Source: a bacterium (lineage in GTDB: Bacteria > Auribacterota > UBA3054). Taken from it: a DNA stretch of 34,731 bases. Below are positions 1 through 34,731 of the stretch, one piece after another. The stretch lies in NCBI GenBank assembly GCA_017963805.1, contig JAGCTE010000020.1:1-34731 (forward strand), written 5' to 3'. Position numbers and translations under genes: made by a program. Below the pieces are notes generated by a model. That model searched no databases and was not told the DNA's origin. It worked only from the letters and a program-made list of their open reading frames with translations. The number at the start of each line of letters is the position of its first letter. The stretch's first letter is position 1.

Positions 1-679
1 CGTAGTCGCCCGCGAATCCCCAGTCGCGCTTGGCGTCCAGGTTGCCGAGGTACAGTTTGTCCTGCAGGCCCATTTTGATGCGGCCGGCGGCTCTGGTGAT
101 CTTTCTCGTGACGAAGGTCTCGCCTCTTCTCGGAGACTCGTGGTTGAAAAGAATGCCGTTGCAGCCGAAGATGTCGTAGGATTCCCTGTAGTTCACGGTC
201 TGCCAGAAAGCGAAGACTTTGGCGCAGGAATAAGGGCTTCTGGGATGGAAGGGCGTGGTCTCCTTCTGGGGAGTCTCCTGGACCAGGCCGTACATCTCGC
301 TACTTGAAGCCTGGTAGAAGCGGGGCTTGTTGTCAAGGCGGCGGATGGCTTCCAAAAGGTTAAGGCAGCCCATGGCCACCGTGTCCACGGTGTAGACGGG
401 CTCGTCGAAGGAAACTCTCACGTGGCTCTGGGCGCCAAGGTTGTAGACCTCGTCCGGCTTTATGTCCAGGACAAGCTCTCTTAAGCGCGTGGCGTCCGTA
501 AGGTCGCCGTATTCCAGTTTAAGTTTGGGATCGTGATAGATGTGCTCAATACGCTTAGTGTTGAAGGATGAGGAACGGCGGATGATGCCGTAAACTTCGT
601 AGCCTTTGCTGAGCAGAAGCTCGGCAAGATACGATCCGTCCTGGCCGGTGATGCCGGAGACCAAAGCTTTTTTTGTCAT
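1..679 (-). CDS. gmd: GDP-mannose 4,6-dehydratase (3' end cut by window edge)
   Basis: Converts GDP-D-mannose to GDP-4-dehydro-6-deoxy-D-mannose, the first step to GDP-fucose, GDP-rhamnose or GDP-perosamine for surface glycans; a cytoplasmic extended SDR enzyme. Translating from the ATG at 679 gives about 226 residues that stay open to the window edge. The start [18 protein letters not shown] carries the GxxGxxG NADP-binding loop. [39 protein letters not shown] (catalytic Ser) and YSCAK (Tyr-xxx-Lys) are all gmd hallmarks, as is [17 protein letters not shown]. It is the last visible gene of a minus-strand operon, 30 bases after the glycosyltransferase gene ending at 710. No clear Shine-Dalgarno site precedes the ATG. 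The family is usually 320-375 residues, so about a third lies outside the window. Identification is very secure. Confidence 0.96.
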
Positions 680-709
680 AGCGGTGTAGAGTTAAAGTTA
701 TTTATTTTC

Positions 710-1813
710 TTAAGATTTGTCCGATATTTTACCAAAAACGCCTTTCGAGCGGAAAATGACGGAGTTCTGGATCGCGAAGCTGAGGAAGAAGAGCGTGCCT
801 TCCACTATGAGCTTGGCGATGATGGGATGGACGCCTATTAGCTTAAGCCCCCTTATCCCGAAGTAGGAAGCCGTAAAGAGGAAAACGGCCAGCAGAAAGA
901 AGAGCAGGGACTGCCTGAACCAGTGCCCCCTGGAACCGAAGACCGCCTCCTTATCTAAGACGAAATTCACGCTGCAGCTTATCACTCTGGCCGTGAGCAG
1001 ACTCCAAAGGATGGAGGAACAGCCGAAAACGATCCTGTCCGGCCCGAGGCAGAGTATCATGACGGAAAAGATTATGAAATCTATTACGCTGCTTATGACG
1101 GAAGCGCCGATGAATTTGAAAAAGACGGCGTAGATCCTGATGGAGTCCTTTATGGGATTGAAGTGAGAGCTTGGGTTGTTCTCTTCATAAACGGTGGTGA
1201 TCGGGACCTGGCGGATCGTTCCCATTCCGCAGCGGTAGTAGCGCAGCAGCGCCTCCAATTCGAACTCGTAGCGGTCAGGCTTGATACTGAGAGCTTCCCG
1301 CATGAAATCCTTAGGGTAGACTCTCAAGCCCGTCTGGGTGTCCTTCAGGGGCGTTCCGGTGAAAAACTTGAAGACTTTTTCCGTCAGGTTGTTCCCGAAG
1401 CGCGATCTCCAGGGGATCTTCACTTCCAGCGTGGAAAAATCCCTGACGCCAAGAACGTAGTCCTCGGGGTGTTCCAAAAAGGATGAAAGGACCTTCTCTA
1501 TGTCGACGGGAAGATGCTGGCCGTCCGCGTCCACGGTCACCGCGCCGATCATGTCCCCGCCTTCCTTTTCCAAAAGATATTTGAAAGCGGTCTTCATGGA
1601 AGCGCCTTTGCCTTTGTTCTTGGGATGGCGCAAAAGGCGGCAGCCCTCGATCTTCTCGATCTCGGCGAAAGTCTCCGCCGTCCCCTCTTTTTGGGAACCG
1701 TCGTCGACCACGACGACGCCTTTCAAGAGCTTGATCTTAAGGATCTCCCTTATCAGCTCAGGCAGGGAAGGAAGCGGCTCGTAGGCCGGGATTATGGCGT
1801 AGATGTTGGGCAT
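710..1813 (-). CDS. GT2 glycosyltransferase fused to GtrA-like membrane domain
   Basis: Two-domain protein of 367 residues. Residues 1 to about 225 are a family-2 glycosyltransferase of the polyprenyl-phosphate sugar synthase type: IIPAYEP at 7-13, VVDDGS at 35-40, KNKGKGASMKTAF at 66-78, and the metal-binding DADGQH at 95-100. From about 230 onward there are four hydrophobic segments and a final SFAIQNSVIFR typical of GtrA, a proposed flippase for lipid-linked sugars. One polypeptide may therefore load a sugar onto undecaprenyl phosphate and move it across the membrane (inference). The ATG lies 4 bases after the stop of the upstream gene, with a GGAG 11 bases before it. Its neighbours, gmd and a membrane protein, point to surface glycan or protein glycosylation. 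The sugar is not predictable from sequence alone. Confidence 0.9.
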   Translation of the reverse strand: MPNIYAIIPAYEPLPSLPELIREILKIKLLKGVVVVDDGSQKEGTAETFAEIEKIEGCRLLRHPKNKGKGASMKTAFKYLLEKEGGDMIGAVTVDADGQHLPVDIEKVLSSFLEHPEDYVLGVRDFSTLEVKIPWRSRFGNNLTEKVFKFFTGTPLKDTQTGLRVYPKDFMREALSIKPDRYEFELEALLRYYRCGMGTIRQVPITTVYEENNPSSHFNPIKDSIRIYAVFFKFIGASVISSVIDFIIFSVMILCLGPDRIVFGCSSILWSLLTARVISCSVNFVLDKEAVFGSRGHWFRQSLLFFLLAVFLFTASYFGIRGLKLIGVHPIIAKLIVEGTLFFLSFAIQNSVIFRSKGVFGKISDKS

Positions 1814-1817
1814 GCGA

Positions 1818-2777
1818 TCATTTCTCCGCGGGATAGACTTTGACTCCGTGGAAATAGACTTTCCCGGGCGTTTTTCCCCTGCTGTGCTCGCACCTTAGGT
1901 TGACTGTCATCTCGCAGTCTTCCGTAGGCGTGATCTTTGCGCTGCCCTTGACCCAGGCTCCCCTGGCGGCGCTGTTGAACTTCAGCTCCACGTTGCGGGG
2001 GCGCGCGTCCTTGTAAGTGCAGCGCACGTTGGCGATCCTGGCCGCCGGGCGGTTGTCGTCCATCAGCGCGTAGGCGCTCACGACGTACGGAACGCCTTTC
2101 TTCAACCGCACTTTCTGGGCGGCCGTCAGTAAAACGTTGCTGGACTGGGTGAACATCAGAGTCGGCACGCCGCGTTTGTCAAAGGGGCGGAAACCGTTTT
2201 CCTCCGCGCCGTCCCAGCCGTTGGTCCCCTCGGCGAAATCGCTGTTCACGACCAGATTTGTGACGAGTTCGCCCCTTATGGCGGTCAGCTCGTATTTCGC
2301 CCACGGCAGGGTGCGCTTCAAGGAAAGTTCGCGGACGTCGACGCCGGAGCTTTTGCCGGCCACCAGCCTGAAAGAGCGTTTGTCAGCGTATTCGAAGATC
2401 GGGAAACTGAACTTCACCGTCTGCCAGGCAACGTTGGTCACGGCTACGATGGCGTGGGTGTGGTTGTCAAGCCTGAAAGTCAGACGCGCGTCGGGTTTTT
2501 TGGCGCGCGCCTCAAAACTTGCTTCGCAGATCTGGCCCGGCACAAGGCCTGACAGGAAGAACTGGCAGATCTCCCCGCCCGGCGCTATGGAAAGATAAGG
2601 AGGCTCTTCCCCGTCTTCCTTGGGGACGATCAGTTTGGCGTCGCTAGTCTTGGCGAACTGCCAATGCGCCTGTCCCCTCCCGAAGCAGCCGTTGGAAAGC
2701 AGATTGGGCCTGTAAGCGAAAACGTAGACAAAATAGGCCGCCGCGGCCAAAAGCAAAAATACCAGCGCTTTTTTCAT
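1818..2777 (-). CDS. Membrane-anchored protein with two carbohydrate-binding-like (CBM4/9-type) modules
   Basis: A 319-residue protein of unknown function. Residues 4-21 are a hydrophobic N-terminal anchor or signal peptide without a lipobox. The rest looks like two tandem beta-sandwich modules. The first begins NLLSNGCFGRGQAHWQF at about 25, the second NLVVNSDFAEGTNGWDG at about 174. Both fit the N-x-x-F-x-x-G-x-x-x-W opening of CBM4/9-like domains, and alternating polar/hydrophobic strands follow. It probably binds a glycan at the cell surface or periplasm (inference from fold). A strong Shine-Dalgarno site (GGAGG, 6 bases before the ATG) lies inside the end of the upstream gene, so the start is well supported. 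It sits inside the glycan operon between an unknown membrane protein and the GT2-GtrA protein, with gaps of 3 and 4 bases. No catalytic motif is visible. Confidence 0.8.
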   Translation of the reverse strand: MKKALVFLLLAAAAYFVYVFAYRPNLLSNGCFGRGQAHWQFAKTSDAKLIVPKEDGEEPPYLSIAPGGEICQFFLSGLVPGQICEASFEARAKKPDARLTFRLDNHTHAIVAVTNVAWQTVKFSFPIFEYADKRSFRLVAGKSSGVDVRELSLKRTLPWAKYELTAIRGELVTNLVVNSDFAEGTNGWDGAEENGFRPFDKRGVPTLMFTQSSNVLLTAAQKVRLKKGVPYVVSAYALMDDNRPAARIANVRCTYKDARPRNVELKFNSAARGAWVKGSAKITPTEDCEMTVNLRCEHSRGKTPGKVYFHGVKVYPAEK

Positions 2778-2780
2778 GCC

Positions 2781-4079
2781 CTACCTCCAGCTCCAGGTGA
2801 AAATGAGACGCTGCAGGTAAAGCAATCCGCTGTAAGCGTGCAGAAGGAACAAACCGATCGTCAAAGCCGCCGGCCAGGTCATTTTGGGGAAATGGTCCTC
2901 GTCCGAGAAGAAATTCAAAAGCGAGGCCAAAAACAGCGTGGACACGACGACAGGTATCTGCCAGGTGAAGTTCAAATGCGTCCTGTGGGCTCCGTCCTGG
3001 CTCAAGGTATAGGCGATGGCGAAGGAAACGAACAGGGAAAGCCAGGCAAAAACGAAAAGGCAGTCCCTTTTCTTTTTGGAGACGAAGAAGGCGGCGGCGG
3101 GAAAAGCCAGGCCGCAGAAAAGAGTCAAAGGCTTGTAGAGCGCGAAGTAAAAGAAAGTCTGCCAGGAGCCTTTCAAAGCGTAAAAGCTTGTTCCCAAAAG
3201 ACGTTCCAGTATCAGATTGATGTTACGGTCGAAATCGATGTGAAGCAGATGGCTTTGCACCGCGAAAGGAAGCGAGAAGAGGATCTGTTCCCTCAGGCTT
3301 TTCGAGGTCGTTTTCATAAGGAGCAGCCCTATTACAAGCGGAATGACAGCGGCGCAGGCAATAAGGAGGCGCTTGAAATTGAAGCTGAAAGCGAGATTCC
3401 CTTCCTCGTCCGTCTTTGTGAAAGTCAGAGTCAGAAAGATCGCCGGTATCCAGGCAAGGATGTAGCTGGGCTTTGTGAAGAAATTCAGTACGACTATGGC
3501 CGCCAGCAGAAGATAGTTTTTCAAATTCCTTATTTTGAGCGTCAAGAGCCCGAAATAAAAAAGCAGTATCCCGAAAGGCATGACGGCCACGGTGGTCGGA
3601 TTGTGCCAGACGTTCAGCCTTAGAACGTCCGCCTGCCAGTATAAGGAGACCATCTGCGGGAAAGCGATCATATGCCCGCCCAGGCAGAGCAAAACGACGG
3701 CGGCGCGCAAAAAGAAAAGCTCGGCGCGCTCAGGCTTTCCCAAACGGGAGAAGTAATCGATCACGACGCCTCGCAGAACGACGTACTTGAAAGCCAGCAT
3801 CAAAGAAAGGAAGCAGACGTATCCGAGCCCGAAGCCGTCCCTTGAGCAAAGGCCGAGGAAATACGACGCTATCCTCGTCACGGCGTCGTAGGAAGGCTTG
3901 AAAAGCCTACCTTTGTCGAAGACGACGATCGTCATGGACCGCAAATGCCAGAACATGTCGACCTGGATGCGGTACATCTGGGTGAAAATGAAAAGCCCGA
4001 AGACAAAGAAGAGCCAGGCTATTACAACGTCGCTCCATTTCAGACGGACCTTATCATTGCTGAAGAGATAACTTAACAT
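2781..4079 (-). CDS. Polytopic membrane protein, possible GT-C type glycosyltransferase or glycan transporter
   Basis: A 432-residue integral membrane protein with roughly ten or eleven hydrophobic segments. I do not recognise a named family. Conserved-looking loops include RIQVDMFWHLRSM near residue 40, NVWHNPTTVAVMPFG near 165, and NFFTKPSYILAWIPA near 200. This layout of many helices with polar loops containing His, Asp and Arg resembles GT-C glycosyltransferases and O-antigen polymerase-like proteins, but no diagnostic DxD is certain. It is the first gene of the operon continuing into the carbohydrate-binding protein, GT2-GtrA and gmd genes, so a part in surface glycan assembly is likely. 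A very good promoter lies directly upstream, with the ATG only 8 bases after the -10 box and no Shine-Dalgarno site, so the mRNA is probably leaderless. Confidence 0.75.
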   Translation of the reverse strand: MLSYLFSNDKVRLKWSDVVIAWLFFVFGLFIFTQMYRIQVDMFWHLRSMTIVVFDKGRLFKPSYDAVTRIASYFLGLCSRDGFGLGYVCFLSLMLAFKYVVLRGVVIDYFSRLGKPERAELFFLRAAVVLLCLGGHMIAFPQMVSLYWQADVLRLNVWHNPTTVAVMPFGILLFYFGLLTLKIRNLKNYLLLAAIVVLNFFTKPSYILAWIPAIFLTLTFTKTDEEGNLAFSFNFKRLLIACAAVIPLVIGLLLMKTTSKSLREQILFSLPFAVQSHLLHIDFDRNINLILERLLGTSFYALKGSWQTFFYFALYKPLTLFCGLAFPAAAFFVSKKKRDCLFVFAWLSLFVSFAIAYTLSQDGAHRTHLNFTWQIPVVVSTLFLASLLNFFSDEDHFPKMTWPAALTIGLFLLHAYSGLLYLQRLIFTWSWR

Positions 4080-4087
4080 ATTTATTT

Positions 4088-4116
4088 ATTATAGCAGTAA
4101 TCGGCCCAAATTCCAA
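4088..4116 (-). promoter_or_regulatory. Promoter of the glycan operon, predicted leaderless
   Basis: Read on the minus strand, the site has a -35-like TTGGAA (4116-4111), a 17-base spacer and an extended -10, TGCTATAAT, with TATAAT at 4093-4088. Only 8 bases separate the -10 box from the ATG at 4079. A normal start point about 7 bases after the -10 would fall at or next to the A of the ATG. Confidence 0.75.
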
Positions 4117-4173
4117 ACCCCGCCCCGCTCTCTTAGCCGCGCCTTCGCGCCGGTGCGGACAAAAGGTGAAAAT

Positions 4174-4182
4174 TGCTATAAT
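4174..4182 (+). promoter_or_regulatory. Extended -10 promoter for the aconitase operon
   Basis: TGCTATAAT at 4174-4182 is identical to the extended -10 of the divergent promoter 80 bases away. No convincing -35 is visible at the usual distance. The ATG at 4215 is 32 bases downstream, so this transcript would have a short A/T-rich leader without a Shine-Dalgarno site. Confidence 0.6.
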
Positions 4183-4214
4183 AATAAGATTAATTAGCTT
4201 TATTATTCCGACTT

Positions 4215-6146
4215 ATGAACGTTACCGAAAAAATACTTTCCAGCCACCTGGTCTCCGGCGAGAAGAAAGCCGGGGCCTCGGTCGGCATCAGAATAGACCA
4301 GACGCTCACCCAGGACGCCACGGGCACCATGGCTTATCTGGAATTCGAGGCGCTGGGCAAGGAAAAAGTCGCAACGGAGCTCTCGCTCTCATACATAGAC
4401 CACAACACTGCGCAGATGGGCCCCAACAACATGAACGACCACCTCTATTTGAGGTCGGTCGCCGGAAGGTTCGGGATAAAGTGCTCGCTGCCCGGGAACG
4501 GCATCTGCCACCAGGTGCATCTCGAGCGCTTCGGCAAGCCCGGGAAAACGCTCCTTGGCTCCGACTCCCATACTCCCACGGGCGGAGGACTCGGGATGCT
4601 CGCCATCGGAGCTGGCGGCTTGGACGTCGCTCTCGCCATGGGAGGCGAACCCTTCACCGTAAAGTGGCCGAAGGTCATAGGCGTTAAGCTTACGAACTCT
4701 CTGCCCGAGTGGGTTTCCGCCAAGGACGTCATTTTAAAGCTTCTCTCAATCCTTACGACCAAGGGCAACGTCGGCTGCGTAGTCGAGTATTTCGGCCCGG
4801 GCGTCGAAACGCTCACCGTCCCGCAGAGGGCGACGATCACCAACATGGGCGCCGAACTGGGCGTCACGACGAGCGTCTTCCCCTCCGACGAGAGGACGAA
4901 AGAATTCCTCACCGCCCAGGGGCGCGCCAACGATTTCACGGAGTTGCTTCCCGACGAGGACGCCTCTTACGACAGAATCATTGAGATCGACCTGGCCGCG
5001 CTCGAGCCCCTTGTCGCCATGTCCCCCTCTCCCGACAACGTAAAAAGCGTTTCCGAAGTGGAGGGAACGAAAGTCGGACAGGTCATCATCGGCTCCTGCA
5101 CCAACAGCTCATACCGCGACCTTACCATAGCCGCCAGCATGCTGAGAGGCCGGAGAGTGCACCCTGACGTCAGCTTCCTGATAGCGCCCGGGAGCAGACA
5201 GGTCATGCAGATGATCGACCGCGACGGCTCGCTCTCCACTTTCCTGACAGCCGGGGCGAGGATACTTGAATCGGCCTGCGGGCCCTGCATAGGCCAGGGC
5301 TGCTCCCCCGCCGAGGGGATCGTCAGCGTAAGGACCTTCAACCGCAACTTCTCGGGCCGCACCGGAACTCCCAACGATCTGGTCTTCTTAGCGAGCCCCG
5401 AGACCGCCGTGATGGCGGCCATCTGCGGCGAAATAGTCGACCCCAGGAAGCAGGACGTCATAAAGTACCCGCTTGTCGAGGAACCGGAAAGCTACGACCA
5501 TGACGACTGGCTCGTCGTTCCGCCTCCCAGGAGAAGGCCGGAAATCAGAAGAGCCTCGACGATCGGCGAACCGCCGAAGAACTCTCCCCTGCCGGAAAAC
5601 ATCGAGGGCGACATTCTGATCAAACTGGGCGACAAGATAACGACCGACCACATCATGCCGGCCGGCGCCTTCATGAAATTCAGGTCCAATATCCCCGAAT
5701 ACGCCAAGTACGTCTTCAACTGCTTCAACGAGGAAGGCAAAGATACCTTCTATCAAAGAGCCCTGAAAGTTAAAAGCGAGGGCCGCCACGGGATCATCCT
5801 GGCAGGCCTGTCGTACGGCCAGGGCAGCTCGAGGGAGCACGCGGCCATCTGCCCGATGTACCTCGGAGTCAAAGCCGTCATCGCGCTTTCCTTTGAAAGG
5901 ATCCATTCCGCCAACCTAATAAACTTCGGCATCCTACCGCTCACCGTGAGCGAGGAGGAGCTTGAGAAGCTGAGAGCCTGCGAAAAGGTCTCCATCAAAA
6001 ACGTCAGTTCTCAGCTCAAAGTTGGGGAACCAATAAAGGCCGCAACGGAAGACGGAAAAGAGATAACCCTCTCCCACTCCCTCACCGAAAAAGACATCGA
6101 AACCATCAAAGCGGGCGGAAAGCTGAACCTTTTCGCCGCGAAGTAA
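4215..6146 (+). CDS. Aconitate hydratase, short Aquifex-type
   Basis: Interconverts citrate and isocitrate through cis-aconitate in the TCA cycle, using a [4Fe-4S] cluster. At 643 residues it is much shorter than AcnA or AcnB (about 860-900) and matches the compact LeuC-LeuD-like class called Aquifex type. Visible features are SYIDHN (59-64), GSDSHTPTGGGLG (115-127), the cluster cysteines C295 (IIGSCTNSS) and C355/C358 (ACGPCIGQG), and the swivelling domain from about 460. That domain contains GDKITTDHIMPAG and SYGQGSSREHA, the latter with the catalytic Ser/Arg. A related homoaconitase or isopropylmalate isomerase cannot be fully excluded, but the fused small subunit favours aconitase. It is the first gene of a plus-strand operon and its stop is 2 bases before the next ATG. 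Confidence 0.93.
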   Translation: MNVTEKILSSHLVSGEKKAGASVGIRIDQTLTQDATGTMAYLEFEALGKEKVATELSLSYIDHNTAQMGPNNMNDHLYLRSVAGRFGIKCSLPGNGICHQVHLERFGKPGKTLLGSDSHTPTGGGLGMLAIGAGGLDVALAMGGEPFTVKWPKVIGVKLTNSLPEWVSAKDVILKLLSILTTKGNVGCVVEYFGPGVETLTVPQRATITNMGAELGVTTSVFPSDERTKEFLTAQGRANDFTELLPDEDASYDRIIEIDLAALEPLVAMSPSPDNVKSVSEVEGTKVGQVIIGSCTNSSYRDLTIAASMLRGRRVHPDVSFLIAPGSRQVMQMIDRDGSLSTFLTAGARILESACGPCIGQGCSPAEGIVSVRTFNRNFSGRTGTPNDLVFLASPETAVMAAICGEIVDPRKQDVIKYPLVEEPESYDHDDWLVVPPPRRRPEIRRASTIGEPPKNSPLPENIEGDILIKLGDKITTDHIMPAGAFMKFRSNIPEYAKYVFNCFNEEGKDTFYQRALKVKSEGRHGIILAGLSYGQGSSREHAAICPMYLGVKAVIALSFERIHSANLINFGILPLTVSEEELEKLRACEKVSIKNVSSQLKVGEPIKAATEDGKEITLSHSLTEKDIETIKAGGKLNLFAAK

Positions 6147-6148
6147 CC

Positions 6149-6532
6149 ATGTACCAGCTTAAGGTAGAATCAACTTTCAGCGCGGCCCACGCCGTCAGAT
6201 TCAGCAACGGCTGCGCGGAACCGCTGCACGGCCACAACTGGAGGCTCACCGTCTGCGTCGCAAAAGAAACGCTCAATGAATGCGCCATGGTCGTGGACTT
6301 CGAGGAGCTGAAGAAGCTGACAGACGGCCTTGTGATCTCAAAGCTCGACCACGCGAATTTAAACGACATCCCCGCCTTCAAGGGGAACGCGACCTGCGAA
6401 GCGGTCGCGAAGTGGATCTACGACGAACTTGAGTCTCCCCTTAAGAAACTGGGAGTTGGCATAAAACTTGAAAGCGTTACCTTGCGGGAGGCGCGGGACT
6501 GCTGCGTCACCTACTCAACTAAAAACAATTAA
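6149..6532 (+). CDS. 6-pyruvoyl-tetrahydropterin synthase / QueD-like protein, variant active-site motif
   Basis: A 127-residue T-fold protein of the PTPS/QueD family, which acts on dihydroneopterin triphosphate in pterin or queuosine (deazaguanine) pathways. Zinc ligands are H14 (FSAAHAVRF) plus H27 and H29 (HGHNW). VVDFEELK and KLDHANLND are typical core motifs, and the C-terminal TLREARDCC supplies the substrate-binding Glu. The usual catalytic Cys lies four residues before the first His of HGH (CxxxHGH in E. coli QueD). Here the motif is CAEPLHGH, so C22 is one residue further away and a Glu lies at -3. The exact reaction is therefore uncertain. No other queuosine or biopterin gene lies nearby. 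It starts 2 bases after the aconitase stop, with no Shine-Dalgarno site. Confidence 0.85.
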   Translation: MYQLKVESTFSAAHAVRFSNGCAEPLHGHNWRLTVCVAKETLNECAMVVDFEELKKLTDGLVISKLDHANLNDIPAFKGNATCEAVAKWIYDELESPLKKLGVGIKLESVTLREARDCCVTYSTKNN

Positions 6533-6536
6533 AACT

Positions 6537-7628
6537 ATGATCGACTACACCAAACCGCAGAAAGGCATGAAGATCTCCGTCATCGGAGACGGCGCCTGGG
6601 GAACCGCCATCGCGCTCACCCTTTTGGAGAACGGATACCGCGTTATGCTCTGGGGCGCTTTCCCGGAGTACACCAGCGAAATGAAAAAGGAACGCATGAA
6701 CTACAAGTTCCTGCCGGGCATTCCCCTGCCGGAAAACTTGGAGTTCACCAACAGCCTTGAAGAGGCCCTAAAGGACGCTCGTCTTCTCGTCATGGCCTCC
6801 CCTTCGCAGTTCATGCGCAGCGTTTCGCATCAGCTAGGCGAAGTTATGAAAGAGCCGTACCCCATCGTCACGGTCGCCAAAGGCATCGAGACGGACGGCA
6901 TCTTTTTGAAGAGGATGAGCGAGATAATAGAGGAAGAGACGAAGTGCAAGCACGTCTCCTGCCTTTCCGGCCCCAGTCACGCCGCCCAGGTCGCGAGGAA
7001 AATGCCCGCCGCCGTGACGGTCGCCTCTAAGATCCCCCAGCTCGCCTCCTTCGTACAGCAGATCTTCTCCAACGAGCACTTGAGAGTCTACACCAACAGC
7101 GACATAATAGGCGTTGAGCTCTGCGGGACTCTGAAGAACATCATCGCCATCGCGGCCGGCGCCGTGGACGGCATGGAGTTCGGCACGAACACCAAGTCCG
7201 CCCTTGTGACCAGAGGCCTTGTCGAGATGATGCGTTTCGGCGTCGCCATGGGCGCCCAGGTCGAATCGTTCATCGGCTTGGCCGGCATCGGCGACCTTAT
7301 GACGACCTGCAACATGGGCCGCAACTACACCTTCGGGATGAACCTTGTGAAGGGCATGAGCGTCGAGGAAGCCCTCAAGGCTTCGGCCGGCGTAGTGGAA
7401 GGGTATCGCAACGCGGAGTGCGTGCACAAGCTCGCCGAAAGATACAAGATCAGCATGCCCCTGACTTCCGCCATCTACAGCGTCCTCTACGAAGGCAAGG
7501 ACTTCCACTCCCTAGTCACGGAACTGATGCTTAGGGACCTCAAATCCGAATCCCACACCGGCAGCCCCATCCTTCGCTGGCTCAAGCTGCAGGCCCTTAG
7601 AACCAGAATAACCCTGAAACTTAGCTGA
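6537..7628 (+). CDS. gpsA: Glycerol-3-phosphate dehydrogenase [NAD(P)+]
   Basis: Reduces dihydroxyacetone phosphate to sn-glycerol-3-phosphate, the backbone for phospholipid synthesis, in the cytoplasm. From the ATG at 6537 the protein has 363 residues. The Rossmann loop is VIGDGAWGTAIA (residues 15-26; the family usually has GxGxWG). GPSHAAQVARKMPAA, GTLKNIIAIAAGAVDGM (catalytic Lys) and LAGIGDLMTTC follow in the expected order. The frame is open upstream to 6468, but that extension overlaps the QueD-like gene and is not conserved in type, so I chose 6537, 4 bases after the preceding stop. ATG at 6567 (MKISVIGDG) is another possible start. PlsB-like and DUF374 acyltransferases elsewhere in the window could use its product. 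Confidence 0.96.
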   Translation: MIDYTKPQKGMKISVIGDGAWGTAIALTLLENGYRVMLWGAFPEYTSEMKKERMNYKFLPGIPLPENLEFTNSLEEALKDARLLVMASPSQFMRSVSHQLGEVMKEPYPIVTVAKGIETDGIFLKRMSEIIEEETKCKHVSCLSGPSHAAQVARKMPAAVTVASKIPQLASFVQQIFSNEHLRVYTNSDIIGVELCGTLKNIIAIAAGAVDGMEFGTNTKSALVTRGLVEMMRFGVAMGAQVESFIGLAGIGDLMTTCNMGRNYTFGMNLVKGMSVEEALKASAGVVEGYRNAECVHKLAERYKISMPLTSAIYSVLYEGKDFHSLVTELMLRDLKSESHTGSPILRWLKLQALRTRITLKLS

Positions 7629-7632
7629 AAAC

Positions 7633-8388
7633 ATGTCATTCGTAATAACCACCTACGTCCCGGAAGGGATCGTCATGGCCGCCGACAGCCGCCAGATCGC
7701 CAGAGGCAAAAGCGGAGATCTGCCTGAAGTCGAGATCGTCGTCTCCGACAACTGCGACAAACTTTTCTTTTTGGAAAACCAGGGCGTCGGAATCAGCGCC
7801 TTCGGCGACACCATCCTTGACGGCAAGCCCGTCAGCCACGCCATCCGTCTCTTCGAAGAGGAAGCCAACAACCAGGGCGACGGCATAATGGACATAGTTA
7901 GCAACTTGATGCGCTTCATGAGCTCCCGCTATCCCAAGGCCAACACAAGTTTCCACGTGGCCGGCTACGCCCTTGAGAACGGCGTCTCCGTCCCGCATGT
8001 CTACCACTGCCAGATCTCGCACAACATCATCCAGCGCCTCAACACCAACGAAAGGACCGGCGACATCATTTACGGCACTTCCTGGGGCGGCCAGGGCGAC
8101 GTCATGTCGCGCCTATTGCAGTCCAGGGCTCTCATACCGAGCGGCCAGACCGACAAGGAAGGAAAACCCGTAATGACAGAGCTCCCCAACTACGCCGTCG
8201 GCTGGGACGTCATGCCTCTTATTGACGCCATCGATTTCTGTGAGACCGCCGTCGACATCACCGCCAGCATGCAGCGCTTCCAGATGCGCTCGAAGAACGT
8301 GGGCGGCCCCATCGACGTGCTCCTTCTGACGCCCAAAGGCTCCGATTGGATCGAAAAGAAGCAGTTCGCCTATAATGACCGTCCTTGA
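7633..8388 (+). CDS. Proteasome-like Ntn-hydrolase family protein
   Basis: A 251-residue protein whose N-terminus reads like a proteasome beta or HslV subunit: GIVMAADSR (12-20) matches the GVVLAADSR signature with the conserved Asp (D18). CDKLFFL (41-47) is where the active-site Lys33 would lie (K43), and GISAFGDT matches the following strand. Aligning on AADSR puts Ser2, not Thr, at the nucleophile position, exposed once the initiator Met is removed; T6 and T7 are alternatives. Some such families are self-compartmentalising peptidases, but the substrate and oligomeric state here are unknown. It is neither HslV nor classical 20S, and no ATPase partner (HslU, ARC/Mpa) lies nearby. The gene starts 4 bases after gpsA and overlaps the next gene by 14 bases, implying translational coupling. 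Confidence 0.72.
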   Translation: MSFVITTYVPEGIVMAADSRQIARGKSGDLPEVEIVVSDNCDKLFFLENQGVGISAFGDTILDGKPVSHAIRLFEEEANNQGDGIMDIVSNLMRFMSSRYPKANTSFHVAGYALENGVSVPHVYHCQISHNIIQRLNTNERTGDIIYGTSWGGQGDVMSRLLQSRALIPSGQTDKEGKPVMTELPNYAVGWDVMPLIDAIDFCETAVDITASMQRFQMRSKNVGGPIDVLLLTPKGSDWIEKKQFAYNDRP

Positions 8389-9319
8389 ACGCCTTAAAGA
8401 CGCGATCGAAAAGATCGATGAGCTCTCCTCCCCCTGCCTGCTCTGCCCAAGGGAGTGCAAGGCGAAAAGGAAGGAGGGCGAAACCGGCGTATGCGGCCTT
8501 GATGACAAACTGAAAGTCTTCTGCTGCAACCTTCACTTCGGCGAGGAGCCGCCGCTTTCCGGCACCGGGCTTAAAGAAGGCGTTCCCGGCAAAGGCTCCG
8601 GCACGGTCTTTTTTTCCGGCTGCAACCTGCGCTGCGTCTACTGCCAGAACTTCGCCTTCAGCCATAACGGCAACGGAAGCTTCATGACCGTTGAAGAGTT
8701 GGCTGAAGAGATGCTGAAGCTTCAGAAAAGGGGCGCCAAAAACATCAACTTCGTCACTCCCACTCCCCAGATCCTGCCCGCTCTGAAAGCGCTTTATCTG
8801 GCGCGCGAAAAAGGCATGGACCTCCCCCTGCTCTACAATTGCGGCGGATACGAGTCCTTAGAGGTCTTGAAAGCCCTGGACGGCGTCGTCGACATCTATC
8901 TTCCCGACGCCAAATACCAGGACAATGCGCTCGCGAAAAAATACTCCTACGCCGAAGACTACCCTGAAAAAAACCTCCTGGCCCTGAAGGAAATGTGGCG
9001 CCAGACGAAAAACTTTTCCTTCGACGAGGAAGGGTACATGACTAAAGGCATGATCGTCCGCCATCTCGTCCTGCCAAATGCTGTCGAAAATTCCCTTGCG
9101 GTCATGGACAGGCTTTTTTCTGAATTCGCCGACGAAAGCGGCAAAGTCCCCTTCGGTTTCAGCCTCATGTGCCAGTACTTCCCGACCTTCAATTCCAAAA
9201 ATTATCCTGAACTAAAAGACCGCCTCTCCTTCGACGAATATTTGAAGACCCTGGAAAAACTCGACACCATGGACTTCGAGCTCGAATTCGTCCAGGAGCA
9301 CGACGATTGCGCCGAGTAG
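8375..9319 (+). CDS. Radical SAM protein, PflX-like (putative glycyl-radical/pyruvate formate-lyase activating family)
   Basis: A 314-residue radical SAM enzyme of the PflX group. The SAM-binding [4Fe-4S] motif is GCNLRCVYC (C83, C87, C90). An N-terminal cysteine cluster, CLLCPREC (C21, C24, C28) and GVCG (C40), matches the second metal site typical of PflX-like proteins. VTPTPQILPAL, YNCGGYES and DIYLPDAKY are family motifs of the TIM barrel. PflX-like proteins are annotated as pyruvate formate-lyase activators, but their true substrate is usually unproven, and no glycyl-radical enzyme lies in the window. The start overlaps the Ntn-hydrolase gene by 14 bases in another frame. No Shine-Dalgarno site is evident, suggesting coupled re-initiation. 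Confidence 0.85.
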   Translation: MTVLERLKDAIEKIDELSSPCLLCPRECKAKRKEGETGVCGLDDKLKVFCCNLHFGEEPPLSGTGLKEGVPGKGSGTVFFSGCNLRCVYCQNFAFSHNGNGSFMTVEELAEEMLKLQKRGAKNINFVTPTPQILPALKALYLAREKGMDLPLLYNCGGYESLEVLKALDGVVDIYLPDAKYQDNALAKKYSYAEDYPEKNLLALKEMWRQTKNFSFDEEGYMTKGMIVRHLVLPNAVENSLAVMDRLFSEFADESGKVPFGFSLMCQYFPTFNSKNYPELKDRLSFDEYLKTLEKLDTMDFELEFVQEHDDCAE

Positions 9320-9338
9320 CTCGATCCCAAAAATAAGC

Positions 9339-9344
9339 TAAAAT
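9339..9344 (+). promoter_or_regulatory. -10 box before the metallophosphoesterase gene, predicted leaderless
   Basis: TAAAAT at 9339-9344 lies 6 bases before the ATG at 9351, within the 31-base gap after the radical SAM gene. No Shine-Dalgarno site and no good -35 are visible. The spacing matches the other leaderless candidates, but the -10 is weaker, so this is tentative. Confidence 0.4.
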
Positions 9345-9350
9345 AAAATT

Positions 9351-10457
9351 ATGTTTCCCGTCAATATCTTTTCCGGGCTGTGCGCCCTCTACATCATAAT
9401 AAGAGCGATCTTCCCCATGCAATCAGGCTGGGCCGTAAAGATCCCGCTCATCATTCTCGTCATAGCGGCGGCCATGAAGTTCCAGCTCATCCATCTCTTG
9501 GGCGGGCCTCAGTTTTTCGCTCCCAAGATTCCCGGCTTTGTAACGGCGATTGCGGGCGTCCTTTACATTTCCGTCTACATTCTCTTTTTCCTGCTTCTCA
9601 TAAGGGACATAATATATCTCCCCTGCTTCCTTTTCGGTGCCCGTTTCCCAATTAACGGTATCAACGCCGCTCTGACCGCAATCGCCCTTGGGATCGGCCT
9701 CCTGGGGCTTTACAACGCCCTCAAAGCGCCGTATGTGAAAGAATACAAAGTTAGCATCCCAAATCTTCCCAAAGAAGCGAAAGGACTGAGAGTCGCCGTT
9801 ATCGCTGACATCCACGCCGACCGCCTGACGAAAAGCAAAACGGTCGCTAAGATCGTCGACCTTGCCATGGCCGCGAAACCTGATCTTATCGTCATGCTGG
9901 GAGACTTCGCGGACGGCGAAACGGAAGACGTCGGGCAAGAGCTGACGCCGCTCAAAAAACTGAAAGCGCCCCTTGGCGTTTTCGCCGTCAGCGGAAACCA
10001 CGAATACTACAACGGCTGGGAAGATTGGAAACCTTATCTTGAGAGCTTGGGCCTTCCCATTTTGGAAAACGAGAACAAGGAAGTCGTGAAAGGCCTCGTT
10101 ATCGCCGGCGTTCCCGACACTGCCGCCAACCACTTCGGCGGAGCGAGACCCGACATGGGAAAAGCCCTGGAAGGCACGGAAGGCAAATGCGTGATATTGC
10201 TTGGCCACAAGCCAAATTACCGCCCCGAAGCCAAGGAGCGCGGCGTAGCCCTCCTCGTTTCCGGGCACACCCACGGCGGCATGGTCTGGGGCCTGCACAA
10301 AATTGTCGAACGCTTCAACTGCGGCGCGGTCTCGGGACTCTACTACAACGAAGACGGCACGGCCGTCTTTGTCACCAACGGCGCTTCGCTCTGGAACGGC
10401 TTTCCGACTCGTCTCGGCATCCCCGCCGAGATCCCGATATTGGTATTGGAACAGTGA
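9351..10457 (+). CDS. Membrane-anchored calcineurin-like metallophosphoesterase (YkuE/YaeI-type)
   Basis: A 368-residue protein. Residues 1-125 hold four or five hydrophobic helices, and residues 135-368 are a calcineurin-like phosphoesterase domain. Metal-binding motifs appear in order: DIHADR (D153, H155), GDFAD (D185), GNHEYY (N216, H217), LLGHKPN, and SGHTHGG. This layout matches the YkuE/YaeI-like group, whose members act near the membrane on phospholipid-linked or UDP-sugar substrates; the substrate here is unknown. The C-terminal TNGASLWNGFPTRLGIPAEI is a typical end. Its stop codon (10455-10457) is the first three bases of a large palindrome that separates it from the convergent cinA-like gene. 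Confidence 0.88.
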   Translation: MFPVNIFSGLCALYIIIRAIFPMQSGWAVKIPLIILVIAAAMKFQLIHLLGGPQFFAPKIPGFVTAIAGVLYISVYILFFLLLIRDIIYLPCFLFGARFPINGINAALTAIALGIGLLGLYNALKAPYVKEYKVSIPNLPKEAKGLRVAVIADIHADRLTKSKTVAKIVDLAMAAKPDLIVMLGDFADGETEDVGQELTPLKKLKAPLGVFAVSGNHEYYNGWEDWKPYLESLGLPILENENKEVVKGLVIAGVPDTAANHFGGARPDMGKALEGTEGKCVILLGHKPNYRPEAKERGVALLVSGHTHGGMVWGLHKIVERFNCGAVSGLYYNEDGTAVFVTNGASLWNGFPTRLGIPAEIPILVLEQ

Positions 10458-10662
10458 CGTCGCAAAGTCGGCGTATGCCCCTAAGCGAACTCACGGAGGA
10501 CGCACATTCGAGTCCAAGCGCAAAGGGCACATACCCCTAAGCGAACTCACGGAGGACGCTAATCAAGGCCAAGCACGCGTAGTCCGTGAGCGAGGGGTAT
10601 GTGCCCTTTGTGCGTCACGCGTAGTCCGTGAGCGAGGGGCATGCGACGACTTTGCTTCGTCA
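10455..10662. repeat. Large imperfect palindrome built from four copies of a roughly 25-base unit
   Basis: The left side reads inward from TGACGTCGCAAAGTC at 10455, and the right side ends GACTTTGCTTCGTCA at 10662; the two are near-perfect reverse complements. Within the arms a unit like CCCCTAAGCGAACTCACGG occurs twice forward (from about 10479 and 10534). A related unit, CCGTGAGCGAGGGG, occurs twice on the opposite strand (about 10584-10597 and 10627-10639). The inner arms also share CAAAGGGCACATACCCC. The symmetry centre is near GGCC at 10567-10570. Each end is the TGA stop codon of a convergent gene. The region may form nested or cruciform hairpins and could act as a bidirectional terminator, but it has no T-run. 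It resembles a REP/MITE-like intergenic element. Confidence 0.85.
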
Positions 10663-11394
10663 CTGCTTTTTCGCTCTATCGTTTATCGCCGATAGCAGTT
10701 GGTCTCGGCAGGGGGCGATGGCTTCTTCCGAGCTGGAAGTGAAGGTCAGTTTGCAGCGCCATTTGTTGGTCGCTTCGTCCAGCTCAGGATAGGAGCCGAT
10801 CTTCACGTCCGGATATTTGTTCTGCGCCGCTTCCATAAGGTCGGCGAAAAGCGTTTCCCCTATCGGGGAAAGGTATTCCAGCGTCACGATGCTTCCCTTG
10901 GGGAGTTCAGGTTCGATCACGTCGAACATCTTGCGCATCAGTTTCGGAACGCCCGGAAAAACGTAGACGTTTTCCATGACGAAGCCGGGGGCGCCGGAAA
11001 GCTCGTTAAGGATGAGGCGGCAGCCTTTGGGGAGGTCGGCCATCATGAGTCTCAGATCGTTGATCCTCTCTCCGTAGTAGCCGTTGAGCATATCTTCGGC
11101 TTCCTTGTTCCTTTCCAAAGTCGTGCCGAAGGCGATGGCCATCGCTTCCCTTGTGAGGTCGTCAGGCGTGGCGCCGATGCCGCCGCAGGAGAAGACTACG
11201 TCGTAAGTGGTGCGGTATTCGTTGACGGTCCCTACGATGGTGTCCATCTCGTCCGGGATGGTTATCACGCGCTTCAAGTGAACGCCGCGTTGGTGAAGCC
11301 TGGCGGCGATGAAATTCGCGTTAATATCCTGGGTGCGGCCTGAGAGGATCTCATCACCTACAATGATCACCGCGGCAGTGTATGTTTTTGACAT
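10660..11394 (-). CDS. CinA N-terminal-type (molybdopterin-binding/MoaB fold) protein
   Basis: A 244-residue protein corresponding to the N-terminal COG1058 domain of CinA, which in characterised members has ADP-ribose or FAD pyrophosphatase-like activity. Motifs are IIVGDEILSGRTQDINANF at the start, SCGGIGATPDDLTREA in the middle and a later PGVPKLMRKMF. The C-terminal nicotinamide-mononucleotide deamidase (PncC) domain of full CinA (about 410 residues) is absent. I chose the ATG at 11394 because AGGA lies 6 bases upstream. A GTG at 11406, overlapping the TGA of the preceding gene, is the alternative and adds four residues (MRKK). It is the last gene of the long minus-strand run. Its stop forms one end of the 10455-10662 palindrome. 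Confidence 0.88.
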   Translation of the reverse strand: MSKTYTAAVIIVGDEILSGRTQDINANFIAARLHQRGVHLKRVITIPDEMDTIVGTVNEYRTTYDVVFSCGGIGATPDDLTREAMAIAFGTTLERNKEAEDMLNGYYGERINDLRLMMADLPKGCRLILNELSGAPGFVMENVYVFPGVPKLMRKMFDVIEPELPKGSIVTLEYLSPIGETLFADLMEAAQNKYPDVKIGSYPELDEATNKWRCKLTFTSSSEEAIAPCRDQLLSAINDRAKKQ

Positions 11395-11402
11395 CTTTTT
11401 CC

Positions 11403-13376
11403 TCACTTTATGATCGTGACTGTGCCGTCTTTGTTTTCTTTGGCGATGGTGTCCGTTATGTACCAGCCGTTCCTGAAGACGGCGGAGTCGTCTTTTTCTT
11501 GTTTGTAGAAGCTCTTGATGACGAAGGGGCCGCGGAAAGCCAGACGGCCCTCCTCGCCTTTTCTGAGGGCCTTTCCGTCTTCGCCTAGTACTTTCACCTG
11601 GATGTCGGGAAGGGGGGCTCCCTGGGCTCCGCAGGCGTTCCTTAAGGCGCTGGATAGAAGAACTATGCCGGCGGTCTCCTTTCTCGCGTAGCCGGTCATG
11701 ATCTGAGCCCCGTACATGGGCGCGAAGAAGTAATAGGTCTTCTCCTTGACGTCGTCGAGGATGTAAACGCGCTTGACCTTGATGCCGGTCTTTTCCTTGA
11801 GGCCGGAAAGGAGCCTGACGTTGGGGAGATTCAGGCGTTTCATAAGCTTCGCTATCTTAACTTTTCGGAGTCCGCCTTCCTCAAGGATGAGCTTCCTGAA
11901 GCGCGAAGCCATGGCTCTGGCAAAGCTTCTGTCGGTAAGAAGTATCGTGATGCCTTCTTTCTTAAGGGCCTCGATCGAGCGTTCGGGATCGCGGCTCTCC
12001 GCGTTGACTACGCAGGAGGCGGTAATGAGCGGCATGAAGAGCGTGAAGGAAACAGACTCTATGCTAGAAGGCGGGAAGGTCGTAAAGAGAACGTCCCTGG
12101 CGTCCGGAAGCATCGTTTGGGAAAGGGCGAACGCCTGGGATAGTATCTGGCCGTGGGTTAGGATGACGTCCCTCTCTCCGGGAATGAGGAGCGCCGGATC
12201 TTCCCTGTTCAGAGCCTTGAGCGGAGAGGAGGTCGGCTGTTCGAGCAGATAGTCCGGAAGGATGTTTTTCTCCAGATCGCCCCTGAGCCACAGGACGCAT
12301 TCAAGAGGCAGGCTGAGGAGCAGCATTTCGCTGGCCTCGGACTGGAAGGCTTCGGAGACGATGAGGAAGCCTATGCCAAGCCTTCTTATCGTGTCGGCGA
12401 GTTTCTCGGGCCTTTCCTCCGTGTCAAGGAAAGTTATGACGCCGCCCGCGCCTGAAACGCCCAAAGAAGCGATGTGGCGCCAGCGTCCGTTGGGAACGAG
12501 CAGGGCCACCTTGTCGTGCGTCCTCAAGCCCTTGGAGATGAGGTAATGGGAAACCCTGTTGGCGTTGGCCCTGAGCCAATGGAAGCTAAGTTCTCCGCTT
12601 CCCCTGTTCGTCGCGTCCCTGACAGCCGGAAGATTGGCGAAAAGCGAAGCGGCCCGCGCCATAAGGTCAGATATGTTGTGGACGTCGCCGGGAATGGGCG
12701 CCGGGTCTCTCGGCGAAAGGCGCCTTCTGTTGCGGGTATATTTGGCGAAGAGGAAGAACGCGAGGAAGCACAAGGCGACATAGAGCGTTTCCTTCCAGGG
12801 CCAGCGCTCAGGATAGACGCAGGTGGCGCTCAAAAGGAGCTGCCTCGAACTTTGGAATTCCGAGAGCCTGATCTTCGCTTTTATGGTCCGGCCGCTGAAA
12901 GCGGCGTTGGCGCTCGTGATGTTTCCGGGGAAAGTCTGGGAGAATTCCACCGTGCCGTCGCAGGGCAAATTCGCGGCGCTCTCTCCCAGATCGATTCTTT
13001 GGAAGATGGTCAGACCGGTGCTCTTTGCCGAAGCGTTGATGGTGCGGTGCCGGAAAAAAGGCAGCTGGGCAAGGTCGCTTATGGCGCCCTTGAATTTTAT
13101 GTCGAGCGCGAGATGCGAATTGCTGCTGACCAGGGCCGACCTTAGAAGCGTGACGTTGGCGGGGAAATTGTTGCTGGCCCAGAAAGGCACTAGGAGAAGG
13201 CGCTCCTCCTCCAGGGTGAGGCCGGGGTTTTTCTTAAGAAAGTCGGAGCTCAGCGCGCAGACGATGTGGACGACGGCGTTCCCCTCTTTGTCGTAGACCC
13301 AGCTTTCACGATAGTCGAAGCAGGCGGCGAGGAGCGCGGCCGCTGTTATCAGTGTGAAAGCAAGGCGGAGTTTCAT
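11403..13376 (-). CDS. Lipoprotein-like domain fused through one membrane helix to a degenerate acyl-CoA-synthetase (ANL) domain
   Basis: A 657-residue fusion of unknown function. Residues 1-19 are a lipoprotein signal with lipobox LLAAC (C19). Residues 20-190 form a beta-rich exported domain that starts YRESWVYDKEGNAVVHI. Residues 197-211 are a membrane helix followed by RNRRR, so the rest should be cytoplasmic. Residues 235-657 align with the large domain of AMP-forming acyl-CoA synthetases: KVALLVPNGRWR, VILTHGQIL, PMYGAQIMTGYARKETAGIVL, GRLAFRGPFVIKSFY and GWYITDT. The nucleotide P-loop (TSGTTGxPKG) is missing; only LIPGER stands before VILTH. The GD of the later GWYxTGD motif is also lost, and the C-terminal domain with the catalytic Lys is absent. 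It is probably an inactive sensor or scaffold. It starts 4 bases after surE. Confidence 0.78.
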   Translation of the reverse strand: MKLRLAFTLITAAALLAACFDYRESWVYDKEGNAVVHIVCALSSDFLKKNPGLTLEEERLLLVPFWASNNFPANVTLLRSALVSSNSHLALDIKFKGAISDLAQLPFFRHRTINASAKSTGLTIFQRIDLGESAANLPCDGTVEFSQTFPGNITSANAAFSGRTIKAKIRLSEFQSSRQLLLSATCVYPERWPWKETLYVALCFLAFFLFAKYTRNRRRLSPRDPAPIPGDVHNISDLMARAASLFANLPAVRDATNRGSGELSFHWLRANANRVSHYLISKGLRTHDKVALLVPNGRWRHIASLGVSGAGGVITFLDTEERPEKLADTIRRLGIGFLIVSEAFQSEASEMLLLSLPLECVLWLRGDLEKNILPDYLLEQPTSSPLKALNREDPALLIPGERDVILTHGQILSQAFALSQTMLPDARDVLFTTFPPSSIESVSFTLFMPLITASCVVNAESRDPERSIEALKKEGITILLTDRSFARAMASRFRKLILEEGGLRKVKIAKLMKRLNLPNVRLLSGLKEKTGIKVKRVYILDDVKEKTYYFFAPMYGAQIMTGYARKETAGIVLLSSALRNACGAQGAPLPDIQVKVLGEDGKALRKGEEGRLAFRGPFVIKSFYKQEKDDSAVFRNGWYITDTIAKENKDGTVTIIK

Positions 13377-13380
13377 TTTC

Positions 13381-14151
13381 TTATTCCGTGAGCAGATCCT
13401 TCAGCCAGACTTTCACTTCTTCGATATTGGGCGCGGAAGTAAAGTTGCTGTTAAGGGGAGTGATGGAAACGAAATTCCGCTTGATGGTCAGATAATCCGA
13501 CCTTGGATCGTCGTCGTCCGGCAGAAGCACGCCGCTTATCCAGAAGTAGTCGTTGCCGCCTGGGTCGGTCCTGTGCAGGTAGCGCTCGTGGAATTTCGTC
13601 TTCCCCAGAGTCGTCAGTTTGTAGCCTTTGATCTCTTCGTAAGGAACGTTAGGAATGTTGACATTTAGGATAACGCCCTTGGGAGCGGCTTTGAGGTCGA
13701 TCTTGGAGAGCAAGTCTTTGGCGGCCTTGGCGCCGGTCTCGAAATGGAATTTTCCGTCCTTGGAATCGTCCATGGAGAAAGCGAAAGCCGGAACGTTCAG
13801 CATATTCGCCTCGCTGGCGGCCGCGACCGTTCCGGAATAGATGATGTCGGTAGAAAGGTTGGAGCCCGGGTTCAATCCGATCAATACGCAGTCAGGCTGG
13901 TCGCAGAAGGAAAGCAGGGCGATCTTCATGCAGTCGGCGGGAGTGCCCGACGCGGCGTAAGCCAAGACATTCGGGAGCAGATCCTTTTTCTTAAGAATGA
14001 TGGGTTCCCTTAAAGTGATGGCGTGGCTTATGGCGCTGCGCTCCCTTTCGGGAGCGATTATCGTCACTTCGTTTTCGCTTGCTAAAGTTTCGGCCAGGGA
14101 CAAGAGCCCCTCGGAATAGATGCCGTCGTCATTGGAAAGTATGATCTTCAT
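13381..14151 (-). CDS. surE: 5'/3'-nucleotidase SurE
   Basis: A 256-residue SurE phosphatase that removes phosphate from nucleoside 5'- and 3'-monophosphates and is linked to survival in stationary phase. The N-terminal ILSNDDGIYSEGL carries the metal-binding D8 and D9. GLNPGSNLSTDIIYSGTVAAASEA carries the other conserved Asn/Ser residues, and AISHAITLREP and SGTPADCMKIAL are typical. Its length matches the family. The ATG lies 7 bases after an extended -10 box and overlaps the end of yraN by 23 bases, so surE may have its own leaderless transcript as well as read-through. It is followed after 4 bases by the ANL fusion gene. Confidence 0.96.
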   Translation of the reverse strand: MKIILSNDDGIYSEGLLSLAETLASENEVTIIAPERERSAISHAITLREPIILKKKDLLPNVLAYAASGTPADCMKIALLSFCDQPDCVLIGLNPGSNLSTDIIYSGTVAAASEANMLNVPAFAFSMDDSKDGKFHFETGAKAAKDLLSKIDLKAAPKGVILNVNIPNVPYEEIKGYKLTTLGKTKFHERYLHRTDPGGNDYFWISGVLLPDDDDPRSDYLTIKRNFVSITPLNSNFTSAPNIEEVKVWLKDLLTE

Positions 14152-14614
14152 AAGTATGATTATAGCAAATTCTCCTTACCCTGAAAGGCCTCAGATGAAT
14201 TTCGGGGATCCCCGATTCGTCTATAAGAATGAGGGAATAAACATAGCCGACCCTGCGCTTTTGCAGACCGTTCTCAAGAAGGAACGCTTTCGAGGCTTTG
14301 ATTATCCTCTTTTCCTGGGGATATGAGAGCGCCCTTACGGGAAAGAAGACGTTTTTGCTCCTGGTCTTGACCTCGACGAAAAGGACAACGTCGTCCTTGG
14401 CGGCTACAAGGTCGATCTCATTCTTCGAAAAGCGATAATTGCGAGAGATTATCCGGAAGCCTCTTTTTTTCAGCTCCCTTGCGGTCAGATCCTCCCCCAG
14501 CTTTCCCCTTTTTTGCGCCTCGGTCTTCGTCGAGGCCTTCGACGTAGAAAGTTTTGCGGTGAATTGGCGAGCGACCAAGTTTTTGTAGTGCTTTAAGATG
14601 GAAGGCAGTCCCAT
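14129..14614 (-). CDS. yraN: UPF0102 / YraN family nuclease-like protein
   Basis: A YraN-family protein with a Holliday-junction-resolvase-like (PD-(D/E)xK type) fold. It is usually about 120 residues and commonly lies next to rnhB. KLGEDLTARELKKRGF, RNYRFSKNEIDLVA and VLFVEVKTRS are hallmarks, the last two giving the E-x-D and E-x-K catalytic set. The start is uncertain. The frame is open to an ATG at 14656. The ATG at 14614 (161 residues) has AAGGA upstream and is my choice; TTG at 14578 or a CTG nearer the domain are alternatives. Any of these overlaps rnhB (ending at 14418). Even the conserved domain itself, from about 14503, shares DNA with the rnhB tail. The 3' end overlaps surE by 23 bases and contains the surE promoter. 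Confidence 0.82.
   Translation of the reverse strand: MGLPSILKHYKNLVARQFTAKLSTSKASTKTEAQKRGKLGEDLTARELKKRGFRIISRNYRFSKNEIDLVAAKDDVVLFVEVKTRSKNVFFPVRALSYPQEKRIIKASKAFLLENGLQKRRVGYVYSLILIDESGIPEIHLRPFRVRRICYNHTYEDHTFQ
14159..14167 (-). promoter_or_regulatory. Extended -10 promoter for surE, predicted leaderless
   Basis: On the minus strand TGCTATAAT (14167-14159) is followed by CATACTT and the ATG at 14151, a 7-base gap. It is identical to the extended -10 of both promoters near 4090 and 4180. The site lies inside the 3' end of yraN. No strong -35 is seen. Confidence 0.6.
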
Positions 14615-15191
14615 AGCCTTTGTTCCTTGCGAGATCATATCCCGGGTACAATTCATCCATTTCCAGCATGATATGGTCTCTGGTTACCTTCGCGGCGATG
14701 GAAGCCGCCGCGACAGCTAAACACAGACTGTCCCCTTTTATGACCTTCTCCTGGGGGATCCCAAGATCAGGTATGCTAGTCCCGTCCACCAGGACGAACC
14801 CGGGAGCCTTTTTCAGTCCCATGACCGCGCTCTTCATGGCCCTGTGGGTGGCTCTCAGGATATTCGTTTCATCAATTTCTTCGGCATCCGCCATGGCGAT
14901 GGAGATCGTAAAAGGGCTCTCCTCGCTCATGAGGCGCTCGAAAACGTATTCCCTTTTGCTTTCCGTCAGCTGCTTGGAATCGAAGATCTCAGCGAGCCAG
15001 GGAAGCTCCTCGGCGCTCGGAAAACATTTCCCGCGCATGGCGGCGGCGCAGACCACCGGACCGCACAAGGGCCCCCTGCCGGCTTCGTCGACGCCGGCCA
15101 CAAGCTCGAAAGTATCGATGAGTTCCGTTTCCTTAGCCAAAAGCTTTTGGAAGCGGAGCGCCTTTTTCGCTTCACTTTCGGTTTTCTTCAT
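14418..15191 (-). CDS. rnhB: Ribonuclease HII with C-terminal clamp-binding-like tail
   Basis: Removes ribonucleotides and RNA primers from RNA-DNA hybrids. It has 257 residues, with catalytic D35 and E36 (VAGVDEAGRGPLCGP), D136 (LVDGTS) and D172 (KVTRDH). The conserved HRKTFYVEGL at 211-220 normally ends the domain. Beyond it lies a charged linker and QLSLFEE at the very C-terminus, which fits the beta-clamp-binding consensus QLxLF (residues 251-255). The last 197 bases overlap the proposed yraN frame. The ATG overlaps the end of the HEAT-repeat gene by 20 bases. The enzyme assignment is very secure; the clamp-binding role is an inference from the motif. Confidence 0.95.
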   Translation of the reverse strand: MKKTESEAKKALRFQKLLAKETELIDTFELVAGVDEAGRGPLCGPVVCAAAMRGKCFPSAEELPWLAEIFDSKQLTESKREYVFERLMSEESPFTISIAMADAEEIDETNILRATHRAMKSAVMGLKKAPGFVLVDGTSIPDLGIPQEKVIKGDSLCLAVAAASIAAKVTRDHIMLEMDELYPGYDLARNKGYGTAFHLKALQKLGRSPIHRKTFYVEGLDEDRGAKKGKAGGGSDRKGAEKKRLPDNLSQLSLFEE

Positions 15192-16104
15192 ACCACTTGG
15201 CCCACTGCTCGTAAGTGGTGAAATTCTGGCCGCTCTGTTTCTGGAGGATGGAGACGGCCATCTGGCGGACCTCGTTGTAATCGCTGAGCAATCCCTGCTC
15301 GATTATGGGCTGCAGAGCGTTGTGGCTTCCCTCCTCGTGCAGCTGCTCGAGCAGCGTAAGGGAGGTCTCCTGGGTGTCGGCGTCGCCCTGCTTGAGCGCG
15401 TAGTCAAGGCTCGGCATCATGCAGTCGTCGACCAGCATCGTGAGCATGTCGAGGGCGTTCTCCCTGACGTCCTCGTTGGGATCGTTCAGGGCCTGCATGA
15501 TTATGTCGTTAAGGCTCGCTTCCGGAGTCAAAGTCGCGATGCATTCAAGGGCTTCCTCCCTGAGATCGGGATCCGGGTCTTTCAAGGCTTTTTCAACGCC
15601 TTCCACCACCGAAGGATCGTCTATCGCTTTCATAGCCTCGACGGCCAGCGTCCTTATTTCCTCGTCCTTGTCGTCCAGCGCGGCCAACACGGCCGGCATT
15701 ACCATCTTGTCGCCCACCATGGCAATTTGGTTCATCAGTTCCAGTTTTTTCTCGGTTGGCGCGTTGGAGCGGAAAGCCGAGAGCGCATCGTCAACGAGCC
15801 CTTTGGTGTCGAAGCCTGGAATAGGATCGCCGTCTGGGACGAACATAACGGCTCTCTCGTGCCTCAGCTGGCGCATGGAGATCGTCTCTTCGGCCGCGGC
15901 GTTGGTGGACGAAGCGACCTCGGTGACCGCCGCTTTCGGCTTGCGGGGCGTTCTCACTTTCCTTTCCGTAACGCTTTTCCTCGGGCGGGGCGGTTCGTAG
16001 GGGGTAGGCTTCTCGCGGTTTTTCAAACCTAAAAAGATAAAGACGCCCACTATGATAAGCACTATGATCGTGCCGGATAATTTAACGCCGTCGCGAGTAG
16101 TCAT
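15172..16104 (-). CDS. Membrane-anchored HEAT-repeat protein
   Basis: A 310-residue protein. Residues 9-27 form a membrane helix, followed by a Pro/Lys/Arg-rich linker (PTPYEPPRPRK). From about residue 115 to 290 there are about five HEAT-like helical repeats with the pattern D-(P/E)-x-(P/E)-x-(V/L)-R-x-x-A, for example DKDEEIRTLAVEAM, DPDPDLREEALECI and DPNEDVRENALDML. HEAT repeats are protein-binding scaffolds, so this is probably a tether for partners at the membrane; topology and partner are unknown. AGGAG lies 8 bases before the ATG. The ATG overlaps the stop of the acyltransferase gene as ATGA, and its 3' end overlaps rnhB by 20 bases, so it belongs to the same transcription unit. Confidence 0.82.
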   Translation of the reverse strand: MTTRDGVKLSGTIIVLIIVGVFIFLGLKNREKPTPYEPPRPRKSVTERKVRTPRKPKAAVTEVASSTNAAAEETISMRQLRHERAVMFVPDGDPIPGFDTKGLVDDALSAFRSNAPTEKKLELMNQIAMVGDKMVMPAVLAALDDKDEEIRTLAVEAMKAIDDPSVVEGVEKALKDPDPDLREEALECIATLTPEASLNDIIMQALNDPNEDVRENALDMLTMLVDDCMMPSLDYALKQGDADTQETSLTLLEQLHEEGSHNALQPIIEQGLLSDYNEVRQMAVSILQKQSGQNFTTYEQWAKWYEENRK

Positions 16105-16829
16105 TTGTTTTCTCCTGAATTTCTGATTTCGCCTTTGCCGTCCGGCTTCATGCCGGCAAGCTCGTCGCCCTGGACGGTTATCTCGTCCATGATGCTCTGA
16201 AGCTTTTCGCAGTACGGGCTGAGATCCTCAGCGTCCTTGGGAACGATGAAGGGCGTGCCGAAAACTATGTGCACGGTGGCAAAGGGAAAGATTATCATGC
16301 AGCGGTCCCAGGATGAGGCCCTGTAGCTGAATTTGGCCGAAACGCCGAGCGGGATGATAGGGATCCCCGTGCGCTGGGAAATAAGCACCATTCCCGGCTC
16401 GATCCTCTGCCTTGGCCCCCTGGAACCGTCCAAGGCCATGGCGGTGTCTTTCCCGGAACGTGTGATTTTCAAAAGGTTCTTCAGGGCGCTCACTCCGCCC
16501 TTATGGGCCGAGCCCCTCACGCACTCGACGTTGAGAAGGTTGAAATACGAGGCGAGGATGTCGCCGTCCTTGCTCTGCGAGACCATCATTGAGAGCTTGT
16601 CATAGCCGAATTTCAAACGGTATATGGCGGGCAGAAGCATCCCCCTGCCGTGCCAGGATCCGAAGATTATGTTCTCACCCTTGTTCTCCCTGTCAAGGTA
16701 AAGCTTGTAGTTCTCCTCGTTGTGGAACTTGAAGCGGCAGGTCTTCATATTGATCAAAGTCAGCCAATAGGCCAGCTTCGGGATGACCTTGAAACGCATG
16801 AAGGGTTTTTTAAAGATATTGTCAGCCAT
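16101..16829 (-). CDS. DUF374-family lysophospholipid/lipid A acyltransferase-like protein
   Basis: A 242-residue LPLAT-superfamily protein of the DUF374 type, related to LpxL/LpxM. The motif FGSWHGRGMLLP (H60) replaces the usual HX4D. VSQSKDGDI, CVRGSAHKGG and MALDGSRGPRQ (131-140) are typical of DUF374, and GIPIIPLGVSA follows. It probably transfers an acyl chain onto a lipid A or phospholipid precursor at the inner membrane; the donor and acceptor are not deducible. There is no long N-terminal helix. It has its own -10 box 7 bases before the ATG, overlapping the stop of tatD. Its stop overlaps the HEAT gene start. Confidence 0.85.
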   Translation of the reverse strand: MADNIFKKPFMRFKVIPKLAYWLTLINMKTCRFKFHNEENYKLYLDRENKGENIIFGSWHGRGMLLPAIYRLKFGYDKLSMMVSQSKDGDILASYFNLLNVECVRGSAHKGGVSALKNLLKITRSGKDTAMALDGSRGPRQRIEPGMVLISQRTGIPIIPLGVSAKFSYRASSWDRCMIIFPFATVHIVFGTPFIVPKDAEDLSPYCEKLQSIMDEITVQGDELAGMKPDGKGEIRNSGENK

Positions 16830-16836
16830 TTTTCTG

Positions 16837-16845
16837 ATTATAACA
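16837..16845 (-). promoter_or_regulatory. Extended -10 box overlapping the tatD stop codon, predicted leaderless
   Basis: On the minus strand TGTTATAAT (16845-16837) provides TATAAT followed by CAGAAAA and the ATG at 16829, a 7-base gap. The TAA of this box (16840-16838) is the stop codon of tatD. No good -35 is visible. Confidence 0.55.
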
Positions 16846-17593
16846 TAAAGAGCTTTTCGGCATTTGCCGTCACGGCCTCGTCTATTTCCTTATACGTAAG
16901 GTTTCTGAGCTTGGCGTGAGCAAGCGCTATCTCAACTACGTAAGAGGGTTCGTTGCGCTTTCCCCTGTTCGGTTCCGGCGCCATGTACGGGCAGTCCGTC
17001 TCCACAAGAAGCCGATCAAGCGGAACGACCATGGAGGCGCTCCTCTGCATTTGCCCGTTCTTGAAAGTTATGGGACCGCAGAAAGAGATATGAAAGCCCA
17101 GTTCCAAAAAACGCTCTGCGCTTTCGGCGTCGTATGAGAAGCAGTGCACCTGCCCCCTGAGGCCGGGATGCTCCTTCAAGATCGACAGGGTGTCGTCCTT
17201 GGCGTCCCTGGAGTGGATCACGATCGGCTTGTCTAAAACTTTCGCCAATTCGAGCTGGGACGCGAAGGTCGCCCACTGCGTTTCCTTCGGATGGATGTTG
17301 TTGTGGTAGTCAAGTCCGATCTCGCCTATCGCGACAGCTTCCTTTTCCCTAAGGAGCCGCTTTATTTTTTCTTCGGCATCAGGGCTGTATTCCCCGGCGT
17401 TCAGGGGATGGATGCCTATTACGGCTCTCAGTCTCTCGTCCTCTTTCGCCATGGAAAGCGCCTGGTCGTTCCTTTTTTCCTCCCCGCCTATGACGATGAT
17501 CCTGGAAAGGCCGCGGTCCCAGGCTCTCTTCAGCATGGCTTCCCTGTCCTCGTCGTAGACTTCGAACTGAATGTGAGCGTGGCTGTCTATCAT
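16838..17593 (-). CDS. tatD: TatD family metal-dependent hydrolase / DNase
   Basis: A 251-residue TatD-type amidohydrolase-fold hydrolase with 3'-5' DNase or D-aminoacyl-tRNA deacylase activity in known members. Metal ligands are visible: H5 and H7 (DSHAHI), Glu of GEIGLDYH, His of VIHSRDAKDD, His of VHCFS and Asp of VETDCPYMAP. The frame opens two codons earlier at a GTG (17599). However, the ATG at 17593 has a perfect GGAGGAG 5 bases upstream and overlaps the stop of the M24 gene as TGATG, so it is the likely start. It fits in a run of DNA-processing genes (dnaE, uvrB, rnhB). Confidence 0.93.
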   Translation of the reverse strand: MIDSHAHIQFEVYDEDREAMLKRAWDRGLSRIIVIGGEEKRNDQALSMAKEDERLRAVIGIHPLNAGEYSPDAEEKIKRLLREKEAVAIGEIGLDYHNNIHPKETQWATFASQLELAKVLDKPIVIHSRDAKDDTLSILKEHPGLRGQVHCFSYDAESAERFLELGFHISFCGPITFKNGQMQRSASMVVPLDRLLVETDCPYMAPEPNRGKRNEPSYVVEIALAHAKLRNLTYKEIDEAVTANAEKLFML

Positions 17594-18717
17594 CAACACT
17601 CCTCCAGGCTCTTCTGACGGGGCGCGAGAAATTGCCCGCCCTCATTTGTCACATACATGCAGTCCTCAAGGCGCATGCCGATCTCATTCGGAATGTAGAT
17701 CCCGGGTTCGTCGCTGAAAGTCATGTTTTCTTTGAGCGGCATCTTGTTTCCCCTGCAGAGGTACGGCCATTCGTGCCCGTCCAATCCTATGCCGTGTCCC
17801 AGGCGGTGGGTGAAGGTCTCGTAGTCATAGCCGAAGCCGGCTTTGCCCAAAACTTCCCGAGCCGCCAAATCCGGCGCCTCCAGGGGATTCCCGGTTTTCG
17901 CGGCCTCCCTTGCCGCTTCCTGGGCTTCCCTTAAGACTTTGTAGACTTCCCTTTGTCTTTGGCTTGGCGTTCCGAACACCACGCTTCTCGTGATGTCGCT
18001 GGTGTAGCCTTCTATTTGGCAGCCGGCGTCGCAGAGCATAATGTCGCCCTCTTTCAGTTTCTGCGGATATTTCGTTCCGTGGGGATAAGAGGCCGCTTCC
18101 CCGAAAAGCACGAAGCCTCCGCCTTTGCAGCCGCGAGCCTGACATTCCTGGGAAACGAGCTCGGACATCTCGATATTGGTCATGCCAATTCTTGCGTTGG
18201 CAAAAGCCGCTTTCACCGCCTCGCCTATCACGGCGTTGGCTTTTTGCATTATCTTGATCTCCTTTTCGCTTTTCACGGCCCGGCAGAGCCTCACGATCAT
18301 TCCCGCGTCGGCAACGCCCTGCTTGGAAACTTTTTCAAACTCGCTGTAATACCAGAGAGGCATGGTGTCTTCAAGTCCGATCTTTCCCTCAAGTGTTGAA
18401 AGTTTTTCCGCGATCATGGCGCAGGGGTTTTGGTCCTCCTGCCAGGGCAAAACCTGGGCGTCCTCGCCGTAAGTTTCGCGCATCCTTCTTTCCTCGAAGG
18501 AAGGACAGATGTAGAAATACGTTCCGTCGCTTTTGATGACCAGGCCGTAAAGGCGGTCGCTGTAGCCTCCCCTTGCCCCGCAGAAATAGAACAAGTTCTT
18601 GGGCCCGGCCGTGACCAGGCCGGCAAAGCCGTTCTCCCTAAGAAGGCGAGCGGCCTTTTTTATTCTCTCTTCGCGATCTGATCTGCCAATCGGTTCAACT
18701 TCCCTCAAGTTCAGCAT
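17593..18717 (-). CDS. M24 metallopeptidase, Xaa-Pro aminopeptidase/dipeptidase type
   Basis: A 374-residue pita-bread peptidase that probably cleaves Xaa-Pro bonds in peptides in the cytoplasm. All five metal ligands are seen: D230 (CDAGC), D241 (TSDITRS), H308 ([13 protein letters not shown]), E337 (SDEPGIY) and E351 (MRLEDC). The N-terminal creatinase-like domain spans about 20-145. It resembles PepP/PepQ of Firmicutes and PVC bacteria, and exact specificity is not clear. The ATG overlaps the end of uvrB by 7 bases and has GGGGAG 3 bases before it. Its stop overlaps the tatD start. Confidence 0.92.
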
Positions 18718-20717
18718 ATCTCCCCTTCGTTTTCACCTTTTATCTTGTCAAGTATTTTCTTCGATCTGGCGCGGCGCGCCAAAAATTTCCTTTTCGAATT
18801 CTTTATTTTTTCCCCGCCGGCTTTCCTTCTGTCGCGGAGCATATTCTCTATGGCGTCTTTGGCGGGATCGATGTAGTCGGCCTCGACCATGTCGCGCAAG
18901 GGCGCGTCGATCTCTTTCCAGACCGTCCTGGGAACGACGCCGTTCTTTTCGTTGTAATTCTCCTGGATCGCGCGGCGGCGCTCCGTCTCGTCTATCGCGG
19001 CTCTAAGGGCGTCGGTCATGGTGTCGGCGTAAAGGATCACGCTGCCCTTGATGTTCCTGGCGGCGCGCCCGATCGTCTGGATAAGGGAACGCGTGGAGCG
19101 CAGGAAGCCCTCCTGGTCGGCGTCGAAGATGGCGACGAGCGTCACTTCCGGAAGGTCCAAGCCCTCCCTTAAAAGGTTGATGCCTACCAAAACGTCGACC
19201 TCGCCTTTCCTTAAGCTGTTGATGACTTCCGTCCTTTCCATCGTGTCGATATCGGAATGGAGGTAAGTTACCTTGATGTCCTCGCCGATAAGATAATCCG
19301 TCAGCTCCTCCGCCATGCGCTTTGTCAAAACCGTGATGAGCGTGCGCTCGCCCGCTTCCACGCGTTTTCTTATTTCGCCTATGACGTCCGTGACCTGCGT
19401 TCGGGAAGGCCTCACCTCGAGTTTGGGATCAAGCAGCCCGGTGGGGCGGATGACCTGCTCGACCGGTACATGGAAGGAGACTTTTTTCTCCTCCGCTTCC
19501 TTTCTGGAAAGAGTGAGCTCATATTCCCCGGGAGTGGCGGAAACGTAGATGACCTGGTTCAGTTTCTGCTTTATCTCCTCGAAGCGCAGAGGCCGGTTGT
19601 CCTTGGCGGCCGGAAGTCTGAAGCCGTAGTGTACCAGCGTTTCTTTCCTGGCCGCGTCTCCCCTAGACATGCCGCCCAGCTGCGGAATGCTGATGTGGCT
19701 TTCGTCTATGAGCATCAGCCAGTCTTTCGGGAAGTAGTCGAGAAGCGTATAGGGCATCTCCCCTTCCCTGCGGCGGTCGAGATAGCGCGAATAGTTCTCT
19801 ATGCCGGAGCAGAAGCCCATCTCCTCCATCATTTCGACGTCGTGCGTGACGCGCTGAAGGAGACGCTGGGCTTCCAAAAGTTTTCCCTCCCGCCTGAACT
19901 CCTCGAGCCTTTTCTCTAGATCTTCCTTTATCTCCATTATGGAAAGGCGCATTATCTCGGCGCTCGTGGCGTAATGGGAGGCGGGATAGATCGTGAAGGA
20001 ATCGGTGTGGCGGAGCGTCTGGCGCGTCAGCTCGTCGCAGAGCCTCAGGCTTTCCACTTCCTCGCCGAAAAGCGAGACGGAAAGGTATTCCTTGTCCTCA
20101 TAGGCCGGGAAGATGTCTATTACGTCGCCCTTGACGCGGAAAGTCCCGCGGTGGAAATCGTCGTCGTTGCGCTGGTACTGCATTGCGACTAGCGACTTCA
20201 AAAAAGCGTGCTGGTCTATCACGTCGCCGACGGCGATGCTGGATCTCATCTCAAGGTAAGTCTCCGGCTTCGAAAGGCCGTAGATGCAGGAAACTGACGC
20301 GACGACGATGACGTCCCTCCTCGTAAGGAGCGAGCGTGTCGCGGAAAGGCGCAGCCTGTCCAAAAGGTCGTTGCGGTCGCAGCTTTTCTCAATGTAAGTG
20401 TCCGAGACGGGAATGTAAGCTTCCGGCTGGAAATAATCGTAGTACGAAACGAAGTACTCCACGGCGTTCTTTGGGAAAAGCCGCATCATCTCGCCGTACA
20501 ATTGCGCCGCCAGAGTTTTATTGGGCGCCAGAATAAGCGTCGGACGTTCGGCTCTCGCTATGATGTTCGCCATGGTGAAAGTCTTGCCGGAACCGGTGAC
20601 GCCCAGAAGCGTCTGCGACCTCAGCCCGCGCTCAACGCCCGTTGAAAGGTCGGATATCGCCTTCACCTGGTCACCCATGGGGGCGTAGGGCGAATTAAGC
20701 TCGAAGAGCGCGCTCAT
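18711..20717 (-). CDS. uvrB: Excinuclease ABC subunit B, lacking a recognisable UVR tail
   Basis: The damage-verification helicase of nucleotide excision repair, 668 residues. The Walker A motif is [10 protein letters not shown] (39-48). The beta-hairpin that holds DNA appears as [20 protein letters not shown]. Walker B is LIDESHIS, and [23 protein letters not shown] and QTIGRAARN are motifs III, V and VI. The C-terminus differs from the family. After ETERRR (about 577) there is no helical UVR motif of the NLEFEEAAxxRD kind used for UvrC contact, but instead a basic stretch ending in KSKKILDK-like residues ([17 protein letters not shown]). Its ATG overlaps the yacG stop as ATGA, with AAGGGGA upstream. 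Confidence 0.96.
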
Positions 20718-20929
20718 TCCCCTTTTTCTTCCCCTTCGGCGTTAGCCAGCTCACACAGCTCTTCCTCTCTGAGAGGCCGGCTGGTAACGTACTCCTCTTT
20801 CAGCCAGCTGCCGAGGTCCATAAGGCGGCAGCGCTCGGAACAGAAAGGAAAATAGTCTTCCTTTTCATCGGAAGACCTGACGTACTCTTTCTTGCAAAGA
20901 GCGCACTTGTATTTTTTTATTTCAGGCAT
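20714..20929 (-). CDS. yacG: YacG-like zinc-binding protein (DNA gyrase inhibitor family)
   Basis: A small 71-residue zinc-ribbon protein. The four zinc ligands are C9 and C12 (KCALC) and C30 and C34 (FCSERC), followed by RLMDLGSWL, the YacG/DUF329 signature. The E. coli homologue binds and inhibits GyrB. The frame is open upstream to 21136, but that part lies inside dnaE and is low-complexity, so the ATG at 20929 (MPEIKKYKC) is the start. It overlaps the dnaE stop by 8 bases and the uvrB start by 4. Its place between dnaE and uvrB suits a role in DNA metabolism. Confidence 0.88.
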
Positions 20930-23900
20930 TGCTTTGATCCAGTAATTGTCCGTCCGGGGAAAAGCGCTTGAAAGCCGAAGCCCAGACGGAAGGGGGCCTC
21001 GAGTCCCTGCCGGCTTTGACGCAGCCCTTGAGGAACCAGACTTCGTTCGCTTTCGCTTTCCCAAGCATTTCCTCCGCCAGGGTGTCCCAGACCATGACTT
21101 CAAACTGTCCGCCGAGGTCCTCCATGCCGAGCACAAGGTATATTCCGCCTTTTCGGTTGAAGCGTTTCCTAATGCTGTTCACGACGCCCCCCATGACGAC
21201 GATCCTGCCCGGCTCCTTCTCGGCCGTTTCTTTCAGCCTATCGGAACTGAGCGTGGCCTTTTCCCCGAACAGTCCGCTCCATGCTTTGAGAGGATGGTCG
21301 GAAACGTAAACGCCGAGGACTTCCTTTTCATAGCGCAGCTTCTCTTCCGGATTCCACTCGCTTTCGCCGCTTTTAGTACGCTTCACCGAGAAGAAGGAAC
21401 GCTGGAGAGAGCTTTCGCTCTTTGACTCCCAGCTTGAAAGCAGATCGTTGGCCAGAAGCGTAAGTTCGGAGCGGGACATCTTCGTGAAATCGAAGCAGCC
21501 GGCTTTGATCATGTTCTCTACGGCGGCCGGCTGGAGCAACCTCCTTTCGATGCGCAGGCAGAAATTGTCCAGCGACGTGTATTTTCCCTGCGACCTTTCT
21601 TTGACGACCGCTTCCGCGAGCTTTTCGCCGACGCCCCTTACGCCGACAAGACCTATGGACATCGTCCATTTCCCCGCCTCGTTTTTTACGGCGCAATTGT
21701 ACACTGAAGACGCGTTCACGTCGGGAGGCGCGAACAGAAATCCCATGGAGCCCATCTCCCTTATGGTCCTGGCCGTGAATTCATGGTCCCCTATGTGCGC
21801 GTTTAGTAGCGCGGCGCAGAAATGCGCCGGGTAATGGGCCTTCATATAAGCCATCCTGTAGGCGATCAGGGCGTAGGCCGCGGCGTGCGACTTGTTGAAG
21901 CCGTAGCCCGCGAAGCTCGCGATGTCGCCGTACAATCTTTCCGCCACCGCTTCGTCTATCTTCTTGATCATGGCCGCCTGCATGAATTTTTCCCGCTCCT
22001 TCTCCATCTGGGCGACCTTCTTCTTGGACATGATCTGCCTGAACGTGTCGGCGTTGCTCATCGTATATCCGAGGATCAAATGCAGCGCCTGCATGACCTG
22101 CTCCTGGTAGAGCATGATGCCGTAAGTCTCTTTCAGGACCTTGGCCAGCTTCGGGTGGGCGTAGGAGATCTCCTCCTCACCGTTGTGGCGCGCCACAAAG
22201 GAGTCGATGTACTGCATGGGGCCCGGGCGGTAGAGCGCAAGAACGGCTATGACGTCCTTGAAAGACCTCGGCTTCAGCCTTCTTAAGACGCGCTTCATGC
22301 CCTCGCTCTCAAGTTGGAAGATACCTATCGTGTCACCCCGCCCTATGAGTTCAAGAGTCGGCGCGTCGTCGAGCGGTATCTCGCTCCAGACGATCTTTTC
22401 CCCCGACTCCTCGCAGAGGACCCTCATGTCCTCCATTATCGTCAGCGTCCTAAGTCCGAGGACGTCCATTTTCAGAAGGCCCATGCGCTCCACGGCGTAC
22501 ATGTCGCACTGCGTCCTGGTGTCCCCGCCGCCTCCGAAGAGCGGGATCCTTTTCTTCAAAGGCTCCGGCGCGATCACGACCGCGGCGGCGTGCAGAGAAA
22601 CGTTCCTCGGAAGATCCTCGATCTTTTCCGAGGCGTAAAGCAAAGCCAAAAGCCCGCTGTCGCCGTCCCTCATCATGCGCTTCACTTCCTCGCACTTCAT
22701 CCGCGCTTCCCTGATGATGCCGAACTTCAAACCGGAATCCTTGGCGAAGCGGTCCAGAACGACGCAAAGCTTCTCGACCGTGCCGGCCGGCGTCTTCAAG
22801 ACGCGCGCGCAGTCCTGCAGGGCCGCCCTGGCCCGCAAAGTCGAAAAAGTCGCGACCTGGGCCACGCGGTCTATTCCGAAACGGGACCTGATGTAGTCGA
22901 TGACCTCTCCCCTTCTCCTTTCGCAGAAGTCCATGTCGATATCCGGCATCTTGCGCCGGCTGGGATTGAGGAAGCGCTCGAAATAGAGGTCGTATTCCAA
23001 GGGGTCGATCTCGGTTATCCCCAAAGCGTAGGAAACGATGCTGCCCACAGCCGAGCCTCTTCCAGGCCCGACCGGAATGCCCTTTGATTTCGCGAAGCGC
23101 ACATAGTCGGAAACGATCAGGAAGTAATCCGAAAAACCCAGTCTTTTTATGATGTCCAGTTCGTATTCGAAGCGGCCCTTTATCTTAGAGGCTCTTTCCG
23201 TGTCGCTCCCGTCGGAAACGCAAGGGTAGAGTTTCGCAAGGCCGGCGTACGCCTCCTTCTCAAGGACTTCGTCTGCCGATTCCCCGCTCTCTATGGGGAA
23301 CCTCGGCAGGTCCGTTCTCCTGTCGGGATTCAGCTCAACGTGGCAGACGTCGGCAATGGCGAGCGTGTTGTCGCAGGCTTCCGGGTGATTCTGGAAGAGC
23401 CGGCGCATTTCCTCCGGGGAGCGGAAATAATACTGGTTGTTTTCGGGAGTGAGTTTCCTGGGATCGTCGACCGTCTTTCCCTGGTCAATGGCGCTAAGGA
23501 GCCCTAAGATCCCCGCGTCCTCTTTCCTTAGGTATTTGCATTCATTCGTCGCGACGACGGGGATCCCCAAGGTCTTGGCCAGGTCGGTTTGACTTTTCAG
23601 AATAGCGATCTCTTCTTCCCTTCCGTGGTACTGCAGCTCAAGGTAGACGTTGCCTTTTCCGAAGAGCCTCACGTATTCGCCCAGGACTTCCGTCGCTTCC
23701 AGAACGGCGTTCTTCGAGAGCAAATCGTAAATTTCCCCGTCTCTCCCGCCGGTAAGAAGTATGAGATCATGTCCCGCTTCTTTAAGCCGCTCGGCTTTTA
23801 TGACGGGGCTGCCGCCTTCTCCCGCCTCGGCGTAAGCGTCGCTCAAAATGGAGCAGAGCGCCGCGTAGCCGGCATTGTTCTTTGCAAGGATGACGGACGT

Positions 23901-24167
23901 GAAGCTTCTTCTTTCCGGTTCGTCCAGTTCGCCGCCTTTCGTCTTCGCGCAAAAAGGCGCAAGCTCCGCCTCGATGCCGAGAATGGGAAGTATTCCGCTC
24001 TCCATGCAGAGGTCATAGAACCTGACGGCGCCTGACATGTTCATGTGATCCGTCAGGGCCAAAGCCGGCATTCTGGACTCGTAAGCAGCCCTTATCATAT
24101 CCTTGATACGCAAGGCGCTGCCCAAAAGGGAGAATTCCGATCTGGTATGTAAATGTACAAAAGACAT
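20922..24167 (-). CDS. dnaE: DNA polymerase III subunit alpha
   Basis: The replicative C-family polymerase, 1081 residues. Order: PHP domain (1 to about 230), palm with PVGPGRGSAVGSIVSYALG (365-383) and catalytic PDIDMDF (408-414), fingers, a second palm Asp in LKMDVLGLRTLTI, helix-hairpin-helix, and an OB fold near 980-1030. QRSFF at 922-926 sits where E. coli DnaE has its internal clamp-binding QADMF. The PHP metal site is degenerate. H5, H7 and D40/H41 remain, but the Asp of SLLDG is Gly (SLLGS), the His of the HLVLLAKN strand is lost (TSVILAKN), LTGC is LTGG, and NDVHY is NECKY. PHP proofreading is therefore probably dead and a DnaQ-type exonuclease is expected elsewhere. It heads the twelve-gene run. 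Confidence 0.95.
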   Translation of the reverse strand: MSFVHLHTRSEFSLLGSALRIKDMIRAAYESRMPALALTDHMNMSGAVRFYDLCMESGILPILGIEAELAPFCAKTKGGELDEPERRSFTSVILAKNNAGYAALCSILSDAYAEAGEGGSPVIKAERLKEAGHDLILLTGGRDGEIYDLLSKNAVLEATEVLGEYVRLFGKGNVYLELQYHGREEEIAILKSQTDLAKTLGIPVVATNECKYLRKEDAGILGLLSAIDQGKTVDDPRKLTPENNQYYFRSPEEMRRLFQNHPEACDNTLAIADVCHVELNPDRRTDLPRFPIESGESADEVLEKEAYAGLAKLYPCVSDGSDTERASKIKGRFEYELDIIKRLGFSDYFLIVSDYVRFAKSKGIPVGPGRGSAVGSIVSYALGITEIDPLEYDLYFERFLNPSRRKMPDIDMDFCERRRGEVIDYIRSRFGIDRVAQVATFSTLRARAALQDCARVLKTPAGTVEKLCVVLDRFAKDSGLKFGIIREARMKCEEVKRMMRDGDSGLLALLYASEKIEDLPRNVSLHAAAVVIAPEPLKKRIPLFGGGGDTRTQCDMYAVERMGLLKMDVLGLRTLTIMEDMRVLCEESGEKIVWSEIPLDDAPTLELIGRGDTIGIFQLESEGMKRVLRRLKPRSFKDVIAVLALYRPGPMQYIDSFVARHNGEEEISYAHPKLAKVLKETYGIMLYQEQVMQALHLILGYTMSNADTFRQIMSKKKVAQMEKEREKFMQAAMIKKIDEAVAERLYGDIASFAGYGFNKSHAAAYALIAYRMAYMKAHYPAHFCAALLNAHIGDHEFTARTIREMGSMGFLFAPPDVNASSVYNCAVKNEAGKWTMSIGLVGVRGVGEKLAEAVVKERSQGKYTSLDNFCLRIERRLLQPAAVENMIKAGCFDFTKMSRSELTLLANDLLSSWESKSESSLQRSFFSVKRTKSGESEWNPEEKLRYEKEVLGVYVSDHPLKAWSGLFGEKATLSSDRLKETAEKEPGRIVVMGGVVNSIRKRFNRKGGIYLVLGMEDLGGQFEVMVWDTLAEEMLGKAKANEVWFLKGCVKAGRDSRPPSVWASAFKRFSPDGQLLDQSNA

Positions 24168-24180
24168 AACTTATATTTAT

Positions 24181-24186
24181 ATTATA
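24181..24186 (-). promoter_or_regulatory. -10 box of the dnaE-led gene run
   Basis: On the minus strand TATAAT (24186-24181) lies 13 bases before the dnaE ATG at 24167, in an A/T-rich stretch. The leader would be only about 5-6 bases, with no Shine-Dalgarno site. No clear -35 is seen. Confidence 0.55.
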
Positions 24187-24228
24187 CCTTAAATCGCTCC
24201 AACTTTCGCCGCGGTAAAGTTTCTTCCC

Positions 24229-24268
24229 TTACAATCCCGGGAGGCATTTTGGTAAAATATAAGATAAT
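24229..24268 (+). promoter_or_regulatory. Promoter region of the PlsB-like gene
   Basis: TTACAA (24229-24234), an 18-base spacer and TAAAAT (24253-24258) form a plausible promoter. A second -10 candidate, GATAAT at 24263-24268, is closer to the GTG start at 24288. The 120-base divergent gap with dnaE (24168-24287) holds these two promoters and nothing else I recognise. Confidence 0.45.
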
Positions 24269-24287
24269 CAACATAAATAATTAAAAA

Positions 24288-25412
24288 GTGGATACATCAA
24301 ATCTTTCAAGAGAAGAGCTGGAAGCCAAATTCAGGGACGAGATCCGCCACCACTACGATAAGAACTACTCTTATTACATCAGGCGGGTCATTCTCGCCAT
24401 TGCCAAGACCGCCATCAAACACATAATGCTGCGGGGCATAGAGAATTTCAAAACGATACCCAGGAGCGTCCCCGTCATCATCAGCGCCACTCACAAGAGC
24501 CATCTCGATTATCTGCTCATCGACTGCGTTCTATTGGAAAAGCTCAACTACTACCCCTGCACCGTCGCGGGAAAGAACCTTTTCCACGGCTACTTCAAAA
24601 GAATGCTCCCGAAAGTCAAGGGCATCTGCCTTGACCGCGAACGCATAAAGGAAGAGAATCTCAGGAAGAAAGAGAACATCATCTACCTTAAGACTTTCTA
24701 CGATTACCTTACCGAAGAGATCTTCAAGAAATCGGAAACTGTCCTCATATACCCCGAGGCCGGGCGCTCCTACAACGGCAAAGTCGGAAAGCTCGCCCAC
24801 GGCATCTTCGGCATGGCCAAAAGAGCCATCAACGAAGACGGGCAGATGGCCATTCTTCCCATGGGCATCACATACGAGCGCGTCACGGAGGACGAAGTCT
24901 TCCCGCAGCTGATGAAGATCAAGGAAAAGGAAGGCATGTCGAAGCGCTACCGTTCCAAAGACCTCAGCTCCTTCAAACTCCACGCCCTTCTCCAGGCCAG
25001 GGGCAAAGTGCTCTTTTCTTTCGGCGAACCGATCTACGTTACAATGGAGGACCTCAGGCACCTGGACGAACTGGGCGAAAAAGTCCGGAACGCCATGCTT
25101 AAAGAGACCGTCCTCACGCCCGTTTCCCTGGTCTGCCATGCCTTCGGCAAAGACAAGTCGCTGACGCTCACCGAGCTCTATGAGCGGATGGAAAGGGAAA
25201 AGAACATCGCCTACAAGAACGGTTACAAGATGATCCCCGGCGTCGATCAGAACGCCAATCCCGGCTACCTCTGGAAAATGGCCAAGCCGCACCTCGCCAT
25301 GCCCTGGAGGCTTCGCAGCATCCTCAAAAGAAAAGGCGACACGATAAGCGTAGTGAAACCCGAAATAGTCGAGTACTACGCCAACACCGTCGAGCACATG
25401 TTCGAAGATTAA
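24288..25412 (+). CDS. PlsB/PlsC-family glycerol-3-phosphate acyltransferase-like protein
   Basis: A 374-residue member of the glycerol-phosphate acyltransferase superfamily, which acylates glycerol-3-phosphate or its lyso form in phospholipid synthesis. Block I is THKSHLDYLLIDCVL (H69, D74: HX4D). AGKNLFHGYFKRMLPKVKGICLDRE matches block II, and YPEAGRSYNGKVGKLAHG (155-172) matches block III. The HKSHLDYLL form resembles PlsB more than PlsC, but the protein is much shorter than E. coli PlsB (about 807 residues). The GTG at 24288 is the only plausible start before block I. No Shine-Dalgarno site is visible. GpsA at 6537 could supply its substrate. The stop is only 2 bases from the convergent glycosidase gene. 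Confidence 0.87.
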   Translation: MDTSNLSREELEAKFRDEIRHHYDKNYSYYIRRVILAIAKTAIKHIMLRGIENFKTIPRSVPVIISATHKSHLDYLLIDCVLLEKLNYYPCTVAGKNLFHGYFKRMLPKVKGICLDRERIKEENLRKKENIIYLKTFYDYLTEEIFKKSETVLIYPEAGRSYNGKVGKLAHGIFGMAKRAINEDGQMAILPMGITYERVTEDEVFPQLMKIKEKEGMSKRYRSKDLSSFKLHALLQARGKVLFSFGEPIYVTMEDLRHLDELGEKVRNAMLKETVLTPVSLVCHAFGKDKSLTLTELYERMEREKNIAYKNGYKMIPGVDQNANPGYLWKMAKPHLAMPWRLRSILKRKGDTISVVKPEIVEYYANTVEHMFED

Positions 25413-25414
25413 TG

Positions 25415-27565
25415 TCAATTGAATTTCAAGCGCAAATCAACATCTTTCTTCTTTGCGCTCACTTCAATTTCCAACAATCCGTCGGATCCAACCTCTGAGG
25501 CCTTAGCCTCCTCGCCTTCGCATTCAGCCTTCTCAAATTTGTACCCTTCAGGCACGAAGAAGGAATAAGTCTCGCTGGTATTCTCAACGCAGTCAAGCGT
25601 AAGAGTAAGTTCCTTATCTTTCCATTCAATATTCTTAACGCTCACGGCATCCATGCTGACGTGGCGAGTTGAGGCAACGAATTGCGGTTCATCACGCTTC
25701 TCCCTCAAACTTATCACCTGGCAGCTTCCGTATTTCAACGCCTTCATCGGCAGCCCTTCCTTGACTTCTCCCAAGAACTTCTTTTCCCAGAAGTCGTATG
25801 CCAGATACGTCTTCTTGGGATCCAACCCCAGCTTCTCAAACCCCACTACGCTCTCACCAAGCGACCACAGCGCATTCCTAGTCACCACGCACCAGCATCC
25901 CCAATCTTTCGTGAAATGCACCGCCCACAGCGTCGAAAACGGGCTTTCAATGCCCGGTTCCACTCTCGGACCAACTCTGTACATCGCGTCTTCTTCCTTG
26001 TTTTCGTCAATGCCATCGTAAGGGTAATAAGTCGGATGATCAGTATGCATTTGTCCGCTCTCCATCGGATAAGTTTCCAAAGACGGCAAGCCCCTCTGCA
26101 AAATATATATCCTTTCCTGATCAAGATCCTCCGGCTTGTCGCTGAACATATACGTTCCGCCGCCAAGAGACACGGTGGAAACTTTTGATTTTCCCCATTC
26201 CGGATCCGCTTTCATAACCATATGATCAGGATCGTTTACGAAAAGCACTCTATTCAAAGGGAACATCTCCGCGAAATAATACAGTTGCCTATGATGACTG
26301 ATAAAGTCATCCCCACAGTCACTGGCTACCCTGCAGGCATCAATGGAATCCGTAAGTTCCGGCATAACGCCCCAGCAAGCCATGAAATAAAAATCATCTC
26401 CTAAAGTCAATCTCCCGGCCAAGCCAAAATTCCTTATCCGTCTTGTCGCTTCATCAGCATCATACGCTAAAATTAACCCCTCATAAAGCACATGTCTCAG
26501 TCCGTCAACTTTAAGATACTTAAACCCAGCATCCTTGTAAGCTTGAAATACCGGGACAAAAGTGTTTGTAATCGTAAAATCAGACATATCTAAAAGACCT
26601 CGAATCCACTGTGAGGAGCCAAATTTACCGTCTCTAAGACGGAGCCTTTGTTCACCGCGATAATTTATCGATATTCCAGGAGATATCCAAATCCCGGGAA
26701 TCAATCCATAAGACGATATTGTTTTGGCTATGGAGACAGGACCTTCAGGAAACTTCCCGCTTGGTCTCATCCAACAGTCCGCCAGACTAAGCCCCTCTCT
26801 AATATCCGGCTCGCTAGCTTGGTAACCGTTGTCTATTTGTATTGTATCCATCCCGTAAGTATAAAAATTTTCCTTTATAAAAACGCATATGTCATTAATG
26901 TTCTCCATGTTAATTTTTCCGCCATAAGCTTTCCAGGAGCACCACCCGTTGACGCTTTTTAAATTTGGCCTCCTTACCCAAGGCTTAAAATTCCTGTAAG
27001 AAAGCCCAACGCTATAATAATTCGGCCGGAATACAAGATTAAAACAGCCGTTTGTTACCGTAGCCTTGAAACTAGCCGATAGGTTGCCGTTTTCATCCCG
27101 AATCATCCTGTTTCCGAGCCATTCCCAGTCCGCTCCAAACCACTCTAACAAAAAATCTCTCCTGATGTCGTAAACACCGGATATCCCTTTTATAAGCGGA
27201 TCGCCCACTCTTCCCAAGATCGCTTCTCCCCCACTTGCCCTCTTAGAACGCATTACTCCGGCTTCGGCGCTTAAATAGAGATTAACCATTAGTTCATGAG
27301 TTTTTCTATCATCAAAAACGATCGTCCTAACCTGCGTCATAGGATAAGACTGCAATATATCGCTTGAATTATATGTCGAATAAATTCTCTCGCTAGTATC
27401 ACACACAATTTCAAAAAGGATCTTATTGTCGTAATATCCCGTAACTTTGTTTTCTTTCCGCTTTGTAGTAAAAGGTTCGTACGGCGCTTTCGGCTCATTG
27501 ATAAAGCCAGCCCAAACATAAGAAGCAAGAAAGAAGATGCAAATAAATAAAAATGATTTTTTCAT
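25415..27565 (-). CDS. Secreted GH36/clan GH-D-like glycoside hydrolase
   Basis: A 716-residue exported glycosidase, probably an alpha-galactosidase-like enzyme. Residues 1-19 are a signal peptide (SYVWA/G). An N-terminal beta-sandwich leads to a TIM barrel opening at GWCSWKAYGG (207-216). IQIDNGYQ (242-249), GIWISPG (291-297) and KYLKVDGLRH (349-358) follow; D353 is the candidate nucleophile. RVASDCGDDF (412-421), with D416 as candidate acid/base, and FVNDPDHMV (442-450) complete the clan GH-D pattern. The last 130 residues look like a beta-sandwich. The nucleophile motif KVDG differs from the KWDMN of classical GH36, so substrate specificity is open. It is the last gene of the exported-protein operon, its ATG 1 base after the preceding stop. 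GC content rises towards its 3' end. Confidence 0.8.
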   Translation of the reverse strand: MKKSFLFICIFFLASYVWAGFINEPKAPYEPFTTKRKENKVTGYYDNKILFEIVCDTSERIYSTYNSSDILQSYPMTQVRTIVFDDRKTHELMVNLYLSAEAGVMRSKRASGGEAILGRVGDPLIKGISGVYDIRRDFLLEWFGADWEWLGNRMIRDENGNLSASFKATVTNGCFNLVFRPNYYSVGLSYRNFKPWVRRPNLKSVNGWCSWKAYGGKINMENINDICVFIKENFYTYGMDTIQIDNGYQASEPDIREGLSLADCWMRPSGKFPEGPVSIAKTISSYGLIPGIWISPGISINYRGEQRLRLRDGKFGSSQWIRGLLDMSDFTITNTFVPVFQAYKDAGFKYLKVDGLRHVLYEGLILAYDADEATRRIRNFGLAGRLTLGDDFYFMACWGVMPELTDSIDACRVASDCGDDFISHHRQLYYFAEMFPLNRVLFVNDPDHMVMKADPEWGKSKVSTVSLGGGTYMFSDKPEDLDQERIYILQRGLPSLETYPMESGQMHTDHPTYYPYDGIDENKEEDAMYRVGPRVEPGIESPFSTLWAVHFTKDWGCWCVVTRNALWSLGESVVGFEKLGLDPKKTYLAYDFWEKKFLGEVKEGLPMKALKYGSCQVISLREKRDEPQFVASTRHVSMDAVSVKNIEWKDKELTLTLDCVENTSETYSFFVPEGYKFEKAECEGEEAKASEVGSDGLLEIEVSAKKKDVDLRLKFN

Positions 27566-27566
27566 A

Positions 27567-30008
27567 TTAATCCCTTAGTTCCACTTTTCCTTCACCAGGT
27601 TTTAGTATTAAACCATCGCGCGCTGGCAAGATGGTTATATTCAGGTCTTTATCTGCTATATCCTTGCCGTCACAAACGGATATCCTAATTTGATATTCGC
27701 CTGTCTCGGAAGGAACTCCTCTCAATTCTCCTTCCGGGTTCAAGCGCAATCCAGCAGGAAGATCATCTTCGTTAAACGCTATCCAAGAATACTTTTTCTT
27801 TTTACCTCCTACAGCCTTCAAACGGTAAAAGTATTCTTTTCCAACAGTAGCGTCTTCCAATTCATCATCTACTATCGTCAATGGGTAATCCAAAGGATCA
27901 TCTGGATCATATCCTCTTTTAATTTCCTTGTAATCGTCATACCCGTCATCATCTCTGTCGCCGGGGATAATTATAAAAAAAATCCCCATATTGCTATTTC
28001 TTTTGTTGTGGCTGGAATCTTCCGCAACAACTTGCCAATAGTAATAACCGCAGTAAAAGTCAAAATTTTCAGTCGAGATTGCAATATTCGTTCCATTCAG
28101 TTCCTGTGAATAAACCAATTCCAAATTATCTTGATAAAGATTAAATGTGTAGTTTATTGTTTCGTTTTCTTGGTCTTCCGAGGCGGTCCAGACAAAATTA
28201 ACGTCTTCATATTCTTGGGTGTTCTCCGTAATTACGGAACAATCTAAAAGCAAATCGGAGCCATTGGCAGGTTCAAGCAAGATTGGTTTGGAGGGAGCAT
28301 GATTGATCGTTTCGCCATCTTCGGCGTCCCAGAACAGTGTGAGTTGTTCACTGTATGGCCCTTTAATATCAACGACTTGAACATCTTGTATGCGAACAGC
28401 ATTGTTCATCTTTGAATGATCAAGCAGCAAAACAAAATTCAACCTTTTATAATTGTCGACCCTATAGGTTAAAAACGTCGTGTTGGCATTATCCAAAGGA
28501 CACTCTTCCCAAAAAACACTGAATCCATCCATTTCAAGCAAGGGTTCCCAGTCTAAACTGCTTATGTAAACCGCACCCGTAACAATTCCGGATGAAAAAA
28601 CATTTAAATAAAAATTAGTAATTTTAGTATTATCTGTCAGATTAAAATGAATATCCTCCGGCTCAAAAAGTATTTTTCTAAAACCGTTGGTAAAAATAGG
28701 ATTTGTTTTATTGATCATTTCATTAAGATTATTCACACCATCCATATCACTATCAGCATAAGGATCGGAAAGATCTGTAATATTAATGCCTGCTTTCTGT
28801 GCAATATCTAGCCAATAACTCATCCAGTATGCGTTAATAGAAGTAGCACCTTGAGCGTTGCAAGGATCCAAAGGATGAGGGTCAATATCATCGGTTAGTC
28901 CGTCATCATCAGTATCATCAGAACAGGGATTTGTCACATAATGAGATTCCACTCCATTCGTGATATAGGGATAAAGTCCCAGCACTTCATCACCATCTGT
29001 TATGCCATCGCCATCGGTATCATACCATGTAGGCATTGTGTTAATAGTTATTATCTCGTCACCGCCAGGAAACTGTAAGACAATATTATGATCAGAAACC
29101 TCTATATTATCGGCTAATCCGTCGCAATCGGTATCGCTGTCGGTAGGATCTGTCCCGTAAAGGAAAATTTCTTCGGCGTTGGAGAGAGTATCTCCATCTT
29201 CGTCACCGCTAAAATTAGCATTAACATGTATAAAATTATTGCTGTCAGGCATAACAAAAAGCTCGCCGGACTTAAGCGTAACCTCTGTCGCGTATTGCGA
29301 CCAATCAATAACATTTGTAGAAACAGAAGAAATGTTATTGCCACCATTAATATAATCGCAATAGTCGTGATAGTGAGGATTATTAGGCGAAATGACTTTT
29401 ACAACAACGTCGGTTGAAAGATTATTTATAAAACTGCCAGTTGGGCAATTGCCATTAAAACTCGTCAATGTTGTTTCCGGTTCAACTGATTGTAAACTCA
29501 GATTTGCAAAATTAAAATGAACCTCTTCAAAATACATTGTACTAGGATATAATGGACCAATTTGTGCAATAAGCAGTTTTCTCGATTGGGAAGATCTGCT
29601 AACTTTCGTTCCAAAGATAGGCAATTCCAAGCAAAGATTATAATATTTAGCATAAAAATCGACATTTATGGTTTTGCTATCTTCCCAATAAACGTTCGAA
29701 TAATCATATTCCCTAAATCCCTTGTTTAATAGCGAAACGATCCACTCGTCATTTTGCGCTTCCATACAAGTATAAAAACATGTAAACTTCGTAAAAAAAG
29801 AACTTGGAATTTTAACTTTAGATTTGCCGAAGAAAAAATTGATAGGTACGTATGTATACCGAACCTCAGAATCAAAATAGTCGACAGAATTAAGATTTGT
29901 AAAATGCTGTTTTAACTCTATCCCAGCCACCTTGTTTTCTGCTGATATAGTCAATACAAAGAAAAAGGAAATTAATAATATAATCAAGTAAGTCTTAATT
30001 TTTCTCAT
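27567..30008 (-). CDS. Secreted TSP3-repeat protein with FN3-like and He_PIG-type Ig domains
   Basis: An 813-residue exported protein. The frame opens at 30152, but the first 48 codons lie within the upstream gene; the ATG at 30008 begins a good signal peptide (MRKIKTYLIILLISFFFVLTISA). An unknown beta-rich region is followed at about 269-437 by four TSP3-like calcium-binding loops: DEDGDTLSNAEE, DTDGDGITDGDE, DTDDDGLTDDID and DSDMDGVNNLNE. A fibronectin-III-like domain (about 570-680, ending YYWQVVAEDSSHN) comes next, then another loop, DRDDDGYDDYKE, and a He_PIG putative Ig domain (about 718-793). There is no catalytic motif; it probably acts as a calcium-stiffened adhesin or scaffold. It is a diverged paralogue of the upstream TSP3 protein and overlaps it by 14 bases. 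Confidence 0.82.
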   Translation of the reverse strand: MRKIKTYLIILLISFFFVLTISAENKVAGIELKQHFTNLNSVDYFDSEVRYTYVPINFFFGKSKVKIPSSFFTKFTCFYTCMEAQNDEWIVSLLNKGFREYDYSNVYWEDSKTINVDFYAKYYNLCLELPIFGTKVSRSSQSRKLLIAQIGPLYPSTMYFEEVHFNFANLSLQSVEPETTLTSFNGNCPTGSFINNLSTDVVVKVISPNNPHYHDYCDYINGGNNISSVSTNVIDWSQYATEVTLKSGELFVMPDSNNFIHVNANFSGDEDGDTLSNAEEIFLYGTDPTDSDTDCDGLADNIEVSDHNIVLQFPGGDEIITINTMPTWYDTDGDGITDGDEVLGLYPYITNGVESHYVTNPCSDDTDDDGLTDDIDPHPLDPCNAQGATSINAYWMSYWLDIAQKAGINITDLSDPYADSDMDGVNNLNEMINKTNPIFTNGFRKILFEPEDIHFNLTDNTKITNFYLNVFSSGIVTGAVYISSLDWEPLLEMDGFSVFWEECPLDNANTTFLTYRVDNYKRLNFVLLLDHSKMNNAVRIQDVQVVDIKGPYSEQLTLFWDAEDGETINHAPSKPILLEPANGSDLLLDCSVITENTQEYEDVNFVWTASEDQENETINYTFNLYQDNLELVYSQELNGTNIAISTENFDFYCGYYYWQVVAEDSSHNKRNSNMGIFFIIIPGDRDDDGYDDYKEIKRGYDPDDPLDYPLTIVDDELEDATVGKEYFYRLKAVGGKKKKYSWIAFNEDDLPAGLRLNPEGELRGVPSETGEYQIRISVCDGKDIADKDLNITILPARDGLILKPGEGKVELRD

Positions 30009-31875
30009 GTATTTTAATTTCCTCATCATTTTTTTTGAATCGTTTTTTCCCATACTTAGCCTGCAATCTAATGTTACGCAAGGTATCAGGCTTGAAAACG
30101 AAGGTTGAATCAAGTGTAAGTCTGCGTGTTCTGAAAACAGGAATATAATCACTTATAACAGTAATATTATTAAAATATGATAAACAAGAACCATAAGCCC
30201 AAGTAGTAAATTCATATTTATCTAGTTTGATCGTAGCAAGATCCCATGCGTAACAAACCATTGACCCAACAATTTCATTAAACGAAAAATGATATTTAAA
30301 ACTACTGCATTTGTTATCAGGAAAAACATCGTAACAAGGCATATAACATATTTCAGGATGTCCTCTCCAAAAAGACTCCATGTCTCTTTCCCACTTGCAA
30401 GGAACACTTTTGTCTTCTATAAAATACTGATCGGGTTTCGGATATAACAACTTGGGGATTTTTGGTTCTTCTGGTTTGAAAAATTTACTATAGCAAGTCT
30501 TAAATGAAATGTTTTTAGAACAAATTTCTTTATAGTTTTTTTCGTTTTCATATAAAAATGGAATCTTGCAGCTTATATTTACATTTATATCACTAAATGG
30601 TCCATCTTTGCTGAACACAAATTTAAATTTATGTACTGCCATAGGCTGAACATGCGCAAATAGGGAATCTTTTTTTCTATCAAGCAAGTTCATGCTATAT
30701 AAATTTTTACCTTTGAAAACTTTGCTTCTCAACGGCTCACTATCCAAATATTTAATATGTAGCGAAGACATAATTTCACTGTCCCATAAGTCTATTGATG
30801 TCTGTAAATAACTCATTATGTTCGTATTGATAAGAACATTGAAATACCCTTCGTATCTTTCACCACTAATATTTCTAAGTCTTGGATTTTTAGGAAATAT
30901 GATTATTGTTTCCTTATCAGCAACAGTTGGATTAAGATCAATCCTTTTTTCTTCCTTGTTTGTGAAGCCATCTCCGTCAGGATCAGCGTCGGCAATCAAC
31001 AATTTTTCATATAGGTCTTTTGCCCCGCGACTCCAGTATTCTGCCCATTCTACAGGCATTAATTTGGAATCAGTAGATTCGCAGGAATATGTTGGATATT
31101 TATCCGCTCCGTCTAGAATACTATCACCGTCAGTATCAGGATTAGTTGGATCTGTAACAAAACCGTTTTTGCCAAATATCTCGTCATTGTCATCTATCCC
31201 GTCCATATCAGTGTCTTTCATCCCCATTTTAGTGATCACAAACAAATTAGAAGAGCAGTTTTTATATTTGATCACAATATTTCTCCCCTTAACCTCATCC
31301 CAACTCGGAATGCCATCCCCGTCCAAATCACCATCCATATACTTTAAGCCATAGTATTTTTTAGCATCATCACAATATTCATGGATTTGAAGATAACTGG
31401 CGAGACGAACTCCGTTTTTGCCATCGCGAGTCTCAATATATTTGTCGCCAGGATGCAACACACAGCAAAGTTTATATTTTTCTCTAATAACGTTAATATC
31501 CTTTATATTATCTCTTGCGGCGCCTTCATAATCAAGAAAGGTAATCACAACAACGTTGGAAGATGAATTAATAAAATCATTTGTAACTATACCCTTATGA
31601 AAAACCCATTTTTTCCAAGGATTCTTTTTTGTTTCCTCTTCCCATTGCTCTTTAGACATCGTGTCTTCTGGCAAAACAAATCTAAGCAATCGCGAGTCAT
31701 GCTCCCTCTTTTTTTCTTTTTTCAATTTATCTTCTGCATCCTTTTTCCTTTGCAGCTCTTCTTTCTCTTCCTTGGAGATATTGGTGTACTCCCCGGATTT
31801 AAGATCTAAAACCATTTCTGAAAAAGCTTGAAAAGTAAAAGCTAAACAAAAAAACATGACAAAAAGATTATTCAT
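29995..31875 (-). CDS. Secreted TSP3-repeat protein, paralogue of the next gene
   Basis: A 626-residue exported protein with a signal peptide at 1-19 (ending QAFSE). A charged coiled-coil-like stretch at 33-60 is rich in Lys and Glu. TSP3-type calcium loops lie at about 181-315: DLDGDGIPSWDE, DTDMDGIDDNDE, DTDGDSILDGAD and DPDGDGFTNKEE. The order of segments around and after them (an NIVIKY strand, an EWAEYWSRGAKD helix, then a long beta region with EPLRSKVF) parallels the downstream protein (NIVLQF, YWMSYWLDIAQK, EPLLEMDG). The two therefore look like an old tandem duplication. It lacks that protein's FN3 and He_PIG tail and ends in a basic KKRFKKNDEEIKIHEKN. No enzyme motif is seen. The ATG overlaps the lipase stop as ATGA. 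Confidence 0.82.
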   Translation of the reverse strand: MNNLFVMFFCLAFTFQAFSEMVLDLKSGEYTNISKEEKEELQRKKDAEDKLKKEKKREHDSRLLRFVLPEDTMSKEQWEEETKKNPWKKWVFHKGIVTNDFINSSSNVVVITFLDYEGAARDNIKDINVIREKYKLCCVLHPGDKYIETRDGKNGVRLASYLQIHEYCDDAKKYYGLKYMDGDLDGDGIPSWDEVKGRNIVIKYKNCSSNLFVITKMGMKDTDMDGIDDNDEIFGKNGFVTDPTNPDTDGDSILDGADKYPTYSCESTDSKLMPVEWAEYWSRGAKDLYEKLLIADADPDGDGFTNKEEKRIDLNPTVADKETIIIFPKNPRLRNISGERYEGYFNVLINTNIMSYLQTSIDLWDSEIMSSLHIKYLDSEPLRSKVFKGKNLYSMNLLDRKKDSLFAHVQPMAVHKFKFVFSKDGPFSDINVNISCKIPFLYENEKNYKEICSKNISFKTCYSKFFKPEEPKIPKLLYPKPDQYFIEDKSVPCKWERDMESFWRGHPEICYMPCYDVFPDNKCSSFKYHFSFNEIVGSMVCYAWDLATIKLDKYEFTTWAYGSCLSYFNNITVISDYIPVFRTRRLTLDSTFVFKPDTLRNIRLQAKYGKKRFKKNDEEIKIHEKN

Positions 31876-33992
31876 TCTTGTTCCTCCGTTTCTATTTCTG
31901 ACAAGCGATCTCTTAAAGCTTCATATAAAATAAGATTATCGCGCCCAGAAAATTTTTGAATGTTGCTATGTATTTCGTATGTTGATTTTGTTCCTATTCC
32001 TCGGAAATTAGGATTATTTGTTAAGCAAGCCGAATAAATCCCGACAGCACTGTCAGAGATATTTCTTTTATTAAGTTCACTGCTATGTGAAATTATGGAA
32101 GGCCACAAAGCTTCTAATCCAAGTCCCTCTTCTCCTATACCTTCAATTGTATCCATGAGGACATCATACCAAACATCAAAATGCAAACGCCATCTTGAAG
32201 ATGTGTTAAATAGTAATTTATAGTTTTTGTATTTCCCTATTGAATCAATTGAAGTCATAGCAACCTCATTAATAGTTATATATTTTCTTGTCCCAAGAAT
32301 AACTGTTGTTTTTGATGTCGGAAACTTAAACTTCGAATTCCCTCTTAGCCAATTTGCTCTAGTTCCTCTCGCGATTAAGTCAAAATTATCACCGCTTGTG
32401 CGTTTTATTACATAAGAAAACCATTTCTTCACTTTGAATTGATCTGCTAATGACGATCCAAGTAACGGTGGCGCAGCAAATAAAATATTATCAACATTAT
32501 TTTTAAATTTATTGTTGTGTTCCTGACAGTAATAATATGTCATTAGACAACCTGCAGAATGCGCAACAATAGTTGCTTTTAAATCATTGCTTTGCCTTTT
32601 GCTTGTGATATACGCTCCTAATGTCCCATTCCTAACACCATTTCCTACATATTTGCGTTTAATGCTTTCTGTTGACTTCCATGGGAAATCATGTGCAGAA
32701 TATGGACGAATATCATAATACAGTGTGTTGTTATTCCTAAGACTTCCAAACGATGTTCCGTCACCATCATAACGTGGCGATGCGTCTATGCCATGAACAA
32801 GTATTAATGGTTTTAATCTACTTAACCTTAAAACAATAGAATTATCAGAAAAGGGGTTAATTACAAGTTTAATAAATATAAACTTATCGTTTTCTAGCCC
32901 ATTAAAAGGATATCTCCTGTGATGATCGTTATTATAATCTTCAGATTGTGATGACAAATTATAAAAGGCACTTTCGAATTGATCATTGTAAAAATTTATT
33001 GAATATGTATTTTTTGTAGATGTCTGAAAGCTCATCGCTTCGTTGATGCTATTGAAAGAAATAAAAATAGGCTTTGAAACATCTGTAACATTTACTATAT
33101 CGTTGTTCTCTTTCCAATTAGTTGTTTCACAAATATGCTTACAGTTAAAAACAGCAACTTTATAATTCAAATTTTCTGAATTATTATAATTTAAAAATGA
33201 TAATCTAACATAAGCTGTTTGATAAGGTGTCAAATTTTCAAATTCAAGCATAGGTTTAAAACCAGAATTTGATGGTCTGTTTGTGACCGCATTTAAAACC
33301 TCAAAATTATCGTCTCCAAATTGCCCTAACTGAACTACAACTTGCGTATTCCTTGAACCTGATGGGAAGGCCATGTAAATCTGGCCAGATGATTCTGATG
33401 GCATGAAACGGAAATAATCTATTTCCTCTACTCCATTGGTATTTACGGCATTCCCATCTATCTCACCAAAGAGTGTATACTGGGCTGTACCATTCTCTGG
33501 TAGGCCAGGTGTTATTTGAGGTATCTTACTGTCATCATCATTGTTTGACGGGCATGGATCCCATTGAAAGATCCATATAGTCCTTCTATTCCTCGGAGGC
33601 TCTGAAACCTCTGTATTTTGGTAAGGATCAAAATATCCGTAATTTCCATTATCATTTTTTATAGCTACTTCAGTTGTCTGAAATTCAACTCTGAGATCTG
33701 GAGCGCTTAAAAATTCTTGCTTAACTGTAAATATATATTCAACATAAAGTTCATCTGGGTCACCTGAAGTAATTTGCTCCCATTCAAGCCAATTGCAATC
33801 AGGTTCATAAAGCGTTACATCCACATTATAACTAGGAGGATAATGTTTTTTTAAATCCATCATATAATAAGAAACATTTTTATCCAATCTAACAATTTTA
33901 TACCTAACTTGCTCAGGTTCAGGTTGTGTTATGCCGAAAACACAATAATTCAAAAGCAAAAAAACGGAAGTAATTATATTTGACAGTTTCAT
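31872..33992 (-). CDS. Secreted modular alpha/beta-hydrolase (lipase/esterase-like) with PPC-like domain
   Basis: A 706-residue exported protein with a signal peptide at 1-20. An N-terminal beta-rich domain (about 28-145) is followed by a PPC-like (bacterial pre-peptidase C-terminal type) domain near 165-283 with FGEIDGNAVNTNGVEEIDYFRF. The catalytic part starts at LILVHGI (396-402, oxyanion-hole HG). The nucleophile elbow is AHSAG (477-481, Ser479). FAAPPLLGSSLA follows, and H604 (RLHFDVWYD) is a candidate catalytic His. It resembles lipases and PGAP1-like esterases; the substrate is unknown. Composition is strongly A/T-rich compared with the core genes. It starts 4 bases after the fibre gene and overlaps the next start by 4 bases. 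Confidence 0.82.
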   Translation of the reverse strand: MKLSNIITSVFLLLNYCVFGITQPEPEQVRYKIVRLDKNVSYYMMDLKKHYPPSYNVDVTLYEPDCNWLEWEQITSGDPDELYVEYIFTVKQEFLSAPDLRVEFQTTEVAIKNDNGNYGYFDPYQNTEVSEPPRNRRTIWIFQWDPCPSNNDDDSKIPQITPGLPENGTAQYTLFGEIDGNAVNTNGVEEIDYFRFMPSESSGQIYMAFPSGSRNTQVVVQLGQFGDDNFEVLNAVTNRPSNSGFKPMLEFENLTPYQTAYVRLSFLNYNNSENLNYKVAVFNCKHICETTNWKENNDIVNVTDVSKPIFISFNSINEAMSFQTSTKNTYSINFYNDQFESAFYNLSSQSEDYNNDHHRRYPFNGLENDKFIFIKLVINPFSDNSIVLRLSRLKPLILVHGIDASPRYDGDGTSFGSLRNNNTLYYDIRPYSAHDFPWKSTESIKRKYVGNGVRNGTLGAYITSKRQSNDLKATIVAHSAGCLMTYYYCQEHNNKFKNNVDNILFAAPPLLGSSLADQFKVKKWFSYVIKRTSGDNFDLIARGTRANWLRGNSKFKFPTSKTTVILGTRKYITINEVAMTSIDSIGKYKNYKLLFNTSSRWRLHFDVWYDVLMDTIEGIGEEGLGLEALWPSIISHSSELNKRNISDSAVGIYSACLTNNPNFRGIGTKSTYEIHSNIQKFSGRDNLILYEALRDRLSEIETEEQE

Positions 33993-33996
33993 TATG

Positions 33997-34731
33997 CTAT
34001 TTTCTTACAATCACATAGTTGAAGGAAATGCTTTCTAAAACATCGCTGTCAGTCGGACGCTTAACGCTGAATGAACTGTCGCTTGCATCGATCTCGACCC
34101 AGTAGGCGGTTTTTGTTTCCTGACGCGGAGTTAAAAGTATTATCGCGTTGCTTGTTAAGCCTGAACATGAGATATTCGACGATGTATAAGCATTTACCGG
34201 GATCTCAACTACTCCGCATTGAGTCGTGTTTTGAAGCTGCAAAAACGATTGGGCCTGGATATTGCCTCCTTCGGCTGCCAAAAGCGTTAGGTCGCCGTTA
34301 GGCGCGCTTATTTTTCCGCTGGGATTAACTATAACTATATCGCTTGGATTGGTACTGCTTCCTACAGTCCAATCCCCGCTTCCGTTAATTTGCAGATTGC
34401 TAACTATCAATTGCCCGGTAACAGAGCCTCCGGCAGTTGTTATGAGTCTCCTTTTTAGTTCCTGACAGAACATATCCCATGTTATTTTGGAGCTCAGAAG
34501 ATTTGGATATTCTGCAAGCAATGAAATAAACACGTTACTAAGGCTTGAACTTGTAACAACTTCAGAGCCGCCTACGGTTATGTTTCCACGTTCCACCGTT
34601 AGCCCGCTTTCGTTGAATGTGAAACTTTCATCATCTGTGAATTTGAATATAGACCAAATATCTTGCGAAGTATAAGTCAAAGACCAGTAATCGCTCAAAT
34701 ATTCATAAAAACACTGCTGAGGTGTCAAGCC
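33997..34731 (-). CDS. Fibre-like surface protein, 5' end outside window
   Basis: The frame is open to the window edge, so the visible 244 residues are a C-terminal fragment; the TTG at 34728 could be a start, but continuation upstream is more likely. Short beta-strand repeats such as GGSVTGQLIVSNLQINGSGDW and DLTLLAAEGGNIQAQSFLQL resemble phage tail-fibre or trimeric adhesin shafts. The C-terminal module (GVVEIPVNAYTSSNI, NAIILLTPRQ, AYWVEIDASDSSFSV, ESISFNYVIVRK) matches the knob-like end common in bacterial and phage fibre or beta-helix proteins. No tail or phage genes accompany it, so a cell-surface or exported fibre is favoured. It is the first visible gene of the exported-protein operon, 4 bases before the lipase ATG. 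The function is not proven. Confidence 0.65.
   Translation of the reverse strand, partial: GLTPQQCFYEYLSDYWSLTYTSQDIWSIFKFTDDESFTFNESGLTVERGNITVGGSEVVTSSSLSNVFISLLAEYPNLLSSKITWDMFCQELKRRLITTAGGSVTGQLIVSNLQINGSGDWTVGSSTNPSDIVIVNPSGKISAPNGDLTLLAAEGGNIQAQSFLQLQNTTQCGVVEIPVNAYTSSNISCSGLTSNAIILLTPRQETKTAYWVEIDASDSSFSVKRPTDSDVLESISFNYVIVRK

Follow-up and report, generated by a model that had tools for sequence, protein, structure and literature searches.

A modular, multicopy cassette of predicted exported proteins, including a putative phage-fibre-like adhesin and a putative lipase, in bacteria of the ruminant gut

Comparison with described systems

Cellulosomes and other multi-enzyme surface complexes combine exported scaffold-like proteins and hydrolases with calcium-binding-type repeats, and polysaccharide utilisation loci are operons of exported glycan-active proteins with interchangeable glycosidases. 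Other described relatives of single parts are phage tail fibres and tailspikes with K1-lyase-type C-terminal domains, the GH36 alpha-galactosidases, and the Myxococcus adhesion proteins CglD and MtsD, which contain TSP3-like repeats. The five-gene cassette described here resembles each of these in some respect. It lies in the window, i.e. the whole 34,731-bp stretch analysed, which is the entire contig C65 (JAGCTE010000020.1) of genome G000 (2.05 Mb in 74 contigs, 93% complete).

Several differences from these systems were observed. The dockerin and cohesin of cellulosomes were absent from the cassette in Pfam scans; the candidate scaffold components are TSP3 proteins and a phage-like fibre, and the constant enzyme is a lipase, not a cellulase. 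The fibre resembles phage fibres in its tip fold and, in the copies from cassettes C50 and C10, in its repeats (PHROG), but it is a bacterial protein with a signal-like N-terminus, encoded, by the gene maps, outside any phage genome or prophage. The glycosidase shares the barrel region and both catalytic-position aspartates with GH36 alpha-galactosidases, but it has a signal-like N-terminus and, in most cassette copies, 'DNG' in place of 'DDG/DDA'. NCBIfam matches of the TSP3 proteins to CglD and MtsD were weak and covered the repeats only (27 and 11 bits against cut-offs of 400 and 800). Unlike polysaccharide utilisation loci, the cassette showed no transporter or SusC/D-like gene in its gene maps, in which part of the neighbours was scanned. 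Features that define cellulosomes, phage fibres sensu stricto and T9SS cargo were missing from the cassette. No description of this type of combination, of such repeated cassettes or of an exchangeable last slot was found in the open-access literature; the parts themselves are of known kinds.

Gene content of the window and properties of the encoded proteins

ORF analysis of the window confirmed five genes on the same strand (Table 1), the junctions between them being +4, -4, -14 and +1 bases. The 14-base overlap applies when TSP3b is read from an ATG (813 aa); an earlier GTG would give 861 aa. The GC content was 0.38 in the cassette versus 0.55 in the remainder of the window, and promoter- or terminator-like sites in the cassette region showed no excess over shuffled sequences. 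Since the five-gene arrangement recurs at paralogous and orthologous loci (see below), it is not a chance one.

Table 1. Genes of the cassette in the window
Gene	Position	Strand	Length	Features
Fibre, 3' part	33997..34731	(-)	244 codons	C-terminal beta domain kept in all cassettes
Lipase/esterase	31872..33992	(-)	706 aa	Signal-like N-terminus; predicted export
TSP3a	29995..31875	(-)	626 aa	TSP3-like Asp-rich repeats; predicted export; variable C-terminal half
TSP3b	27567..30008	(-)		TSP3-like repeats and Ig-like C-terminal region; predicted export; member of the core trio
GH36-like glycosidase (clan GH-D)	25415..27565	(-)	716 aa	Optional cassette part

The 5' end of the fibre gene lies outside the window, as noted earlier, and its start was located on contig C34 (L012:4897-6111), which overlaps the right end of the window by 141 identical bases. 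When joined, the two parts form a single reading frame of 602 codons with a signal-like N-terminus. The two contigs are likely contiguous, with the overlap being the usual assembler leftover at a graph junction. This join is supported by the orthologous locus on contig C111 of genome G007 (L056), where a complete fibre gene is preceded by the same murA-like and yggS-like neighbours. Beyond the fibre on C34, the yggS-like and murA-like genes are on the opposite strand; therefore, the fibre appears to be the first gene of the operon.

The AF2 model of the 244-aa fibre fragment had a mean pLDDT of 63, rising to about 85 across residues 170-244. Foldseek searching, with the entire model as the query and much of that model of low confidence, led to phage tailspike C-terminal domains; E-values were weak in the PDB (0.1 or more) and better among viral models (from 2e-4 up), several of which were named K1 lyase C-terminal domain. 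In the C50 and C10 fibres, TSKI/TDKI-type repeats matched PHROG tail fibres, and the window fragment gave no match to PHROG. The repeats vary in length among cassettes. No sign of positive selection on the fibre was seen, with dN/dS being 0.08-0.28 throughout. By analogy to the phage fibres that its tip and repeats resemble, the protein is probably trimeric. The C10 fibre gene (L061:3279-5549, G000) contains one in-frame stop within the repeat array and is otherwise open; it may be decaying, may vary between strains or may have been misassembled. A phage origin was rejected for the cassette: no phage genes were nearby in the gene maps, tblastn of the fibre tip and the lipase against 50,697 phage records gave no match, and a scan of viral contigs with the lipase was empty.

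The lipase consists of the signal-like N-terminus, a beta-sandwich N-terminal region and a C-terminal alpha/beta hydrolase domain. The AHSAG motif, previously read as a serine-hydrolase elbow, is present, and the putative triad Ser479-Asp647-His675 was invariant in 18 cassette lipases, so that the window protein has the nucleophile elbow, Asp and His of an alpha/beta hydrolase. In the model (mean pLDDT 76), the C-terminal part matched bacterial lipases by fold, with BlEst2 (TMt 0.66) among the Foldseek hits. The product is likely a lipase/esterase, as predicted from these conserved active-site residues.

In TSP3b, repeat stretches are at residues about 270-380 and 684-702. The Asp, Gly and Glu positions of the TSP3 repeats are strongly conserved in homologues of both TSP3a and TSP3b, a pattern suggesting that these proteins would bind calcium. 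With Pfam TSP3_bac (PF18884; gathering score 25), the two window proteins scored 16.5 and 15.4 bits, and a paralogue in L010 scored 33.9 bits, above the gathering score.

The clan GH-D motifs noted earlier in the glycosidase held up: Asp354 and Asp416 were invariant in 13 homologues and aligned with the two catalytic-position aspartates of Thermotoga maritima alpha-galactosidase 1zy9 (E 8.7e-24), and the window protein has the barrel and the nucleophile and acid/base Asp positions of that clan. From established knowledge of GH36, we take Asp354 to be the putative nucleophile and Asp416 the putative acid/base. No GH family of Pfam or NCBIfam matched above cut-off; the enzyme is therefore designated GH36-like. 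The cassette glycosidases formed one clade (support 100/100) apart from the two other GH36-like genes of the genus, making a single recruitment followed by duplication the simplest history. Those other genes form a tandem pair outside any cassette (L059, L060 and L157), with a signal-like N-terminus on the second and none on the first. Between the glycosidase genes of C65 and C47, the 3' ends (window 25415-26000 and L009 6400-7057) were up to 84% alike per 40 codons and the middle parts about 55%, as if gene conversion had occurred between paralogues.

A crude hydropathy test, not SignalP, indicated a hydrophobic signal-like segment at all visible N-termini of the cassette proteins, in agreement with the signal peptides of the original prediction. 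The host is diderm, its genome having Omp85 and five secretin matches; thus Sec export alone would reach only the periplasm. Por_Secre_tail, the one T9SS tail family examined, had no member in the genome, and the cassette proteins showed no domain recognisable as serving in docking or sorting. Judged from these sequence features, the cassette proteins are likely exported and include a phage-fibre-like adhesin, and export past the outer membrane is possible.

Recurrence, exchange and co-divergence of cassette parts

Among 384 genomes searched, all eight of the genus and two others of the order had the lipase, and the remaining 374 gave no match at E<=1e-12; the matches in G004 were fragments only. 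Cassette copies ranged from one to eight per genome. A profile search of G000 gave eight lipase loci, and a search of the same genome with the operon DNA gave partial copies on C47, C49 and C50. The fibre tips in G000 numbered seven complete ones plus the half on C34, each complete tip being directly upstream of a lipase.

Checking the gene order in other genomes revealed six cassettes with the complete five-gene order, spread over four genomes of a single genus (G000 C65+C34, G000 C50, G006 C117, G005 C9, G007 C71 and G007 C111). Two further cassettes were permuted: G007 C158 (lipase > TSP3a > fibre > TSP3b > GH) and G000 C47, cut by the contig end (TSP3b > lipase > TSP3a > GH). With the same order recurring in this way, the homologues are not scattered singly. 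The idea of a five-gene set stood in that the order recurs; it had to be narrowed in that the core comprises only three genes (fibre > lipase > TSP3b), TSP3a and the glycosidase can be missing, permuted orders occur and G000 alone has eight lipase loci. The core trio alone occurs at the C70 locus, with a GC content of 0.55 as in the rest of the genome. It was found between the same neighbours in G000, G001, G002, G003, G005 and G006, and the corresponding locus of G007 is truncated by a contig end, with the loss of the fibre and some of the lipase. In another family of the same order (G012 and G013), a fibre with a related tip is followed by a lipase, an extra gene and TSP3b. TSP3a and the glycosidase were kept on G003 C148, together with a 98-aa TSP3b remnant, and on G004 C218. 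Remnant loci L053 and L058 have TSP3a and the glycosidase without fibre or lipase; there, the glycosidase may work without these two, or the loci may be decaying.

The last slot can hold different enzymes. In the C10 cassette (L061), it is occupied by a GH31 enzyme (Pfam GH31 barrel, E 4e-48) with 7wj9, deposited as an alpha-xylosidase, as the nearest solved structure, and in some other cassettes the final gene is TSP3a-like with no enzyme match. As read from these sequences, the predicted glycosidase can be left out of a cassette or exchanged, being GH36-like in some copies and GH31 in another. Candidates for new payloads were rejected: the fourth genes of L143, L144 and L150 (798, 793 and 732 aa) resemble the TSP3a-type scaffold without an enzyme match, and a 453-aa product encoded at the C70 locus is apparently cytoplasmic, from a neighbouring gene. 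Therefore, only two payload families are claimed.

Some neighbouring genes were also recorded. In relatives of the window locus (L053:6863-10501, L056:14605-16220 and L067:559-4200), the glycosidase is followed by a conserved exported protein about 1212 aa long, which is absent from the window; the L053 copy is a putative metallopeptidase. The C60 cassette of G000 (L143:3855-9704) is shortly downstream of an Omp85/BamA-type gene, and two large exported proteins with BACON domains are encoded upstream of the C60b cassette (L144:441-6597).

Identity matrices of the lipase, TSP3a, TSP3b and glycosidase gave Mantel r values of 0.96-0.98 in a small sample of seven cassettes that are related to one another. 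With these four proteins, r was 0.83-0.93 for the last 150 residues of the fibre and 0.51-0.58 for the remainder, the low values arising because the N-terminal part of the C50 and G006 fibres differs and resembles that of the C10 fibre. As a lead, the fibre C-terminus may contact the partners of its own cassette, with the remainder exchangeable for binding or anchoring. A natural fusion of the lipase with the TSP3b tail, present as a single 857-aa protein (L143:9707-12280), points to physical cooperation of the two proteins.

Between G000 C50 and G006 C117, dS was 0.17-0.63 in the cassette, without correction for its AT-rich codon usage; the genes upstream of it and those farther downstream gave 1.1-1.6. 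The lower cassette values suggest recent exchange between species. A GH127-type gene convergent to the C50 cassette (L010:16015-18054) had a dS of 0.48 and may have moved together with it.

Proposed role and alternative explanations

That the genes are made together and act as one set, as originally proposed, is supported by the recurring order, the co-divergence of the partners and the lipase-TSP3 tail fusion. Our main reading, to which we assign a probability of roughly 0.55, is that the window contains one copy of a modular, multicopy, exported adhesin-enzyme cassette, a set that diverges together and has swappable parts. The fibre would serve in binding and anchoring, its conserved C-terminal domain matching the partners of the same cassette and the remainder being swappable. 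TSP3a and TSP3b would form a calcium-stabilised scaffold holding the enzymes, and outside the cell the lipase and glycosidase would share one target, a surface bearing lipids or glycans. That the set assembles, lies at the surface and attacks such a substrate is what we infer from these features. Different cassettes may be aimed at different substrates, such as forage galactolipids or host glycoconjugates.

The algal target suggested earlier is unlikely. Assemblies of the named genus members come from the digestive tracts of sheep, goat, yak and water buffalo, a source that makes algae less likely as a target than plant galactolipids or host glycans. Galactolipids of forage plants are one example of a substrate that would occupy both a lipase and an alpha-galactosidase-like enzyme; that this pair would suit forage digalactosyl-diacylglycerol is a guess. 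Host glycoconjugates or microbial competitors may be the targets instead. In the rumen, Butyrivibrio-type bacteria are described as degrading galactolipids, as is a ciliate that has galactosidase activity; in grazing animals the predominant lipolytic species are expected to be others than the known degrader of triglycerides (PMC9626764).

Three other explanations were weighed against the main reading. An unlikely one, still the most probable of the three, is that the proteins remain beneath the outer membrane or within it, where their substrates would be envelope lipids and glycans of the cell itself or glycolipid fragments that it imports. A diderm genome with Omp85, no T9SS tail family and only Sec-type signal-like N-termini agrees with this location, but a phage-fibre-like protein with length-variable repeats and rods of calcium repeats fit an external role better; moreover, one to eight copies per genome speak against a housekeeping envelope task, and the five secretins could offer an outward route. 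We give less credit to a loose operon of independent secreted digestive proteins that are co-transcribed and unassembled. The lipase-TSP3b fusion, the tight co-divergence of the partners and the tracking of these partners by the fibre C-terminus argue against it, even though it would fit loci L053 and L058, where the glycosidase and TSP3a persist in the absence of fibre and lipase, and C70-type loci, where the core trio occurs with no glycosidase.

The last and least probable of the three is an antagonism cassette, with the fibre docking on rival microbes, the lipase harming their membranes and the glycosidases opening surface glycans. It would be consistent with the tailspike-like tip, the conserved lipase triad and AT-rich multicopy loci, one of which has synonymous divergence much below that of its flanks between two species, as expected if exchanged. 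However, the five-gene cassette has no immunity-like gene, a defence library gave only a repeat-driven match, and the GH36-like and GH31 payloads are digestive-type enzymes.

Beyond the modular adhesin-enzyme reading, we tentatively raise a bolder possibility, held with considerable doubt: that these loci represent an undescribed class of bacterial surface machine, in which an exported lipase-TSP3 scaffold is targeted by an interchangeable phage-type fibre encoded on the chromosome, glycosidases are swapped in the last slot, and up to eight differently aimed copies are kept in a small genome. If the proposed role is correct, phage-type fibre modules would serve as bacterial targeting parts, and the natural swaps across cassettes make the role of each part testable. 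An uncultured ruminant-gut lineage would thereby gain a modular means to bind and dismantle lipid- or glycan-bearing surfaces, and should the target be forage galactolipid, the finding would bear on lipid breakdown in the rumen.
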